A DNA stretch of 64,000 nucleotides from Streptomyces sp. NBC_00440 (GTDB lineage: Bacteria > Actinomycetota > Actinomycetes > Streptomycetales > Streptomycetaceae), in contig NZ_CP107921.1 of NCBI RefSeq assembly GCF_036014215.1, positions 4,781,501 to 4,845,500 of the forward strand, read 5' to 3'. Below are positions 1 to 64,000 of this stretch, piece by piece. Positions within the stretch are counted from its first letter, which is position 1, and each line of letters starts with the position of its first letter. The notes under the pieces were generated by a model. That model saw nothing but the letters and a program-made list of their open reading frames with translations, was not told the origin of the DNA and made no database searches. A program made the position numbers and the translations under genes.

Positions 1-1051
1 AGATCTTCAGTACGGCGGAAGTGAGCCCTGCCATGATGAGGCTGCCCGATGAGTAGGCCAGGGATGTTGGTATCTCGCAGGGAATATTCTTTGCGTCAAC
101 TGGCTTCCCTGGCTTGCATGTGGAACCCGACTCGTTTTTCGATGAGTGCCTTGCCACGAGTTCGGTCTTTTTGGTAGCCAGGTGGAGCACGTAGGAGCCC
201 GATGAGTTTCCCGCGTGGACGTAAATGCCGTCCGCACCGTCGTCGCTCATCCAGCGAACTTTGAGGGAGGCGGGGTCTCCGGGGACTCCGTCGATATGCC
301 GGGGCAAGGCTATAGTGCGCGAGGAACCGTCTGCGCTGATGGCCGTTATGCCGCGGACCTGCGAAGGGCCGTTGGTGCTGGGGGAAACGTAGACCGTGTG
401 CGTGCCACTCACCGCGCCACCGGGGGAGATAGCCGGCCAGTCCTTGACTGGGCCTCGACCTGGCACCTGGTAGATACGGGTGAGGTGTCCGTCCTTGAGT
501 CGCCAGATAACGTTGTAGTCGGCGATCATGATCGAGCCGTCGGGCTCTGTCGCGAACGGGACGGGTTGGCTGGCGGCGAAGCGGTATTGGCTTGCCGATG
601 CGGTTTTCGGGGCAGGGTCCCGTAGTTTTCGGTTCTTTCCCGCGACTCCTGCGAGAGCCGCTTTACGGCCGCCGGGCCCCAGTTCAATGAGCTGTGAATC
701 GGCGCTTGTCAGGAACTTTCCGCCGGGCAGTGCTACCAGTCCTGCCATGCCCTCGATTTGGTCGTCGAGAACGACTTTCGCTTTGTGGTCCTTGGCGATG
801 GCGACGAGGGATGTCCCCAGGCCGTAGACCAGGCCGTCGGGGCCGTAGGCAACCCCTTCCGGGGTGCCTCCGAACCCGTCGTAGGCAACCTCTTGGGCCT
901 TGTTGTCCGCATCGGTCCGGAGAACGGCCACGGCTTGCCCCTTGGCGGGCTCCTTCCAGGTGTTTCCCGGCTTGCCGTCGCAGGCTGCCAGGCCGAGAAG
1001 GACCATCGGGGCCATCCCGGCCGACAGGTATGTCTTAACGCTTCGCCTCAC
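1..1051 (-). CDS. Secreted lipoprotein, beta-propeller-like, 3' end outside window
   Basis: Predicted lipid-anchored exported protein of unknown function. The GTG start (1049-1051) has GAAGGG upstream; an RR pair, a hydrophobic stretch and the lipobox LGLAAC place the lipidated Cys at residue 24. The mature part has repeated G/E-P-D-G turns followed by hydrophobic strands (YGPDGLVYG, TEPDGSIMIAD), as in NHL/SMP-30-like propellers; this is inferred from pattern only. 350 codons are present and the frame is still open at base 1. It is last of three same-strand exported-protein genes. Codon use is unlike the rest of the window: three ATA isoleucine codons and many A-ending codons, suggesting a recent arrival. 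Confidence 0.75.
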   Translation of the reverse strand, partial: MRRSVKTYLSAGMAPMVLLGLAACDGKPGNTWKEPAKGQAVAVLRTDADNKAQEVAYDGFGGTPEGVAYGPDGLVYGLGTSLVAIAKDHKAKVVLDDQIEGMAGLVALPGGKFLTSADSQLIELGPGGRKAALAGVAGKNRKLRDPAPKTASASQYRFAASQPVPFATEPDGSIMIADYNVIWRLKDGHLTRIYQVPGRGPVKDWPAISPGGAVSGTHTVYVSPSTNGPSQVRGITAISADGSSRTIALPRHIDGVPGDPASLKVRWMSDDGADGIYVHAGNSSGSYVLHLATKKTELVARHSSKNESGSTCKPGKPVDAKNIPCEIPTSLAYSSGSLIMAGLTSAVLKI

Positions 1052-1157
1052 GGCTGAACCCTTCGCTCAGTACGCACATGTGATCCCGCGGCGGCTGTGC
1101 GTCGGGGCGCGATGTGACAGCTGGAGGTACCGAACGGTGTCCGTTCGCGGCCCTTTG

Positions 1158-2210
1158 TCAGCGGTTGATCGTCTGGATTTCCTGGACGTTCATGTCCTGG
1201 GTGGTCTGGAAGGTTCCGTCGGGGAGGTCGCCATGTGCTCCGCCTGTGCCCCTCCAGCTGATCTTCCAGGTGATGGACGCCTTGAGCTGGTACGGGCTTC
1301 CGTCGGTGGCGTGCAGGTAGTTGATGCCGCACGGCGGGTTCTGGCTGGCGTCGCCTGCCTTGTACGGCGTGCCGATGGAGCCGTCCTTGTTGAACGTGCA
1401 GGTGCCGGAGGAGGGGAAGGTGTCCGCGTCGTCCGTGCCCGGGTCCAGGTGGAGGCTCACGGGTTTCGCGGTGGTCTCGGCCCAGAGCCCGGTGTTGGGG
1501 AGTTCGGCGCGTACGACGACGTCCTTGAAGGTGCCCTTGTCCAGCCAGACCCAGGTGGGCAGGTTCACGGTGGACTTGGTCTGCGGCTTCAGCTCGATCT
1601 TGGTCTCGGGGACCTTGACCTTGTTGTACGCGTACTCGGCGAGCATCTTCGGCGTGGGCGCGTGCGGGATCTTCGGGACCTGGCCGGCCGGCTGCCAGAA
1701 CATGATGCGGCCGCACTGCCATGAATCGGGATCCGACTCGTCCGGCGCTACGCTCCGCCAGAAGTAGCCGCCCTTGCCGATGTTGTAGTTCTTGTAGCCA
1801 TCGGCCATGGAGCTGGGGTCGTCGAAGTTGGCTTCGGGCTTGCCGTCCTTGTAGTGGTCGGTCCAGAGGCCAGTGCCGAACCAGGACTCGTGGATACCCA
1901 CATCGCCGTCGCCGCCGGACGACTTCACGAAACTCTTCAAGCCTTCGGGTGTGAAGACGGGCTCGTACCAGCAAGCGGGCGGTTTCCAGTTGGGATCGAT
2001 CGCAGCCAGGTTGCCCTTTTTGCCGCTCCCGCCGCCTCCCTTGGGATAGCTGAGCCGGATTTGGGAGTGGGTGGCGGAGGCGCTGACGCTCCGACCGTCG
2101 GAGCCGCCCTTTGTGCCGCCACCTCCGATGGCGTGGGCCGGGCCGGAGGCGAGAGCGACCGTTGCGAGCGAGGCCGCGGTGAGCGCTGTCATCCTGCGAC
2201 GTGAGTTCAC
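1158..2210 (-). CDS. Secreted hypothetical protein (350 aa)
   Basis: Exported protein of unknown function. The N-terminus (MNSRRRMTALTAASLATVAL then an A-H-A cleavage site near residue 27) is a typical signal peptide, followed by a Gly-rich linker and a soluble domain rich in Trp and Tyr with four Cys residues, probably forming disulfides outside the cell. No lipobox and no membrane segment after the signal. The GTG start overlaps the stop of the upstream lipoprotein gene (GTGA, 2207-2210), so the two are probably translationally coupled; 106 bases separate it from the next lipoprotein gene downstream. I do not recognise a named domain. Confidence 0.8.
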   Translation of the reverse strand: MNSRRRMTALTAASLATVALASGPAHAIGGGGTKGGSDGRSVSASATHSQIRLSYPKGGGGSGKKGNLAAIDPNWKPPACWYEPVFTPEGLKSFVKSSGGDGDVGIHESWFGTGLWTDHYKDGKPEANFDDPSSMADGYKNYNIGKGGYFWRSVAPDESDPDSWQCGRIMFWQPAGQVPKIPHAPTPKMLAEYAYNKVKVPETKIELKPQTKSTVNLPTWVWLDKGTFKDVVVRAELPNTGLWAETTAKPVSLHLDPGTDDADTFPSSGTCTFNKDGSIGTPYKAGDASQNPPCGINYLHATDGSPYQLKASITWKISWRGTGGAHGDLPDGTFQTTQDMNVQEIQTINR

Positions 2211-2860
2211 GACGGGCAGCCACCCCTCTTGGAGTTGGTGGACACGGTCTGCCAGACGCCTTGTGAGCTCTTCTGCAGAGTGGACGTGTAGTACACCTTG
2301 GGATCCGTACCCGCCGGGTTTCCCTCGACTTTGCCCGTCTTGCGACCCTTTGTATATGCCTTGGTCTCGTCCATGCAGTAGTTGAGGATCGCTCGTGTCT
2401 TATTGCTTCCGAGCATGCTCGCCTTGGCGTCATAGACCGGCGCCTTGCCGATGAGCGTCAGGTTCTTATCTGTGTAGGTCTTGATCCACTCTTGGTCCTG
2501 GGAGAGACCGGCCGCTGTGTCGTAGAACTTCAGATACTCGGCATCGGGAGCGTTGGCCATGATCGCCGCGTACCCGGCGCGGACCTGTTCCTTGCCGTCG
2601 TTGAGAACGGCCTGCTCGTTGGGGTCGCTGCTGTTCCAACCCTGAAAATTCAGCTGGAAGGAGTGGGGGATCGTGATCTCCGGCCGCGCCGCACCCGGCG
2701 CCGCAGAGGTGGAGGCCGAAGCAGACGGGCTCTTCGTCCCCTCGTCCGCCCCCTTGATCTTGTCCTTGGAGGCGTCGTTGTTGCTGCCTCCGCAAGCGGT
2801 CAGTAGCAGGGCCGCACTGACAGCGAGTGCGGCGGCGATGGCTGGAGTGCGGCGGGCCAC
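2207..2860 (-). CDS. Lipoprotein (217 aa), unknown function
   Basis: Predicted surface lipoprotein, first gene of the three-gene exported-protein operon. The GTG start at 2858-2860 is chosen because it has GGGGGAG eight bases upstream and gives a clean lipoprotein signal (ARRTPAIAAAL, hydrophobic core, lipobox LLTAC, lipidated Cys23). The mature part has a short Ser/Ala-rich linker, then an about 150-aa alpha/beta domain with repeated YxKFYDTAAG/DQEWIKTYTDK-type amphipathic segments and two further Cys. Longer in-frame starts upstream would bury the signal peptide. The same layout is common for uncharacterised Streptomyces lipoproteins. Confidence 0.8.
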   Translation of the reverse strand: MARRTPAIAAALAVSAALLLTACGGSNNDASKDKIKGADEGTKSPSASASTSAAPGAARPEITIPHSFQLNFQGWNSSDPNEQAVLNDGKEQVRAGYAAIMANAPDAEYLKFYDTAAGLSQDQEWIKTYTDKNLTLIGKAPVYDAKASMLGSNKTRAILNYCMDETKAYTKGRKTGKVEGNPAGTDPKVYYTSTLQKSSQGVWQTVSTNSKRGGCPS

Positions 2861-3171
2861 GAGTGTTCTCCCCCGGTTGGCGACAGCAGGCCAGCAGGCC
2901 GGACTGTAAACGTTCAGGGCATTCGAAGCTACCAGCCGCGTGTAAAGGGCAGCAGAGGACGGTCGGGGGATTCCGTGCCATGTACGGGAAGAGCTGCCTG
3001 GGCGGGATGAATCTGTCGCGGGTGGGGTGTTGTGTGCGCCTCCTGGTGGCCGTGTGCGCGTGCGATGTGGTGGCGACTGGAGTGATGCCGGGTGCTGTGA
3101 CAGCAGTGCGCCCCGATGCCCGGGTCGGCCGGGCTCGGGGTGCGAGTGCTCAGGGGGTAGTTTCCGGACGT
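2861..3171. other. Intergenic stretch without a supported gene
   Basis: This stretch holds the promoter side of the lipoprotein operon and the read-through tail of the DUF397 remnant. Open frames here have no ribosome-binding site and no recognisable product. Confidence 0.5.
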
Positions 3172-3330
3172 GCCGGACGTGTACGTCACGAAGTCCGTCC
3201 ATGTGTCCGGCGTGAAGCCGAGCTGCGGGCCCGGGATGTTCTTCGAGTCACGGACGTGGACGGTGCTTGCCGCCGCTGTGATCTCGACGCATTCGGGGCC
3301 GTCGTTGGTGCTGTAGCTGCTCTTGACGTC
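3172..3330 (-). pseudogene. DUF397 domain remnant without start codon
   Basis: Translation of the minus strand gives a clear DUF397 core: VKSSYSTNDGPECVEI, then VHVRDSKNIPGPQLGF and a C-terminal WTDFVTY. DUF397 proteins are small (60-80 aa) partners of XRE/DUF5753 regulators in actinomycetes. The frame upstream runs back to a TGA near 3470 with no ATG, GTG, TTG or CTG between, and the usual W before KSS is lost. At the C-end the frame runs on for about 80 residues into unrelated sequence instead of stopping. No XRE gene is adjacent. It therefore looks decayed; an intact DUF397 gene lies at 24682-24882. Confidence 0.65.
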
Positions 3331-3731
3331 GAGGCGCCCGCGGATCGCTGGGGGGCTACGCCCGGCCCTGTCCCGCGCTGGACGGTCTGGGCGGAACTCG
3401 ATCTCGTACCGTGACCGCCCGGGCTCTTTACGTCGACACCGTGGCCGTCTTCACCGGGTCGCGGATCCCCGCGACCCGGTGGGCCGCGACGCCGTCTCCC
3501 GCGACATAAGAACTCTCAAGTACTGAGGGGAAATAACCTCCCCACCCCACCCGACCTCACCCCGCGGCCCGTCACCCACACGGGTGAGGTTCGCCAACCG
3601 GGCTGGATTTAGGGCTGGTTGGTCGGCATATGCTCGCCGCGACCAACAACCCAAGACATGTGACGGCCCCCGGCAGGACGGCAAATCCTGATCCGAGGGC
3701 CTGACCACCGAGGAAGATCAGAGGCTTCCCG
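3331..3731. other. Intergenic stretch with a perfect 13-bp hairpin
   Basis: No gene is supported. It holds a strong inverted repeat at 3452-3481 (listed separately) and a second partly paired element, GGTTGGTCG with CGACCAAC near 3617-3650, 80-110 bases before the start of the frameshifted HTH gene. Either could be regulatory. Confidence 0.4.
3452..3481. terminator. Perfect 13-bp inverted repeat, terminator-like
   Basis: The arms CACCGGGTCGCGG (3452-3464) and CCGCGACCCGGTG (3469-3481) pair without mismatch around a 4-base loop (ATCC). There is no T tract, which is usual for Streptomyces terminators. It lies between the DUF397 remnant and the HTH gene, so it could end transcription entering from either side or be a protein-binding palindrome. 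Confidence 0.5.
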
Positions 3732-4768
3732 ATGGATACCCAGCAGGTTAGCGCGCCCTCGCGCGCCCCGTCCCGCGATTCCCGGGGCGGCGTGCCCTCC
3801 CGCGTCACGCCCTCCCGCGACGTTGCCTCCCGTGACATGCCTTCCCGCGTTATGCCTTCCGGGCCCGTGCCCTCCGGTGTCGTGCACATCAACTCGCGGC
3901 ATACTGCCCGCTTCACCGTCGTCGGCAACCATCTCGCCCAGCACCCCGGGCTGTCCCTCGTCGCGATCGCGCTGGCCGTTCATATCCAGTCGCTGCCCGC
4001 CGGAGCCCGGATCGGTGTCAAGGTCCTCGCCGACCGTTTCCCGGAGAGCGAGGCCCGGGTGGCCGCCGCACTGCGCGAGCTGGAGGCGCACGGCTACTTG
4101 TGCCGCACCCGGGAACGCCTCCCGAACGGCCGGGTCGTCACCCGCACGGTCTCGTACAACCAGCCGGGCAAGCCACGTACGGATGTGAGCCCCGGCGTTG
4201 TCCCGCCTGGCGCCGTCCCGCCGGCCGCCGCCCCTGTGGCCTCGGCCGTGCCTGTCGCCCCTGCGGCTGCGGCGCCCGTGCCCCCTGCCGTCGTACCCGC
4301 GGCCGAGCAACAGCTGCGTTCACAGCCACCACCGCAGCCACTGCCCCGAGCGGGCGTCCACGGGCCGCGCCCGGCCGGCGTGCTTCCCCAGCCGCTCGTG
4401 CCCGGCCCCGAACGCCACCGCGCGGCCATCGATCTGCTCTCCGGCCTGCGCCGCGACGAGCCCGTGCTGCTGGCCGAGACCGACGTCCGGCGCCTGGCCC
4501 CGGCCGTTGGGCCTGGCTCGAACGCGATGCCCGGCCCGACGCCGTACGCGCTGTCCTCACCGCCGATCTGCCCGGTCGCCTGAGACACCCCGCAGCCCTT
4601 CTCGCCCACCGGCTCGCCGCCCTGGTGCCGCCCCCGCTGCCCGCTCTCCGTACCCGGGAAGGGGCCGGGCGGCCGGATCCGCTTCAGAACTGCGACGCCT
4701 GCGACCACGCGTTCCGGTCACCCGGGCCCGGCCGCTGCCGCGACTGCAGGGCCGGGCGGCAGCGGTGA
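3732..4768 (+). pseudogene. Winged-helix DNA-binding protein gene, frameshifted near 4509
   Basis: The first frame starts at ATG 3732. It encodes a repetitive N-terminus (PSR/ASR units from about 15-base repeats), then a winged-helix-like region at about residues 55-140 (ARFTVVGNHLAQ, LVAIALAVHIQ, RVAAALRELEAHGYL), then a Pro/Ala linker. After VRRLAPAVG the frame goes out of register and stops at 4583. The +2 frame resumes the expected family sequence (AWLERDARPDAVRAVLTADL through CDACDHAF...GRCRDCRAG) to a TGA at 4768. One extra G in the GTTGGG run near 4509 would restore a single 345-aa protein with a C-terminal CxxC zinc pair. This is either a real single-base deletion or a sequencing error. 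Confidence 0.75.
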
Positions 4769-4842
4769 GGCCGGGGGAGGAGGGGGTCTCGGGGGAGAAG
4801 TGAGGCCGGGGGACGAACGAGCCTGGGGGGAGAATCGCGCGT

Positions 4843-5847
4843 ATGAACAAGATTCTGATCACCGGCGGTGCCGGATTCATCGGCAGTACTGTCGCTTCCG
4901 CTCTCATCGATCAGGGGATCACCCCGGTCATCCTCGACGATCTCTCCAAGGGGCGGCGCGAGTTCGTCCGCGACCGCGTCTTCTACCAGGGTGATATCGC
5001 CGACCAGGCCCTGCTGGACAAGGTGTTCGCCGAGCATCCCGACATCGACGTGACCCTGCACTGTGCCGCCAAGATCGTCGTTCCCGAGTCCGTCGACCGG
5101 CCGCTGCACTACTACCGGGAGAACGTCGCCAAGACCGTCGACCTTCTGGAATCCCTCCAGCGCAACGGCTGCGAGCGCGTCGTCTTCAGCAGTTCCGCCT
5201 CCATCTACGCGCCCACCGCCGACGCCCGTGCGGATGAGACCTGCCCGGTGGCCGCATCGAGTCCTTACGCCCGTACCAAGCAGATGATGGAGCAGGTTCT
5301 CCAGGACTGGACTGTGGCGGCCCCCGTCCGCGTCATCGCGTTGCGGTACTTCAACCCGATCGGGGCCGACCCCCAGATGCGTACGGGGTTGCAGGACCTG
5401 AATCCGTCCCACGCGCTGGGAAAGCTCATCGAGGCGCACACCGAGGGAACTCCGTTCACGATCACCGGAGTGGACTGGGACACCCGCGACGGCAGCGGTA
5501 TCCGCGACTACATCCATGTCTGGGACCTCGCCCTTGCGCATGTTGCCGCCCTCACGCGCTTCGACGAGGTCCTGAAACCCGGTGTCGATGACCGGTACGA
5601 GGTCATCAATGTCGGCACCGGTCAGGGCACCACCGTGCGGGAACTCGTCACGGCCTTCGAGGAGGCGGTGGGAGAGACCCTTGACGTCCGTGAGGCCGGA
5701 CCGCGTCCCGGTGATGTGATCGGCTGCTACACCGCCGGCGACCGTGCGGGTGAACTCCTGGGCTGGAGCGCCCGGAAGAGCACGGTGGAAGGTGTACGCG
5801 ACGCGCTGGCCTGGCGTGCGAAGTGGGCTGCACAGGTGGCCGGTTGA
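4843..5847 (+). CDS. galE: UDP-glucose 4-epimerase
   Basis: Interconverts UDP-glucose and UDP-galactose with bound NAD in the Leloir pathway and supplies galactose for surface polymers. It is an extended SDR of 334 aa, the usual size. Visible are the Rossmann motif GGAGFIG (8-14), the FSSSASIY catalytic Ser segment, the Y142-x3-K146 pair (PYARTK), the LRYFNPIGA substrate loop and the C-terminal GRPGDV-like segment (GPRPGDVIGC). The ATG start follows GGGGGGAGAATCGCGCGT. It stands 57 bases ahead of the aldo/keto reductase on the same strand and is not next to galT or galK. Confidence 0.92.
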   Translation: MNKILITGGAGFIGSTVASALIDQGITPVILDDLSKGRREFVRDRVFYQGDIADQALLDKVFAEHPDIDVTLHCAAKIVVPESVDRPLHYYRENVAKTVDLLESLQRNGCERVVFSSSASIYAPTADARADETCPVAASSPYARTKQMMEQVLQDWTVAAPVRVIALRYFNPIGADPQMRTGLQDLNPSHALGKLIEAHTEGTPFTITGVDWDTRDGSGIRDYIHVWDLALAHVAALTRFDEVLKPGVDDRYEVINVGTGQGTTVRELVTAFEEAVGETLDVREAGPRPGDVIGCYTAGDRAGELLGWSARKSTVEGVRDALAWRAKWAAQVAG

Positions 5848-5904
5848 CGAAGTCCGTGTGCGTTGCGGGGCCGATGCGCGACTCAGGGAAGCAGGAGCAG
5901 GACC

Positions 5905-6882
5905 GTGAACAACTCCGTTAACAACGCCGTGAACAACAACGCCGCGAACAACAACGCCGTGAACAGCACTGTGAACGAGGGCGTGCACCACACCACGACG
6001 AGCGCCCATGCATCCGAGGCCGGGACCTGGATGCTGGGCGACCTGAGCGTGAACCGGATCGGCCTCGGAGCGATGCGCCTCACCGGCAGTGGCGCGTTCG
6101 ACCTCGGTGAACCCGGTGACCGCGACGTAGCGGTCAAGGTCCTCCGCCGCGCCGTCGAGCTCGGCGTCAACCACATCGACACCGGGTCGTTCTACTTCTC
6201 ACGCCTGCGCTCGGCCAACGAGCTGATCAACACCGCCCTGTCCCCGTACCCGGAGGACCTGGTCATCGTCACCAAGGTCGGACCCGGCCGCGACCCCTCG
6301 GGCGAGTGGTACACGGCCACCCCCGACCAGCTGCGCGGCCAGGTGGAGGAGAACCTGCGCCAGCTGGGCCGCGACCACCTCGACGTGGTGAACCTGCGCC
6401 GCATGTCCCAGGACTCGATCTCCGAGGACTTCGGCGCTCTCGCCGACCTCCGTGATGCGGGGCTGATCCGGCACCTCGGCGTATCCAGCGTCAGGGCGAA
6501 GCACTTGGCGGAGGCGCAGGCCATCGCGCCGGTGGTGTGCGTGCAGAACCAGTTCAGCCTCGACGTCCGGAGGAACAGCGAACTGCTGCGGTCCTGCGGG
6601 GAGCAGGGCATCGCGTTTGTGCCGTTCTACGCGATCGCCGGAGAGGGCCGGGACGAGGGCGCCAGGGCCAACGGCGGTGAAAGTGCGCACGTACGCGACA
6701 TCGCCGAGGCCCACGGGGTGTCCCCGGCCCAGGTCCGCCTGGCGTGGACGCTGCAACAGGGCCGGCACGTCCTGGCTATCCCGGGGACCGGCAACCCTGT
6801 CCACCTGGAGGAGAACGTGGCCGCCGGGGCGCTGCACCTCGCCGCCGATGACATGGATCTTCTTCAGGCCACGGGGAGCTGA
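5905..6882 (+). CDS. Aldo/keto reductase with Asn-rich N-terminus
   Basis: Predicted NADPH-dependent (beta/alpha)8 oxidoreductase of 325 aa. The GTG at 5905 is chosen because GGAGCAGG ends just ahead of it; a start at 5863 lacks a site. The first 40 residues are a low-complexity tract of VNN/ANNN units (VNNSVNNAVNNNAANNN) unlike other AKRs. The core follows: GLGAMRLTG, the DTGSFYFS active-site Asp/Tyr, the VTKVG catalytic Lys, the GVSS and QNQFSL strands, and the cofactor segment AIPGTGN. The usual active-site His is replaced by Arg (VNLRRM), as in one actinobacterial AKR subgroup. The substrate cannot be told from sequence. Confidence 0.85.
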   Translation: MNNSVNNAVNNNAANNNAVNSTVNEGVHHTTTSAHASEAGTWMLGDLSVNRIGLGAMRLTGSGAFDLGEPGDRDVAVKVLRRAVELGVNHIDTGSFYFSRLRSANELINTALSPYPEDLVIVTKVGPGRDPSGEWYTATPDQLRGQVEENLRQLGRDHLDVVNLRRMSQDSISEDFGALADLRDAGLIRHLGVSSVRAKHLAEAQAIAPVVCVQNQFSLDVRRNSELLRSCGEQGIAFVPFYAIAGEGRDEGARANGGESAHVRDIAEAHGVSPAQVRLAWTLQQGRHVLAIPGTGNPVHLEENVAAGALHLAADDMDLLQATGS

Positions 6883-6899
6883 GAGGCGGGGCGACGACA

Positions 6900-6919
6900 G
6901 CGCCGCGCATCGGCGGCGC
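6900..6919. terminator. Short GC hairpin between convergent genes
   Basis: GCGCCGC and GCGGCGC pair around a 6-base loop just downstream of the aldo/keto reductase stop and before the convergent VOC gene end. It could terminate both; the stem is short (7 bp). Confidence 0.35.
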
Positions 6920-6956
6920 GCGTCGGCGGCGCCCCTGATGCCGGTGAGGTCTTCTG

Positions 6957-7412
6957 TCAGCTCCTCTGCGATTCGTCGATGGCGGGCATCGGGGCGCCGT
7001 CGGGGTGCCACCGGCTGAGGAAAGTGGCCTGTCGGCCGGCGTCGACGAGTTCGATACGCGCGCCGACGCTGTCCATACGGTGATAGGCGAACGGCCGGCC
7101 GTGCGGGCAGCCGGAGAATTCCACGGGCAGCCCTTCCCGTTCGAGGCGCGACGAGCCTTGCTGGATGTCGCTCGTCCAGAACCCGAGGTGGTCGAACCGG
7201 GCTCCCGCCGACGCGTCCCACGGACTGCCCTCGGGGCCCTCGATCAGCTCGATGAACGGCGGCCCGCCCGTCGTGAAGGCGATCAGGTAGTCCCACTCAC
7301 CCATTCGTTCGGAAGCGGGATCACTCCACTCGACTCCGGCCGACCGCCGGAAGTCAGCCATGGCTCGCTCGATGTCCGGGACGACGAAGCACACGTGATA
7401 GGAGGAAGTCAT
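6957..7412 (-). CDS. VOC (glyoxalase/dioxygenase-fold) family protein
   Basis: Small metal-binding-fold protein of 151 aa. It begins with the first VOC beta strand and helix (YHVCFVVPDIERAMADF), has a second repeat starting RFDHLGFWTSDIQQ, and ends with a beta strand carrying E (GARIELVD). H6, E54-like and the H of FDHLGF sit where VOC enzymes bind metal. The family covers lyases, dioxygenases and antibiotic-binding proteins, so a reaction cannot be assigned. It lies 67 bases downstream of the YCII gene on the same strand and may be part of that transcription unit. Confidence 0.85.
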   Translation of the reverse strand: MTSSYHVCFVVPDIERAMADFRRSAGVEWSDPASERMGEWDYLIAFTTGGPPFIELIEGPEGSPWDASAGARFDHLGFWTSDIQQGSSRLEREGLPVEFSGCPHGRPFAYHRMDSVGARIELVDAGRQATFLSRWHPDGAPMPAIDESQRS

Positions 7413-7479
7413 CCACCCATCATCGGACGCGTCGTCTCAACTACCCCATCGGCTGCTGCCGTTCAGGGGTTGGTGCCGC

Positions 7480-7827
7480 TCAGGCGGATTCGAGGAGCGG
7501 GCGGATTTCGAGTGCCTCCGGGGTGGGGAAGCCGCGGGCCAGTTCAACCGCTTCGGCATGGTCGGCCACCTCCAGTACGAACCAGCCGCCGAGGGTCTCC
7601 TCGCCCGCGTGCACGGGCCCCTCGGTCACGGTCGGGGACCCGTTCGCCGATTTGCGTACGGTGACGGGGCCCTGGTGCTCGGTTTCCAGCGCGTCGCCGC
7701 CCACCAGCTTGCCCGCCGCTGCGGTCTCGCCGATCCAGGTCTCGTATGCCTTCCGGTAGGCGTCGCGGTCGGCCTGGATCTGTGCGCGTGATGCATCCGT
7801 CTCGAAGACCACGAGTGCGTATTTCAT
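7480..7827 (-). CDS. YCII-related protein
   Basis: 115-aa YCII/DGPF-family protein, a ferredoxin-like fold found as small enzymes or as partners of ECF sigma factors. The ATG (7825-7827) begins [11 protein letters not shown], typical of the family, and the C-terminal half has the [17 protein letters not shown] and EIRPL segments. The start overlaps the stop of the upstream streptogramin-lyase-like gene (ATGA, 7824-7827), showing translational coupling. No sigma factor is nearby. Function unknown. Confidence 0.85.
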
Positions 7828-8768
7828 GAGCCGTTCCTCTGATCGTTGGTGCTGGTGCTGGTGCTGGTGCTGGCCGGTGTCGGTGCCTGTGTCGGGGCTA
7901 CGCGCGCCAGTGCACCCGTCTCCAGAGCCGTCCACAGGGCGCCGTCCGGGCCCACGGCGATGCCGTGCGGTTCGGATGCCGGGGTGGGCAGGGCATGGAC
8001 GGAGACGGTGCCGTCGGATGCGATCGAGCCGACGCGGTTGGCGCCCCACTCCGTGAACCACGGCCTGTCACCGGTGTCCGTGGTGACGGCATGGGGCCGG
8101 GCGGAACGGTCGGGGAGCGGGTACTCGGTGATCCGGCCGTCGGGTGCCATCCGGCCGATCTGGCCGGCGGCGATCTCGGTGAACCAGACGTTTCCGTCCC
8201 GCCCTACCGCGATCCCCACCGGTGCGGCAGCCTCGGTGGGCAGGTCGTGCACCGTGACAGTGCCGTCCATGCCGATGCGGCCGATGGCGTTGGCCTGGTT
8301 CATCGTGAACCACATCGCGTCCTGTCCGGCGGCGATCGCGGAGGGGAACGCTCCGGCCCTCGGCAGTGCGTACTCCGTGACCTTCCCGTCGGTGGCGAGG
8401 CGCCCCACGCGGTCGGCGGCGGTCTCGGTGAACCACAGTGCGCCGTCCGGGCCGGTGGCGATACCGAACGGGCCGCACTCCGCGGTCGGCAGGGCGAACT
8501 CCGTCACCTGGCCTGCCGTCGTGATCCGTCCGATCCGGTGCGCCCGGTACTCGGTGAACCACAGCGCGCCGTCCGGGCCGGCCGTGATGACCGTCGGCCC
8601 GCTGTCGGCGTCGAGCTGATGGCTGGTCGGTTTCTGCCCGGGAACCAGGCGGCCGATCCTGCCGGTGTGCACCATGGTGAACCACAGAGCGCCGTCCGGG
8701 CCCGTGGTGATCGCGTACGGGCCGCTGTCGGGGCCGGACACGACGTACTCCTCGACGGCCTGGGGCAT
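7824..8768 (-). CDS. vgb: Virginiamycin B lyase-like (streptogramin lyase) beta-propeller
   Basis: Seven-bladed propeller of 314 aa. Vgb enzymes open the cyclic depsipeptide of type B streptogramins by elimination. At least six blades show the repeat [10 protein letters not shown] followed by IGR(I/L) and EY/F-x-LP. His226 (PHAV), His268 (EPHGI) and Glu282 (ALE) fall within two residues of the catalytic His228, His270 and Glu284 numbering reported for staphylococcal Vgb. ATG 8766-8768 is preferred over the adjacent TTG because GGAGAAGGAG stands five bases upstream. The C-terminus carries a Thr/Ser tract from TACCAG-like repeats. It is coupled to the YCII gene. Antibiotic inactivation is inferred, not shown; many actinomycetes carry such homologues. 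Confidence 0.8.
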
Positions 8769-9173
8769 CAACGCTCCTTCTCCGGATGCTCCGGACCATG
8801 GGATGACGGATCATGGGTCCGCCGATCGGATCGGCGGCGGTCGGCACAGCATGGAGGCTGGGGCGCACCCGGAGCAACGGACTTTCAGGGGCGTGCAGTT
8901 GAGTCACTCCGCCGGTCCAGCGACCGTACCGGTTACGGCTGGGCCTCCAGTTCTCCGGCCCGCCAGCGACTAATCAGGGCAAGTATCAACAGGGGTGCCA
9001 TTTCGGGCACGTTGTGTCCCCCGGGCCCTGTCTGTCTTTCGAAACCGTCCGTACCATCTCGGTAGGCTCGGTCCACCCCCCTCGGCTTCCGACCGGCTCC
9101 GACGACTTCCGACGACTGACGACCAGCGACCCCGACGATCCCGAACCCGCTCCCTCCACACAGGACACCCGCC
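8769..9173. other. Divergent intergenic region
   Basis: Non-coding gap between the minus-strand vgb-like gene and the plus-strand LysM-BTAD gene, so it must hold both promoters. No convincing -35/-10 pair, operator or RNA gene stands out; short antisense frames here have no ribosome-binding site. Confidence 0.5.
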
Positions 9174-12113
9174 ATGGCGCGCAATACTCCCGGCTCGACG
9201 GGCCCGACCAACCGGACGCCTCAGCCTCTGCCCCGGCAACGGACCGCGGGTGACTTCGCCAAGGCGTTCTTCGCGTTTCTCGCGCTCGCGGGGCTGCTGC
9301 TCGCCGTGCCGCTAGCCCTGTCCACGCAGGGCTGGCCGCTGCCGCACGGCATGCCGTCCTTCGACATGGTGCAGCAGCAGATCACCGTCGACACGTTCGT
9401 GAACATCCTGATCTGCGTGGTCTGGCTGGCCTGGGCGCAGTTCGCCGCGTGCGTCCTCGTGGAGGTCAAGGCCGCGGTCTCCGGCGTCGGGATGCCCTCG
9501 CACATTCCCGGTGCGGGGCCCAGCCAGATGCTGGCCCGGCAGCTGATCGCCGCGCTGCTCCTGGTCAGCGCCACCGCCGCGAGCTTCGCACCCGGGATCG
9601 CGCAGTTCGGGCAGTCCCTGGAGTCGACGCACAAGCCGACGGTCGCCGCCGCGCAGCAGGCCCCCGGGGTCGGCGTCGCGCAGCAGGCGCAGGCCGCCGT
9701 GGCCTCGCAGGCCGACGCGCAGGCACACGCCGAGCAGGCGAACGCGAAGACCGGCACCGAGGGTGCGACGAAGTTCTACCGGATCAGCCCGCCCGAGGGC
9801 CGCCACCACGACTCGCTGTGGGAGATAGCCCAGCGCCACCTGGGCGACGGCCGCAGGTACAAGGAGATCTACCAGCTCAACAAGGACCGGATGCAGCCGG
9901 ACGGCACGAAGCTCTCCGAGGCGAGTCTGATCCGGCCCGGCTGGATCATGGAGATGCCGGCCGACGCCCACGGCGGCGAGGTCGTGCAGATGCCCGACCA
10001 GGCGCCGAGCGTCTCCGAGCAGGTACGTCACCAGATCGACGAGTACGCCAAGTCCGGGAACCACCAGGAGCAGCCCGCGCAGCACCAGGGCGGCAGCCGC
10101 GGTGACAACCCGACGGCGCAGATCTCCGTACCGGAACAGCGCCTCCCGAACGCGCCCACCACGGGCTCCGGCGCCGGATCGGGTGCGGTCGCCGAGGCGC
10201 CCTCGCAGAGCTCCGACTCCGGACTCGGCCTCTCCGCCGCTCTCATCGGCGCCCCGCTGCTCGCCGCCGGAATCCTCGGCGCGCTGGGCCGCCGCCGCCG
10301 GATGGCGCTGTGGCAGTCGGCGATGACCGCGGTGGCCGGCCGGCGCGGTATGGAGCCGCCGGTCCCCACCGGCGACGAGGCCGATGTGCACGACGCGCTG
10401 CTGGTCGGGGCCGACCCCGACGCCGTCCGCTTCCTGGACCTGGCCCTCCGCGGCCTCTCCTCCTCGCTCGGCGGGGAGAGCCGTCCGCTGCCCGTCGTGT
10501 ACGCGGCCTGGCTCACCGACGACGATCTGCACCTCCAGCTCGCGCAGCCGTCGGGGACGCCGCCGGCGCCCTGGGAGCTGGGCCAGGACCAGACGTTCTG
10601 GCGGCTTGAGCGGTCGGCCGTCGCGACGTACGAGGGGATCGACCCGGAGAGCTCGGCCGCCCCGTACCCGGGGCTCGTGAGCCTCGGCACCCGCGACGAC
10701 GCGCGGCTGCTGCTGAACCTGGAGGCCGTGCCCGGTCTCGTCGCCCTCACCGGGGCCGACCCCGACCGCGCAGCCGTCCTCTCGTCCGTCGCCGCCGAAC
10801 TGGCCACCAACGGCTGGTCGGACCGGATGACCGTCACGGTCGTGGGATTCGGCGCGGAGCTCAGCCCGCTGGCCCCGACACGGCTGCGCCACCTCGGCTC
10901 CGTCGACGAACTCATCGAGACGCTCGGCGCGGAGATCGGGCAGCGCCGCAGCGCGCTCGGTGCGGCCGGCCACGACTCGGTCCTCACCGGGCGGACCGGC
11001 CCGGCCCAGCAGACCCGCTGGGCCCCGCACCTGGTGCTCGTCGCGGACGAACCGACCGCCGACGAGGCCACCGCGCTCGCCGAACTCACCGCCGACTCGG
11101 GACGGCTGGGCATCGGCTGTCTGATCGGGGCCGGTTCGGCCGGGCAACTGCCGGGTGCCACCTGGGACTTGGAGATCACGGGAGAGGGCAGGCTGCTCGC
11201 GCCGCTGCTCGGCCTCGAACTCGACGCGCAGCTGCTGCCGCAGGCGCAGCACGAAGCGGTCGTACGGCTCTTCGCCGACGCCGCCCCGGAGGGCGACGGC
11301 CCCGAACCGGCCCGCCCGTTCCTGGTCGACATCACCGAGCAGGGCCGCCCCGCGGTGTACGCGCGACTGGTCGGACCGTACGAGATCATCGGCCTCGACA
11401 CCCCGGACAGCGAACGCAGCGCCCTGCTGCACGAAGCGCTCGCCCTGCTCCTGCTGCACCGTGAGGGCGTCCACCCGCGGGTCCTCGCCTCGGCCATGTG
11501 GCCGCGCGGAGTCACCCCGGAGGTGTGCGACGCGCTCATCGAGCGGCTGCGGCTGTGGCTCGGCACCGACGAGGACGGCTCGGCCCGGCTCCGTACGGAC
11601 AGCACCGGGCGGCTCACGCTTGCCCCGTCCGTGGTGTCCGACCTGGACGTGCTCCGTTCGCTCCACCACGAGGCGACCGAGGGCCGGGGCGCGCGGCGCG
11701 CCTCGGTGCGGGAGCGGCTGCTCACCGACGCGCTCGGGCTGGTACGGGGGCCGCTGCTCGCCGACCGTACGGAGGGCCGCTACACCTGGCTGACCCACGA
11801 GATCATCGACACGCAGCTGCCGCTGCTGGTGGCCGATGTCGCGCTGGCCCTGTCGGCGCACCACCTGGAGCAGGAGCATCCGGAGAAGGCGATCGCCGCG
11901 CTGCGGGCCGCCGTGTCCGGATCCTCGGCGGACGAGCGGCTGTGGAACGAGATGCTGCGCGCGACCCACGCGACCGGCGACGAGGCGCGGCTGCGGGAGC
12001 TTGCGGCGGATCTGACCGTACGGGGCGGGGACCGGGGGGTGCCGCCGCGTACGGAGGCGTTGCTGGATGAGCTGCTTCCGGGGTGGCGTGGGGGAGTTGC
12101 GGCGGCGGGGTGA
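9174..12113 (+). CDS. Membrane LysM protein with BTAD-type C-terminal domain
   Basis: 979-aa multi-domain membrane protein. Hydrophobic segments lie at about 30-50, 75-100 and 122-140. An external LysM-like region follows at about 200-265 (FYRISPPEGRHHDSLWEIAQ, LNKDRMQPDG), the position where LysM binds peptidoglycan. A fourth hydrophobic segment (LSAALIGAPLLAAGILGAL, about 345) leads to a long cytoplasmic part that ends in a helical bacterial-transcriptional-activator-like domain (about 740-970). It could link wall binding to regulation, but no DNA-binding helix-turn-helix of the SARP type is evident ahead of the BTAD part. ATG 9174 has only a weak AGGA site. It is monocistronic. Confidence 0.8.
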   Translation: MARNTPGSTGPTNRTPQPLPRQRTAGDFAKAFFAFLALAGLLLAVPLALSTQGWPLPHGMPSFDMVQQQITVDTFVNILICVVWLAWAQFAACVLVEVKAAVSGVGMPSHIPGAGPSQMLARQLIAALLLVSATAASFAPGIAQFGQSLESTHKPTVAAAQQAPGVGVAQQAQAAVASQADAQAHAEQANAKTGTEGATKFYRISPPEGRHHDSLWEIAQRHLGDGRRYKEIYQLNKDRMQPDGTKLSEASLIRPGWIMEMPADAHGGEVVQMPDQAPSVSEQVRHQIDEYAKSGNHQEQPAQHQGGSRGDNPTAQISVPEQRLPNAPTTGSGAGSGAVAEAPSQSSDSGLGLSAALIGAPLLAAGILGALGRRRRMALWQSAMTAVAGRRGMEPPVPTGDEADVHDALLVGADPDAVRFLDLALRGLSSSLGGESRPLPVVYAAWLTDDDLHLQLAQPSGTPPAPWELGQDQTFWRLERSAVATYEGIDPESSAAPYPGLVSLGTRDDARLLLNLEAVPGLVALTGADPDRAAVLSSVAAELATNGWSDRMTVTVVGFGAELSPLAPTRLRHLGSVDELIETLGAEIGQRRSALGAAGHDSVLTGRTGPAQQTRWAPHLVLVADEPTADEATALAELTADSGRLGIGCLIGAGSAGQLPGATWDLEITGEGRLLAPLLGLELDAQLLPQAQHEAVVRLFADAAPEGDGPEPARPFLVDITEQGRPAVYARLVGPYEIIGLDTPDSERSALLHEALALLLLHREGVHPRVLASAMWPRGVTPEVCDALIERLRLWLGTDEDGSARLRTDSTGRLTLAPSVVSDLDVLRSLHHEATEGRGARRASVRERLLTDALGLVRGPLLADRTEGRYTWLTHEIIDTQLPLLVADVALALSAHHLEQEHPEKAIAALRAAVSGSSADERLWNEMLRATHATGDEARLRELAADLTVRGGDRGVPPRTEALLDELLPGWRGGVAAAG

Positions 12114-12156
12114 CCGTACGCGGTGGCGGTGCGGGGTGTGGGGGTGCGGGCCTTTT

Positions 12157-12207
12157 CGGGGCTCCGCCCCGGACCCCGGTCCTCAATCTCCCCCAGCTAC
12201 CGCTGGG
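12157..12207. terminator. Two tandem GC hairpins after the LysM-BTAD gene
   Basis: CGGGGC-TCC-GCCCCG (12157-12171) and CCCAGC-TACC-GCTGGG (12192-12207) are perfect 6-bp stems. The second lies in the common Streptomyces intergenic element with CCCCCAGCTACCGCTGGGAG. They lie 44-94 bases past the stop and 138 bases before mqnC, fitting a terminator. Confidence 0.55.
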
Positions 12208-12344
12208 AGGTGCCCCCAGGACGGGCTTGAGTGTGGCCGGCGTTGCCCTCCATGGAAACCAGACAAAGGGGGCGCAATCTTTCGTGTCAGCCCCTGGCGT
12301 AGGCTGGATCGGTCGTCAGTAGCCCCTTGGGAAGGACCCGCCCG

Positions 12345-13559
12345 GTGACCGAGAACGCCGACCTTACGTCTGTAAATGTCGCAGCCGTCCTCGACCGTGC
12401 CGCCGCAGGCGGGCGTATCACTCCCGAGGAAGCGGTCGTGCTGTACCGCGACGCCCCGCTGCACGCGCTGGGTGCGGCCGCTGATGCCGTGCGCCGGCGG
12501 CGGTATGCCGGGACCGAGCACATCGCCACGTACATCATCGAGCGCAACATCAACTACACGAACCTGTGCGTCACGGCGTGCAAGTTCTGCGCCTTCTACG
12601 CGGCCCCGAAGGACACCGAGAAGGGCTGGACCCGCGACCTCGACGACATCCTGCGCCGCTGCGCAGAGACCGTCGAGCTCGGTGGTACGCAGATCATGTT
12701 CCAGGGCGGGCACCACCCGGACTTCGGTGTGGAGTACTACGAGGAGCACTTCTCGGCCATCAAGAAGGCGTATCCGGAGCTGGTCATCCACTCCCTCGGG
12801 GCCTCCGAGGTCGAGCACATGGCGCGGATCTCCAAGGTGTCGGTCGAAGAGGCCGTCTCGCGGATCCACGCCGCCGGGCTCGACTCCTTCGCAGGTGCGG
12901 GCGCCGAGCTGCTGCCCGCGCGGCCGCGCACGGCCATCGCACCGCTCAAGGAGTCCGGCGAGCGGTGGCTGGAGATCATGGAGACGGCGCACGGCCTCGG
13001 TGTCGAGTCCACGTCGACCATGCTCATGGGCACCGGCGAGACCAACGCCGAGCGCATCGAGCACCTGCGGATGATCCGCGACGTACAGGACCGGACCGGC
13101 GGCTTCCGCGCCTTCATCCCGTACACCTACCAGCCCGAGAACAACCACCTGAAGGGCCGGACGCAGGCCACCCTCTTCGAGTACCTGCGCATGATCGCCA
13201 TCGCCCGGCTCTTCCTCGACAACGTCGCCCACATCCAGGGCTCCTGGCTGACGACCGGCAAGGAGGTCGGCCAGCTGTCGCTGCACTACGGCGCCGACGA
13301 CCTCGGCTCGATCATGCTGGAGGAGAACGTGGTCTCATCGGCCGGTGCCAGGCACCGGTCGAACCGGATGGAGATCATCGACCTCATCCGCAAGGCCGGC
13401 CGCGTTCCCGCGCAGCGCGCGACGACGTACGAGCACCTCGTCGTGCACGACGACCCGGCGAACGACCCGGTCGACGACCGCGTCGTCTCGCACATCTCGT
13501 CCACGGCGATCGAGGGCGGCACGGCCCACCCCGAGCTGAAGCTCCTCGACGCCAACTGA
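12345..13559 (+). CDS. mqnC: Cyclic dehypoxanthine futalosine synthase (radical SAM)
   Basis: Third-stage enzyme of the futalosine menaquinone pathway: cyclises dehypoxanthine futalosine by radical chemistry. The 404-aa protein has the cluster motif C-x3-C-x2-C (CVTACKFCAF) following NINYTNLC, then GGTQIMFQGGHHPDFG, the MLMGTGET SAM segment and the F-I-P-Y family signature (AFIPYTYQPENN). GTG 12345 is chosen for GGGAAGGA upstream; an in-frame TTG at 12327 would put that site inside the gene. It is followed seven bases later by a small amidohydrolase-like gene and then menG, so the quinone genes are grouped. Confidence 0.93.
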   Translation: MTENADLTSVNVAAVLDRAAAGGRITPEEAVVLYRDAPLHALGAAADAVRRRRYAGTEHIATYIIERNINYTNLCVTACKFCAFYAAPKDTEKGWTRDLDDILRRCAETVELGGTQIMFQGGHHPDFGVEYYEEHFSAIKKAYPELVIHSLGASEVEHMARISKVSVEEAVSRIHAAGLDSFAGAGAELLPARPRTAIAPLKESGERWLEIMETAHGLGVESTSTMLMGTGETNAERIEHLRMIRDVQDRTGGFRAFIPYTYQPENNHLKGRTQATLFEYLRMIAIARLFLDNVAHIQGSWLTTGKEVGQLSLHYGADDLGSIMLEENVVSSAGARHRSNRMEIIDLIRKAGRVPAQRATTYEHLVVHDDPANDPVDDRVVSHISSTAIEGGTAHPELKLLDAN

Positions 13560-13566
13560 GGCCGCG

Positions 13567-14079
13567 TTGCTGACCCTTCACCGGGCCGGTGCGGACGCGG
13601 TCGTCATTGACGGCGACCGCATCGCGGCGCTCGGACCGTACGACGAGCTGGACGCGGCGTACGGCGAACGGGCCCGGCTGCGCAGCTGGGACGGGGTGCT
13701 GACCCCCGGCCGCCACGAACCGGACGCGCCCGCGCTCCTCGAAGCGGCCTACTGGCCCGACCCCCGCGAGGACCTCGGCTCCGACCCGCTGACCGGCGAG
13801 GCGCTGGCCGCGCTCGGGATGACCGAGGTCCGCTGGGGCGCGAGCGCCCGGCGCGGGCTGCAACGGCTCCTCGCGGCGGGAACGACGTCGCTCGCCGGAC
13901 CGTTCGCACGGGCGGCCGTCCGTACGGCTGTCGAGCGGTCGGGCCTCTCCGTGCTTTCGGTGCTCTCCGCGCCGCGTACCCTCGCCGTGTCCGGGCGGGC
14001 CGACTTCGCGGTGTACGGCGACGACGGGAACTGCCTGGTGACGTGCATCGCCGGGCGGATGGTGCACCGGGCGCGGTGA
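13567..14079 (+). CDS. Imidazolonepropionase-like domain protein (170 aa)
   Basis: Short protein resembling only the N-terminal composite beta-domain of amidohydrolases ([34 protein letters not shown]) with a following helical part; the metal-binding HxH barrel of true amidohydrolases is absent. The only upstream start is TTG 13567, seven bases after the mqnC stop, so translation may depend on mqnC. The gene sits between mqnC and menG. Futalosine pathways use an amidohydrolase-family deaminase in some organisms, which makes the resemblance notable, but this truncated form lacks its catalytic domain. Role unknown. Confidence 0.7.
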
Positions 14080-14186
14080 CGCCGACAACCGGCGAGTCAA
14101 GGAAGGGCGCCCCACACCCTCCCCCGGGCCACGCGGGCCGCGACCCTGTGGGCGGGCTCCGGTGGGCCGCACGACACAATGGACGG

Positions 14187-14885
14187 GTGACCCGAGCATC
14201 CCTGGACAAGCAGCCGCACGAAGTCGCCTCGATGTTCGACGACGTGGCGGCGAACTACGACCTCACCAATGACGTGCTGTCCCTCGGGCAGGCGCGGCTG
14301 TGGCGCAAGGAGGTGGCCAAGGCCGTCGGTGCCCGCCCCGCGCAGAAGATCCTCGACCTGGCCGCCGGGACCGCTACGTCCTCGCTGCCGTTCGCGCAGA
14401 CCGGTGCGTACGTCGTGCCCTGCGACTTCTCGATCGGCATGCTCCAGGTCGGCAAGCAGCGGCATCCGCACCTCCCGCTGACGGCGGGCGACGCGACGAA
14501 ACTGCCGTTCCGCGACGGGGTCTTCGACGCCGTGACGATCTCCTTCGGGCTGCGCAACGTCCAGGAGACGGACGCCGCGCTGCGGGAGCTGTACCGGGTC
14601 ACCAAGCCCGGCGGCCGGGTCGTGATCTGCGAGTTCTCGCAGCCCACCTGGGCCCCGTTCCGCACCGTCTACACCGAGTACCTGATGCGGGCGCTGCCCC
14701 CGGTGGCGACCGCCGTCTCGTCCAACCCGGACGCGTACGTCTATCTCGCCGAGTCGATCCGCGCCTGGCCCGATCAGCCCGCGCTCGCCGCCCGTCTCCA
14801 GCAGGCCGGCTGGGCGGACGTGGCCTGGCGGAATCTGACCGGCGGCATCGTGGCCCTGCACCGCGGCTTCAAGCGGACGGACTGA
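14187..14885 (+). CDS. menG: Demethylmenaquinone methyltransferase
   Basis: Last step of menaquinone synthesis: methylates demethylmenaquinone with S-adenosylmethionine. The 232-aa protein is a UbiE/MenG-family class I methyltransferase. It shows the UbiE N-terminal signature ([20 protein letters not shown]), motif [13 protein letters not shown], and the ISFGLRNV and [14 protein letters not shown] family segments. GTG 14187 gives the standard N-terminus; CACAAT about eight bases upstream could be a -10 box of a nearly leaderless transcript. Downstream genes on both strands separate it from the geranylgeranyl-reductase gene. Confidence 0.92.
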
Positions 14886-14956
14886 ACCAGGTGGACTGAA
14901 CCAGGGGGAGGGGACGGGTGGGGGCGGAGTCGCGCCCCCACCCGTCTCCATCGCCC

Positions 14957-15481
14957 TCAGCCGGTCCCCTCCCGCAGGTCCAGCCGGAAGCAGTGGCCCT
15001 TCCGCTTCGACACCGGTGTCATGAAGGTCTCGTGCAGCTCCATCCCGAGCCGCCGCGTCACCGCGACCGACCGCTCGTTCTCGGCGTCGACCATCGCGAA
15101 CACCTCATCGACACCGGCCGCCCGTACGCGCTCCAGGGTCGTGCGGGCGGCGGCCGTCACATACCCGTGGCCCCAGTACTTCCGCCCGAGCCGCCAGCCG
15201 ATCTCGATCTGGCCGACCGGCCCGAAGTTCTCCTGCGGCCAGGGCTGCGCGCCGGTGAAACCCATCACCTCGCCGTCCCCGTCGAGCACCGTCCAGAGGC
15301 AGAAGCCCCGCTCGGCGTCGTGTCTGCGCTGCCGCGCGGTCAACTCCTCGTACTCCGACAACTCCTTCGATGCACCCCCGTGGAACTCCATGACGTCCGG
15401 ATGGTCGAACACCCGGTGCCAGGCGAAGGCGTCCTCCTCGGTGGGGACGCGCAGCCGGACGACCGGCGCAGGCTTGTTCAC
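14957..15481 (-). CDS. GNAT-family N-acetyltransferase (RimJ/RimL type)
   Basis: 174-aa acetyl-CoA-dependent acyltransferase. It has the RimL-like start (VVRLRVPTEEDAFAWHRVF), the LWTVLDGDGEVMGFTG strand, the acetyl-CoA loop IGWRLGRKYWGHGYVTEA-like segment (here GYVTAAAR) and the C-terminal VDAENERSVAVTRRLGM motif. GTG 15479-15481 is chosen as the first start that fits the family; only a weak GGAACGAA lies upstream. It is divergent from the geranylgeranyl-reductase gene and interrupts the quinone group. The substrate (ribosomal protein N-terminus or small molecule) is unknown. Confidence 0.85.
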   Translation of the reverse strand: MNKPAPVVRLRVPTEEDAFAWHRVFDHPDVMEFHGGASKELSEYEELTARQRRHDAERGFCLWTVLDGDGEVMGFTGAQPWPQENFGPVGQIEIGWRLGRKYWGHGYVTAAARTTLERVRAAGVDEVFAMVDAENERSVAVTRRLGMELHETFMTPVSKRKGHCFRLDLREGTG

Positions 15482-15581
15482 TTCGTTCCAACCCTTCAGC
15501 TGATCGATCAGGAGGTCCCCATAGACTGCACCTGTCCAGTGCCGCGTGGCACATGAAATCGAGTCTTCCGGAGTTCCCGCC

Positions 15582-16865
15582 GTGACCGAGCCCCTCTCCG
15601 AGCACACCGCAGATGTGATCGTCGTCGGGGCAGGCCCTGCCGGCTCCACGACCGCGTACTACCTGGCCAAGGCCGGACTCGACGTCCTGCTTCTGGAGAA
15701 GACCGCCTTCCCGCGCGAGAAGGTCTGCGGCGACGGACTGACCCCGCGCGCCACCAAGCAGCTGGTCTCCATGGGGATCGACATCTCCGAGGAAGCGGGC
15801 TGGCTGCGGAACAAGGGCCTGCGGATCATCGGCGGCGGCGTGCGCCTCCAGCTGGACTGGCCGGATCTCGCCTCGTACCCGGACTACGGTCTGGTCCGCA
15901 AGCGCGACGACTTCGACGAGCAACTGGCCCGCCAGGCACAGAAGGCGGGCGCCCGGCTGTACGAGCGCTGCAACGTCGGCGCCCCGATCACCGACCCGCG
16001 CACCGGCCGCATCACCGGCGTCAACGCCAAGATGGGCGAGGAGAAGACCCCGGTCACCTTCCACGCCCCGCTGGTCGTCGCCGCCGACGGCAACTCCACC
16101 CGCCTCTCCATCGGCATGGGCCTGCACCGGCGCAGCGACCGGCCGATGGGGATCGCGGTCCGTACGTACTTCACCTCGCCGCGTCACGACGACGACTACC
16201 TGGAGTCCTGGCTGGAGCTGTGGGACCGCCGCGGCGCGCAGGACCGGCTGCTGCCCGGGTACGGCTGGATCTTCGGTATGGGCGACGGCACCTCCAACGT
16301 CGGCCTCGGCATCCTCGACTCCTCAGCCGCCTACAAGGAGCTGGACTGGCGCGAGGTGCTGAAGTCGTGGTGCGCGTCGATGCCGGAGGACTGGGGTTAC
16401 GTCCCCGACAACATGACGATGCCGATCCGCGGGGCCGCCCTGCCGATGGCCTTCAACCGCCAGCCGCACTACACCAAGGGCCTGCTGCTCGTCGGTGACG
16501 CGGGCGGCATGGTCAACCCGTTCAACGGCGAGGGCATCGCGTACGCCATGGAGTCCGGCCAGATCGCGGCCGACGTGATCGTCCAGGCCACCGCGCGGGC
16601 GACGCCCACCCAGCGCGAGATGGTGCTGCACAACTACCCGAAGATCCTCAAGGAGACGTACGGCGGCTACTACACGCTGGGCCGCGCGTTCGTGAAGCTG
16701 ATCGGCAACCCGAAGGTGATGAAGCTCATCACCGAGCGCGGCCTGACCCACCCGGTGCTGATGAAGTTCACGCTGAAGATGCTGGCGAACCTGACCGACC
16801 CGACCGGCGGGGACGCGATGGACCGGATCATCAACGGGCTCTCGAAGGTGGCACCCAACTCCTGA
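15582..16865 (+). CDS. Geranylgeranyl reductase family protein, MenJ-like
   Basis: FAD-dependent isoprenoid-chain reductase of 427 aa. It has the dinucleotide motif VVGAGPAGSTTAYYLAKAG at the N-terminus, CGDGLTPRA, the second flavin motif LLVGDAGGMVNPFNGEGI and the C-terminal TLGRAFVKLIGNP helix. In mycobacteria a homologue (MenJ) saturates one isoprene unit of menaquinone and is encoded near menG; Streptomyces menaquinones are also partly saturated. Its place by menG and mqnC makes that role likely here, though phytoene/archaeal-lipid type reductases share the fold. GTG 15582 has GGAG about 11 bases upstream. Confidence 0.85.
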   Translation: MTEPLSEHTADVIVVGAGPAGSTTAYYLAKAGLDVLLLEKTAFPREKVCGDGLTPRATKQLVSMGIDISEEAGWLRNKGLRIIGGGVRLQLDWPDLASYPDYGLVRKRDDFDEQLARQAQKAGARLYERCNVGAPITDPRTGRITGVNAKMGEEKTPVTFHAPLVVAADGNSTRLSIGMGLHRRSDRPMGIAVRTYFTSPRHDDDYLESWLELWDRRGAQDRLLPGYGWIFGMGDGTSNVGLGILDSSAAYKELDWREVLKSWCASMPEDWGYVPDNMTMPIRGAALPMAFNRQPHYTKGLLLVGDAGGMVNPFNGEGIAYAMESGQIAADVIVQATARATPTQREMVLHNYPKILKETYGGYYTLGRAFVKLIGNPKVMKLITERGLTHPVLMKFTLKMLANLTDPTGGDAMDRIINGLSKVAPNS

Positions 16866-16893
16866 CGGGAGCTGGGCTCCTGCTCCCCTGGAG

Positions 16894-16949
16894 CTCCGGC
16901 GCTCCGGCGCTCCGGCGCTCCGGCGCTCCGGCGTCCCGGCGTCCCGGCG
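16894..16949. repeat. 8-bp tandem repeat (CTCCGGCG)n
   Basis: Five copies of CTCCGGCG are followed by two of TCCCGGCG directly after the reductase stop and before its terminator. Low-complexity repeat; no coding role. Confidence 0.85.
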
Positions 16950-16952
16950 TCC

Positions 16953-16986
16953 AACCGTCCCGGCGCGTCAGGGCGCCGGGACGGTT
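16953..16986. terminator. Strong 14-bp hairpin terminator
   Basis: AACCGTCCCGGCGC (16953-16966) pairs perfectly with GCGCCGGGACGGTT (16973-16986) around GTCAGG. It lies between the convergent ends of the reductase gene and the secreted-protein gene, so it probably serves both. Confidence 0.75.
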
Positions 16987-17018
16987 CACGTGCGACGGCG
17001 GTCCGTCAGCCTACAGCC

Positions 17019-18020
17019 TCAGCCCACGGCCTTCCAGTGGTCGTACGCGCTGACCATCTGGTAGGTGCGGTCGGGGCAGTAGAAGGAACCGGCCGGCGAG
17101 TCATAGGTGGTGTCGGAGTTGTCCGGCGACGCCGGGGTCCAACTGCCGTTGATCCGGACCGTGATGTTGCTGGACTCGAAGGTCTGGCCCGCCATGGCAT
17201 CGCAGGCGGCGGACCGGCCCGAGGTGCCGACCTGGGAGTACAGCTCGTTGATGTCCCAGCCCGTGTTGCGGCCCGACTGGTTCTGGCCCGACTGGGTGAA
17301 GAGGGTGTCCCAGGCACCCGTCCGGTAGTTGTAGAGCCCCGCGGTCCAGGAGTTGGTGGCTGCGTCGGTCTTGACGACACGGCCCGTGTACGCGCTGGAG
17401 GTGCCGTCCGTGTAGGTGCTCAGGAAGGCGCTGTCGATGGGCACCGACGCCTCGAAGGCGACGCTGTCGCACCAGTCCCAGGCCGAGACCGAGCGGCCGG
17501 ACACCGTGTAGACGGTGACCAGCTCGATGCATGAGCCGCCCGCCGGGTACATCGTGGGGGTGTAGATCGTCGTAGAGCCGTCCTGGACGGTCAGCTGTGT
17601 GGACACCGACTGGGTGGCGCAGGAGCCGTCGCTGCCGCTGATCTCCTTGAAGGAGGTGCCCTGGGCCGGGTGTATGTCCGTCAGCAGCCCGCGGCCGGGG
17701 CCGCCGCCGCCCAGCGGACCCTTGTCGGCTATCCCTGAGGTGTCGGCTTTGTTCGCGGAGTTGGGGTAGCCGCGGGCCGCACGCTGGGGACCGGTCAGGC
17801 CGGCGAGCTGATGGTGGACCTCGTCGCGGGAGAGTGCCCCGCGGACCGTACGGCCGGAGTCGGCGCCGGCGGACGCGCAGACGTCGGCGGCCTGTTGCCG
17901 GGCGGCGGCAGCGCGGCCGTGGGCGGGTGCCGCGGTGGCGGTGGCACTGCCGACACCGCAGGCCAGAAGCAGAACAGCGGTGGCGCCGAGCGCGGCTGCC
18001 GTGGATTTCATACGTCTCAC
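17019..18020 (-). CDS. Secreted hypothetical protein (333 aa)
   Basis: Exported protein with signal peptide (MKSTAAALGATAVLLLACGV and an ATA-AP-type cleavage site). GTG 18018-18020 is preferred because GAGAGGA lies nine bases upstream; ATG 18009 is a second choice. After a propeptide-like segment with HHQLAGLTGPQRAARGYP there is a Ser/Thr/Gly-rich domain with paired Cys (GSCIELVTVYTVSG, WDWCDSVAF, SFYCPDRTYQ) likely disulfide-bonded. The pattern suggests a beta-rich surface or carbohydrate-interacting protein, but no known fold was recognised and no catalytic motif is seen. Monocistronic, ending at the shared terminator. Confidence 0.75.
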   Translation of the reverse strand: MRRMKSTAAALGATAVLLLACGVGSATATAAPAHGRAAAARQQAADVCASAGADSGRTVRGALSRDEVHHQLAGLTGPQRAARGYPNSANKADTSGIADKGPLGGGGPGRGLLTDIHPAQGTSFKEISGSDGSCATQSVSTQLTVQDGSTTIYTPTMYPAGGSCIELVTVYTVSGRSVSAWDWCDSVAFEASVPIDSAFLSTYTDGTSSAYTGRVVKTDAATNSWTAGLYNYRTGAWDTLFTQSGQNQSGRNTGWDINELYSQVGTSGRSAACDAMAGQTFESSNITVRINGSWTPASPDNSDTTYDSPAGSFYCPDRTYQMVSAYDHWKAVG

Positions 18021-18127
18021 GGGGTGCGTCCTCTCAGAGGTGGGGGACCGAGGAGTACGCAGAAACCATGCTCATGTCAGATCGGGGAGTCAATCAAAAC
18101 GAACATCCTTGCCCAGCTCTTGTCCGA

Positions 18128-19405
18128 TTACGACAGCTGGGGCTGGGCCGGTTCAGCTCCTGGCCCCGCCTCCGGCTCCGCTTCCGGTCCGGGCCGTGCT
18201 GAGGGGTCGCGGCGTGGCAGCAGCAGCGGGGTCGCCAGGAGGAGCAGACCGGCGATCGCGATCGCGGTACGGACCCCGGTCGCCGCGGCCAGCAGGCCCC
18301 ACAGGGCCGTCACGGCCGCGATGGTGGCCTTGCTGGTGACCGACCACGCGGACAGGGTACGGGCGACCCGGTCCGGTGCGGTCTGGGCGAGCCGGCAGGT
18401 GGCGAGGACGGGGTTGTACACGCCCGAGCAGGTGATCAGCCCCAGCTCGACGGCCATCACGAGTACCAGCCCAGCAACGCCGGGCCCGATGAAGGCCAGC
18501 CCGATCGACCAGCACGCCCGCAGTGTCCCGGCGGCGAGCAGCACCTTGTGCTGGCCGAATCGCGTGACGAGGCGGCGGGCCACCCGTGAGCCGATCAGAC
18601 CGCCGACGCAGGGCGCCGCGAAGGCGATGCAGTACTGCCAGGGGGCGAACCCGAGGTGGCTGAGCATGAGCACGGCCAGCAGCGGCAGAGCCGCCATGAT
18701 CAGGGCGTTGTTCAGGATCGAGTTGAAGAACAGCGGGCGCAGCGTCGGGTGCTTGAGGATGTACCGCCACCCGTCGAGCAGGTCACCGGCGCGCAGCCTC
18801 GGTGCGGCGGCCCGCTCGGGGCGTGGCTCCTCGCCGCCGATCGCGCGGATCCCCACGGCCGACAGCAGATAGCTGACCGCGTTGGCGAGTACGGTCAGCA
18901 CCGGGCCGAACATCCCGATCGCGGCCCCGCCGAGCGGTGGTCCGAGCATGGTGGCGGTCCAGGCCGTGGACTCGAACCGGCCGTTCGCGATCAGCAGGTC
19001 CTCCGGCCGTACGAGCGCTTTGAGGCAGGCCCCGCTCGCCGCGGTGAAGGTGATGTCGGCCGCGCCGACGACCACCGACACGACCAGCAGCTGGGCGAAG
19101 CTGAGCCCGCCGAGCGCGTAGGCGGCGGGGATGGTCATCAGCGCGGCGAACCGGATCAGGTCCATCGCGACCATCACCGGCCGCTTGCGGCGGAACTCCA
19201 CCCACGGGCCGAGCGGCACGGCCACCACCGCACCGACCGCAAGACCGGCGGCGGACAGCAGTGACACCTCGGCCGTCCCGGCGTGCAGCGCGAGGATCGC
19301 GATCAGCGAGAACGAGTCGAACGCGAGAAACGTACCGAGCGTGCTGACCCCGTACGCCGCCCAGAGCCACCCGAACTGCCGCCCCAGCGACCGCCTGGAC
19401 ACCAC
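18128..19405 (-). CDS. MFS transporter (efflux type)
   Basis: 425-aa major facilitator with about 12 hydrophobic segments, related to the MDR-like MFS_3/enterobactin-exporter branch (WVEFRRKRPVMVAMDLIRF loop between helices 2 and 3, SRVARRLVTRFGQHKVLL between 8 and 9). The C-terminal tail is acidic and Pro/Ala-rich (PEAEPEAGPGAEPAQP). GTG 19403-19405 has GGGAGG upstream. No regulator or biosynthetic gene adjoins it; the substrate is unknown. It precedes the secreted-protein gene with 107 bases between, probably as an independent unit. Confidence 0.85.
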   Translation of the reverse strand: MVSRRSLGRQFGWLWAAYGVSTLGTFLAFDSFSLIAILALHAGTAEVSLLSAAGLAVGAVVAVPLGPWVEFRRKRPVMVAMDLIRFAALMTIPAAYALGGLSFAQLLVVSVVVGAADITFTAASGACLKALVRPEDLLIANGRFESTAWTATMLGPPLGGAAIGMFGPVLTVLANAVSYLLSAVGIRAIGGEEPRPERAAAPRLRAGDLLDGWRYILKHPTLRPLFFNSILNNALIMAALPLLAVLMLSHLGFAPWQYCIAFAAPCVGGLIGSRVARRLVTRFGQHKVLLAAGTLRACWSIGLAFIGPGVAGLVLVMAVELGLITCSGVYNPVLATCRLAQTAPDRVARTLSAWSVTSKATIAAVTALWGLLAAATGVRTAIAIAGLLLLATPLLLPRRDPSARPGPEAEPEAGPGAEPAQPQLS

Positions 19406-19674
19406 GCTCAGCGCACCTCCCGCTCACTCTGCTCTCCGGCCCGGTCCCGCCGGATGTCCTGCGGGTTTTCCGGGCGGATGTCCCGCCTGATTTCCCGTCC
19501 GGACTACCTGGCGTTGACCCCCGAGATCAAATCGAGCGGTACACCTGCGGTCAAACAACCGACGCGTCCGAGGTCACAACAGCACGTTGTACGCAGGGCT
19601 GGATCGGGGAGAGCAGGGGGAGCGGGGGAGTGGGCCGGTGCGCGTCTTGTTACGCACGCTCGGCGACGCTCGGG

Positions 19675-20436
19675 TCAGATCTGGTTCTCACCGCCGTCGA
19701 CGTACAGATTCGCGCCGAGGACGAAACTGCTCTGCTCGGAGGCGAGGAACGTCACGGCCGCGGCGACTTCCTCCGGGCGCCCCATCCGCCCCATCGCCAC
19801 GCCCGCGATGAGGTTCGCCTTGGCGTCGGCAGTGTTCTCGTCGCCGACGAGGCCCGTGATTCCGGGGGTGTCGGTCGGGCCCGGCGAGATCGCGTTGACC
19901 CGGATGCCCCGGCCCGTGAGTTCGTTGGCCCAGGTCCGCGCGTAGGTCCGGACCGCGGCCTTGGACGCCGCATACGTACCGAATGCCTCCGCGCCGCGAT
20001 CGGCGGCGGTGGAGGCGTTCAGGATCACCGAGGCGCCGTCGTTGAGCAGGGGCAGCGCCTTCTGCACGGTGAAGAGCATGCCTCGCACGTTGACGCCGAA
20101 GGTCTGGTCGAAGTGCTCCTCCGTGGTCTGTTCCAGCGTCGCGAACGAGCCGATCGCCGCGTTCGCGAACAGCACGTCCAGGCCCTGGCCCCGGGCGCGG
20201 ACCGTCTCGTACAGCCGGTCCAGGTCGGCGAGGTTCGAGACGTCGCCCGCCACTGCGGTGGCCCCTGCCCGGCCGATGGTCTCGACGGCCGCGTCCAGCT
20301 CGGTCTTGCGCCGGCCGGTGATGAAGACGTGTGCGCCCTCGGCGGCCAGCCGTACGGCGGTGGCCAGACCGATGCCGGTGCTGCCTCCGGTGACGACCGC
20401 TGTCTTGCCTTCGAGCTGTCCCGTACGAACGACCAT
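19675..20436 (-). CDS. SDR-family oxidoreductase controlled by divergent TetR regulator
   Basis: Classical short-chain dehydrogenase of 253 aa. It has the cofactor motif TGGSTGIG (16-23), NAAIGS, the catalytic tetrad N115/S142/Y155/K159 (TYAASK) and the ISPGPTDTPG segment. An Arg pair (GRRKTE) after beta-2 favours NADP(H). It is divergent from the TetR gene at 20529, with two strong palindromes between the start codons. This is the common layout in which a TetR protein represses a detoxifying reductase and itself until a ligand binds. The substrate is unknown. Confidence 0.9.
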   Translation of the reverse strand: MVVRTGQLEGKTAVVTGGSTGIGLATAVRLAAEGAHVFITGRRKTELDAAVETIGRAGATAVAGDVSNLADLDRLYETVRARGQGLDVLFANAAIGSFATLEQTTEEHFDQTFGVNVRGMLFTVQKALPLLNDGASVILNASTAADRGAEAFGTYAASKAAVRTYARTWANELTGRGIRVNAISPGPTDTPGITGLVGDENTADAKANLIAGVAMGRMGRPEEVAAAVTFLASEQSSFVLGANLYVDGGENQI

Positions 20437-20453
20437 GACTGACCTCCACGCAG

Positions 20454-20475
20454 TTCGGTACCGATCGGTACTGAA
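20454..20475. promoter_or_regulatory. TetR operator candidate, SDR-proximal
   Basis: A 22-bp near-perfect palindrome centred at 20464.5; the inner 14 bases GTACCGATCGGTAC are perfectly palindromic. It ends 18 bases upstream of the SDR start codon, where bound repressor would block the SDR promoter or leader. Confidence 0.75.
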
Positions 20476-20488
20476 ATAGACCGTAGCA

Positions 20489-20512
20489 CTTCCGTACCGA
20501 TCGGTGCGGAAG
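20489..20512. promoter_or_regulatory. TetR operator candidate, tetR-proximal
   Basis: A 24-bp palindrome with one mismatched pair, centred at 20500.5, sharing the core ACCGATCGGT with the first site. Centre-to-centre distance is 36 bp. It ends 16 bases before the tetR start and probably mediates autorepression. Confidence 0.75.
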
Positions 20513-20528
20513 CGGTACGGTTGAGGGC

Positions 20529-21137
20529 ATGGAGATTCACCAGAAGGCGCCGATCGGCCGACCGCGAGGTTTCGACGCGGAGGAGGCCCTCGAACGCGCC
20601 ATGCGGGTCTTCTGGGAACAGGGCTACGAAGGCGCCAGCCTGACCGACCTGACCAGCGCCATGGGCATCACCCGCACCAGCATGTACGCGGCCTTCGGCA
20701 ACAAGGACGAGCTGTTCCGCAGGGCGCTGGAGCGCTATGCCGAAGGTCCTGCGGCGCACGGCACCCGGGCACTTGAGGAGCCGACCGCCCGGCAGGTGGC
20801 CGCCGCCTTTCTCAACGGCACCGTCCGGGCCACCACCCGCCCCGACTGCCCCGCCGGATGCCTGGGCGTTCAGGGCTCCCTCGCCTCCGGCGCCTCCGGG
20901 CACGCCGCCCGCACCGCTCTCAACGACTGGCGCAACGGCGGTACTTCCCGCTTCCGGGACCGGTTCCGGCAAGCCGTCGACGAAGGCGACCTGCCCCCGG
21001 ACGCTGATCCCGGAGTGCTCGCCCGCTACCTCATGGCCGTGGCCAACGGCATCGCCGTCCAGGCCGCCGGTGGCACCAGCCGCGACGACCTCCAGCGGGT
21101 GGCCGACGCGGCCCTGCGGAACTGGCCGCCCGTGTGA
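20529..21137 (+). CDS. TetR-family repressor
   Basis: 202-aa one-component regulator. The N-terminal helix-turn-helix is clear (GRPRGFDAEEALERAMRVFW, SLTDLTSAMGITRTSMYAAF, NKDELFRRALERY). The C-terminal part has the TetR_C subfamily pattern with PAGCLGVQGS and a ligand-pocket helix bundle (NDWRNGGTSRFRDRF). It resembles repressors that pair with SDR or flavin oxidoreductases. The divergent SDR gene and the two shared-core palindromes in the 92-base gap make autoregulation plus SDR control the expected circuit. Confidence 0.9.
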   Translation: MEIHQKAPIGRPRGFDAEEALERAMRVFWEQGYEGASLTDLTSAMGITRTSMYAAFGNKDELFRRALERYAEGPAAHGTRALEEPTARQVAAAFLNGTVRATTRPDCPAGCLGVQGSLASGASGHAARTALNDWRNGGTSRFRDRFRQAVDEGDLPPDADPGVLARYLMAVANGIAVQAAGGTSRDDLQRVADAALRNWPPV

Positions 21138-21171
21138 CGGCCGTTCCGGGGTGAACTCGGTGCTGCTGGGC

Positions 21172-21852
21172 TCACTTGCCGGAGCCGGTGTGGTAGCCGA
21201 TCGGGTCGACGTAGACGTCGGGGGCGTTGCCGGTGGAGGGGGAGACGGTGATGGCCAGCTTGTTGAGGTTCACGATCTCCGAGACCCGCTCGTTGGGCGG
21301 GGTGACAGCGAGCCGGGTGTAGGTCTTGCCGTTGCCGCTGGTGTCCGGGATGTAGTGGAGCAGGAAGCGGGTCTCCTCGCCGGGCGCGATGGTCATGGTG
21401 GAGCCCGAGGCGTCGGTGCGGGCGGCGTCGGGGCCGGTGTCGCCCAGGCCGTCGGGGCCGATGAGCTGGACGCCCGGGAAGCCGTGCATGCTGCACGTGC
21501 TGGAGCCGGTGTTCTTCATGTTGATGACCAGCTGGTTCTTGACCCCCGCGGAGGCGGCGCTGAGGGCGAGGTGGTCGGCGTCGCAGCGAGCGCCCGACCC
21601 CGCGGACTCGCTCTTGGTGGCGACCTTGCCGTTCGTGCCGGAGCCGTTGGAGGAGCTGGACGACGAGGAACCGGACGCCGAGGAGCCCGAGGTCGAGCCC
21701 TTGCTGCCGGTCGAGCCGCTCGCGGCGGTGGACGTGCTGCTGCTGTTGTTGGCGGCGGAAGCGTTCGATCCGTCGCTGCTGCCGCACGCGGTCAGCGAGA
21801 GGCCGGCAGCGGCGACGACGAGGGCGAGAGCGGAGATCTTCTTGACGCGCAT
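21172..21852 (-). CDS. DUF4232 lipoprotein
   Basis: 226-aa surface lipoprotein. Signal: RVKKISALALVVAAAGLSL then lipobox LTAC (Cys23). A 60-residue Ser/Gly/Thr linker follows, then an about 130-aa DUF4232 domain (RCDADHLALSAASAG, KNTGSSTCSMHGFPGVQL, TIAPGEETRFLLHY, KLAITVSP) with the conserved Cys pair. DUF4232 proteins are common, uncharacterised envelope proteins of actinomycetes. The ATG start has GGAG five bases upstream. It converges with the TetR gene and stands alone. Confidence 0.9.
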   Translation of the reverse strand: MRVKKISALALVVAAAGLSLTACGSSDGSNASAANNSSSTSTAASGSTGSKGSTSGSSASGSSSSSSSNGSGTNGKVATKSESAGSGARCDADHLALSAASAGVKNQLVINMKNTGSSTCSMHGFPGVQLIGPDGLGDTGPDAARTDASGSTMTIAPGEETRFLLHYIPDTSGNGKTYTRLAVTPPNERVSEIVNLNKLAITVSPSTGNAPDVYVDPIGYHTGSGK

Positions 21853-22220
21853 CGGTACTCCAGGGAAGCGGTGTCTTCACGCTCGCTCCGGTTGAGCGGG
21901 CGTTGTTGTTCATAGGATTCCGACAGCTGGGCTGGTTGTTCCGAGCGGAGTTCCATCAAGACACCGCTGTGACATGCGAGTCGACTCGCTGTGACAGGAA
22001 GGCGGAGGAAGTGGGACAGTCCGGTCCCGTTCCATGGCGGCAGCTGTCCGGCGGGGTCCGGCGCAGCGACCTGGGAGAACGACCGCAAGCTGGTGTTCTT
22101 GGTAAGTAATACCTATATTTGTGGTATATGGCCCATGTAGCCCCAGTGTCTGCCCCATGGCCTATGGCTTCGGTGCCCGCAGGCCGGCGGTACGGGGGCG
22201 GGGCTGACTGGAGGTTTGTC
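21853..22220. other. Intergenic region with AT-rich patch
   Basis: No gene supported. It carries the promoter of the DUF4232 gene and a notable AT-rich patch near 22099-22130, in strong contrast to its surroundings, that is probably the promoter zone of the DUF1059 gene. Confidence 0.5.
22099..22130 (+). promoter_or_regulatory. AT-rich promoter-like patch before DUF1059 gene
   Basis: About 32 bases rich in A/T (TTGGTAAGTAATACC and TATATTTGTGGTATATG) in an otherwise very GC-rich window, with a small inverted pair ATACC/GGTAT. It lies about 90 bases before the DUF1059 start. Exact -10/-35 boxes cannot be fixed. Confidence 0.4.
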
Positions 22221-22412
22221 ATGCGTAAGGTCGCCGACTGCCGGGACATGCCCAGCGAATCCGGTTGCACGCTGACCATCAGCGGCGAGGAGGAAGAAGT
22301 CGTACGCGCGGCGTCCGAGCACGCCGCTTCGGTCCACGGACACACGGACAGCAGTGAGCTGCGCGAGCAGGTCCGCGGCATGCTGAAGGACGAAGCCCCG
22401 CAGCACGTGTGA
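22221..22412 (+). CDS. DUF1059 domain protein (63 aa)
   Basis: Small soluble protein of the DUF1059 family. ATG 22221 is fixed by GGAGG nine bases upstream, and the sequence MRKVADCRDMPSESGCTLTI with two Cys matches the family N-terminus. The rest is one amphipathic helix region (EEEEVVRAASEHAASVHGH) and the terminal LREQVRGMLKDE. DUF1059 proteins are small acidic proteins of unknown function, often near stress genes. It is monocistronic, under the AT-rich patch. Confidence 0.85.
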   Translation: MRKVADCRDMPSESGCTLTISGEEEEVVRAASEHAASVHGHTDSSELREQVRGMLKDEAPQHV

Positions 22413-22914
22413 CCCCCTTGCGATTCAGGCGGCGCGGCGTTCGACGTGGAAACGGGCCGCCTGGATGTCGCCGCAACGTGGGCCGGACCCAAAGGGCCGG
22501 ACCCAACGGCGATGACACCTTTAATCACTGGCATCGCGACCACCCGGCCGGATACCGTCCCCTCCATGTCCTCCCCCGAGTCCGACAGACCGAGGCCACC
22601 GGTGCGCCGGTGGCCGAGTTCCTGCTGACTGAGGCTGGTTGACCCGCAGGGTCATGGGCACTTCTTCGCACGGCTCCGTCGCCGCCGGATCACCGCGGGT
22701 ACGGGCCGCTTCCTCCTCGGCCGAGCGCTGAATCGCTGCTCCCCGAGTCATGCCCCGCTGCTCTCAGCCGGGCATTCTTCCGCGTCACGGCGTCACGGCG
22801 TCACGTATGCCGGATTCCCCGCGCGTACGACGGGCGCGGCCCGCATCCCCGCACACCGGTCTGTCTGTCCATGACGGCTTCGTCGACACTTCCGTCCCAA
22901 GGGGTGCGCCTCCC
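22413..22914. other. Leader/intergenic region before the efflux gene
   Basis: No convincing gene. It contains a 12-bp direct repeat GGGCCGGACCCA (22481-22492 and 22495-22506) and tandem CGTCACGG units (22783-22805). The efflux frame is open back to 22750, with an ATG at 22807, but that region has Arg/Pro-rich non-membrane sequence, so it is probably untranslated leader. Confidence 0.45.
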
Positions 22915-24084
22915 ATGCCATTTGCTGTCTACGTCCTCGGGCTCGCGGTCTTCGCTCAGGGCACATCGGAGTTCATGCTGTCCGGGCTCATCTCGGGCAT
23001 CGCCACTGACCTGAACGTCTCCCTCGCCGCAGCGGGTCTGCTGACCTCGGCCTTCGCCGTCGGGATGGTGGTCGGCGCGCCCCTCATGGCGCTCTTCGCC
23101 CGCACCTGGCCCCGGCGCCGCGCGCTGTTGCTGTTCCTCGCGGTGTTCGTCGCCGTGCACGTCATCGGGGCGCTCACCCCGAGTTACGGAGTGCTCCTCG
23201 CGACCCGTTTCGCCGGCGCCGTCGCCAACGCGGGCTTCTGGGCGGTGGCGTTGACGACGGCTGTCTCTCTGGTGCCGGGGCAGTTGAAGGCGCGGGCGGC
23301 GGCCGTGGTGGTCGGCGGGGTCACGGTTGCCTGCGTGGTCGGGGTACCGGCCGGTGCGGTGCTGGGGGAGCGGTGGGGGTGGCGGTCGGCGTTCTGGGCG
23401 GTCGCCCTGGTCTGCGTACCGGCGGTCCTGGCGCTCGTACGGAATGTCCCGGCGGGGCGGCCCGACGCGGAAACCGCACCTGTACCTGTACCTGTACCCG
23501 TACGCACCGAACTGGGTGTCCTGAGCCGCTCCCGCCTCCGGCTCACCCTGCTGACGATGGCGCTGGTTCAGGGGGCGACCTTCTGCACGTTCTCCTATCT
23601 GGAACCGTTCCTCACCCGGGAGACCGGTCTGAGCGCCGGATGGGTTCCGGCCGCCCTCGCGCTCTTCGGTGTGGGCTCGTTCATCGGCGTCACCGTCGCG
23701 GGACGGTTCGCCGATCGCCGCCCCACGGCCCTCATCGCCTCCGGCATGGTCGCCCTCGCCCTGGGCTGGAGCGCCCTGGCCCTGACGGCGGGCAGCCCGC
23801 CCGTGGCCCTCGCCCTGATCCTGGTGCAGGGGATGTTCGCCTTCGGTACGGGCACGGCGCTGATCGCCCGCGTCCTCGACGAGGCCCCCGAAGCCCCGAG
23901 CCTCGCGGGGGCGTTCTCCACGACCGCCTTCAACCTGGGCGCCACGCTGGGCCCTTGGGCGGGCGGCCTGGCCCTGGACGCCGGATTCGGCTACCGGGCG
24001 CCGGTCTGGGTGAGCGGTGCGCTGATGGGGCTCGCCCTGCTCACGGCCGGGGCGCGGCGGGTGCGGATCCGGGCGACGGGGTGA
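22915..24084 (+). CDS. Cml/Cmx-type MFS drug efflux transporter
   Basis: 389-aa, about 12 membrane segments. The N-terminus MPFAVYVLGLAVFAQGTSEF followed by a motif-A loop (ARTWPRRRALLL) and GAVLGERWGWRSAFW matches the chloramphenicol-efflux Cml/Cmx branch of DHA12 MFS pumps, found in several copies in Streptomyces. The central loop carries a repetitive VPVPVPV tract. ATG 22915 is the family start, with AAGGGG upstream. The 3' end overlaps the convergent 24041 gene by 44 bases. Drug export is inferred; the actual substrate is unknown. Confidence 0.85.
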   Translation: MPFAVYVLGLAVFAQGTSEFMLSGLISGIATDLNVSLAAAGLLTSAFAVGMVVGAPLMALFARTWPRRRALLLFLAVFVAVHVIGALTPSYGVLLATRFAGAVANAGFWAVALTTAVSLVPGQLKARAAAVVVGGVTVACVVGVPAGAVLGERWGWRSAFWAVALVCVPAVLALVRNVPAGRPDAETAPVPVPVPVRTELGVLSRSRLRLTLLTMALVQGATFCTFSYLEPFLTRETGLSAGWVPAALALFGVGSFIGVTVAGRFADRRPTALIASGMVALALGWSALALTAGSPPVALALILVQGMFAFGTGTALIARVLDEAPEAPSLAGAFSTTAFNLGATLGPWAGGLALDAGFGYRAPVWVSGALMGLALLTAGARRVRIRATG

Positions 24085-24442
24085 GTACGAGGTAGCGCAG
24101 GGGGCGTACGGTCCACTCGATGTGGCGCCCCTTGCGGAGCAGCAGCATGAATCCGCAGGGCTCGGCGCGGTGCAGCGCGGCGAGCGCGGGCAGCCAGCCG
24201 CCGTGTTCGGACCAGCGCAGGGCGCGGGCGGTCTCGCGCGGTGGCAGGCTGAGCACATGGCTGGCGCGGAGCTGAGTACGGATCACGCGGATGGCCTCGC
24301 GCGGGGTGGGGACGATCCTCAGATCGATGGGCTCGGGCCGGAATCCGGTCGCGGGCCCGTACCGCAGCACCTCTAACCGGAAACCGTGCTCGACCCGGGC
24401 CTCGGTGAGAGTGTGGGGAGCGGTGTGGGGTGACGTACGCAT
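24041..24442 (-). CDS. Hypothetical protein (133 aa) downstream of WhiJ-like cluster
   Basis: Unrecognised small protein of a type often seen in Streptomyces near XRE/DUF397 genes. Charged N-terminal half (VEHGFRLEVLRYGPATGF), a central ALRWSEHGGWLPALAAL helix and a C-terminal hydrophobic strand (CGFMLLLRKGRHIEWTV). ATG 24440-24442 has GGACGG upstream. Its 3' end overlaps the MFS gene tail-to-tail by 44 bases. It is 239 bases past the DUF397 gene with a hairpin between, so probably a separate unit. Confidence 0.6.
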   Translation of the reverse strand: MRTSPHTAPHTLTEARVEHGFRLEVLRYGPATGFRPEPIDLRIVPTPREAIRVIRTQLRASHVLSLPPRETARALRWSEHGGWLPALAALHRAEPCGFMLLLRKGRHIEWTVRPLRYLVLTPSPGSAPAAPRP

Positions 24443-24638
24443 GGCCGACCGTCCGATCGCAGCGTCTGGGGAAAGCCTGGCGTTGCTGACTCAACTGGAT
24501 TGCAGGCAGGGGTGGTTACGCGTTCCAGGGCGCGGCTCGGTTACTGCTGCGGCCGTGGCGGCGACGTACGGTGACGGTAGCGTTACCGGCGCGTGCGGCG
24601 CAACAATGTGACGTCCCTAAGTTGTGCCGCTTCATGCC

Positions 24639-24671
24639 GAACGCCCTCCACCGGCTTGGCGGAGGGCGTTC
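24639..24671. terminator. Hairpin terminator of XRE-DUF397 unit
   Basis: GAACGCCCTCC (24639-24649) pairs perfectly with GGAGGGCGTTC (24661-24671) around an 11-base loop, 10 bases past the DUF397 stop on the minus strand. Confidence 0.7.
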
Positions 24672-24681
24672 CGGCTGCTGA

Positions 24682-24882
24682 TCAGATCAGGTGGTCGAAC
24701 TCGCCGGCCTTCACGCCGAGCACGAAGGCGCGCAGCTTGTCGACACTGGTCGTTACCACTACAGCGGGGTCGTCGCTCTCACGCATCTTGATCGAGCCGT
24801 CAACGGGTGCCAGCTCGATGCAGCTCTGATTGTTGTCTGCTCCCGAAAATGAGGACTTCTGCCAGTTGATTGCGTCGGTCAT
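24682..24882 (-). CDS. DUF397 protein, WhiJ-system partner
   Basis: 66-aa DUF397 protein. It shows the complete family pattern: INWQKSSFSGADNNQSCIEL, then SIKMRESDDPAVVV, and the C-terminal LRAFVLGVKAGEFDHL. Such small acidic proteins are encoded next to WhiJ-like XRE regulators and are thought to antagonise or modulate them. The ATG at 24880-24882 lies 10 bases after the XRE stop, so the pair is co-transcribed and probably coupled. Followed by a clear terminator. Intact, unlike the remnant at 3172-3330. Confidence 0.88.
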   Translation of the reverse strand: MTDAINWQKSSFSGADNNQSCIELAPVDGSIKMRESDDPAVVVTTSVDKLRAFVLGVKAGEFDHLI

Positions 24883-24892
24883 GCCGGTTGAC

Positions 24893-25741
24893 TCACATTT
24901 CCTGTGCGATGCGGTGGATGAATTGGGCCGACTTCTTCGGGCTGAGCGAGATTGATTCGACGGAACCAAGCAGCTCTCGATACCTGGCGAGTTGAGCCTC
25001 GGCGTCCAGGAACCCCGCGTCGAAGGCGCTGTCGATCTGGACGGTGTCGAGTGCCGCGATGCTGGCCCCGGCGTAGAGCATTGAATGCACCGAGCCGGTG
25101 ATCTGTTCGGTGAACGGGATCACGCGGATTGTGACGGATGGCCAGGTGGAGACCGTGCGCAGGAAGCCGAGTTGGTCTCTCATGGTTCCGGTGTCGCTGT
25201 ACCTCATGCGGAGGGCGGCCTCGTGGATGAAGGCCTCGAACGGAGTTGGCGTGGGCCGGTCGAAAATGTCGCGTCGCCGTACCCGATGCTCGACTCGGGC
25301 ATTCAGCTCGGCTGTCGGGAGATCGGTCACACCGCTTCGGATGAGATCTCGCGCATACGCCTCCGTCTGGAAGACGCCGGGAATGTTCAGCATCTGAATC
25401 GAGCGGATATAGGTCGCCCGGTGTTCCAGTTCCGCCAGATCCAGGAATCCGGGTGACAGTATTCCGCGGTACTCGTCCCACCACCCCTTGGTGCGCTCCT
25501 CGGCCATTGCCGCGAGCGCGTCCACGAGGTGCTTGTCGTTCGCCGAGTAATGGGCTGCGAGTCGTCGCACCCGCTGGTCGCTTACCCCGTACCGGCCTGA
25601 TTCGATGTGGCTGATCTGGGCTCGTTCGCCACCCAGGTATGCGGCTGCGTCATTCCCGGACACACCCGCGCGCTCGCGCAGTTTGCGAAGTTCTGCGCCC
25701 AGGCGCTTCTGCCTGGCGGTCGGGTAACTCCTTGGCGGCAT
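24893..25741 (-). CDS. WhiJ-like XRE regulator with DUF5753 domain
   Basis: 282-aa regulator: N-terminal XRE helix-turn-helix (LGAELRKLRERAGVSGNDAA, YLGGERAQISHIESGRYGVS) and C-terminal DUF5753 region (FLDLAELEHRATYIRSIQML, GVFQTEAYARDLI, SVTIRVIPF). ATG 25739-25741 is fixed by AGGAGG upstream. It is divergent from an anti-sigma-type ATPase and followed by DUF397, the full three-gene WhiJ-type set (whiJ itself sits near nuo in S. coelicolor). These systems affect development and antibiotic production. Tandem repeats upstream are a likely binding site. Confidence 0.9.
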   Translation of the reverse strand: MPPRSYPTARQKRLGAELRKLRERAGVSGNDAAAYLGGERAQISHIESGRYGVSDQRVRRLAAHYSANDKHLVDALAAMAEERTKGWWDEYRGILSPGFLDLAELEHRATYIRSIQMLNIPGVFQTEAYARDLIRSGVTDLPTAELNARVEHRVRRRDIFDRPTPTPFEAFIHEAALRMRYSDTGTMRDQLGFLRTVSTWPSVTIRVIPFTEQITGSVHSMLYAGASIAALDTVQIDSAFDAGFLDAEAQLARYRELLGSVESISLSPKKSAQFIHRIAQEM

Positions 25742-25813
25742 CGACCCCTCCTGTTCGTGCGGTACGAGTGTGCCGCCTCGCTGTGCCACTGGTCCACTCG
25801 TATGGGTGCTACA

Positions 25814-25839
25814 GCCGTCCCATTGTTGCGCCGTCCCAT
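25814..25839 (-). promoter_or_regulatory. Tandem 10-bp direct repeats upstream of the XRE gene
   Basis: GCCGTCCCAT occurs perfectly at 25814-25823 and 25830-25839, 16 bases apart (ATGGGACGGC on the regulator's strand). They lie in the divergent XRE/ATPase gap and are a candidate autoregulatory operator. CATAAT at 25837-25842 could be the -10 of the ATPase gene. Confidence 0.5.
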
Positions 25840-25999
25840 AATTGTGCCCTAGCGTCCATTGCGCCGCACGGAGCGTCACGAGGCCCGAAGTGCAGCCATC
25901 CACATGCCAGTTGACGGCATGAGGGGTGGCCGATGCCACGGGTTATGGACGGCGATACGCGCTGCGGCCGAGACCGGATCACGTAAGGGAGACCATGAG

Positions 26000-26482
26000 A
26001 TGACCCCTGCCACCGCCCGTCGAGCACCCCGCCCGCCCCTCCCGCAGCGCGGCGCCCGCTACCGGCTGATCGCGCCCAACAGCCCGACCGCGCCCGGGAT
26101 CGTGCGGGACTTCCTCGGCACGCTGCTGCGGGCCACCGGGCACCCGGGTCTCGTGGAGGACGGGCGTCTCTGCGTGAGCGAGGTCGTCACCAACGCGTAC
26201 TGCCACACCCGCTCGCCACTCGTCAGGGTGGATGTCAGAGTCAACCCGAAGCGGGTGACGGTGTACGTGACCGACGACGACCCGGCGTCGCTGCCCTGGC
26301 GCGCGCACGGGGAACACATTCCCTGCGCCGAGCACGGCCGCGGCCTCGTCCTCGTGGAAGCCCTCGCGGCCCGCTGGGGGACCCGGGCCAACGGGGAGCC
26401 CGTACCGGAGTCCAAGTCCGTCTGGTTCACGCTCGTCAGTGTCACCGAATGCATCATCCCGCCGTTCGCCCCCACTCATTGA
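26000..26482 (+). CDS. ATP-binding (anti-sigma-factor type) protein
   Basis: 160-aa HATPase_c protein of the RsbW/SpoIIAB-like family abundant in Streptomyces. N-box region LCVSEVVTNAYCHTRSPLVRV, G1-type DDDPASLPW and G2-type EHGRGLVLVEALAARWG are visible; there is no histidine phospho-acceptor, so it is a Ser/Thr-kinase-like anti-sigma or a stand-alone ATPase. ATG 26000 has AAGGGAGA upstream. It is divergent from the XRE gene, the position of the third member of WhiJ-type clusters. Partner unknown. Confidence 0.85.
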   Translation: MTPATARRAPRPPLPQRGARYRLIAPNSPTAPGIVRDFLGTLLRATGHPGLVEDGRLCVSEVVTNAYCHTRSPLVRVDVRVNPKRVTVYVTDDDPASLPWRAHGEHIPCAEHGRGLVLVEALAARWGTRANGEPVPESKSVWFTLVSVTECIIPPFAPTH

Positions 26483-26507
26483 ACGGAGTGCTGCTCCCCG
26501 GCCCGGC

Positions 26508-27683
26508 TCATACCCCTCGCCGATCGGCCATCCTGAAGCGCAGCCCGGCGCGCAGCAGCCGTGCCCGCAGCGCCGGGCCCATGGCGACAGCGGGGGTGAG
26601 CTGGCCCGCCAGGGCGGGGAGTTCGTCGAAAGCGAGGCTGAGCGCGGACTCGCCGAGGATCTTCGCGGTCTCGTCGTAGCCCGGGTCCCCGCCCGACACC
26701 TCGGTGCAGACGCGTCGGCCTCCGCCCTCGCCGACGAACCGGACGCTGAACCAGCTGCGGGCCCGGCGCTCATCGGACGGGCCGTCGCCCGGAGCGAGCC
26801 GGCCGGAGATCCAGCGCCGGGCGGCGGGTAGCTGCGCGGCAGCCGCCACCCCGGCCACCCCTGCGACCGCGCCGAGAGCGACCGGCAGCCGCCGGACCGC
26901 CGCGTAATGGCGGTATCGGAAGTCCGGGCCGTAGGAGTCGAGGGCGGCCGCCGAGCGCGACACCACCTGCGGGTCGATGGTGGGCAGCGGGAGAGCCCAG
27001 GCCCCGACCTCCGGAGCGAACCTCGCCCCGGCCCGGGTGGAGATCCGGCGAGCCCTCGGCCGGGGTTCGACGTTACGGCGGTCACGCGCCGCGCGGACCA
27101 TCTGCGGCCCCCGGGAGAGCGCGGTCAGGGTGGAGGCGAGAGTGCCGCCGGAGGGGGCGGCGCTGGTGCGCACGTAACCGTCGACCCGCAGCGGCACGCC
27201 CTGCGGCAACTGCTCCACGGTGAACTGGACACCGAGGTCGTGCGGGACGGAGTCGAAGCCGCAGGCGTGCACCAGCCGGGCTCCGGTCTCCAGGGCGCGG
27301 GCGTGGTGCCGGACGTAGGCGATGTCGACGAACTCCGGCTCGCCAGTGAGATCGACGTAGTCCGTCCCGGCGTCGGCGCAGGCGGCGACGGTGCCCATGC
27401 CGTGCTGGACGTACGGGCCGACCGTCGTGGCGAGGACCCGGGTGGAGTGAGCGAGTTCCCTCACGGTGGCGGGGTCGTGCACATCGACGTGGAGCAGGGG
27501 AACCCCGGCCGCCGCGGGCACGGTCTCCGCGAGCCGGCTCCGCAGCGCGCGAAGGGCCTCGGCATTGCGTCCGGCGAGTGCCCATCGGCAGCCCTCGGGG
27601 GCGTTGCGGGCCAGGTAGTCGGCGGTCAGGGCGCCGACGAAGCCGGTCGCACCGACGAGAACGATGTCGTACGCACGATCCAT
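26508..27683 (-). CDS. Saccharopine dehydrogenase-like / trans-acting enoyl reductase family protein
   Basis: 391-aa NAD(P)-binding protein. N-terminal Rossmann motif VLVGATGFVGALTADYLA, then ALAGRNAEALRAL, TTVGPYVQHG, YVDLTGEPEFV and HACGFDSVPHDLG, all typical of the saccharopine dehydrogenase-like group that includes mycobacterial trans-acting enoyl reductase. The C-terminal part has a hydrophobic AVAGVAGVAAAAQLPAARRW segment for membrane association. In mycobacteria such a protein acts in lipid assembly; here no lipid genes adjoin, so the substrate is open. It ends 26 bases from the convergent ATPase gene. Confidence 0.85.
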   Translation of the reverse strand: MDRAYDIVLVGATGFVGALTADYLARNAPEGCRWALAGRNAEALRALRSRLAETVPAAAGVPLLHVDVHDPATVRELAHSTRVLATTVGPYVQHGMGTVAACADAGTDYVDLTGEPEFVDIAYVRHHARALETGARLVHACGFDSVPHDLGVQFTVEQLPQGVPLRVDGYVRTSAAPSGGTLASTLTALSRGPQMVRAARDRRNVEPRPRARRISTRAGARFAPEVGAWALPLPTIDPQVVSRSAAALDSYGPDFRYRHYAAVRRLPVALGAVAGVAGVAAAAQLPAARRWISGRLAPGDGPSDERRARSWFSVRFVGEGGGRRVCTEVSGGDPGYDETAKILGESALSLAFDELPALAGQLTPAVAMGPALRARLLRAGLRFRMADRRGV

Positions 27684-27780
27684 GGTCTCGCACTCTCCTC
27701 AGCTTGCGGTTACCCAACGGTAGGGACCAAGTGGGGGCGCGACAAGCGAGCGGCTCACGACACCGGCCGGACCGTGCCGC

Positions 27781-28248
27781 TCACTGGGGTGCGGTCGTGT
27801 CACCCCGTCCCGGCCAGTGCACCGGCTGGTCGCCGCCCTGGACAGCGAAGACCGTGCCGGATCCATGGGCGGTGTTGGTCTGTTCCAGGTGTGCGTGGGC
27901 GGCCTCCCGGTGGTTGTCCGGCATCGTGCGGCGTACCGCCTCCACCAGGTGCGCGAGCGGCTCACGGCAGGACGGCTCGCTGCGGAGCAGGGCTTGGAGT
28001 TCCATTTCCCAGGAACCCAGGAGTGCCTGCCGTGCGACGTCGGGGGCCGCAGCCCCCTCGACGAGCGCGGCGTGGCTGTCGAGCCGGGTCGCGATCTCCC
28101 GGCGCCGCCGGCCGGACCGGTGGAACAGGTCGGCCACGCCGTCGCGCACGGTCTGCCACAGGTCCGTGGTCATCGCGGTGACCAGGGTGGTCGCTCCGGC
28201 TGCCGCGAGTGTGGCCAGTTCGTCCTCCACGTAACTTCCCTTCCTCAT
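27781..28248 (-). CDS. Small helical protein with shared C-terminal motif B
   Basis: 155-aa protein of no known family. Residues 8-120 are predicted helical (LATLAAAGATTLVTAMTTDL, RREIATRLDSHAALVEG, EPLAHLVEAVRRTMPDN). The C-terminus has N125TAHGSGTVFAVQGGDQPVH144, here called motif B. Near-copies occur in the cyclase-like protein (222-241) and the 90-aa protein at 32546 (61-80). The start overlaps the stop of the cyclase-like gene (ATGA), so both are made together. The layout, effector-like body plus short terminal beta-type motif, is like actinobacterial proteins with NLR-associated amyloid signalling motifs. Function unknown. Confidence 0.75.
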   Translation of the reverse strand: MRKGSYVEDELATLAAAGATTLVTAMTTDLWQTVRDGVADLFHRSGRRRREIATRLDSHAALVEGAAAPDVARQALLGSWEMELQALLRSEPSCREPLAHLVEAVRRTMPDNHREAAHAHLEQTNTAHGSGTVFAVQGGDQPVHWPGRGDTTAPQ

Positions 28249-28985
28249 TCGGGCGGGCGTCCGTTGATGTTCTGGTTGCCGTTCTGCGTGGCGTAGACGA
28301 CGCCGTGTCCCGAAGCCTTGTTGATCATCTTCGACAGGCCCGCCGGGCGGTCCCGCCGGTGCGGTTCGACGGCCTGGTCCGGGGCAGCCGCTCCCCCCGT
28401 CGGAGCGGCTGCCCCGGGGAGGTGCAGCCAGGCGTTCGCCGAGTACTCCTTCTCTGTGACGTCAACCCGCCGGAAGGACTCGGGATCGATGCCCGGGTAG
28501 CCGTGCCGCACCGTTTCGTCGTAGAAGTGCTGGGAGACAAGGAGCGACGCGGGCACCGTGAGGGGTGCCCCGGCCAACGCCTCCCGGGCCGGGCTGGCGT
28601 CGAGCAGCCGGGCGAGCACCTCCAGCGGCCCCCCGGCGACCCCGGCCCGTCCGAGCCACACGTCACCGGCGTGCAACGCCACCCGGAGGCGGATCCGGGT
28701 CGGCCCTGCGGCCGTCCGGTTGTGCGCGTGCAGCCGGACCACCAGCTCGTGGAAGAGCGGGTGGATCAACCTGGACTTCGGCGCCCACGCCGGGGCGACG
28801 ATCCGGAGGCCGTCCCCGAGGTCGTTGATCCGGCAGTCCTGCCAGTCGATTCCGCTCTCTTTCAGCGCCTCCTGAAGCGTGTTCAGAAGCACCTCGCGGA
28901 TGCGCAGCAGGGCCACGTCGCCCCGGCCCCCTGAACGTTCGATGTCCACAGCCATCAGGGGCCGGTACTCCAGTACTGCGTCCAT
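28245..28985 (-). CDS. Class III nucleotidyl cyclase-like protein with C-terminal motif B
   Basis: 246-aa protein. It has a cyclase-homology-like domain (about 8-190): D14 in MAVDIERSGG and D58 in INDLGDGLRIVAP match the two metal Asp positions, RVALHAGDV and GVAGGPLEVLARLLDA match later cyclase blocks. Arg126 is where the transition-state Arg sits, but the usual Asn four residues before is Glu122, so activity or substrate may differ. After a linker comes motif B (N222KASGHGVVYATQNGNQNIN241). ATG 28983-28985 has GGAGGA. It is coupled to the 27781 gene and divergent from a Crp/Fnr gene. Confidence 0.75.
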   Translation of the reverse strand: MDAVLEYRPLMAVDIERSGGRGDVALLRIREVLLNTLQEALKESGIDWQDCRINDLGDGLRIVAPAWAPKSRLIHPLFHELVVRLHAHNRTAAGPTRIRLRVALHAGDVWLGRAGVAGGPLEVLARLLDASPAREALAGAPLTVPASLLVSQHFYDETVRHGYPGIDPESFRRVDVTEKEYSANAWLHLPGAAAPTGGAAAPDQAVEPHRRDRPAGLSKMINKASGHGVVYATQNGNQNINGRPPE

Positions 28986-29136
28986 GCGTTCCTCCGGTCC
29001 CGCCGGTCCAGCCTCGCCCGCCCACTGTGCACCAGGCGTGTGCCGGAGATCCCGTCCCAGTACGGAATCCGCCGAAGTTCGACGAAGTCGTTGACGCACG
29101 GGGGCTGTTGGGGGCCATGACCGGCGGTCCACCCGG

Positions 29137-29871
29137 GTGCACACTGATGCCGTGGTGAATTCTGCGGAGCGGCGGGCCGGGCGGAGACCGCGCGAGTCAT
29201 GGGCGTGGCCATCGGCGAGCGTGCTCGGGGGGCTCCCGCGGGCGGCGCGCGACCGGCTGCTCGCGCTGGGGGCCCTCGTGCGCTACCCGGGCGGCCGGGT
29301 GCTGATCCGTGAAGCGGAGGAGAGCACGTTCATGCTGATCCTGCTCGACGGTGTGGTCAAGGCGACCGGACGCACCAACGACCACCGGGATGCTCTCCTG
29401 GCCGTCCGTATGGGTGGCGACCTCGTCGGCGAGTTCGCCGCCGTCGACGGGCAGCCACGGTCCGCGACGGTGACGACGTGCGGGCCGGTCATCGCCCGCG
29501 TCGTGACCCGCGCCGACTTCCTCGACTGTATGCGGCACGACCGGCGGATCGCCCAGGCGGTCAACGAGTCGATCGTCGCCAAACTGCGGGTCGCGACGGG
29601 CCACCGTATCGACTTCACCGGCTGCGACGCCCCGACCCGGCTGGCCCGGGTGCTCTACCAGATCACCATGACCTACGGAGAGCGCACCGGCGCGGGCGCC
29701 ATCATCCGCTGGCCGATCACCCAGCCCGAACTGGCCACTCTCGCCGGTGCGGCGGAGCCAACCGTGCAGAAGGCGCTGCGAAGGCTCCGTGAAGCTGGTG
29801 TGGTGTCCACCGGCTACCGCACCTTCTGCGTCGAGAATCTCGCGCAGCTGCGTCAACTCGCCTGTGCCTGA
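29137..29871 (+). CDS. Crp/Fnr-family regulator
   Basis: 244-aa regulator. N-terminal cyclic-nucleotide-binding beta-roll (VRYPGGRVLIREAEESTFML, GDLVGEFAAVDGQPRSATV) and C-terminal winged helix (WPITQPELATLAGAAEPTVQ, LRREAG-like segment KALRRLREAGVV). The phosphate-binding cassette G-E-F-A-A-x6-R-S-A-T is well kept, so a cNMP-type ligand is plausible. GTG 29137 is used; GTG 29152 is also possible, and no strong ribosome-binding site helps. It is divergent from the cyclase-like gene and upstream of the NB-ARC gene, so it may sense the cyclase product and control one or both. Confidence 0.82.
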   Translation: MHTDAVVNSAERRAGRRPRESWAWPSASVLGGLPRAARDRLLALGALVRYPGGRVLIREAEESTFMLILLDGVVKATGRTNDHRDALLAVRMGGDLVGEFAAVDGQPRSATVTTCGPVIARVVTRADFLDCMRHDRRIAQAVNESIVAKLRVATGHRIDFTGCDAPTRLARVLYQITMTYGERTGAGAIIRWPITQPELATLAGAAEPTVQKALRRLREAGVVSTGYRTFCVENLAQLRQLACA

Positions 29872-29962
29872 AGTCCATCAAGGCACCGAGCGGTCGTCGG
29901 AAAGCCGTCGTAGGACGGTATTCGGGCGGCAGCGGGCCATTAGCGTGACAGCGGGCGGACCG

Positions 29963-29996
29963 CCTCCTGAACGGGGAGACCTCCTGAACGGGGAGA
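29963..29996. repeat. 17-bp direct repeat upstream of the NB-ARC gene
   Basis: CCTCCTGAACGGGGAGA occurs twice back to back, about 70 bases ahead of the NB-ARC start and after the Crp/Fnr stop. It may be a regulator site or a simple duplication. Confidence 0.6.
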
Positions 29997-30065
29997 CGGG
30001 GATGAGGCCTGATGTCTCGCGACAGGGACGACGGCAGTGGATGACCGGGCGGCACAGGGGGAGCG

Positions 30066-32534
30066 ATGCCAGACACGGATGACAACACGCGGACACCCGA
30101 CGGGCCGGGCGCGACGCACCGGATCGACGTCGGTGGCAGCGTCACCGGCTCCGTGATCGCGGGCAACCACAATGTGGTCGTCGACGCGCAGCAGGGCTCA
30201 CAGGTCACCGTGCTGGTCGGCCCCGAACGGCCCCGCCCTCAGCGCCGGGAGCGGGCCGAGGTTCTGCCCCGGAGTCTGCCGGAGCCGGTGGGCCGGGAGG
30301 AGGCGGCGCAGGCGCTGGCGGCGGCGGTCCGAGACGGAGGGCCGGTGCAGCTGTGGGGGCTGCCGGGGGTCGGCAAGACCACGCTGTTGCGGCACGCCGC
30401 GCGGTTGCTGCCTCCCGGGCCGGACGGGACGGTGTTCCTGGGCGGGGCCGATCGCGACATCGAGGATCTCGCCCAGGACGTGTTCGAGGCCTGCTACGAG
30501 GCCCCCGGGTATGCGCCGAACCGGGCGGAACTGCGACGGTTGATGACCGGTATGCGGGTGACGGTGTACGTGGATGACGCCGACCTGACGTCCGACCAGC
30601 TGCTTGAGTTGATGGACATGGCCCCGCAGGCAACGTTCGTCTTCGCCAGTGCCGAGCGGACGCTGTGGAGCGGCGGCACGGCACTGGAGCTGTGCGGTCT
30701 TTCGGAATCCGCCGGACGTGAGCTTCTGGAACGGGAGTTGGGCGGTCCGCTGGCGGACGCGGACCACGAGGCCGCCGCCGCTCTGTGCCGGGCCGCCGGT
30801 GGTCTGCCGCTGCCACTGCTGCGGGCGGCTGCCGTGGCGCGCTCCGGCCCGGAGGGCGAGGGCAGGCTCCCGCGCGTCGGCGAAGTCGCGGACCTGCTCC
30901 CGGCGTTGCTCGCCCAACTGGCCGACGACGAGTCGGTGATGGGGGTGCTGCACCTGCTCGCCACTTTCGACGGGGCGGAGGTGGCGGCCGTACATGTGGG
31001 GGCGCTGACGGAGGTGGCGGAGCCCGGCGCGGTGTGCGACCGGCTGGTGCGCCTGGGGCTGGCGTGTCTCGGCGAGTACGGCTACGCGTCCGTTGCCGAC
31101 ACGGTGCCGGTGGTGCGAGCGCGGTTCCCCGCGCCGTTCCCGGCCGAGCGGCTGTGCGACCACTTCACTCGGTGGGCGGCGCTCCGGGAAACCACGCCGC
31201 AGGAGCTGGCAGCCCACGGCAGGGTGCTGGAGAAGGTGGCCGAGGTGGCCGAGTCCTCGGGCCACCCGGATCTGGCAGTGCGGCTCGCACGGGCCACGTC
31301 GCCCGGGCTGGCCCGTTCGCTCCGGTTCGGTGTGTGGGGGCGGCTGCTCGGCCGTGGCTGGGCCGCGTCGCGCGCCGCGGACGACCGTCAGGCCGAGGCG
31401 TACTTCCTTCACGAGGAGGCCGTCCGGGCCCTGCTGATCGGCAAGCGGGTCGTGTACGCGGCGCTGCTGGCTCACGCGGCGTGGCTCGGGCATGAACTGG
31501 CCGCCGGGTCGGCGACCGGTGCCGGCGGAGGGGCGGGGGCCCACGCGAGCGGTGCAGCCGGAGGGGCGGGGGCCCACGCGAGCGGTGGGCAACCTTCCTT
31601 CGACGTCCACCACTACATGGGTCAGCACGGCTTCGGGTCGGCCCACTCAGGTGCTTCCGCCGGTCATGGCGCCCTGGCCCAGCCGTCGGTGGGCTCCGGA
31701 GGGGCAGGCTCCTGGGGCGGGGCCCCGGGCCATGGAAGTGCCGGTGCATCGGCCTCGGGGCACGGCGGTGGCGGTGCGTCTGTAGCTTCGGGGCACGGTG
31801 GCGGTAGCGCCTCGGGTCTCACGGGCCACGGTGGCGGTAGCGCCTCGGGTCTCACGGGCCACGGCGGGGCATCCGGTGCGGCCGCGCACTCGGCGGGTGC
31901 CGGTGGCGGTTCCTGGGGTGGCGCCACGACAGCGTCGTCCGGTGCCGCGACGACAACGACGGCAACGACAGCAACGACGGCAGCGACAACGGCGACGGCG
32001 GTGGGAGCGGCGAGTGCGGGCCTGAGCACCTTGGCCGTGACCCTCGTCTCCCTGGTCATCGCCTGTGCGCTGGTCGCGGGCGTGGGCTACGCCATCAGCT
32101 CGTCAAGTTCCCACAACGGACAGTCGCGATCGAGTGACGCGCGCAACGAGGCGCTGCCGACCCCGTCGTTCTCCCTCCCGTCGGAGCTGACAGATACCTC
32201 GACGCCCACTGACGATCCTCTTGAGGATCCGGCGGGGTGTGAAGAGCAGTCCGACGCGAAGCAGAAGTCCGATGAGGCCGGGGCAACGGCACCGATCACG
32301 AACCCCGCCGCTGATCAAGCGTGGGCCGCGAACGAGCAGCAGCTCTCAGAGGACCTGGCGGCGGCGGCCGGGGCCGCGACCGACCCATCGATCAAGTCGG
32401 CGATCCAGAAGGAGTCGTCGGATCACGCATCTCTCGCGAGCGCGATCACCCGCGATGACCTGGCGGCCATCGACCAGTATGTGGACGCCACCGGCGACGA
32501 CGCATCCGCGGTGACCGATCTCTGCTACTCGTAG
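30066..32534 (+). CDS. Transmembrane NB-ARC (NLR-like) ATPase with N-terminal motif A
   Basis: 822-aa STAND-type protein. N-terminus holds motif A (GGSVTGSVIAGNHNVVV, 23-39). NB-ARC follows: Walker A GLPGVGKTT (98-106), Walker B VTVYVDDAD (165-173), FVFASAERTLW sensor-like (191-201) and GGLPLPLL (245-252), then a winged-helix/helical arm to about 485. A Gly/Ser/His-rich linker (about 485-640, with two perfect 33-bp repeats) leads to one membrane helix (653-677). An external 145-aa tail follows with C725 and C820 able to form a disulfide. Thus signal input may be outside and output inside. ATG 30066 has GGGGGAG. Followed after 11 bases by the 90-aa gene. Function inferred only. Confidence 0.82.
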   Translation: MPDTDDNTRTPDGPGATHRIDVGGSVTGSVIAGNHNVVVDAQQGSQVTVLVGPERPRPQRRERAEVLPRSLPEPVGREEAAQALAAAVRDGGPVQLWGLPGVGKTTLLRHAARLLPPGPDGTVFLGGADRDIEDLAQDVFEACYEAPGYAPNRAELRRLMTGMRVTVYVDDADLTSDQLLELMDMAPQATFVFASAERTLWSGGTALELCGLSESAGRELLERELGGPLADADHEAAAALCRAAGGLPLPLLRAAAVARSGPEGEGRLPRVGEVADLLPALLAQLADDESVMGVLHLLATFDGAEVAAVHVGALTEVAEPGAVCDRLVRLGLACLGEYGYASVADTVPVVRARFPAPFPAERLCDHFTRWAALRETTPQELAAHGRVLEKVAEVAESSGHPDLAVRLARATSPGLARSLRFGVWGRLLGRGWAASRAADDRQAEAYFLHEEAVRALLIGKRVVYAALLAHAAWLGHELAAGSATGAGGGAGAHASGAAGGAGAHASGGQPSFDVHHYMGQHGFGSAHSGASAGHGALAQPSVGSGGAGSWGGAPGHGSAGASASGHGGGGASVASGHGGGSASGLTGHGGGSASGLTGHGGASGAAAHSAGAGGGSWGGATTASSGAATTTTATTATTAATTATAVGAASAGLSTLAVTLVSLVIACALVAGVGYAISSSSSHNGQSRSSDARNEALPTPSFSLPSELTDTSTPTDDPLEDPAGCEEQSDAKQKSDEAGATAPITNPAADQAWAANEQQLSEDLAAAAGAATDPSIKSAIQKESSDHASLASAITRDDLAAIDQYVDATGDDASAVTDLCYS
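31800..31865 (+). repeat. Two 33-bp tandem repeats inside the NB-ARC gene
   Basis: Two copies, identical but for the last base, each encode GGSASGLTGHG in the flexible linker before the membrane helix. Related degenerate GHGGG units flank them. Unit length is a multiple of three, so copy changes keep the frame. Confidence 0.85.
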
Positions 32535-32545
32535 GAGCCATCATC

Positions 32546-32818
32546 GTGTCACCGTCACCTTCGCCGCCGCCGCCGTCGTCGCCGGGCGACGAGTTCACCG
32601 TCCGGATCGGCGGCGACGTGTCCGGCCCCGTCGTCGTCGGCCACGACAACCACGTCGAAGTGCACCAACCCGCCCCCGCGACCCCACCCGTGCCAGAACC
32701 GGACCCTGCGACGTCGACCCAGACCAACACGGCGAAGGGCCACGGCACTGTCTATGCCGTCACCAACGGCGACATGCACATCCACCAGGACGGGGGAGAG
32801 GGACGATACCCACAATGA
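32546..32818 (+). CDS. 90-aa two-motif protein (candidate signalling adaptor)
   Basis: Small protein with no enzymatic domain. A Ser/Pro tract (1-15) leads to motif A (FTVRIGGDVSGPVVVGHDNH, 17-36), matching the NB-ARC N-terminus, then a Pro-rich spacer and motif B (N61TAKGHGTVYAVTNGDMHIH80), matching the C-termini of the cyclase-like and 27781 proteins. It is the only product with both motifs, as expected of an adaptor joining the ATPase to the effectors. GTG 32546 has GTAGGAG upstream; the stop overlaps the next ATG (32815). Short Gly/Asn beta motifs of this kind resemble NLR-associated amyloid motifs; assembly is inferred. Confidence 0.75.
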   Translation: MSPSPSPPPPSSPGDEFTVRIGGDVSGPVVVGHDNHVEVHQPAPATPPVPEPDPATSTQTNTAKGHGTVYAVTNGDMHIHQDGGEGRYPQ

Positions 32819-33732
32819 CCGGTACGTCCAGTACGTCCAGTACGTCCGGTACGACCGATGAACCGGGGCACGGGGGCGCGCTTGCCGTCCCTGCCAGTGC
32901 GGTGTGGCTCAAAGGGCAGCTGCTGGAGATCGCTTCCGCGCTGCACCCGGACCGCCGACCCGTGGTGGTCCGTGAGTGGACTGACCCGGTACGGCTGCGC
33001 GACCCCGCACCGGTCGGTCATCGCTTCCTGTTCCTCGTCTGCGTCAGCGGGGGCGATCCGCCCTCGTCTGCCGGTTTCGACGACGTCCTGAACGCCTTCA
33101 CCGTGGCCGGCTGGAACGTGCACCGACGGTCTTCCGGCCACCCCGGGGAGAGCTGGGCGACGGCCCGGCGCGAAGAGTTCGAGGTCAAGGTCTACGAGGG
33201 CGACGGGCCCGGAATCCTGTCGCTCACCGGCTGGACACCGGTCGTGTACACCGAACGGCAGTTGGGCCAGCCGCTCTTCACCCTCACCACGGCCACTGGT
33301 GTGTTGTGCGACGACTGTCACGGCTGGGGGGTGTGCCTGCTCTGCGAAGGCAGGGCCTACAGCGGCGGCAGCGGCGGCTACGGGCGGTGCTCGTGTGCCG
33401 GAAACAACGCGGGGCCCGGCAAGTGTGTGGAATGCGCCGGGCGGGGTTTCCTCACCTCCGATGCGGTGTCGTGGAAGCGGAAGCAGTACGGACTGCCTGC
33501 TGCCGACCGGAGCGACGCCTGGCCACAGCCGCCGGCCGAGGACGGCCACGACTCCAACACCAGCGCGTTCGCCGATGTCGCCCAACGGCCCTGTGTATGC
33601 GGGGAGTTCCGGTGCTTCTGGTGCAACATCCTCACCCCGGCAGACGATCACCTCCTCTCCCGGTTCACCGGTATCTGCCAGGGATGCGCAGCGCAGCGCT
33701 CCTATGCGTTCACGCTTCCTCCCCGCGAGTGA
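32815..33732 (+). CDS. Cys-rich multi-zinc-site protein of the NB-ARC operon
   Basis: 305-aa protein of unknown family. Residues 28-160 form an alpha/beta domain (QLLEIASALHPDRRPVVVRE, FLFLVCVSGG, VKVYEGDGPGILSLTGWTPV). The C-terminal half has CxxC/CxC sites at 165/168, 174/177, 192/194, 204/207, 260/262, 267/270 and 288/291, and a DnaJ-zinc-finger-like spacing (CDDCHGWGVCLLCEGRAY, CVECAGRGF), enough for three to four zinc ions. The N-terminus has Ser/Thr repeats from 9-base units. ATG overlaps the 90-aa gene stop (ATGA), so translation is coupled. It could be a chaperone-like or nucleic-acid-binding output; no catalytic motif is seen. Confidence 0.78.
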   Translation: MTGTSSTSSTSGTTDEPGHGGALAVPASAVWLKGQLLEIASALHPDRRPVVVREWTDPVRLRDPAPVGHRFLFLVCVSGGDPPSSAGFDDVLNAFTVAGWNVHRRSSGHPGESWATARREEFEVKVYEGDGPGILSLTGWTPVVYTERQLGQPLFTLTTATGVLCDDCHGWGVCLLCEGRAYSGGSGGYGRCSCAGNNAGPGKCVECAGRGFLTSDAVSWKRKQYGLPAADRSDAWPQPPAEDGHDSNTSAFADVAQRPCVCGEFRCFWCNILTPADDHLLSRFTGICQGCAAQRSYAFTLPPRE

Positions 33733-33774
33733 TTGACTGGGGCGCATGGACTTCGCGCGAGCGTTCCTGCACTC

Positions 33775-34818
33775 ATGACAGGCCATCCCGCCGAGCGAGG
33801 CGGCCCTGTCCCGACGGCTGGGGCTGCGCCCCCTTTCGACCCCGAACTGAGCCTGGCGCTGGCGGCTTCGGGGGACGGGGCGAGGGAGCCGCTCACCCCG
33901 GAGAACCTTGCGGCCCGGCAGCGGCGGGATGCTGCCGCCCGGCCCAGGCCGACGGTCCGAGACCTCCGGGCCGACGGCCGGTTCGAGGTGGATGAGCTGT
34001 GTGTGCCGGGAGCGGCGGACGGTCAGGACCTCACGCTCGTGAGCGCACGGCCCGCCGGGATCGCCGGGCCGCTGCCGTTGCTGTACTACATGCACGGCGG
34101 CGGAATGATCATGGGTAACGCGTGGTCCGTGCTTCCGAAGCTGCTCAGCGACTGGGCTCTCGGACTGAAGTTGGCCGTCATCTCTGTCGAGTACCGGCTG
34201 GCACCGCAGACGCAGTACCCGGGGCCGGTGGAGGACTGTTACGCCGGACTCGTCTGGGTGGCCGCGCACGCGGACCGGCTGGGCATCGACACGGATCGCA
34301 TCATTGTCGGTGGAAAGAGTGCCGGCGGCGGACTCGCCGCTGCCCTGGCCCTGCTCACCCGTGACCGGCGCGGGCCCGCGCCGATCGGGCAACTGCTCCT
34401 GTGCCCGATGCTCGACGACCGTAACAACACCGCCTCCAGCCACCAGATGGCCGGAATCGACACCTGGGACCGAACCTCCAACGCCACCGGGTGGCAGGCG
34501 CTGCTGGGCGCACGGTACGGGGCATCGGACCTGTCGCCCTACGCGGCTCCCGGGCGTGCCGAGGACCTGTCGAAGCTGCCCCCGGCCTATATAGATGTCG
34601 GGTCGGCCGAGACCCTCAGGGACGAGAACGTGGCCTACGCCCAGGCGATCTGGCAGGCAGGTGGCCAAGCCGAACTGCACGTATGGCCCGGAGCTTTCCA
34701 CGGCTTCGACAGCATCGCGCCACGGGCAACTCTCAGCCGGGACGCCCGAGACGCCCGTACCCACTGGCTTCGGCGGATCCTCACGCAGTCCGATGCGAGC
34801 AGCGGACCTGCTGGCTGA
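33775..34818 (+). CDS. Alpha/beta hydrolase, hormone-sensitive-lipase type
   Basis: 347-aa esterase/lipase-fold enzyme. Oxyanion motif HGGG (YYMHGGGMIMG), nucleophile elbow GKSAGG (Ser in GxSxG; HSL enzymes usually have GDSAGG, so Lys replaces Asp), acid Asp in the IDVGSAETLRDENVAYA region and catalytic His in FHGFDS. VISVEYRLAPQTQYP is a typical HSL segment. ATG 33775 is preferred to TTG 33733. It is 42 bases past the zinc protein gene; whether it belongs to that operon is unclear. Substrate: a small or medium acyl ester, by family. Confidence 0.87.
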   Translation: MTGHPAERGGPVPTAGAAPPFDPELSLALAASGDGAREPLTPENLAARQRRDAAARPRPTVRDLRADGRFEVDELCVPGAADGQDLTLVSARPAGIAGPLPLLYYMHGGGMIMGNAWSVLPKLLSDWALGLKLAVISVEYRLAPQTQYPGPVEDCYAGLVWVAAHADRLGIDTDRIIVGGKSAGGGLAAALALLTRDRRGPAPIGQLLLCPMLDDRNNTASSHQMAGIDTWDRTSNATGWQALLGARYGASDLSPYAAPGRAEDLSKLPPAYIDVGSAETLRDENVAYAQAIWQAGGQAELHVWPGAFHGFDSIAPRATLSRDARDARTHWLRRILTQSDASSGPAG

Positions 34819-34910
34819 GGCGCACGCCCAGCACGGCCTCGGGTGGCCGGCCGGCCGCGAAATCAGGCCAGGCCGGTCCACACCGTGTCAACGCCGGGTC
34901 CTGGACCGGA

Positions 34911-36347
34911 CTACATGTCCTCGGGGACCTTGATGATGTCCCACTCCCGGTCGTCATTGTTGGCGCACTTCTGGAGCGTGAGCCGGTTCTTGGTGGTAAC
35001 CGGCTTACCGGGCGGGCTGAACCCGTCGACGTTCAGGCAGAGTCCGTTGCTCGCTTGGTTGCGGAACCAGTAGTGGCCGTCGTCCTGCTTGGCGAGCCAC
35101 CACAGCTGGTTGTCGGGATTGGTGCCGGCGCAGGTGGACTCGGACACCAGGGCCCCGATCGGCTGGCTGCCCCCCTCCGGCAGGTCCATGCAGAGGCGGT
35201 CCTTGATGTTGCGGATCTGGAAGAGGCTGTTGTTGTTCGGGCCGCCGTGCGGGTGCTGGACCTCAAGGTCCCAGATCTGGTTGTCCTGGTCCGTGGGGTT
35301 GCAGTCGTTCTCCTGGACCGGGCCGCCGATCTGGCCGTTGTCCCTGCCGGGGAGTTCGGCGCACAGGTGGGTGACCGAGTTCTTGATCAGTACACGCTTC
35401 TGGTTCGCCGGGTCGGGCTTCTTCTTGGGAGCGCCTCCGCCGCCGCCTCCGCCGCCTCCACTGCCGCCGCCGCTGTTGCCGGTGTCCGGGTTCGGAGCTG
35501 ACGGCGTGGGCGGCGGGGGCACGCTGGCCGCGGGCGTCGGGAGGCTCTGTGTGGGGGTGGGGGCGGGGATGTCGCCGGCTTGTGCGACCTTGGCGGTGGC
35601 GCGGGTGGCGACGGTGGGTTTGTGGGTGAACCAGGCCATGATGAAGACGATGGCGATGGCCATGAAGATGGCGAAGACGGTGGCGAGCCAGCGGGGGAGT
35701 ACTCCGCGTTGGACGTAGGTGCCGTCGACGTCGAGGGGTTTGGTGCCGGAGCGCTGGATGGCGAGTTTGTAGGGGCGGTCCTGTTTGCGGCCGAACCAGA
35801 TGATCTGGCGGGGGCGGAGGGTGGCGCGTACGAAGGCGGCGCGGCCGGGTTCGATCTGGACGTTGGCCGGGAGGATCTCGTACGAGAGCTGGTCGCCGTT
35901 CTCGCTGCCGTTGATCGATGCGGTGAGCTTGGTGTTGCCGAGGTTGTCGATCGCGAGCTTGGGGCGTCCGCGGAAGCGTCCCTTGACGGTGTGGGGTACG
36001 AGTTCTGCGCGGACTTCGGAGAACGGGGTGATGGTGACGTTGCCCTCGGGGACGGTGGTCGCCTCGGGGTGTTCGGTGGGGATGACCTGGACGCCGTACG
36101 GGTTGGGTCCGGCGATGGCGTCGGGGGTGCGCGGCGGGGCGAACGTGAGGTCCACGGTGCCGGTGGTGCCGGGGAAGAGTCGGATGGTCGGTGGTTCGAC
36201 GGTCACGTACGGGGCGAGGTCACCGACGGGTACGCACCGGTACTCGTCGACGACGTCGCCCGTGTTGCGCAGCCGTAGCCGCACGGTGGCCGTACTGCCG
36301 GGGTCCACTGTGGTGGACGCCGGCTCCAGAGAAGTCCAGATGCTCAT
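34911..36347 (-). CDS. Membrane-anchored protein with C-terminal ricin-type lectin domain
   Basis: 478-aa protein. Residues 1-210 form Ig-like beta domains (TSLEPASTTVDPGSTATVRL, PPTIRLFPGTTGTVDL). One membrane helix follows (WLATVFAIFMAIAIVFIMAWF, about 220-240), then a Pro/Gly-rich linker and a ricin B-like domain (about 330-478) with QxW-type repeats (NQIWDLE, NQLWWLA, REWDII) and Cys pairs (THLCAELPG, RLCMDLPEG, GLCLNVDG). The orientation places the lectin on the far side of the membrane from the Ig-like part. It could bind wall or host glycans. ATG 36345 or GTG 36357; a TAGTGT box just upstream suggests a short leader. Confidence 0.8.
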   Translation of the reverse strand: MSIWTSLEPASTTVDPGSTATVRLRLRNTGDVVDEYRCVPVGDLAPYVTVEPPTIRLFPGTTGTVDLTFAPPRTPDAIAGPNPYGVQVIPTEHPEATTVPEGNVTITPFSEVRAELVPHTVKGRFRGRPKLAIDNLGNTKLTASINGSENGDQLSYEILPANVQIEPGRAAFVRATLRPRQIIWFGRKQDRPYKLAIQRSGTKPLDVDGTYVQRGVLPRWLATVFAIFMAIAIVFIMAWFTHKPTVATRATAKVAQAGDIPAPTPTQSLPTPAASVPPPPTPSAPNPDTGNSGGGSGGGGGGGGGAPKKKPDPANQKRVLIKNSVTHLCAELPGRDNGQIGGPVQENDCNPTDQDNQIWDLEVQHPHGGPNNNSLFQIRNIKDRLCMDLPEGGSQPIGALVSESTCAGTNPDNQLWWLAKQDDGHYWFRNQASNGLCLNVDGFSPPGKPVTTKNRLTLQKCANNDDREWDIIKVPEDM

Positions 36348-36602
36348 TGTGTCGAACACTAGTCAGCATCATGACCCGGTGTCACCAGACTACGGGGCAC
36401 GGCCGTTGCCCCGGGCGGCCTCTCCGGCTGCCCTTCGTGCCGCCCTGTCCGAATCGCACCGTGGAGACCCAGCTGATCCACGTTGACCTGCACTGGGGCA
36501 CTCAGCGCCCGGCGCCCGACGGCCCGCTGCCACCTGAGCCTCCGGCGTCAACCGTCAACGCACTGCTCATGCCGGTGCTCCACAGCGGGCCGACCGGGGC
36601 CG

Positions 36603-37502
36603 TCAGTACAGCGGGCCGCCGCCGAAGGCCGCGCGGTGCGACGCGGCGCGTCGGCCGTCGGGTTCGGTCACTCCGTACTCCTCGGCGAGTTCGGCAACGA
36701 CATAGGTGTGCCCGCTGCGCTCCGGCAGCCGGGTGTCGTCCGCGAGGCGGGCGATGACGGAGCCGACGAGCTCAGGTGACTCGGCGTCCGCCAACTGGAA
36801 CCCGGCCACCTCCTTCACGCCTGCCTCGACCAGTCCGTCCGTACGCACCAGGCCGGGCCAGAGGGAGAGCGCCGACACCCCCGCCGCGCGCAGCTCGTGC
36901 GCCATGTCGGCGGCCATCTTGTCCAGACCTGCCTTGGAGATGCCGTAGAGCACCGAGTGCAGCGGTGCCCGGGCGCCGAACGAGGAGATGTTGACGATCA
37001 GACCGCTGCCGCGGGCCACCATGTGACGGGCCGCGTGCACCGAGGCGACGTAGTGGGCGCGCAGCCCGATGCCGACCAGCGGTTCCCAGTCGGAGACGGG
37101 CCGCGTCCAGAACGGCTCGTCGAACCCGGCCATGCCGTCGGGTGCCGCCCACACGTTGTTGACCAGCAGGTCAAGTCGGCCTCGCGCGGCCGTGATCCGC
37201 GCGATCAGTGCCTCGATCTGTGAGTCGTCGCGGTGGTCGCAGCGCAGGCCGACGCCCTCGCCGCCGGCCTCCGTCACCCGGCGGGCGGTCTCCGCCTGCG
37301 GGCTGTCCGGGCCCGGCTCGCCCCGGCCGGTGACGTAGACGGTCCAGCCCTGCGCGCCGAGCGCGGCGGCGATGCCCCGGCCGACGCCCTTGCCGGTGCC
37401 GGTGACCAGCGCGACGCGCGCCGCCGTCTTGGCGGACTTGTCGGTCCCCTCGGTCACTTCAGTCATTTCGGTCACTTCAGTCGCTTCGGTCACTTCAGTC
37501 AC
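36603..37502 (-). CDS. SDR-family oxidoreductase with VTE-repeat N-terminus
   Basis: 299-aa short-chain dehydrogenase. Cofactor motif TGTGKGVG (34-41), NNVWAAPDG, NISSFGARAP catalytic Ser, YGISK Tyr/Lys pair and LWPGLVRTDG. The first 20 residues are six T-E units (VTEVTEATEVTEMTEVTE) encoded by 9-base repeats, an unusual extension. GTG 37500-37502 has GGGAGGG upstream and overlaps the stop of the SnoaL-like gene (GTGA), so the two are coupled and probably share a catabolic or tailoring pathway. The substrate is unknown. Confidence 0.87.
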   Translation of the reverse strand: MTEVTEATEVTEMTEVTEGTDKSAKTAARVALVTGTGKGVGRGIAAALGAQGWTVYVTGRGEPGPDSPQAETARRVTEAGGEGVGLRCDHRDDSQIEALIARITAARGRLDLLVNNVWAAPDGMAGFDEPFWTRPVSDWEPLVGIGLRAHYVASVHAARHMVARGSGLIVNISSFGARAPLHSVLYGISKAGLDKMAADMAHELRAAGVSALSLWPGLVRTDGLVEAGVKEVAGFQLADAESPELVGSVIARLADDTRLPERSGHTYVVAELAEEYGVTEPDGRRAASHRAAFGGGPLY

Positions 37503-38020
37503 TGAAACCCTCCCTCGTCGACGGCGTACCCCTGGGGCAGTGGGCGGGTCAGTGACCACAGCGTGCGGAAGTGGTGTTGGGCCAGGCGCCATGCGCCGTC
37601 CTCGACGACGTACCGGTCGTCGTACTCACCGCACATCACCCGCTCGGTCTCCTCGGCGATGTTGACCTGCCGGAAGCGCAGCGTCCAGCGGCCACTTGCC
37701 TCGGTGGGTGAGTGGAAGGTGATCTGTGGGTGCAGGCCGTGGTGCATGTCCAGGACGATGTGGCCGCCCTCGCCGCCGCGCGCCAGCGCGATCCGGCTGA
37801 AGAGGGTGACGAGGTCATCGACGGTGGCGAAGGCGCCCAGTTCCCCGTAGTCGATGTCGGCGCCCTCACGGATGAAACAGGCGCGGAACTCCTCGGGGTC
37901 CTTGTGGTCGCAGGCGTGCAGGTAGCGGTACTTCAGCTCCTCGATCTCCTGCCGCGCCTCCAACCGGGCAACACGCTCGGCAAGGCTCGGGCTCGGCAGG
38001 GCGGCGGACGGTGACGGCAT
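37499..38020 (-). CDS. SnoaL/NTF2-like polyketide cyclase-dehydratase fold protein
   Basis: 173-aa NTF2-like protein. The start (SLAERVARLEARQEIEELKY RYL-type helix, CDHKDPEEFRACF, the acidic GADIDYGEL segment) and the end (RYVVEDGAWRLAQHHFRTLW) match SnoaL_4 proteins, which act as cyclases, dehydratases or hydrolases, or as substrate-binding partners. Residues D and H in ACDHKD and MHHGLHP could serve catalysis. ATG 38018-38020. First gene of a two-gene coupled unit with the SDR at 36603, a common pairing in catabolic or ketone-tailoring modules. Confidence 0.85.
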   Translation of the reverse strand: MPSPSAALPSPSLAERVARLEARQEIEELKYRYLHACDHKDPEEFRACFIREGADIDYGELGAFATVDDLVTLFSRIALARGGEGGHIVLDMHHGLHPQITFHSPTEASGRWTLRFRQVNIAEETERVMCGEYDDRYVVEDGAWRLAQHHFRTLWSLTRPLPQGYAVDEGGFQ

Positions 38021-38145
38021 CGCTGGCTCCTCTCGGCGGACGGATGGGCCGGCCGCGACGGTAGGCGCCGGATACGGGCGGAGGCCACGGTGGTTTCCCT
38101 GTCAGCGGGAGAAACGGATGCCGGGGGCGGGCGACTCCTGGATAC

Positions 38146-38192
38146 GCCGAAGGGCCGCCACTCCCGAGCGGGGGAAGTGACGGCCCTTCGGC
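38146..38192 (-). terminator. Strong hairpin after the NlpC/P60 gene
   Basis: GCCGAAGGGCCG (38146-38157) pairs perfectly with CGGCCCTTCGGC (38181-38192), with partial pairing continuing inward. It lies about 70 bases past the NlpC/P60 stop. Confidence 0.7.
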
Positions 38193-38232
38193 CAGAGGCA
38201 AACGGTGCTCAGATGCCCGGAGGCTCAGACCA

Positions 38233-38256
38233 CAGACTCAGACTCAGACTCAGACC
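38233..38256. repeat. 6-bp tandem repeat (CAGACT)4
   Basis: Three perfect and one near-perfect 6-base units just downstream of the NlpC/P60 stop. Simple repeat outside coding sequence. Confidence 0.8.
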
Positions 38257-38261
38257 CGGAC

Positions 38262-39077
38262 TCAGAGGACGCGGACCGCGCCGGTCGGCTGGTCGTAGCT
38301 CAGGGGGCGCTCGACCACACCGGTGCTCGGGTTCTGCGCGCCGACGAACTGGCCGCCGCCCACGTAGATGGCCACGTGGTACGCGCTGCCGGAGCTGCCC
38401 CAGTAGAGGATGTCGCCGGGCTGCAGGTTGCTCAGCGAGACCTGGGTGCCCGCGGTCGACTGGCCCTGCGAGACGCGGGGGAGGTCGACACCGACGTTCT
38501 TGTACGCGGCCTGGACCAGACCCGAGCAGTCCCAGGAGCTGGAGCCGGTGCCACCCATGACGTACGCGTCGCCGATGTGGGACTTCACGAAGCTCACGAT
38601 GGACGCGACGGAGCCGGAGCCGACCGAGGAGCTGGAGGACGTGCTCGCGGCCGTGGTGACGGCGTGCAGCGCCGTACGGGCGGACGAGCGCGAGGCGCGT
38701 GCGGCGGCCTCAGCCTTCGCCTTGGCCTCGGCCTTGGCCTTCGCTTCGGCCTTCTTCTTGGCCTCCGCCTTGTGCACGGCCTCGGTGTGGGCCTTCTTGG
38801 CGGCCTTGGCGGCGTCCTGGGCCGCGGTGTCCTGCTGGGCCTGCTGCTGCAGGTCGGATGCGACCTGCTCCGTGACGTCGGCGACCTGGGCCGCGCTGAG
38901 GGTGGGCATCTGGATGGTGCTCTCGTTCACCGGCTCGGCCGCGTTCGCCGAACCAGCTGCACCCGCCACTGCGATGGTGCTGAGAACGCCACCGGCAACT
39001 CCGGCACGGAGCGCGGTCCTGGCGGCGCTGCTCCGACGGGGCTTCCGGTGGCTGGGTATGTGAGCGGTGTGGGACAT
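38262..39077 (-). CDS. Secreted NlpC/P60 cell-wall endopeptidase
   Basis: 271-aa exported peptidoglycan hydrolase. Signal peptide (RRSSAARTALRAGVAGGV, cleavage after SANA), a coiled-coil-like Ala/Glu/Lys helix (about 85-145, AKKAHTEAVHKAEAKKKAEA), a Ser-rich hinge and an NlpC/P60 domain: catalytic Cys in WDCSGLVQAAYKNVG, His in YHVAIYVGGGQFVGA, and the third polar residue following. It should cut stem peptides during growth or sporulation. ATG 39075-39077. It is divergent from nuoA with a long (about 775-base) structured intergenic region, suggesting regulation through its leader. Confidence 0.9.
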   Translation of the reverse strand: MSHTAHIPSHRKPRRSSAARTALRAGVAGGVLSTIAVAGAAGSANAAEPVNESTIQMPTLSAAQVADVTEQVASDLQQQAQQDTAAQDAAKAAKKAHTEAVHKAEAKKKAEAKAKAEAKAKAEAAARASRSSARTALHAVTTAASTSSSSSVGSGSVASIVSFVKSHIGDAYVMGGTGSSSWDCSGLVQAAYKNVGVDLPRVSQGQSTAGTQVSLSNLQPGDILYWGSSGSAYHVAIYVGGGQFVGAQNPSTGVVERPLSYDQPTGAVRVL

Positions 39078-39385
39078 GAGCACTACCGCTATCAGGCATT
39101 CCGGGGTGGCTTCAACAAACGTGTGTTGCGCCACAGTTACGACTGGAACAGTTCATTCCGGTTGCCTGCGGCCTTTATTGACGCCGAAACGGGCAATACG
39201 GGCGTGGGCGATCAAGGGCGTGATCATGGGCTTTCTGCAATACGCCCGAATTGCCCGACGCCTACCATCCGTTCACGAGGTTGGCCAAGCCCTGTTTCTT
39301 CGGCACCCATCCTGCGTGAGGCAGGTCACATGACCGCTGTGAACCGGAGGGGGGCGGCGCTGCGTCCGCGACCGGAGTCGTGGAC

Positions 39386-39427
39386 GCCCCCCTTTCGGGG
39401 GCACTCCCGGAGGGTCCCCGGGGGTGC
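39386..39427 (-). promoter_or_regulatory. Adjacent GC hairpins in the NlpC/P60 leader
   Basis: GCCCCC-CTTTC-GGGGGC (39386-39402) adjoins and partly competes with a second stem made from GCAC/CCC (39401-39408) and GGG/GTGC (39421-39427). If transcription of the cell-wall gene starts upstream of here, these alternative stems could form an attenuator or riboswitch-like leader. Confidence 0.35.
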
Positions 39428-39719
39428 TCGTGAACGTGTGCACGCACCGTTTCGCGGCCGCCGGATGCCTCCCCCTGGAGGACCGAGGGGTCGATATCAC
39501 CCATCCGTGTCCATCGCCAATTTGCATGTACGAGCCACTACTTGATAGTGACGCACGCTCTCGACCAGCGCTGACGCAGTGAGATGTCACGTCTCGTGAC
39601 CACTCGGGCGCTTCACGTATGAAGATCACCGGTCATCCGACTTGATGATCCTTCGTCAGGTGGTGGAGATCACAAAGGCGTTGTCGCACCCCGTGTCGCA
39701 GATCACAGACCGGCGGGCA

Positions 39720-39725
39720 TAGGAT
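39720..39725 (+). promoter_or_regulatory. Possible -10 box of the nuo operon
   Basis: TAGGAT fits the Streptomyces -10 consensus and lies 16 bases before the Rex-type site and about 130 bases before nuoA. No matching TTGACA-like -35 is seen at the right distance, so this is tentative. Confidence 0.3.
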
Positions 39726-39741
39726 GCGGGGCAGTCGGGCT

Positions 39742-39757
39742 TGTGACCTGCTTCACA
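39742..39757. promoter_or_regulatory. Rex operator upstream of nuoA
   Basis: TGTGACCTGCTTCACA matches the redox-sensor Rex operator consensus (TGTGAA-C-GC-G-TTCACA) at all outer positions. Rex represses respiratory operons when NADH/NAD is low and releases them when NADH rises; nuo is a known Rex target class in Streptomyces. It lies about 95 bases before nuoA, just downstream of the TAGGAT box. A Crp-type site (TGTGA-N6-TCACA) would look the same, so Crp is the alternative. Confidence 0.75.
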
Positions 39758-39852
39758 TATTCGCGATCTTCGTCAGGACGGCGGGGGAGCGAGGCGGACG
39801 AGCCGGCCCGATGCGGTCCAACGGTCAAGGACGACTGGAAGGAGCGAGGAGC

Positions 39853-40212
39853 GTGAATGCCTACGCGCCCATCCTCGTGCTCGGCGCCCTCGGGGCAGGG
39901 TTTGCGATCTTCTCCGTGGTCATGGCCACGCTTATCGGTCCCAAGCGCTACAACCGGGCGAAGCTAGAGGCCTACGAGTGCGGTATCGAACCGACACCCA
40001 CGCCGGCCGGAGGCGGCCGTTTCCCCATCAAGTACTACCTGACGGCGATGCTGTTCATCGTCTTCGACATCGAGATCGTCTTCCTCTACCCCTGGGCGGT
40101 CACCTTCGACTCCCTGGGGCTTTTCGGGCTCGTCGAGATGCTGCTCTTCGTGCTCACCGTCTTCGTCGCCTACGCGTATGTGTGGCGGCGCGGCGGTCTG
40201 GAATGGGACTGA
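39853..40212 (+). CDS. nuoA: NADH-quinone oxidoreductase subunit A
   Basis: 119-aa membrane subunit of complex I, three helices (ILVLGALGAGFAIFSVVMAT, YYLTAMLFIVFDIEIVFLYP, VEMLLFVLTVFVAYAYVW). The conserved loop KLEAYECGIEP carries the Cys-Glu of the quinone-site loop. GTG 39853 has AGGAGCGAGGAGC directly ahead. First gene of the 14-gene operon, under the Rex-type site. NuoB starts 18 bases after its stop. Confidence 0.95.
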   Translation: MNAYAPILVLGALGAGFAIFSVVMATLIGPKRYNRAKLEAYECGIEPTPTPAGGGRFPIKYYLTAMLFIVFDIEIVFLYPWAVTFDSLGLFGLVEMLLFVLTVFVAYAYVWRRGGLEWD

Positions 40213-40230
40213 GGGGCTGAGGAGCACACC

Positions 40231-40785
40231 ATGGGACTCGAAGAGAAGCTGCCGAGCGGATTTCTGCTGACCACCGTCGAACAGGCCGCCGGCTGGGTGC
40301 GGAAGTCCTCCGTCTTCCCGGCCACGTTCGGCCTCGCCTGTTGCGCCATCGAGATGATGACGACGGGTGCCGGCCGCTACGACCTCGCGCGGTTCGGCAT
40401 GGAGGTCTTCCGCGGTTCGCCGCGACAGGCGGACCTGATGATCGTGGCAGGGCGGGTGAGCCAGAAGATGGCGCCCGTCCTGCGGCAGGTCTATGACCAG
40501 ATGCCCAACCCCAAGTGGGTCATTTCCATGGGGGTTTGTGCGTCTTCGGGCGGTATGTTCAATAATTACGCAATTGTTCAGGGTGTAGATCATATCGTCC
40601 CGGTTGATATCTATTTGCCCGGTTGCCCGCCGCGTCCCGAGATGCTGATGGACTCGATCCTCAAGCTCCACCAGAAGATCCAGAGCTCCAAGCTCGGGGT
40701 CAATCAGGCGGAAGCGGCCCGCGAGGCGGAGGAGGCGGCCCTCAAGGCGCTCCCGACGATCGAGATGAAGGGGCTGCTGCGGTGA
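40231..40785 (+). CDS. nuoB: NADH-quinone oxidoreductase subunit B
   Basis: 184-aa peripheral-arm subunit holding the N2 [4Fe-4S] cluster that hands electrons to menaquinone. Adjacent cluster cysteines in ACCAIEMM, then VCASSGGMF and the C-terminal GCPPRPEM ligand are present; [20 protein letters not shown] is typical. ATG 40231 follows GAGGAG. The stop overlaps nuoC (GTGA, 40782-40785). Bases 40500-40620 use several AT-ending codons (AATAATTACGCAATT-like run), unlike the rest of the operon. Confidence 0.96.
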
Positions 40786-41504
40786 GCGGCGACGAAGAGC
40801 AGCGCGACAACAACGGCGCGGCGCCCGCCCAGCGCAGCGAAGCCGGTGAGGTCATCGGCGTACGCAAGGGGATGTTCGGCGCCCGCAACGGCGGGGACAC
40901 CAGCGGATACGGCGGTCTCGTACGGACCGTGGCCCTGCCCGGAGCCGCGAACCGCCCCTACGGCGGCTGGTTCGACGAGGTCGCCGACGAGCTGGAGGGC
41001 GCACTGGAGGAACAGGGGCTCGTCCCGGAGAACGCCATCGAGAAGACGGTCGTCGACCGGGGCGAACTCACCTTCCACATCGACCGCGAGCACTTGCTGA
41101 CCGTGGCGACGACACTGCGCGACGACCCGGCCCTGCGCTTCGAGCTCTGCACCGGTGTCAGCGCCGTGCACTACCCGGGTGACAAGGGCCGCGAACTCCA
41201 CGCGGTCTACCACCTGCGCTCGATCACCCATGGCCGGCTGATCCGGCTGGACGTCGGCACGCCCGACGCGGACCCGCGCATCCCGTCCCTGGTCAGCGTC
41301 TATCCGACGAACGACTGGCACGAGCGCGAGGTCTACGACTTCTTCGGCCTCATCTTCGACGGCCACCCCGCCCTCACCCGGATCATGATGCCGGACGACT
41401 GGCAGGGCTTCCCGCAGCGCAAGGACTACCCCCTGGGCGGGATCGCCATCGAGTACAAGGGCGCCCAGATCCCTGCCCCGGACCAGCGGAGGTCGTACAC
41501 CTGA
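40782..41504 (+). CDS. nuoC: NADH-quinone oxidoreductase subunit C
   Basis: 240-aa peripheral subunit. The 30-kDa-subunit signature is clear ([46 protein letters not shown]). It has a 75-residue actinobacterial N-terminal extension ([20 protein letters not shown]). GTG 40782 overlaps the nuoB stop by 4 bases, so an apparent upstream extension of the frame to 40623 is a shadow of nuoB. The stop (41502-41504) overlaps nuoD ATG by one base. Confidence 0.95.
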
Positions 41505-42847
41505 TGACCACTTCCAGCGAAGCTCCCCGCGCCTCGGCCGCCTCGGCCCGCGAGACGACAGAGGGGACTGTATATACAGTCACCGGCGGCGACTGGGACG
41601 AGGTCGTCCAGTCCGCGGCCAAGGCCGACGACGAGCGCATCGTCGTCAACATGGGACCGCAGCACCCGTCCACCCACGGTGTGCTCCGGCTCATCCTGGA
41701 GATCGACGGCGAGACCGTCACCGAGGCCCGCTGCGGCATCGGCTATCTGCACACCGGCATCGAGAAGAACCTCGAATACCGGACCTGGGTCCAGGGCACC
41801 ACCTTCGTCACGCGCATGGACTACCTGACGCCGTTCTTCAACGAGACGGCGTACTGCCTGGGCGTCGAGAAGCTGCTCGGCATCGAGGAGCAGATCCCCG
41901 ACCGCGCCTCGGTGATCCGCGTCCTGCTGATGGAGCTCAACCGGCTCTCCTCGCATCTGGTGGCCATCGCCACCGGCGGCATGGAGCTGGGCGCGACGAC
42001 GATCATGATCTACGGCTTCCGGGACCGTGAACTCGTCCTCGACATCTTCGAGCTGATCACCGGACTGCGGATGAACCACGCGTTCATCCGGCCCGGCGGA
42101 CTGGCCCAGGACCTGCCGCCCGGCGCCATGGACCAACTGCGCGAGTTCCTCAAGGCGATGCGCAAGAACCTGCCGGAGTACGACAAGCTCGCCACCGGCA
42201 ACCCGATCTTCAAGGCGCGTATGCAGAACGTCGGCTATCTCGACCTGGCCGGCTGCATGGCGCTCGGTGCGACCGGGCCGATCCTGCGCTCCGCGGGCCT
42301 TCCGCACGACCTGCGCAAGACCGACCCGTACTGCGGTTACGAGAACTACGAGTTCGACGTGCCGACCGCCGACACCTGCGACTCGTACGGCCGCTTCCTG
42401 GTCCGCCTCGAAGAGATGCGCCAGTCGCTGCGGATCGTCGAGCAGTGCCTGGACCGGCTGGAGCCGGGCCCCGTGATGGTCGCCGACAAGAAGATCGCCT
42501 GGCCCGCGCAGCTCGCGCTCGGCCCGGACGGACTCGGCAACTCGCTGGACCACATCAAGAACATCATGGGCACCTCCATGGAAGCCCTGATCCACCACTT
42601 CAAGCTGGTGACCGAGGGGTTCCGGGTCCCGGCCGGACAGGCGTACACCGCTGTCGAGTCACCCAAGGGCGAACTGGGCGTCCACATGGTCTCGGACGGC
42701 GGCACCCGCCCCTACCGCGTCCACTTCCGCGACCCGTCCTTCACCAATCTCCAGGCGATGGCGGCGATGTGCGAGGGCGGCCAGGTCGCCGACGTCATCG
42801 TCGCCGTCGCGTCCATCGACCCCGTGATGGGAGGCGTCGACCGATGA
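41504..42847 (+). CDS. nuoD: NADH-quinone oxidoreductase subunit D
   Basis: 447-aa 49-kDa-type subunit forming the quinone-binding site with NuoB. Family landmarks: [20 protein letters not shown] with the quinone-facing His, [37 protein letters not shown] and the C-terminal DRxxxxGGVDR ([10 protein letters not shown]). Starts ATG 41504, one base into the nuoC stop. The codons for TVYTV near residue 24 contain a perfect AT-rich palindrome (41566-41581). Overlaps nuoE by 4 bases. Confidence 0.96.
41566..41581. repeat. AT-rich perfect palindrome inside nuoD
   Basis: GACTGTATATACAGTC is a perfect 16-bp palindrome at codons 21-26 of nuoD, in sequence otherwise over 70% GC. It could be a regulator or processing site inside the operon or simply reflect the conserved TVYTV residues. 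Confidence 0.6.
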
Positions 42848-43713
42848 CGGAAGCTCATTCGGCGGCTCCGGCGGCATCGGCCGCCCCGACGAGCCTGGGC
42901 ATGCCCCAGCTCCCCGCCCCCGATTACCCGGCCGACGTACGCGCCAGGCTCGACGCGGACGCCAAGGAGATCATCGCCCGCTACCCGGACAGCAGGTCGG
43001 CGCTGCTCCCGCTGCTGCACCTGGTGCAGGCCGAGGAGGGGTACGTCACCCGGACCGGCGTCCGGTTCTGCGCGGAGGCGCTGGAGCTGACCACCGCCGA
43101 GGTCACCGCGGTCTCCACCTTCTACTCGATGTACCGGCGCAAGCCGAGCGGTGACTACCAGGTGGGTGTCTGCACCAACACCCTCTGCGCGGTGATGGGC
43201 GGCGACGCCATCTACTCCGCGCTGCGTGAGCACCTCGACGTCGGCGACGGCGAGACCACCGAGGACGGCAAGGTCACGCTGGAGCACATCGAGTGCAACG
43301 CGGCCTGCGACTTCGCACCCGTCCTGATGGTCAACTGGGAGTTCTTCGACAACCAGACCGTCGAGTCCGCGAAACGGCTCGTCGACGACCTCCGGGACGG
43401 ACAGCAGGTCACCCCGACCCGGGGCGCGCCGCTCTGCACCTTCCAGGAGACCTCCCGGATCCTGGCCGGCTTCCCCGACGAGCGGGACGGAGCGGTCGAG
43501 TCGACCGGCGGCGCGGGGCACGCGTCCCTGGTGGGCCTGCGGCTCGCGAAGGGTGAGGCACCGCAGCCGCGTGTGGTGTCCCCGCGCGGCGGATCCCCGA
43601 AGGCTCCTGCCCAGCCGGGCTCCGAGCACCTCAGCTCGCACGACGCACCGCAGCAGACCTCGGCGTCAGACCCGGAGCACCCGGCAGGCCCCGTATCAGA
43701 GGAGGGGGAGTGA
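42844..43713 (+). CDS. nuoE: NADH-quinone oxidoreductase subunit E
   Basis: 289-aa 24-kDa-type subunit with the N1a [2Fe-2S] cluster. Cluster ligands lie in GVCTNTLC and [10 protein letters not shown]; the helical N-part ([31 protein letters not shown]) is typical. A C-terminal extension of about 60 residues rich in Ser/Pro/Glu ([15 protein letters not shown]) goes beyond the usual 160-220 aa size. ATG 42844 overlaps nuoD stop (ATGA). The terminal GGAGGGGGA provides the nuoF ribosome-binding site. Confidence 0.95.
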
Positions 43714-45098
43714 TGAGCGTGGCAACCGAGCTCAACGGCAGCGGGAACGGCGAGGGCGACGGAGAGTCCAGCCCCGAGAAGCTGCTCACCCCGGTCCTCT
43801 CCGCCTTCTGGGACCAGCCGGATTCCTGGACCCTGGAGACGTACAAACGGCACGACGGGTACGAGGGGCTGAAGAAGGCCCTCGCCATGGCGCCCGACGA
43901 CCTCATCGCCTACGTCAAGGACTCGGGCCTGCGCGGCCGAGGCGGCGCGGGCTTCCCCACCGGGATGAAGTGGCAGTTCATCCCGCAGGGCGACGGAAAG
44001 CCGCATTATCTAGTTGTCAACGCCGACGAATCGGAGCCCGGGACCTGCAAGGACATCCCGCTCCTCTTCGCCAACCCGCATTCCCTCATCGAGGGGATCG
44101 TGATCGCCTGTTACGCGATCAGGTCTTCTCATGCCTTCATCTATCTCCGGGGTGAAGTCGTCCCCGTACTGCGGCGGATGCACGAGGCCGTACGCGAGGC
44201 GTACGAGGCGGGATACCTCGGCAAGGACATCCTGGGCAGCGGACTCGACCTGGACGTCACCGTGCACGCGGGGGCGGGCGCGTACATCTGTGGTGAGGAG
44301 ACCGCACTCCTCGACTCCCTGGAGGGCCGCCGCGGCCAGCCCAGGCTCCGGCCTCCTTTCCCTGCTGTCGCCGGGCTCTACGCATGTCCCACTGTGGTGA
44401 ACAACGTGGAATCCATCGCGTCGGTTCCCGCGATCCTGAACCGGGGCAAGGACTGGTTCAAATCGATGGGCACCGAGAAGTCCGCCGGGTTCACGCTGTA
44501 TTCGCTCAGCGGGCACGTCACCAGCCCCGGCCAGTACGAGGCCCCGCTCGGCATCACCCTGCGCCAGCTGCTCGACATGAGCGGCGGGATGCGGCACGGC
44601 CACCGGCTCAAGTTCTGGACGCCGGGCGGCTCTTCGACCCCGATGTTCACCGACGAGCACCTCGACGTCCCGCTGGACTACGAGGGCGTGGGCGCCGCCG
44701 GATCGATGCTCGGCACCAAGGCGCTCCAGTGCTTCGACGAGACGACCTGTGTGGTGCGGGCCGTCACCCGCTGGACCGAGTTCTACGCGCACGAGTCCTG
44801 CGGCAAGTGCACGCCCTGCCGCGAAGGGACGTACTGGCTCGTCCAGTTGCTCCGCGACATCGAAGCCGGAAAGGGCCAGATGTCCGACCTCGACAAGATC
44901 AACGACATCGCCGACAACGTCAACGGCAAGTCGTTCTGCGCGCTCGGCGACGGCGCCGCGTCGCCGATCTTCTCCTCGCTCAAGTACTTCCGTGAGGAGT
45001 ACGAGCAGCACATCACCGGCAAGGGCTGCCCGCTCGACCCGGACCTGTCGACCGTCTGGGCCGACGAGCCCCGCCACATCTCGGAGGTGAACGCATGA
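43713..45098 (+). CDS. nuoF: NADH-quinone oxidoreductase subunit F
   Basis: 461-aa 51-kDa-type subunit: binds NADH and FMN, takes the hydride, and carries [4Fe-4S] N3. NADH/FMN motif [16 protein letters not shown], the ESEPGTCKD segment, [19 protein letters not shown], and cluster motif [11 protein letters not shown] with the fourth Cys in [12 protein letters not shown] 43713 is chosen over the preceding GTG 43710 because the GGAGGGGG site would be too close to the latter. Its stop overlaps the nuoG start (ATGA). Confidence 0.96.
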
Positions 45099-47611
45099 CA
45101 GTGACGACTAACAGCGCTCCCTCCGGGGGCGGTGAGGCAGCAGTGCCGCCCGAGGACCTGGTGTCGCTGACCATCGACGGCATCGCGATCTCGGTCCCGA
45201 AGGGGACCCTGGTCATCCGCGCCGCCGAACAGCTCGGCATCGAGATCCCGCGCTTCTGCGACCACCCGCTCCTCGACCCCGCGGGCGCCTGCCGCCAGTG
45301 CATCGTCGAAGTCGAGGGCCAGCGCAAGCCGATGGCGTCCTGCACCATCACCTGCACCGACGGCATGGTCGTCAAGTCGCACCTCACCTCGCCGGTCGCC
45401 GAGAAGGCCCAGCACGGTGTGATGGAGCTGCTCCTCATCAACCACCCGCTGGACTGCCCGGTCTGCGACAAGGGCGGCGAGTGCCCCCTGCAGAACCAGG
45501 CGGTGTCGCACGGCAACCCCGACTCCCGGTTCGACGGCAAGAAGCGGACCTTCGAGAAGCCCGTACCGATCTCGACCCAGGTGCTGCTCGACCGCGAGCG
45601 GTGCGTGCTCTGCGCCCGCTGCACCCGCTTCTCCAACCAGATCGCCGGCGACCCGATGATCGACCTGATCGAGCGCGGCGCGCTCCAGCAGGTCGGCATC
45701 GGCGAGGGCGACCCGTTCGAGTCGTACTTCTCCGGCAACACCATCCAGATCTGCCCGGTCGGCGCGCTGACCTCGGCGGCCTACCGGTTCCGCTCCCGCC
45801 CCTTCGACCTGGTGTCGTCGCCCTCGGTGTGCGAACACTGCTCGGGGGGCTGCGCGACCCGCACCGACCACCGGCGCGGCAAGGTCATGCGGCGGCTCGC
45901 CGACAACGACCCTGAGGTCAACGAGGAGTGGCTCTGCGACAAGGGCCGCTTCGGGTTCCGCTACGCCCAGCGCCCGGACCGGCTCACCACCCCGCTCGTA
46001 CGGAACGAGGACGGCGTCCTGGAACCGGCCAGCTGGCCGGAGGCGCTGGAGCGGGCCGCGAACGGTCTCGCGGCGGCGCGCGGCCGGGCCGGTGTGCTGA
46101 CCGGCGGCCGCCTCACCGTCGAAGACGCCTACGCGTACGCCAAGTTCGCGCGCATCGCCCTCGACACCAACGACGTCGACTTCCGCGCCCGGGTGCACTC
46201 GGCCGAGGAGGCCGACTTCCTGGCCGCCCGGGTCGCGGGCCGCGGCAAGGACCTCGACGGCACGGGAGTCACCAACACCTCGCTGGAACAGGCCCCGGCC
46301 GTCCTGCTCGCCGGATTCGAGTCCGAGGAGGAGGCCCCCGGCATCTTCCTGCGGCTGCGCAAGGCGCACCGCACGCACGGGCAGCGGACCTTCTCCCTCG
46401 CCACCCACGCCACCCGCGGCCTGGCGAAGGCGGGCGGCACGCTGCTGCCCGCCGCACCCGGCACCGAGACCGAGTGGCTGGACGCCATCGCGGGCGGGGT
46501 CGGCCTGGACTCCGAAGGGCAGCAGGCCGCCGAAGCCCTCCGTACGGAAGGCGCGGTGATCGTCGTCGGCGAACGGCTCGCCGCCGTACCCGGCGCGCTC
46601 ACCGCGGCCGTACGCACCGCGACCGCCACCGGCGCCGCCCTGGTCTGGGTGCCCCGCAGGGCCGGGGAGCGGGGCGCGGTCGAGGCGGGCGCGATCCCCG
46701 CGCTGCTGCCCGGCGGCCGCCCCGCCACCGATCCGCGGGCCCGCGAGGAGGTGGCCGCGGTCTGGGGCGTACGCGAACTCCCGCACCGCTTCGGCCGGGA
46801 CACCGGACAGATCCTCGAAGCAGCCGCGACCGGCGAACTGGGCGCACTGCTCGTCGCGGGTGTCGAGACCGCGGACCTCCCCGACCCGGCGCGGGCCGAG
46901 GAGGCCCTCGACAAGGTCGGCTTCCTGGTCTCGCTCGAACTGCGGCCCGGCGCGGTCACCGACCGGGCCGACGTGGTCCTTCCGGTGGCCGCCGCCGCCG
47001 AGAAGGCGGGCACCTTCCTCAACTGGGAAGGCAGGGCACGGCTCTTCGAGGCATCGCTCAAGCCCGAGCAGATGACGCGCACCCTGGCCCCGGCCGACTC
47101 ACGGGTGCTGCACATGCTCGCCGACGCGCTCGACGTCCACTTCGCGCTGCCGGACATCACCTCCGTACGCAACGAGCTGGACCGGCTGGGCGCGTGGACC
47201 GGGCAGCACGCGAGCGACCCGGCCGGCACGGTCGCTCCACTGCCCCGCCCCTCCGAGGGCGAGGCCGTACTCGCGGGCCACCGGCTGCTGCTCGACCTGG
47301 GCCTGCTCCAGCAGGGCGACGACGCGCTGGCCGGCACCCGGCACGCGGCGGTCGCCCGGCTGTCGGCGACGACCGCCGAGGAGACGGGCGTCAAGGACGG
47401 CGACGTCCTCGCCGTCACCGGCCCCGCGGGCGACGTACGGCTGCCGCTCCAGGTCACCGAGATGCCCGACCGGGTGGTCTGGCTCCCGATGAACTCGACG
47501 GGCGGCGGCGTCCTGCGCGACACCGGCGCCCGCCCCGGCGAACCGGTGCGGATCTCCGCCGCGCCGGCCGCACCCGCCGCACCCGCGGCCACGACGGAGG
47601 TGGAGGCGTGA
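45095..47611 (+). CDS. nuoG: NADH-quinone oxidoreductase subunit G
   Basis: 838-aa 75-kDa-type subunit with several Fe-S centres. Ligands: [15 protein letters not shown] ([2Fe-2S]), [17 protein letters not shown] (His-Cys [4Fe-4S]), [10 protein letters not shown] with a later CPVG, and [13 protein letters not shown] at the start of the molybdopterin-enzyme-like domain (the extra N7-type site). The C-terminal third is Ala-rich and ends in an ADP-binding-like fold. ATG 45095 overlaps nuoF; the stop overlaps nuoH GTG (47608-47611). A long open frame in another register on the same strand is a shadow. Confidence 0.96.
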
Positions 47612-48978
47612 CGAACTACTACCTCGCAGCGACCGAGGACCTGTCGATGTTCGGACGGGACCCCTGGTGGCTGGTTGTCATCAAGGCCGTCTTCTGCTTC
47701 GCGTTCCTGATGATCACCGTGCTCTTCTCCATCGTGTGGGAGCGCAAGGTCGTCGCCTGGATGCAGCTGCGCATCGGCCCCAACCGGCACGGCCCCTGGG
47801 GAATGCTCCAGTCGCTCGCCGACGGCATCAAGCTGATGCTGAAGGAGGACCTGGTCGTCAAGCGGGCGGACAAGCTGGTCTACGTGCTGGCGCCGATCGT
47901 CGCCGCGGTACCCGCCTTCATGGCGATCGCGGTGATCCCCTTCGGCCCCTCCGGCAACGAGGTGTCGATCTTCGGCCACCGTACGACGATGCAGCTCACC
48001 GACCTGCCGATCGCGATGCTCTACATCCTCGCGGTCGCATCGGTCGGCATCTACGGCATCGTCCTGGCCGGCTGGTCGTCCGGGTCGACGTACCCGCTGC
48101 TCGGCGGACTCCGCTCCTGCGCGCAGATGATCAGCTACGAGATCGCGATGGGCGCCGCCTTCGCCTCCGTCTTCCTCTACTCGGGGTCGATGTCGACCTC
48201 GGCGATCGTGGACGCGCAGAAGGACCGCTGGTTCATCGTGCTGCTGCCGGTCTCCTTCATCATCTACATCGTCACCATGATCGGTGAGACCAACCGCGCC
48301 CCGTTCGACATGCCGGAGTCCGAAGGCGACCTGGTCGGCGGCTTCAACACCGAGTACTCGTCCATCAAGTTCGCGATGTTCATGCTGGCCGAGTACGTCA
48401 ACATGGTCACCGTTTCGGCGGTCTCCGCGACGCTCTTCCTGGGCGGCTGGCGGGCCCCGTGGCCGATCTCCACCTTCTGGGAGGGCGCGAACCACGGCTG
48501 GTGGCCGATGCTCTGGTTCGTCATCAAGGTCCAGCTCCTCCTCTTCTTCTTCATCTGGCTGCGCGGCACGCTTCCCCGCGTGCGCTACGACCAGTTGATG
48601 AAGCTCGGCTGGAAGGTCCTCATCCCGGTCTCCGTGGTCTGGCTGATGCTGGTGGCGACCGTGCGGGCGCTGCGCAACGACAACTACGACTACTCCCGGA
48701 TCGTGCTCTACGGAGCCGGGGCCGTCGTGGCGATCCTGCTGCTCTCCTTCGTCTACGACATCTTCCGCGACAAGCAGGAGAAGCAGGAGCGGGCCGCCGA
48801 GGAAGCCGCGGGCCCCGGGCCGGCCTTCGACCCGATGGCGGGCGGCTTCCCCGTACCACCGTTGCCGGGACAGACCCTTCCACCCGTACCCAGGCGGCCT
48901 TCACGCACGGAGCGGGAGCTGATTGTCAGTGGTGGCGTGGACACTGTGAGTGATGGAAAGGAGGCTGACGATGCCTGA
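47608..48978 (+). CDS. nuoH: NADH-quinone oxidoreductase subunit H
   Basis: 456-aa membrane subunit at the junction with the quinone site, about eight helices. Landmarks: [28 protein letters not shown]-type loop, [20 protein letters not shown] and GFNTEYSS acidic loop, and [15 protein letters not shown]. The C-terminal 60 residues form a soluble Pro-rich tail common in actinomycetes. GTG 47608 is set by the overlap with nuoG. It overlaps nuoI by 8 bases. Confidence 0.96.
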
Positions 48979-49651
48979 CCGCTCTACAGGGGCTTCCGGG
49001 TCCTCCGGGTCTTCCGGGGACGACACCCCCGGGACACCCGAGACCCCGAAGACACCGTGGCAGAACCCGGTGGCCGGCTTCGGCGTGACCTTCAAGGCCA
49101 TGTTCAAGAAGCGGCTCACCGAGCAGTACCCGGAGCAGGAGAAGACGACGGCGCCGCGCTTCCACGGGCGGCACCAGCTCAACCGGCATCCGGACGGACT
49201 GGAGAAGTGCATCGGGTGCGAGCTGTGCGCCTGGGCCTGCCCGGCGGACGCGATCTATGTGGAGGGCGCGGACAACGCCGAGGAGGAGCGCTACTCCCCG
49301 GGCGAGCGGTACGGCCGCGTCTACCAGATCAACTACGCCCGCTGCATCCTGTGCGGACTCTGCATCGAGGCCTGCCCCACCCGGGCGCTCACGATGACGA
49401 ACGACTTCGAGCTCGCCGACAGCAGCCGCGCCAACCTGATCTACACCAAGGAGCAGTTGCTCGCCGGCCTGGACGAGGGCATGGTCGACTCGCCGCACTC
49501 GATCTTCCCGGGTACCGACGAACAGGACTACTACCGGGGCCTGGTGACCGAAGCCGCCCCCGGCACGGTCCGCCAGACCGCGTTCTCCAAGGGTGAGACG
49601 GCCGAGCCGCCGGCCGGGGCCGGGGCGCCGAACGAGGGGGCGCAGGCGTGA
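48971..49651 (+). CDS. nuoI: NADH-quinone oxidoreductase subunit I
   Basis: 226-aa peripheral subunit with two [4Fe-4S] clusters, N6a and N6b: [12 protein letters not shown] and [12 protein letters not shown]. The conserved [13 protein letters not shown] region precedes them. N- and C-terminal extensions are Ser/Pro-rich. ATG 48971 is fixed by GGAAAGGAGG ahead of it (inside the nuoH end), giving an 8-base overlap with nuoH. The stop overlaps nuoJ GTG by 4 bases. Confidence 0.96.
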
Positions 49652-50532
49652 ACTACCTGACCTCCACCGGTGAGGCCTTCCAGTTCTGGGTGCTGGGCAC
49701 GGTCGCCGTGATCGGCGCGCTCTCCACCGTACTGATGCGGCGTGCCGTGCACAGCGCGCTGAGCCTCGCCGGGACCATGATCATCCTGGCGGTGTTCTAC
49801 CTCGCCAACGGCGCCTACTTCCTGGGCATCGTCCAGATCGTCGTCTACACCGGCGCGATCATGATGCTCTTCCTCTTCGTGGTCATGCTGGTCGGCGTCA
49901 CCGCGGCCGACTCGCTCACGGAGACCATCAAGGGGCAGCGCTGGCTGGCCGTGCTCTGCGGGCTCGGCTTCGGCATCCTGCTGATCGCCGGTATCGCCAA
50001 CGCCTCGCTCAAGAGCTTCACGGGTCTGGGCCAGGCCAACGCCCACGGCAATGTGCAGGGCCTCGCCGCCCTCATCTTCACCAAGTACGTCTTCGCCTTC
50101 GAGATCACCGGCGCGCTGCTCATCACCGCGGCCGTCGGCGCGATGGTGCTCACCCACCGGGAGCGCACCGAACAGGCCAGGACCCAGCGGCAGATGTCCG
50201 AGGACCGCGTACGCAGCAAGCAGGTCCCGCCGCTGCCCGCCCCCGGTGTCTACGCCCGGCACAACGCCGTGGATGTCGCCGGACTGCTCCCGGACGGCAC
50301 CCCGGCGGAGCTCACCGTCATGCAGACGCTGCGTCAGCGCGGCCAGATCCGCGATGTGTCGAGCCAGGCCCTGGCGGACCTCAGGGCGCTGGAGCAGCGC
50401 TCCGAGGAGCGGCTGGGCCGTACGTCGGGACACGGCCACGACGCCGGGATCGCCGGTGAGAGCGACCGGCCCGGGAGCACTCGGTCCGACCGCTCCGACC
50501 GGCTCGACCGGGAAGAGGAGGAGGCGAAGTGA
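49648..50532 (+). CDS. nuoJ: NADH-quinone oxidoreductase subunit J
   Basis: 294-aa membrane subunit, five helices in the first 170 residues ([60 protein letters not shown] with the pi-bulge region). The remaining 120 residues are a hydrophilic, charged tail ([20 protein letters not shown]) longer than in enterobacteria (about 180 aa total). GTG 49648 overlaps nuoI; the stop overlaps nuoK GTG (50529-50532). Confidence 0.95.
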
Positions 50533-50828
50533 ATCCGGTCAACTATCTGTATCTCGCCTCGCTGTTGTTCACCATCGGCGCGGTCGGGGTGCTGATCAGG
50601 CGGAACGCCATCGTGGTCTTCATGTGCGTGGAGCTGATGCTCAACGCCTGCAACCTCGCGTTCGTCGCCTTCTCCCGTATGCACGGAAACCTGGACGGCC
50701 AGATCATCGCCTTCTTCACGATGGTCGTTGCCGCCGCGGAGGTCGTGGTCGGGCTCGCGATCATCGTGTCGCTCTTCCGTTCCCGCCACTCGGCCTCGGT
50801 CGACGACGCCAGCCTGATGAAGCTGTAA
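50529..50828 (+). CDS. nuoK: NADH-quinone oxidoreductase subunit K
   Basis: 99-aa membrane subunit, three helices ([58 protein letters not shown]). The Glu residues of the proton path, in MCVELML and AAAEVVVG, are present. GTG 50529 overlaps nuoJ. nuoL starts 14 bases after the stop. Confidence 0.96.
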
Positions 50829-50842
50829 GGGGTCGCTGAACA

Positions 50843-52738
50843 GTGGAGAACCTGATTGCGCTGCTGATCGCAGCGCCTTTGCTCGGAGCGGCGGTACTGC
50901 TCTGCGGTGGGCGGCGGTTCGACCGTGCCGGCCACTGGCTCGGCACGCTGTTCGCCGCCGCGTCCTTCGTGCTGGCGGCCGTCCTCTTCGTGAACATGCT
51001 GGGCAAGAGCGCGGACCACCGCACCCTGCACCAGTACCTGTTCAGCTGGATCCCGGTGGCCGGCTTCAAGGCCGACGCCGCCTTCCAGCTCGACCAGCTG
51101 TCGATGACGTTCGTCCTGCTGATCTCCGGTGTGGGCACGCTGATCCACATCTACTCGATCGGCTACATGGAGCACGACGAACGGCGCCGCCGCTTCTTCG
51201 GCTATCTGAACCTCTTCCTCGCGGCGATGCTGCTGCTGGTCCTCGCCGACAACTACCTGCTGCTGTACGTCGGCTGGGAGGGCGTCGGCCTCGCCTCGTA
51301 CCTCCTGATCGGCTTCTGGCAGCACAAGCCGTCCGCGGCGACGGCGGCCAAGAAGGCCTTCATCGTCAACCGCGTCGGTGACATGGGCCTGTCGATCGCG
51401 ATCATGCTGATGTTCACCACCTTCGGGACCTTCGCCTTCGGCCCGGTCCTGCACTCCGTGGGGAGCGCCTCGCAGGGCAAGCTCACCGCCATCGGCCTGA
51501 TGCTCCTGCTCGCCGCGTGCGGCAAGTCGGCGCAGGTGCCGCTCCAGTCCTGGCTCGGTGACGCGATGGAGGGCCCGACCCCGGTCTCGGCCCTGATCCA
51601 CGCGGCGACGATGGTGACCGCGGGCGTCTACCTCATCACCCGCTCCGGCGCGATCTTCAACGCCGCTCCCACCGCGCAGCTGGCCGTCGTGGTGGTCGGC
51701 GCGGTGACACTGCTCTTCGGGGCGATCGTCGGTTGTGCGAAGGACGACATCAAGAAGGCCCTCGCGGGCTCGACCATGTCGCAGATCGGCTACATGATCA
51801 TGGCGGCGGGACTCGGCCCGATCGGGTACGCCTTCGCGATCATGCACCTCGTCACACACGGCTTCTTCAAGGCCGGGCTCTTCCTCGGCGCCGGATCGGT
51901 CATGCACGGCATGAACGACGAGGTGGACATGCGAAAGTACGGCGGCCTGCGGAAGTACATGCCGGTGACGTTCGTGACCTTCGGCCTCGGCTATCTGGCG
52001 ATCATCGGCTTCCCCGGCCTCTCCGGCTTCTTCTCCAAGGACAAGATCATCGAGGCGGCCTTCGCGAAGGGCGGCACCGAGGGCTGGATCCTCGGCGGCG
52101 CGGCCCTGCTGGGCGCCGGCATCACGGCCTTCTACATGACCCGGGTCATGCTGATGACGTTCTTCGGCGAGAAGCGCTGGGTGCCGGACGCGGACGGCCA
52201 CGAGCCGCACCCGCACGAGTCGCCCAGGACGATGACCATCCCCATGATCATCCTGGCCTTCGGCTCGGTCTTCGCCGGTGCGTTCTTCGGCATCGGTAAC
52301 CGCTTCCTGCACTGGCTGGAGCCCATCACCGGCCACTCCGAGGGCAATTCGCCGGTCAGCGCGGGCGCCGTCACCGCCGGGACGATGGTGGTCCTGGTGA
52401 TCGGCGTCGCCATCGCCTGGCTCGTCTACGGACGCAAGCCCGTGCCCGCGGTGGCCCCCAAGGGTTCGCTGCTCACCCGCGCCGCCCGGCGCGACCTGCT
52501 CCAGGACGACTTCAACCACGTGGTCCTGGTCCGCGGCGGCGAGCACCTCACCCGGTCGCTGGTCTACCTCGACCACTCCCTGGTGGACGGCGTCGTCAAC
52601 GGCACGGCCGCCTCGGTCGGCGGGCTCTCGGGACGGCTGCGCAAACTGCAGAACGGCTACGCCCGCAGCTACGCGGCCTCGATGTTCGGCGGCGCAGTGA
52701 TCCTCGTCGCCGCGACCCTGCTGATGAGGGCGGTCTGA
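50843..52738 (+). CDS. nuoL: NADH-quinone oxidoreductase subunit L
   Basis: 631-aa antiporter-like proton-pumping subunit with about 15-16 helices and the lateral helix at the C-terminus. Landmarks: [19 protein letters not shown] with the essential Glu, [21 protein letters not shown] with the Lys, [16 protein letters not shown], and [19 protein letters not shown] 50843 follows AAGGGG. nuoM starts five bases after the stop. Confidence 0.96.
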
Positions 52739-52743
52739 TCACC

Positions 52744-54315
52744 ATGTCCTTTCCTCTCCTGACGGTGACCGCGGCGCTCCCGGCGGTCGGTGCGGTCGCC
52801 ACCGCCGCGGTCCCGGCCGCGCGGCGCACCGCGGCGAAGTGGCTCGCGCTGCTCTTCTCGCTCGGCACGCTCGCCCTGGGCGCCGTCCAGCTCGTCCGGT
52901 TCGACCCCGGCGGCGCCCGCTACCAGCTCACCGAATCGCACGCCTGGATCAAGGACTTCGGCGTGCGGTACGAGCTGGGGGTGGACGGCATCGGGCTCGC
53001 GATGATCGCCCTGACCGCCCTGCTCATCCCGTTCGTCATCCTGGCCGGCTGGCACGACGCCGACCCCCTGGAGACGCACAGCTCGCGCTGGCGGCCCACC
53101 CAGGGCTTCTTCGCCCTGATCCTGGCCGTCGAGGCGATGGTGATCCTCTCCTTCGAGGCCACCGACGTCTTCCTGTTCTACATCCTCTTCGAAGCCATGC
53201 TCATCCCGATGTACTTCCTCATCGGCGGCTTCGGGGACCGGGCGCACGCCGGGGGCGACGAGGCGGCGGCGACCCAACGCTCGTACGCGGCAGTCAAGTT
53301 CCTCCTCTACAACCTGGTCGGCGGCCTGCTCATGCTGGCCGCAGTCATCGGCCTCTACGTCGTCGCGGGGAACTTCTCCCTCCAGGAGATCGTCGCCGCG
53401 CGGGCCAACGGCTCGCTGCACATGGCGACCAGCACCGAGCGCTGGCTCTTCCTCGGCTTCTTCTTCGCCTTCGCGGTGAAGGCGCCGCTCTGGCCGCTGC
53501 ACACCTGGCTGCCGAACGCCATGGGTGAGGCGACCGCCCCGGTCGCCGTGCTGATCACCGCCGTGGTCGACAAGGTCGGCACGTTCGCGATGCTGCGCTT
53601 CTGCCTCCAGCTCTTCCCGGAGGCGAGCAAGTGGGCCACCCCGGTGATCCTGGTGCTCGCGCTGATCAGCATCGTCTACGGCGCGCTCGTCGCGGTCGGC
53701 CAGCGCGACATCAAGCGGCTGATCGCCTACGCGTCGGTCTCGCACTTCGGCTTCATCATCCTGGGCATCTTCGCGATGACCACCCAGGGCCAGTCGGGCG
53801 CGACGCTCTACATGGTCAACCACGGGATCTCGACGGCCGCCCTGATGCTGGTGGCCGGGTTCCTGATCTCGCGGCGCGGCTCGCGGCTCATCGCCGACTA
53901 CGGCGGTGTGCAGAAGGTGGCCCCAGTGCTGGCCGGGACCTTCCTGATCGGCGGTCTCGCCACCCTGTCGCTGCCCGGCCTGTCGCCGTTCGTCAGTGAA
54001 TTCCTGGTCCTGGTCGGCACATTCAGCGCGTACCCGGCCGCCGGGATCATCGCGACGGTCGGCATCGTGCTGGCCGCGCTCTACGTCCTGGTCCTCTACC
54101 AGCGCACCATGACCGGCCCGGTCAGGGCGACGGTGCAGGGCATGGCGGACCTCAAGGTCCGTGAACTGGTCGTCGTGCTGCCGCTGATCGCGCTGCTGGT
54201 CTTCCTCGGCGTCTATCCGAAGCCGCTGACGGAGATCGTCAACCCGGCCGTGAAGCACACCATGTCCGACGTCCAGAAGAAGGACCCCAAGCCCACAGTG
54301 GAGGCCGCGAAGTGA
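52744..54315 (+). CDS. nuoM: NADH-quinone oxidoreductase subunit M
   Basis: 523-aa antiporter-like subunit, about 14 helices. Landmarks: LGVDGIGLAMIALTALL, LFYILFEAMLIPMYFLIGGF with the essential Glu, KAPLWPLHTWLPNAMGEATA with the Lys, and DIKRLIAYASVSHFGFI. ATG 52744. The C-terminus is a hydrophilic tail (DVQKKDPKPTVEAAK). Overlaps nuoN GTG by 4 bases. Confidence 0.96.
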   Translation: MSFPLLTVTAALPAVGAVATAAVPAARRTAAKWLALLFSLGTLALGAVQLVRFDPGGARYQLTESHAWIKDFGVRYELGVDGIGLAMIALTALLIPFVILAGWHDADPLETHSSRWRPTQGFFALILAVEAMVILSFEATDVFLFYILFEAMLIPMYFLIGGFGDRAHAGGDEAAATQRSYAAVKFLLYNLVGGLLMLAAVIGLYVVAGNFSLQEIVAARANGSLHMATSTERWLFLGFFFAFAVKAPLWPLHTWLPNAMGEATAPVAVLITAVVDKVGTFAMLRFCLQLFPEASKWATPVILVLALISIVYGALVAVGQRDIKRLIAYASVSHFGFIILGIFAMTTQGQSGATLYMVNHGISTAALMLVAGFLISRRGSRLIADYGGVQKVAPVLAGTFLIGGLATLSLPGLSPFVSEFLVLVGTFSAYPAAGIIATVGIVLAALYVLVLYQRTMTGPVRATVQGMADLKVRELVVVLPLIALLVFLGVYPKPLTEIVNPAVKHTMSDVQKKDPKPTVEAAK

Positions 54316-55964
54316 GCGCAACAGCTGTCCACAGCCTGTGGACAACGGGGGCGGCGGGCCCCATCGGCAAGATCCCGACCCCGCACATCGAGTACGCGCA
54401 GCTCTCACCCGTGCTGATCATTCTCGGTGCGGCGATGCTGGGCGTCCTCGTCGAGGCCTTCGTGCCGCGCAGGGTCCGCTACCACGCCCAGGTGTTCCTC
54501 AGTGTCGTGGCGGTCGTCGCCTCCTTCGCGGCGGTCGTCGCGCTGGCGGCCGGCGGTTACGGCTCGACCAAGGCGCACATCGCGGCGATGGGCGCGGTCG
54601 CGGTCGACGGGCCCGCGCTCTTCCTGCAGGGCACCATCCTGCTGGCCTCGCTGGTGGCGGTCTTCACCTTCGCCGAGCGCAGGCTCGACCCGGAGGTGCA
54701 CGGCAACCGTACGGACTCCTTCGCCGCGCAGGCCGCCGCCGTACCGGGCAGCGACAGCGAACAGGAAGCGGTCAAGGCCGGGTTCACCACCACCGAGGTC
54801 TTCCCGCTCGCGCTGTTCGCCATCGGCGGGATGCTCGTCTTCCCCGCGGCCAACGATCTGCTGACGCTCTTCGTGGCGCTGGAGGTCTTCTCGCTGCCGC
54901 TCTACCTGCTCTGCGCCGTCGCCCGCCGCAAGAGGCTGATGTCGCAGGAAGCGGCCGTGAAGTACTTCCTGCTCGGGGCGTTCTCCTCGGCGTTCCTGCT
55001 CTTCGGGATCGCCCTGCTCTACGGGTACGCGGGCTCCGTCTCGTACGCCCGGATCGCCGACGTCGTCAACGGCACCGTGCAGAACGTCGACCCGGCGCTC
55101 GCCAACACGATGGGCAACGACGCACTGCTGCTCATCGGCGGCGCGATGATCCTGCTCGGGCTGCTCTTCAAGGTCGGCGCCGTGCCGTTCCACATGTGGA
55201 CCCCGGACGTCTACCAGGGGGCGCCCACCCCGGTCACCGGCTTCATGGCGGCGGCCACCAAGGTCGCCGCGTTCGGCGCGCTGCTGCGGCTGCTGTACGT
55301 GGTGCTGCCGGGGATGCGCTGGGACTGGCGGCCCGTGATGTGGGCCATCGCGATCATCACGATGCTGGGCGGCGCGGTCGTAGCGATCACGCAGACCGAC
55401 ATCAAGCGGATGCTGGCCTACTCGTCCATCGCGCACGCCGGGTTCATCCTGGCCGGTGTCATCGCCACCACACCGGAGGGCGTCAGCTCGGTCCTCTTCT
55501 ACCTGGTGACGTACTCGTTCGTGACGATCGGTGCCTTCGCCGTGGTCACGCTGGTACGGGACGCGGGCGGCGAGGCCACGCACCTCTCCAAGTGGGCGGG
55601 GCTCGGGCGGCGTTCACCGCTGGTGGCCGCGGTCTTCGCCGTCTTCCTGCTGGCCTTCGCGGGCATCCCGCTGACCAGCGGGTTCAGCGGGAAGTTCGCC
55701 GTGTTCAAGGCGGCGGCCGACGGCGGGGCCGGCGGTCTGGTCGTGGTCGGTGTGATCTCGTCCGCCATCGCCGCGTTCTTCTACATCCGGGTCATCGTGC
55801 TGATGTTCTTCAGCGAGCCGAAGGCGGACGGCCCGACGGTCGCCGTCCCGTCGCCGCTGACGATGACGACGATCGCCGTGGGTGTCGCGGTCACGCTGGT
55901 GCTGGGGCTCGCCCCGCAGTACTTCCTGGACCTGGCGGGCCAGGCGGGGGTCTTCGCCCGGTAG
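54312..55964 (+). CDS. nuoN: NADH-quinone oxidoreductase subunit N
   Basis: 550-aa antiporter-like subunit and last gene of the operon. Landmarks: LFVALEVFSLPLYLLCAVAR with the essential Glu, FKVGAVPFHMWTPDVYQGAPT with the Lys, DIKRMLAYSSIAHAGFIL and a C-terminal PLTSGFSGKFAVF segment. GTG 54312 overlaps the nuoM stop. Followed by a strong terminator 80 bases later. Confidence 0.96.
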   Translation: MSATAVHSLWTTGAAGPIGKIPTPHIEYAQLSPVLIILGAAMLGVLVEAFVPRRVRYHAQVFLSVVAVVASFAAVVALAAGGYGSTKAHIAAMGAVAVDGPALFLQGTILLASLVAVFTFAERRLDPEVHGNRTDSFAAQAAAVPGSDSEQEAVKAGFTTTEVFPLALFAIGGMLVFPAANDLLTLFVALEVFSLPLYLLCAVARRKRLMSQEAAVKYFLLGAFSSAFLLFGIALLYGYAGSVSYARIADVVNGTVQNVDPALANTMGNDALLLIGGAMILLGLLFKVGAVPFHMWTPDVYQGAPTPVTGFMAAATKVAAFGALLRLLYVVLPGMRWDWRPVMWAIAIITMLGGAVVAITQTDIKRMLAYSSIAHAGFILAGVIATTPEGVSSVLFYLVTYSFVTIGAFAVVTLVRDAGGEATHLSKWAGLGRRSPLVAAVFAVFLLAFAGIPLTSGFSGKFAVFKAAADGGAGGLVVVGVISSAIAAFFYIRVIVLMFFSEPKADGPTVAVPSPLTMTTIAVGVAVTLVLGLAPQYFLDLAGQAGVFAR

Positions 55965-56044
55965 CCGGGCTTCTCCAAAGGATCTCAGCGGTACGAACTC
56001 AGTCGTACGAATTCCGCGGTAACGATCTCCGCCGTACGATCTCC

Positions 56045-56084
56045 GCCGTCGGGCGGGCCGGGTGTCCCCGGTCCGCCCGACGGC
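56045..56084 (+). terminator. nuo operon terminator
   Basis: GCCGTCGGGCGG (56045-56056) pairs perfectly with CCGCCCGACGGC (56073-56084); pairing continues inward through one G-T pair and CCGGG/CCCGG to a 4-base loop, then TTTCG follows. It is the strongest hairpin of the window. The rest of 55965-56281 shows repeated CCGTACGA/TCTCCGCCGTACGA motifs but no gene. Confidence 0.85.
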
Positions 56085-56281
56085 TTTCGTACGCCGTTGA
56101 CCTGGGGTTTCCCGGCGTGCCCCGGCTTGTCCCGGTGTGGGCCGGGGGCGCGTACCGTCGCGGGCGCACCCCGGGATGCGCCGCTGTGTCCGGGGATGTC
56201 GGTGCGGGACCCTATCGTGGCAGGAGTGAGAGGCAGCGACCGGCGGTACGGCGAGGGACCAGCGCGACGGGGGACGGAACG

Positions 56282-56380
56282 ATGAGACGCGCGACGGAAC
56301 AACGCAGGACTGAACGGCGCAGGACTGAACGGCGCAGGACTGAACGGCGCAGGACGGCACAACGCAGGACGGAACGATGA
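56282..56380 (+). CDS. Repetitive Arg-rich upstream ORF overlapping recQ
   Basis: 32-codon ORF whose product is [20 protein letters not shown] followed by [15 protein letters not shown] 56282 has its own GGGGGACGG site, and the TGA overlaps the recQ ATG (ATGA, 56377-56380), so it could couple recQ translation. It consists of five 15-base repeats (56301-56375). A stable basic peptide is doubtful; a leader role is more plausible. Confidence 0.4.
56301..56375 (+). repeat. Five 15-bp tandem repeats ahead of recQ
   Basis: Consensus GGCGCAGGACTGAAC; copies at 56301, 56316, 56331, 56346 and 56361, the middle ones identical, the array ending one base before the recQ ATG. Copy-number change would keep the upstream ORF in frame. 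Confidence 0.9.
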
Positions 56381-58515
56381 AGGGCAGTGGCGAGGCAGTG
56401 GCCGAGCGTACGGAGCAGGCAGAGCGGACCACGCACGCGCGGGGCGCGGAGAGCGAGGCGCTCAGCACCCTGCACCGGGTCTTCGGCTACGACGCCTTCC
56501 GCGGCGAGCAGGAAGAGATCATCGGGCAGGTGGTGGACGGCGGGGACGCCGTCGTGCTGATGCCGACCGGTGGCGGAAAGTCCCTCTGCTACCAGATCCC
56601 CGCCCTGGTCAGGCCGGGTACGGGCGTGGTGATCTCCCCACTGATCGCACTGATGCAGGACCAGGTGGACGCGCTGCGCGCCCTCGGTGTGCGCGCGGGC
56701 TTCATGAACTCCACGCAGGACTTCGACGAGCGCCGCACCGTGGAGGCCGAGCTGCTCGCCGGAGAGCTCGACCTGCTCTATCTGGCGCCCGAGCGGCTGC
56801 GGGTCGAGGCCACGCTCGGTCTGCTGAGCCGCGCGAAGATCTCCGTGTTCGCGATCGACGAAGCGCACTGTGTCGCCAGCTGGGGACACGACTTCCGCCC
56901 GGACTACCTGGCGCTCTCGCTGCTCGGCGAGCGCTGGCCCGACGTCCCGCGCATCGCCCTGACGGCCACCGCCACCCGCGCCACGCACCAGGAGATCACC
57001 GAGCGGCTCGGGATGCCGGACGCGCGGCACTTCGTCGCGGGCTTCGACCGGCCCAACATCCAGTACCGGATCGTCCCCAAGAACGACCCCAAGAAGCAGC
57101 TGCTCGCCTTCCTCAAGGAGGAGCACGCGGGGGACGCCGGAATCGTCTACTGCCTCTCCCGTGCCTCCGTCGAGCGGACCGCCGAGTACCTCTGCAAGAA
57201 CGGTGTCGAGGCCGTGCCGTACCACGCGGGGCTCGACGCGGGCACCCGCGCCGTCCACCAGTCGCGTTTCCTGCGGGAGGACGGCCTGGTGGTGGTCGCG
57301 ACGATCGCCTTCGGGATGGGGATCGACAAGCCGGACGTCCGGTTCGTCGCCCACCTCGACCTGCCCAAGTCGGTGGAGGGGTACTACCAGGAGACCGGGC
57401 GCGCCGGGCGGGACGGGCTGCCGTCCACGGCGTGGATGACGTACGGACTCCAGGACGTCGTGCAGCAGCGCAAGATGATCCAGAGCGGCGAGGGCGGCGA
57501 GGCGTTCCGGCGCCGGGCCGCGGCCCATCTCGACGCGATGCTGGCGCTCTGCGAGACGGCCGACTGCCGCCGCGCCCAGCTGCTCCAGTACTTCGGCCAG
57601 GAGGCGGTGGCCCCCGCCTGCGGGAACTGCGACACCTGCCTCACCCCGCCGGAGACCTGGGACGGCACGGTGGCGGCGCAGAAGGTGCTGTCGACGGTGG
57701 TACGGCTGGAGCGCGAGCGCAGGCAGAAGTTCGGCGCCGGCCAGATCGTCGACATCCTGCTCGGCCGCAGGACGGCCAAGGTCATCCAGTTCGACCACGA
57801 CCAGCTCTCCGTCTTCGGCATCGGCGAGGACGTGCCGGAGGCCCAGTGGCGGGGTGTGGTGCGGCAGTTGCTGGCGCAGGGGCTGCTGGCGGTCGAGGGG
57901 GAGTACGGCACGCTGGTCCTGACCGGCACCAGCGGCTCGGTGCTCTCGGGAGAGACCGGGGTCCGGCTGCGCAAGGAGCCGGAGAAGGCCGTGGTGGCCC
58001 GGGCGGCCAAGGGCGAGAAGAAGGCCAGGGCGGCAGTGGCGGCAGCGGATCTGCCCGCGGAAGCGGTGCCGGTCTTCGAGGCGCTGCGGACCTGGCGCGG
58101 CAAGCAGGCCAAGGAGCAGGGCGTCCCGGCGTATGTGATCTTCCACGATGCGACACTGCGGGAGATCGCCACGGTGCGGCCCGCCACGCTCGGTGAGCTG
58201 GGTGGCATCGGCGGTCTCGGCGAGAAGAAGCTGGCGACGTACGGGGAGGGCGTGCTCGGGGTGCTGGGCGAGCTGGCGGGTGCGGGCGGGACCGCACCGG
58301 ACCAGCAGGCCGGCACAGCGGACCGGGACGGCGGCCAGCCGGCCCAGTCCGGCGGCCGGACCGCCCAGTCCGGCGCGCAGACCGCCAAGCCTGCCCGGAC
58401 TGGCCGGCCCGCCTCGTCGGCCCCGGCCCGGGTGCCCGCGCAGGGCGAGCCGGACGACCCGGGAGCCTGGGACGAGCCGGACTTCTCGGACTACCCCGAG
58501 GACCCGGAGGCGTAG
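56377..58515 (+). CDS. recQ: ATP-dependent DNA helicase RecQ
   Basis: 712-aa superfamily-2 3'-5' helicase acting in recombination and repair. Motif 0 [12 protein letters not shown], motif [13 protein letters not shown], motif [19 protein letters not shown], motif [16 protein letters not shown], motif V/VI region [15 protein letters not shown] and [10 protein letters not shown]. The RecQ zinc site is complete (C in [26 protein letters not shown]), then the RQC winged helix and an HRDC domain (about 565-640, [20 protein letters not shown]). A 65-residue disordered acidic tail ends the protein. ATG 56377 overlaps the repetitive upstream ORF. Monocistronic; converges with the GPP34 gene. Confidence 0.94.
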
Positions 58516-58560
58516 GGCTGGGGCCCGACTGACCCGGGCGGTACGGGGGAGCGTACGGCG

Positions 58561-58760
58561 GGGAGCCGCAGCGCAGGACCGGCGGGACCCGCGCTGGGAC
58601 CCGCAGCGTAAGACCGGCGGGACCCGCAGCGCACGGCCGCGGGACCCGCAGCGCAAAAGCGGCGGGACCCGCGCTCACACCGCGCCCTGCCATGGGGCAG
58701 GCCCCGCGCTCACCCCGCGCCGCACCATGGGGCAGGCAGGCCCCCGCGCCCCGCCATGAG
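58561..58760. repeat. Degenerate repeats downstream of recQ
   Basis: Several copies of CGGGACCCGCAGCGCA-like units (58561-58680), then three copies of a CCATGGGGCAGGC-like unit (58690-58765). They fill the gap between convergent recQ and GPP34 genes and include short stems (CTGCC-ATGG-GGCAG) that may terminate transcription. Confidence 0.6.
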
Positions 58761-58782
58761 GCAGGCAGCCCCCCCCCGGAGC

Positions 58783-59427
58783 TCAGCCTCCGCCGCTCCG
58801 GTTCGCCCGGTCGATCTGGACGTTGCGGTGCACCGCGTGGGCGGTCCACTCCTCGTGCATCAGCTGACGCATCGAGGCGCGGGACGTCCCGCCGTCCCGG
58901 GCGACGATCCGGGACAGGCCCACCGCCGCGACGAGCGCCCCGAGTGCGCGGCTCCGCGGGTCCGGGAAGCCGGCCGCCTCCGCTGTCAGGAAGCGGTCGC
59001 GGGCTTGAGCGGACCAGTTCCGCGGGCCCGCCGGGTGGCGGTAGTAGGGCAGCAGCCCCGCGAACCGCCGCGTCTCACGGGTCAGTACGTCCCCGTCCAC
59101 CAGCTGGTCCAGGTACAGCCCCTCCACCGTGCGGCCGGTCCGGCGGATCCAGTACCGCGCGCCGACGCCCCCGGCGGACTTCCGCTTGTCCGGGGCCGGC
59201 AGCAGCTCCAGCACCTGTGCGAGCACCGGGTCGTGCGGCAGCAGCGGCTGATCCACCGTCACCTTCCCGCGCGACTCGGAGATCCGGCCCTGCAGCTCCA
59301 GTTCGGCCAGGGCCGCACCGGCCATGCCGAACTCCAGATAGCGGTTCCGGCAGAACGGTTTGCCCCGGCGCGGGTCCAGCGCGAGCAGCAGCAGTTCCTC
59401 CGGGAGCGTCGGCGCTTCCTGGCTCAT
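58783..59427 (-). CDS. GPP34-family phosphoprotein
   Basis: 214-aa homologue of eukaryotic Golgi phosphoprotein 3 (GPP34/GOLPH3 fold), which binds phosphoinositides; in actinomycetes the family is expanded and uncharacterised. Typical start LPEELLLLALDPRRGKPF, AGAALAELELQGRIS, repeated amphipathic helices, and the VVARDGG-type C-terminal region (SRIVARDGGTSRASMRQL). ATG 59425-59427 overlaps the stop of the fumarylacetoacetase gene (ATGA), an unusual coupling. Confidence 0.87.
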   Translation of the reverse strand: MSQEAPTLPEELLLLALDPRRGKPFCRNRYLEFGMAGAALAELELQGRISESRGKVTVDQPLLPHDPVLAQVLELLPAPDKRKSAGGVGARYWIRRTGRTVEGLYLDQLVDGDVLTRETRRFAGLLPYYRHPAGPRNWSAQARDRFLTAEAAGFPDPRSRALGALVAAVGLSRIVARDGGTSRASMRQLMHEEWTAHAVHRNVQIDRANRSGGG

Positions 59428-60650
59428 CGTGCGGGCACGATCCTTCCGGTCACTTCGCCGAGGCCGACCCGGGTCCCGTCGGGCCCCGGTGCCCAGGCGG
59501 TGAGTGTCACCTCGTCGCCGTCCTCCAGGAACGTCCGCTTGCCGCCGTCGAGTTCGAGGGGCCGGGTCCCGTTCCAGGTGATTTCGAGCAGTGAGCCGCA
59601 CTGCCCGGGCGACGGCCCGCTGACCGTGCCCGAACCGAAGAGGTCCCCGGTACGGAGCGAGGCGCCGTTGACGGTCGTGTGGGCCAGCATCTGGGCGGCC
59701 GTCCAGTACATCCCGGCGAAGGGCGGCTCGGAGACCGGCTGCCCGTTGATGGACACCGCGATCCGCAGGTCGAGGCCGCCAGGTTCCTCGGCCGACGCGT
59801 CGTCGAGGTAGGGGAGCAGGGGCAGTTCGCGGGCGGGCGGGGCGGTCCGCGCCGCGTCGAGAGCCTCCAGCGGTGTCACCCAGGCCGAGACCGAGGTGGC
59901 GAAGGACTTGCCGAGGAAGGGACCCAGCGGGACGTACTCCCAGGCCTGGATGTCGCGCGCCGACCAGTCGTTGAGCAGCTGGAGGCCGAAGACGTGGTGC
60001 CGGTAGCCGGACAGCGGAACGGAGTCGCCCTGCGCGGACGGGACGCCGACGACGAAGCCGACCTCCGCCTCGATGTCGAGCTTGACCGAGGGTCCGAAGA
60101 CCGGCGCCGGGTCCGACGGCGCCTTGCGCTGCCCCGAAGGACGTACGACATCGGTGCCCGACACGACGACCGTGCCGGAACGGCCGTGGTAACCGATCGG
60201 CAGATGCTTCCAGTTGGGGGTCAGCGCCGCGGAGTCGGGCCGGAAGATGCTGCCGACGTTCGTCGCGTGGTGCTCGCTGGCGTAGAAGTCGACGTAGTCG
60301 GCGACCTCGTACGGAAGATGCATCGTGACGTCCGCCACCGGACGCAGCAGCGGCTCTATGACCGGGCGGTGCGCGGGGACAGTGACCCAGGCGGTCAGCG
60401 CGCGCCGCACATCGCGCCACGCCGTACGGCCCGCCGCGAGCAGCGGGTTGAGCGTGGGGTGGGCGAGCAGCTTGCTGTACGGGGAGCCGAGCGCGAGCGC
60501 CGCCGCCCCCGCGTCGAGTACATGGCCGCCGATCCGCACGCCCACCCGGCGCCGGTCGGGATCCTCAGGGGTGGAGAAGACTCCGTACGGCAGGTTGTGC
60601 GGGCCGAAGGGATCGCCTTCGGCCCGGTCGAGCGGGCTCTGCTCAGGCAT
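59424..60650 (-). CDS. fahA: Fumarylacetoacetase
   Basis: Hydrolyses fumarylacetoacetate to fumarate and acetoacetate, the last step of tyrosine/homogentisate breakdown. 408 aa. Catalytic and metal residues appear in DYVDFYASEHHATNVGSIFR (Asp ligand, active-site His), KLDIEAEVGFVVG (two Glu ligands) and LLNDWSARDIQAWEYVPLGP followed by FLGKSF (Asp, Arg, Lys). ATG 60648-60650 gives the family start MPEQSPLD; a site AGCGAGG lies upstream. No homogentisate dioxygenase is nearby. Co-transcribed with the GPP34 gene. Confidence 0.92.
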   Translation of the reverse strand: MPEQSPLDRAEGDPFGPHNLPYGVFSTPEDPDRRRVGVRIGGHVLDAGAAALALGSPYSKLLAHPTLNPLLAAGRTAWRDVRRALTAWVTVPAHRPVIEPLLRPVADVTMHLPYEVADYVDFYASEHHATNVGSIFRPDSAALTPNWKHLPIGYHGRSGTVVVSGTDVVRPSGQRKAPSDPAPVFGPSVKLDIEAEVGFVVGVPSAQGDSVPLSGYRHHVFGLQLLNDWSARDIQAWEYVPLGPFLGKSFATSVSAWVTPLEALDAARTAPPARELPLLPYLDDASAEEPGGLDLRIAVSINGQPVSEPPFAGMYWTAAQMLAHTTVNGASLRTGDLFGSGTVSGPSPGQCGSLLEITWNGTRPLELDGGKRTFLEDGDEVTLTAWAPGPDGTRVGLGEVTGRIVPAR

Positions 60651-60798
60651 GGGGTGCTGCCTCGCTTTCAGGTCTGTGGACAGACCCACGGTACGGGGGC
60701 GGGGCGGGCCGCGTCAGCTGGTGAAACGTTCGCGGTGTCCTGCCCGGGGGGCGGGTCCTCGAACCCGCCCCCGCCGTACCCGGCGCATTACCCCCGCA

Positions 60799-62796
60799 CT
60801 ACCCCGCCGTGCGCGGAATGCGCTTCTCCCAGCTCCGCCGGAACACCACCTCTTCGCCCTCCTGGCACACCACTTCGCTCGTCGTGATGAAGTCCTGGGC
60901 GTCGCAGGTGATCTCCGAGCGGGTCCGCACCCGGGCGTCCCAGCCCGTCTCGGGGCGGTGCAGGCGGATCGACCAGTCCGAGCGGGTGTGCGCCGACAGC
61001 GGGTCCGCCTCGTTGATCGTGTACGTCTCCAACGCGTCCTCGCTGAACTCCAGGCCGTCCGGGTAGATCCGGGTGCCCCCGTACCTGGGGTCCACCTCCA
61101 GACGCCAGTCGCCCTTGGCCACATCGCGTACGACCAGCCGCTCCGGACGCTCGTCCGGATTATCCGGATACTCCACCGCGAGCGGCTCGGACTGCTCCGG
61201 CTCCTCGAAGGCGATGTCGTCCTCGGTGTGCGCGCGGACCGGGAGTTCCATGGTCGAGGCCGCCGGGTCCAGGATCCAGCCGTGCGCCGAGTCGGGCTGC
61301 GGCCAGATCCACGGCCAGTACGCCGACGAGACCGAGAGGCGGATGCGGTGGCCGGGCGGGAAGGTGTGGCCGATGCCGTTCAGCTCGAAGGTGAGCGACT
61401 CGGTGGTGCCCGGTTTCCAGGGGTCCGACCGGTCCCGGCCGTGGCGCGCCGAGAAGTTGAGCGCGCCCCGGGTGACCAGGGTGGAGGAGCCGTCCGGTGC
61501 GACGTCGCAGAGCCGGGCGACGACCTGTCCCGTGGGGACGTCGGAGCGCACCGAGAGATGCACCTTCGCGCGGCCCAGGATCTCGATGGCGGCCTGGCGG
61601 ACCGGGAATTCGAAGCAGACGGACTTCGCGTCCTCGTCGCGCTGGTCGGGCGGCAGATCGGAGTCGTTGCCGAACGGGAAGAACCGCCCGGCGTCCAGAC
61701 CGGTCTGCATCGGCGACCTGACTTCCATCGGGTCGCCCTGGAGTGCGTACGACACCGGTGTGACGTGCGGCGACGGCCAGGCCGTGTCACCGACCCAGCG
61801 GCCCGGCAGCTCCGGGTAGACGGTGGCCGGCGGGTGCGACTCGCTGATCCACGAGCGCAGCAGCGGCTCGTCCATCACCCCGTTGTCCTCACCCTTCAGA
61901 TGGTGGTCCCACCAGCGCAGGGTCTCCTGGAGGAAGCCGATGCCGGGGCCGGGCGGCAGGCCCCGGTCCGGGTACTGGTGCGACCACGGGCCGATCAGCC
62001 CCCGCACCCGCGACGGGTCCAGATTCCCGACCAGCCGCAGGGCGGTGTCCCGGTACGGGTCGTGCCAGCCGCCGACGGTCAGGACGGCCGCCTTGATGGC
62101 CGGGTAGTCCTCGCAGACGCTGCCGTGCTTCCAGTAGTCGTCGCGCGTCTGGTGGGCGAGCCAGGTATGGATGAACGGCTCCACGGCCTCCAGCCGGCTC
62201 AGCCACATGTCCCGCCAGACCGAACCGACCTGGGCCGGGTCCGGCGGCCGCGACACGAAGGCGAGCATCGTGGCCGCCCAGGCGTGCATGTCGACGGCGA
62301 GCACCGAGCCGCCCATGTAGTGGACGTCGTTGTCGTAGCGGTCGTCGGCGGAGCAGACCGTGACGATCGCCTTGAGCGGCTCGGGGGCGAGGGCCGCGAT
62401 CTGGAGCGAGTTGAAGCCGCCCCAGGAGATGCCGAACATCCCGACCTTGCCGGTGCACCAGTCCTGCCGGGCCAGCCAGTTCACCACCTCCACGCCGTCG
62501 GCCAGCTCCTGGGCGTCGTACTCGTCACCGGGCATCCCGGTCGAGTTGCCGTGCCCGCGCACATCGACGCGGACGGAGGCGTATCCGTGGCCCGCGTACC
62601 AGGGGTGCCGCTGCGAGTCCCGCGGCGCCGTCCAGTCGCTCAGGCGGTACGGAAGGTATTCGAGCAGGGCGGGGACCGGTGCGGCGGCGTTGACCGGACG
62701 CCAGATCCTGGCGTACAGCTGCGTGCCGTCCGGGAGCGGGATCCAGACGTCCTCGCGGCGGGTCTCGTACGGGAATTCGGTGCGGATTCGAGCCAC
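60799..62796 (-). CDS. CocE/NonD-family (Xaa-Pro dipeptidyl-peptidase-like) hydrolase
   Basis: 665-aa serine hydrolase. Catalytic Ser in GISWGGFNS, the VRVDVRGHGNSTGMPG strand-turn, Asp in the GGWHDPYRDTALRL region and His in GPWSHQYPDRG. The C-terminal jelly-roll is present (FPPGHRIRLSVSSAYWPWIW). Family members cleave Xaa-Pro peptides or acyl esters. No signal peptide, so cytoplasmic. GTG 62796 starts 12 bases after the POT transporter stop, suggesting joint uptake and cleavage of peptides. Confidence 0.88.
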   Translation of the reverse strand: MARIRTEFPYETRREDVWIPLPDGTQLYARIWRPVNAAAPVPALLEYLPYRLSDWTAPRDSQRHPWYAGHGYASVRVDVRGHGNSTGMPGDEYDAQELADGVEVVNWLARQDWCTGKVGMFGISWGGFNSLQIAALAPEPLKAIVTVCSADDRYDNDVHYMGGSVLAVDMHAWAATMLAFVSRPPDPAQVGSVWRDMWLSRLEAVEPFIHTWLAHQTRDDYWKHGSVCEDYPAIKAAVLTVGGWHDPYRDTALRLVGNLDPSRVRGLIGPWSHQYPDRGLPPGPGIGFLQETLRWWDHHLKGEDNGVMDEPLLRSWISESHPPATVYPELPGRWVGDTAWPSPHVTPVSYALQGDPMEVRSPMQTGLDAGRFFPFGNDSDLPPDQRDEDAKSVCFEFPVRQAAIEILGRAKVHLSVRSDVPTGQVVARLCDVAPDGSSTLVTRGALNFSARHGRDRSDPWKPGTTESLTFELNGIGHTFPPGHRIRLSVSSAYWPWIWPQPDSAHGWILDPAASTMELPVRAHTEDDIAFEEPEQSEPLAVEYPDNPDERPERLVVRDVAKGDWRLEVDPRYGGTRIYPDGLEFSEDALETYTINEADPLSAHTRSDWSIRLHRPETGWDARVRTRSEITCDAQDFITTSEVVCQEGEEVVFRRSWEKRIPRTAG

Positions 62797-62808
62797 GGCA
62801 GGCGCTCC

Positions 62809-64000
62809 TCAGTGGACGGGGTGCATGGTGCGTTTGAGCCAGGGGGCGGCGGCGACGACCGCGAGTCCGGCGACGACGGCGATGGCGCCGTTGACACCGA
62901 AGTACGCCGGGTCGGAGACCTGGCCGTACAACTTCACGATCTGCGCCTGGATGCCGTTGGCGAGGGCAAGGGAAAGGAACCAGAGCGCCATCGTCTGGCT
63001 GGCGAAGGCGGCGGGCGCGAGCTTGGTGGTGGCGGACATGCCGGAGGTCTCGACCAGGATGTCGCCGAGGCCCAGCAGCGCGTAGGAGCCGACGATCCAC
63101 CAGACGGACATCAGCCAGTCGCTGCCGGTACGGCCGGACGTGGCCGGAACCATGATCAGGAAGGAGAGGCCGCCGAGGATGGTGCCGATGGCGATCTTGT
63201 TGGAGGCGTGCGGCTGGTGCTTGCCCATCCGGACCCAGACGGCCGCGACCACGGGGGCCAGCGCCACTTCGAAGGCGCCGAGCGCCGACGCGTACCAGCT
63301 GGCGGGGAAGTGGTAGCCGAAGATCTCCGTCCTGGCGTTGGTCGACGCGAGCAGGATCATCGTCGAGTACGCCTGGAAGAGGATGAAGTTGAAGACCACC
63401 GAGGCGAGGAACAGCACGATGTAGGGGCGCAGATGCCCACGTTCGGCCTTGGTCACCCGTGGGCTGCGGAACATCACGGCGAAGAAGACGATCGGCGCGA
63501 GCACCGAGATGATGGTCAGCGCGTCGACGGTGCGGTCCAGCGTCAGCCAGCCGGAGAGCCCGAGGATCACGGCGATCACGGCGACGGCCAGCGCCCCGCC
63601 GACGATCATCTTCACCGCGCGGCGCATCACGGCGGGCGGCAGCGCCTGCTCGGCGGCGTCGGTGCGGCCCGCGATGGTGCGGCGCCCCAGGACGTACTGG
63701 ATCAGACCCAGCGTCATACCGACGGCGGCGGCCGAGAAGCCCCAGTGCCAGCCCTTGTGGTCACCGAGCCAGCCGGTGATCAGCGGACCGAGGAAGGCGC
63801 CGATGTTGATGCACATGTAGTACAGGGCGAAACCGGCGTCGCGGCGTTCGTCCTCGGTGCGGTACAACTTGCCGACCAGCGTGGCGACGTTCGGCTTCAG
63901 CAGCCCCGTACCGAGCGAGATCAGCCCCAGGCCGACCCAGGTCATGGAGGCCGTCGGGACCGCCATCGAGTAGTGGCCGAGTGCGATGAGGATGCCGCCG
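62809..64000 (-). CDS. POT-family peptide:proton symporter, 5' end outside window
   Basis: Peptide transporter fragment of 397 codons. About 10 membrane helices are present. The POT signatures are clear: the frame enters as GGILIALGHYS, then GTGLLKPNVATLVGKLY (PTR2_2-type) and GFALYYMCINIGAFLGPLI, with GSYALLGLGDILVETSGMS further on. The start lies beyond base 64000. The stop is 12 bases before the CocE-type hydrolase start, so the two probably form one unit importing and processing small peptides. Confidence 0.88.
   Translation of the reverse strand, partial: GGILIALGHYSMAVPTASMTWVGLGLISLGTGLLKPNVATLVGKLYRTEDERRDAGFALYYMCINIGAFLGPLITGWLGDHKGWHWGFSAAAVGMTLGLIQYVLGRRTIAGRTDAAEQALPPAVMRRAVKMIVGGALAVAVIAVILGLSGWLTLDRTVDALTIISVLAPIVFFAVMFRSPRVTKAERGHLRPYIVLFLASVVFNFILFQAYSTMILLASTNARTEIFGYHFPASWYASALGAFEVALAPVVAAVWVRMGKHQPHASNKIAIGTILGGLSFLIMVPATSGRTGSDWLMSVWWIVGSYALLGLGDILVETSGMSATTKLAPAAFASQTMALWFLSLALANGIQAQIVKLYGQVSDPAYFGVNGAIAVVAGLAVVAAAPWLKRTMHPVH

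Follow-up and report, generated by a model that had tools for sequence, protein, structure and literature searches.

A two-motif adaptor in a conserved Streptomyces locus that probably encodes a membrane-anchored NLR-like signalling relay

The sequence analysed is a window of 64,000 nucleotides from Streptomyces sp. NBC_00440 (assembly GCF_036014215.1, contig NZ_CP107921.1, positions 4,781,501-4,845,500, forward strand). The region under study occupies window positions 27781..33732. Its features are listed below in window coordinates; motif positions are profile matches converted to those coordinates.

27781..28248, minus strand: 155-aa helical protein, motif B at the C-terminus; a candidate effector of Bell-like type
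27817..27882, minus strand: motif B in the 155-aa helical protein
28245..28985, minus strand: protein of predicted class III nucleotidyl-cyclase fold, motif B at its C-terminus; possible starts at 28985, 28970 or farther upstream
28263..28328, minus strand: motif B in the cyclase-like protein
29052..29065, no strand assigned: operator-like palindrome CCGT-N6-ACGG, in the gap separating the cyclase gene from crp; 8 of 15 loci have an exact copy, against 0.25 expected
29137..29871, plus strand: Crp-type regulator; start uncertain (29137 or 29221)
29905..29918, no strand assigned: second operator-like CCGT-N6-ACGG palindrome, ahead of the NTPase gene; 5 of 15 loci have an exact copy, against 0.12 expected
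29941..29946, plus strand: TAGCGT, resembling a -10 box; 13 of 15 loci have it at exactly 22 nt past the palindrome
30066..32534, plus strand: STAND-like P-loop NTPase: motif A at the N-terminus, Walker A (residue 98), a predicted TM helix and a putative outer domain
30114..30185, plus strand: motif A in the NTPase
32019..32096, plus strand: TM helix predicted from hydrophobicity, NTPase residues 652-677
32211..32531, plus strand: putative outer domain, NTPase from residue 716; type differs between loci
32546..32818, plus strand: 90-aa bivalent adaptor, with motif A and motif B on either side of a variable Pro/Ala-rich linker, from family conservation and HMMs
32591..32662, plus strand: motif A in the 90-aa adaptor
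32720..32785, plus strand: motif B in the 90-aa adaptor

Both motifs are short, at 22-24 residues. An independent hidden Markov model was built for each from 25 seeds, none of them reaching 85% identity to the window copies, and searched against the 935 ORFs of the window. The motif A model found the adaptor (48.0 bits) and the NTPase (28.8 bits), with the next best ORF at 5.1 bits. The motif B model found the 155-aa protein (47.7), the adaptor (43.8) and the cyclase-like protein (43.3), with the next best at 4.7. No cross-match between the two motifs was seen among these ORFs. The initial annotation had proposed motif A as common to the NTPase and the 90-aa protein, motif B as common to the 90-aa, 155-aa and cyclase-like proteins, and the 90-aa protein as the sole carrier of both. 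All three proposals are borne out, and the copies, at 28.8 bits or more, score well above the next best ORFs. Across the organism's genome of 8.68 Mb, profiles that include the window copies gave two matches for motif A and three for motif B at E<=0.01, all within these genes. The adaptor genomes searched, 15 in number, had exactly two motif A matches each, with a single exception that had three. Neither profile matched any PDB chain at E<=10, RHIM structures included.

The 90-aa protein belongs to a genuine family in which conservation is concentrated at the two motifs and the linker varies. Its gene lies directly 3' of the receptor gene. Used as a BLASTP query, it returned the 155-aa protein (E=1e-6), the cyclase (5e-6) and the NTPase (0.002); against Pfam it matched no family at E<=1. 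Matching of motif copies within loci was retested after removal of six duplicates. For motif A, adaptor and receptor copies pair within loci above chance (P=1.5e-4, n=17 deduplicated). For motif B, pairing of adaptor with cyclase was not significant after deduplication (P=0.17), and pairing of adaptor with helical protein lost significance once L061 and L068 were removed (P=0.16). Control Mantel correlations were high as well.

The receptor had been labelled an NB-ARC ATPase, a name that the searches do not support: no NB-ARC family match was obtained by Pfam profile search. The matches were instead to AAA_16, AAA_22, nSTAND_NTPase5 (6.7e-5) and weaker families, all below their own cut-offs, and a PDB profile search gave P-loop matches only, so the protein is better called a STAND-like P-loop NTPase. 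It also carries a low-complexity linker and a single predicted TM helix, with the outer domain presumed to lie beyond it. Walker A is present in 17 of 18 receptors, the exception being L017, where it is not intact.

The AlphaFold2 model of the cyclase-like protein (mean pLDDT 89) is the basis for assigning it a class III nucleotidyl cyclase fold: the best Foldseek match was 2w01 (E=1.2e-8), and the best 50 matches listed are all cyclases. Across 67 cyclase sequences D14, D58 and R126 are invariant and E122 nearly so. We take D14 and D58 to be the two metal-binding Asp positions of class III cyclases, and presume that E122 occupies the position of the transition-state Asn and R126 that of the Arg. 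Motif B is C-terminal in 117 of 120 homologues, among the matches listed (120 of 216 significant). The 155-aa protein has five predicted helices, the first rich in Ala and Val, modelled as a helical bundle (mean pLDDT 83) for which a structure search returned no fold match. In both models the motif tail has low confidence.

The gene order, with the cyclase gene divergent from a crp-NTPase-adaptor series, is kept in 17 of 22 related loci, where the NLR-like NTPase and effector genes are clustered; L029 and L030 hold only parts of the locus. The helical gene accompanies 14 of the 17 full loci and is missing from three; in L024 it is broken. Among 392 genomes of the genus, the cyclase orthologue and the adaptor occur in an identical set of 14. 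The multi-zinc protein that the initial annotation had counted in the set (window gene 32815-33732) lacks support as a component and is not conserved with the other genes: a homologue was found in one of the 22 loci, L009, the one closest to the window.

The Crp-type regulator, in contrast with the zinc protein, proved to be a conserved member. It matches the cNMP-binding domain PF00027 and HTH_Crp_2 (PF13545), both above cut-off. The phosphate-binding cassette, for which we assumed the pattern G-E-[FL]-A ... P-R-[SA]-A, survives in 16 of the 18 orthologues that could be read, with L068 and L073 reading PRIG. Operator-like sites were tabulated for 15 loci (the window, L009-L012, L015-L018, L020, L021, L025, L026, L028 and L068). 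L013, L014, L022, L024, L061 and the contig-end loci were left out because a simple gene caller gave no usable gap between the cyclase, crp and receptor genes; L073 was also left out. With up to one mismatch, the palindrome upstream of the NTPase gene is found in 12 of 15 loci against 2.8 expected. The palindrome with TAGCGT at its fixed spacing is absent from L020 and L068; since the window and L009, and L016 and L018, are near duplicates, the 13 of 15 spaced sites amount to 11 of 13 distinct ones. Within the window the palindrome is not enriched, and genome-wide the composite site shows no excess over a reversed control. Judged from sequence, the fixed 22-nt spacing is as would be expected for class II Crp activation. 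In genome G003 a second, unlinked receptor carries motif A and is accompanied by an exact palindrome, spaced as in these loci.

Elsewhere each motif occurs alone in adjacent NTPase/effector pairs. Direct B-type pairs (L078, L106) and A-type pairs (L109, which is marginal, and L110) lie beside P-loop NTPases. Because either motif alone joins NTPase to effector in these pairs, the adaptor appears to fuse two separate channels into one pathway. The proposed arrangement of one receptor, two effectors and a small two-motif adaptor is well supported by conservation, co-occurrence and the one-motif pairs. Fourteen Streptomyces modules (L085, L090-L098, L101, L102, L104 and L105, with L104 (G731) being the same locus as L028) resemble the locus in having a Crp neighbour, a cyclase relative and, in most, the cyclase C-terminal motif repeated in the next large protein. 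They differ in having no adaptor, and only L094 and L105 have Walker A in the large partner. The genome of NBC_00440 itself carries a paralogous module.

BASS-type NLR/Bell amyloid signalosomes were reportedly described by Dyrka et al. in 2020. Such assemblies of filamentous bacteria are treated in PMC7889193, PMC9815663 and PMC12261475, and in the portions of these papers considered here the likeness to the present locus lies in clustered NLR-like NTPase and effector genes, a small helical effector, and a short motif at the receptor N-terminus and effector C-terminus. Since matched-motif NLR/effector pairs are already published there (PMC7889193, PMC12261475), the description of the system as undescribed is only partly right. 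As those portions present BASS, one motif is found at both ends, whereas here the receptor has A, the effectors have B and a two-motif adaptor lies between, the cyclase and Crp regulator are conserved, and the receptor has a TM helix and an outer domain. Bacterial Death-like and effector-associated adaptor domains, as treated in PMC8195603, share homotypic bridging of receptor and effector and differ in being folded domains rather than motifs of 22-24 residues. Pycsar, the cyclic-pyrimidine defence, likewise combines a cyclase with a cyclic-nucleotide-binding partner, and the N-terminal half of the Crp protein matches PADLOC models PycTIR (2.4e-13) and PycC (1.1e-5). The cyclase, however, has no match to the PADLOC PycC models, only to an oligonucleotide-cyclase model (E=0.044); the partner here is a DNA-binding regulator, and a receptor is additional. 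In animal innate immunity ASC (PYD-CARD) and the RHIM necrosome provide bivalent homotypic adaptors between NLR and effector. Bridging here would be bivalent too, a likeness of function rather than of demonstrated homology; short motifs take the place of death folds, and the RHIM sequence is unmatched.

We consider that the locus probably encodes an NLR-like relay anchored in the membrane, in which a bivalent adaptor links receptor and effectors. The reading that fits best is BASS-like NLR signalling through matched motifs, in a variant with a bridging adaptor and a second messenger. The receptor domain that follows the TM helix would sense an envelope or extracellular cue, upon which the cytoplasmic STAND-like NTPase would oligomerise and cluster its N-terminal motif A. 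Clustered motif A may recruit or template that of the adaptor, whose motif B may in turn recruit or template the copies at the C-termini of the cyclase-fold and helical proteins; in both steps the motif match is observed. The activated cyclase, to judge by its fold and metal-ligand positions, would produce a cyclic nucleotide. This would activate the neighbouring Crp protein to bind the CCGT-N6-ACGG sites, and Crp, as a class II activator, would then turn on the operon of receptor and adaptor and so close a positive feedback loop. The helical protein would be a Bell-like membrane effector.

The likeliest purpose would be to raise an alarm or mount a defence when the cell surface is damaged or infection occurs, for which the chances seem about evenly balanced. 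Somewhat less probable is an envelope-stress or developmental switch, in which an outer signal, through cyclic nucleotide and Crp, would reprogram transcription. Its conserved transcription factor and operator-like sites, the three full loci without the helical gene, the failure of adaptor, receptor and helical protein to match any PADLOC model, and the placement of the paralogous module in the same genome beside a gene that we take to resemble ribosomal protein S12 all agree with such a switch; the patchy spread within the genus and the swapped outer domains of the receptors are more like conflict genes. The same wiring could also be non-amyloid, motifs A and B serving as short strand-pairing tags with stoichiometric, reversible contacts and the adaptor as a soluble tether. 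The unmatched PDB search and the low-confidence tails agree with this, but the position, length and Gly/Asn/Gln-rich pattern of the motifs fit BASS as described in the portions of the papers above, and we think tags rather unlikely. A brake, by which the 90-aa protein would cap A and B assemblies and separate receptor from effectors until removed, would suit a small protein with both motifs encoded directly after the receptor, and bridge and decoy look alike in sequence data alone, but it is quite improbable, for receptor and effectors here have no common motif and so, without a bridge, no evident link to brake.

In the adaptor-bridged relay, the hub of about 70-115 residues with two short, possibly amyloid motifs may be a bacterial counterpart of the inflammasome adaptor, serving interchangeable motif A membrane receptors, among them the unlinked orphan under the same Crp-type site, and interchangeable motif B outputs (the cyclase, the helical effector and, in Streptomonospora, a protein that is small and hydrophobic). 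A cyclic-nucleotide/Crp loop would amplify receptor expression. We would give this joint reading an even chance. Matched-motif NLR systems, as far as the published portions above describe them, pair receptor with effector through one common motif. If the present reading is true, inflammasome-like bridging would have evolved in bacteria, with one receptor feeding several outputs and several receptors feeding one output, and a second messenger and transcription factor would be coupled to such assemblies.

The window, with Streptomyces as its closest named relatives, is part of an 8.68 Mb genome of two contigs, and its five-gene set forms two divergent units. Genes for the 155-aa helical protein and the class III cyclase-like protein, overlapping by 4 nt, make up the minus-strand unit; those for a Crp-type regulator, a P-loop NTPase (the receptor) and the 90-aa adaptor make up the plus-strand unit. 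Pfam matched the regulator well (PF00027, PF13545) and returned no significant family for the helical, cyclase-like and 90-aa proteins. The initial annotation had named the receptor an NB-ARC ATPase; it is a P-loop NTPase, matched in Pfam only to AAA_16, AAA_22 and nSTAND_NTPase5, all below cut-offs, and the label NB-ARC is not supported.

Searched against about 5.8 billion proteins, the 90-aa protein has 19 homologues at E<=0.01. Their alignment keeps motif A and motif B, joined by a linker that varies in length and sequence, as expected of a bivalent adaptor. The consensus of motif A is roughly I-x-G-x-A-x-G-P-V-V-A-G-x-x-N-x-V, that of motif B roughly Q-x-N-T-A-x-G-x-G-T-V-x-A-V-Q-N-G-x-Q-H-I-H. 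The initial annotation had reported both motifs as shared by neighbouring products and had proposed profiles of them. Profiles whose seeds all stay below 85% identity to the copies in the window confirmed the observation: among 935 window ORFs, motif A occurs in two, about 24 bits above the next ORF, and motif B in three, about 39 bits above. Own-genome matches at E<=0.01, two to A and three to B, all fall within genes of the set. Genus samples of 101 genomes had A in 8 and B in 11. The two motifs show no cross-match.

In 17 of the 22 related loci fetched with the adaptor alignment, the genes stand in the order divergent cyclase, Crp, NTPase, adaptor, which bears out both the proposed co-occurrence and the inclusion of the Crp regulator. 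The helical gene is also present in 14 of these 17 full loci. Helical and crp genes are fragmentary in L024, and two additional genes separate crp from the NTPase gene in L017. In L019, L023 and L027 the contig ends no more than 1.6 kb upstream of the adaptor. The ORF at that end of L019 is partial and has no receptor match, though its beginning is similarly rich in Gly, Ala and His. Only motif B is present in the adaptor pieces of L029 and L030, and neither crp nor receptor was found at L029. The loci come from Streptomyces, Saccharomonospora (L025), Streptomonospora (L028) and one unclassified actinomycete (L019); L061, L068 and L073 are additional, more diverged loci. Among 392 genomes of the genus, the adaptor occurs in 14 (L031-L042, each with a receptor match beside it, plus genomes G146 and G275), and cyclases scoring above a clear gap (at least 162 versus at most 116 bits) occur in the same 14. 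Outside the genus, a class-wide draw of 394 genomes gave a sole adaptor locus, in G731, whose sequence matches L028.

Two other window genes were noted:
32815-33732 (+), 305-aa Cys-rich protein with several CxxC and a 4-nt overlap at the adaptor stop
34911-36359 (-), 482-aa protein; N-terminus with an Ig-like match under cut-off, C-terminus with a ricin-type lectin domain (PF14200)
The first had been counted in the set as a multi-zinc protein; its only homologue in the 22 related loci is in L009, the locus most like the window, so it is probably a passenger. The second is probably unrelated to the set.

Same-locus motif likeness was compared with random pairings by 20,000 permutations, using the full set, a deduplicated set, and then a set without L061 and L068. 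For adaptor A and receptor A, no permutation reached the same-locus value in the full set (n=23), and P was 1.5e-4 after deduplication (n=17) and 0.003 in the set without L061 and L068. Adaptor B and helical B gave P of 0.002, 0.029 and 0.16; adaptor B and cyclase B gave 0.05, 0.17 and 0.52. Control pairs were not significant in the full set (cyclase B/helical B 0.82, adaptor A/cyclase B 0.95, adaptor B/receptor A 0.33) or in the reduced sets. Control pairs, too, have high Mantel correlations, and the permutation P values include shared ancestry. These P values indicate that the A side co-varies within loci and that the B side does so weakly.

Passages of PMC8086366, PMC7889193, PMC8195603, PMC12261475, PMC7885112, PMC7159879 and PMC9815663 deal with motif pairs of receptor and effector (BASS) and with cNMP cyclases of further conflict systems; a two-motif adaptor is described in none of these passages. 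The system in the window resembles an NLR/BASS signalosome in how it works, and its adaptor is inflammasome-like. Unlike strict BASS, its receptor and effectors have no common motif, and we therefore do not claim strict membership. The reading as an adaptor-bridged NLR-like system, in which a two-motif adaptor joins one receptor to two effectors as initially proposed, is well supported by the adaptor family, the conserved order, the co-occurrence in the same genomes and the one-motif pairs found elsewhere.

The cyclase-like protein matches PDB entries only weakly by sequence, and its AF2 model (mean pLDDT 89) matches class III cyclases: Cya2 (2w01, E=1.2e-8), CyaC, Ma1120 (TMt 0.75) and Rv1900c. 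D14, D58 and R126 are invariant in 67 sequences; we take them to be the class III metal Asp residues and Arg, and the class III Asn position appears occupied by Glu. The model has the class III cyclase fold, and the protein is a putative enzyme. Motif B is C-terminal in 117 of 120 cyclase homologues among the matches listed. The helical protein is modelled as five main helices, the first Ala/Val-rich, with a low-confidence tail holding motif B; structure searches gave no significant fold match. By analogy with the account in a passage of PMC9815663, it may have a Bell-like membrane role.

The cyclic-nucleotide cassette is kept in 16 of 18 readable Crp orthologues. The cyclase-crp gap holds an exact CCGT-N6-ACGG palindrome in 8/15 loci against 0.25 expected, the crp-receptor gap in 5/15 against 0.12; with at most one mismatch, both gaps reach 12/15 (3.9 and 2.8 expected). 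The palindrome stands exactly 22 nt before TAGCGT in 13/15 loci, a spacing that places its centre near -41.5, which we take to be the class II Crp position. The palindrome is not enriched in the window (60 versus 68 expected at one mismatch or fewer) or genome-wide; its signal is one of position and conservation, and an operator role is putative.

Cyclase relatives (E<=1e-10) occur in 217 of the 392 genomes. Sixteen paralogues were sampled, with a Crp gene close to all except L100 and a large next gene in all except L099 and L100. One of them, L085, lies in the strain's own genome (G000:C1, about 4.91 Mb) as a Crp-cyclase-large-protein module with matched C- and N-terminal motifs; its neighbour gene resembles ribosomal protein S12, as at L090, L091 and L098. 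At L103 (3227-5347), the cyclase gene is interrupted by two genes that, by sequence, resemble an IS-type transposase pair. An exact palindrome lies upstream of 4 of the 16 cyclases, versus 3.2% of random stretches; these four fall into two related pairs and are the ones whose Crp proteins are most similar. In L097 and L102 the exact palindrome ahead of the cyclase gene is followed by TAGCCT at a distance of exactly 22 nt, so this operator-like layout extends beyond adaptor loci. Among the 14 large cyclase partners, Walker A is present only in L094 and L105, and the other 12 are accordingly called large proteins, not NTPases. In 13 of 15 modules (these 14 plus L078), the enzyme C-terminus scored higher against the N-terminal part of its large partner than any of 500 shuffles did, the exceptions being L095 and L101. 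Some alignments are long and low-complexity; about nine look like compact motifs.

Each motif is also found, adaptor-less, in neighbouring gene pairs. In L078, a protein named from sequence as nucleoside-phosphorylase-like ends with motif B, and the next gene encodes a 1416-aa Walker A protein starting with it; L106 holds a similar B-type pair. Among 14 relatives of the 155-aa protein that stand alone, eight directly precede large Walker A proteins; the N-termini of these large proteins, in our reading, show a B-like stretch, G-[YF]-x-Y-G...-[AV]-H-V-F, that scores under the B-profile reporting line. In two A-type pairs the partners are a small protein and a Walker A protein, one pair marginal (L109, pair score 60 versus shuffle maximum 58) and one clear of shuffling (L110, 97 versus 74).

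Past its TM helix, the receptor C-terminus falls into no fewer than three sequence types: the window shares one with L010 and the orphan L108, most other loci have a Cys-containing GLAGxW type, and L068 and L073 have a third. Exactly two motif A matches (adaptor, receptor) were found in 14 of 15 adaptor genomes searched, and three in G003. Two more features concern modularity:
L028 10286-10633 (+), the same as L104 8954-9301 (+), 115-aa protein directly after the adaptor, N-terminal half hydrophobic, motif B (16 bits) at the C-terminus
L108 7128-9818 (+), the third motif A match of G003, in a receptor not linked to the adaptor locus, which lies elsewhere in that genome
The helical gene is absent from the Streptomonospora locus L028, and the 115-aa protein is a possible substitute for that effector. 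The L108 receptor is 63% identical to that of the window (570/904 alignment columns), and carries in its promoter an exact CCGT-N6-ACGG palindrome placed 22 nt ahead of TAGGGT; no adaptor or effector was found beside it. Together, the receptor C-terminal types, the 115-aa protein and the unlinked receptor suggest that the adaptor is a hub, with exchangeable sensors feeding in and exchangeable outputs leading out.
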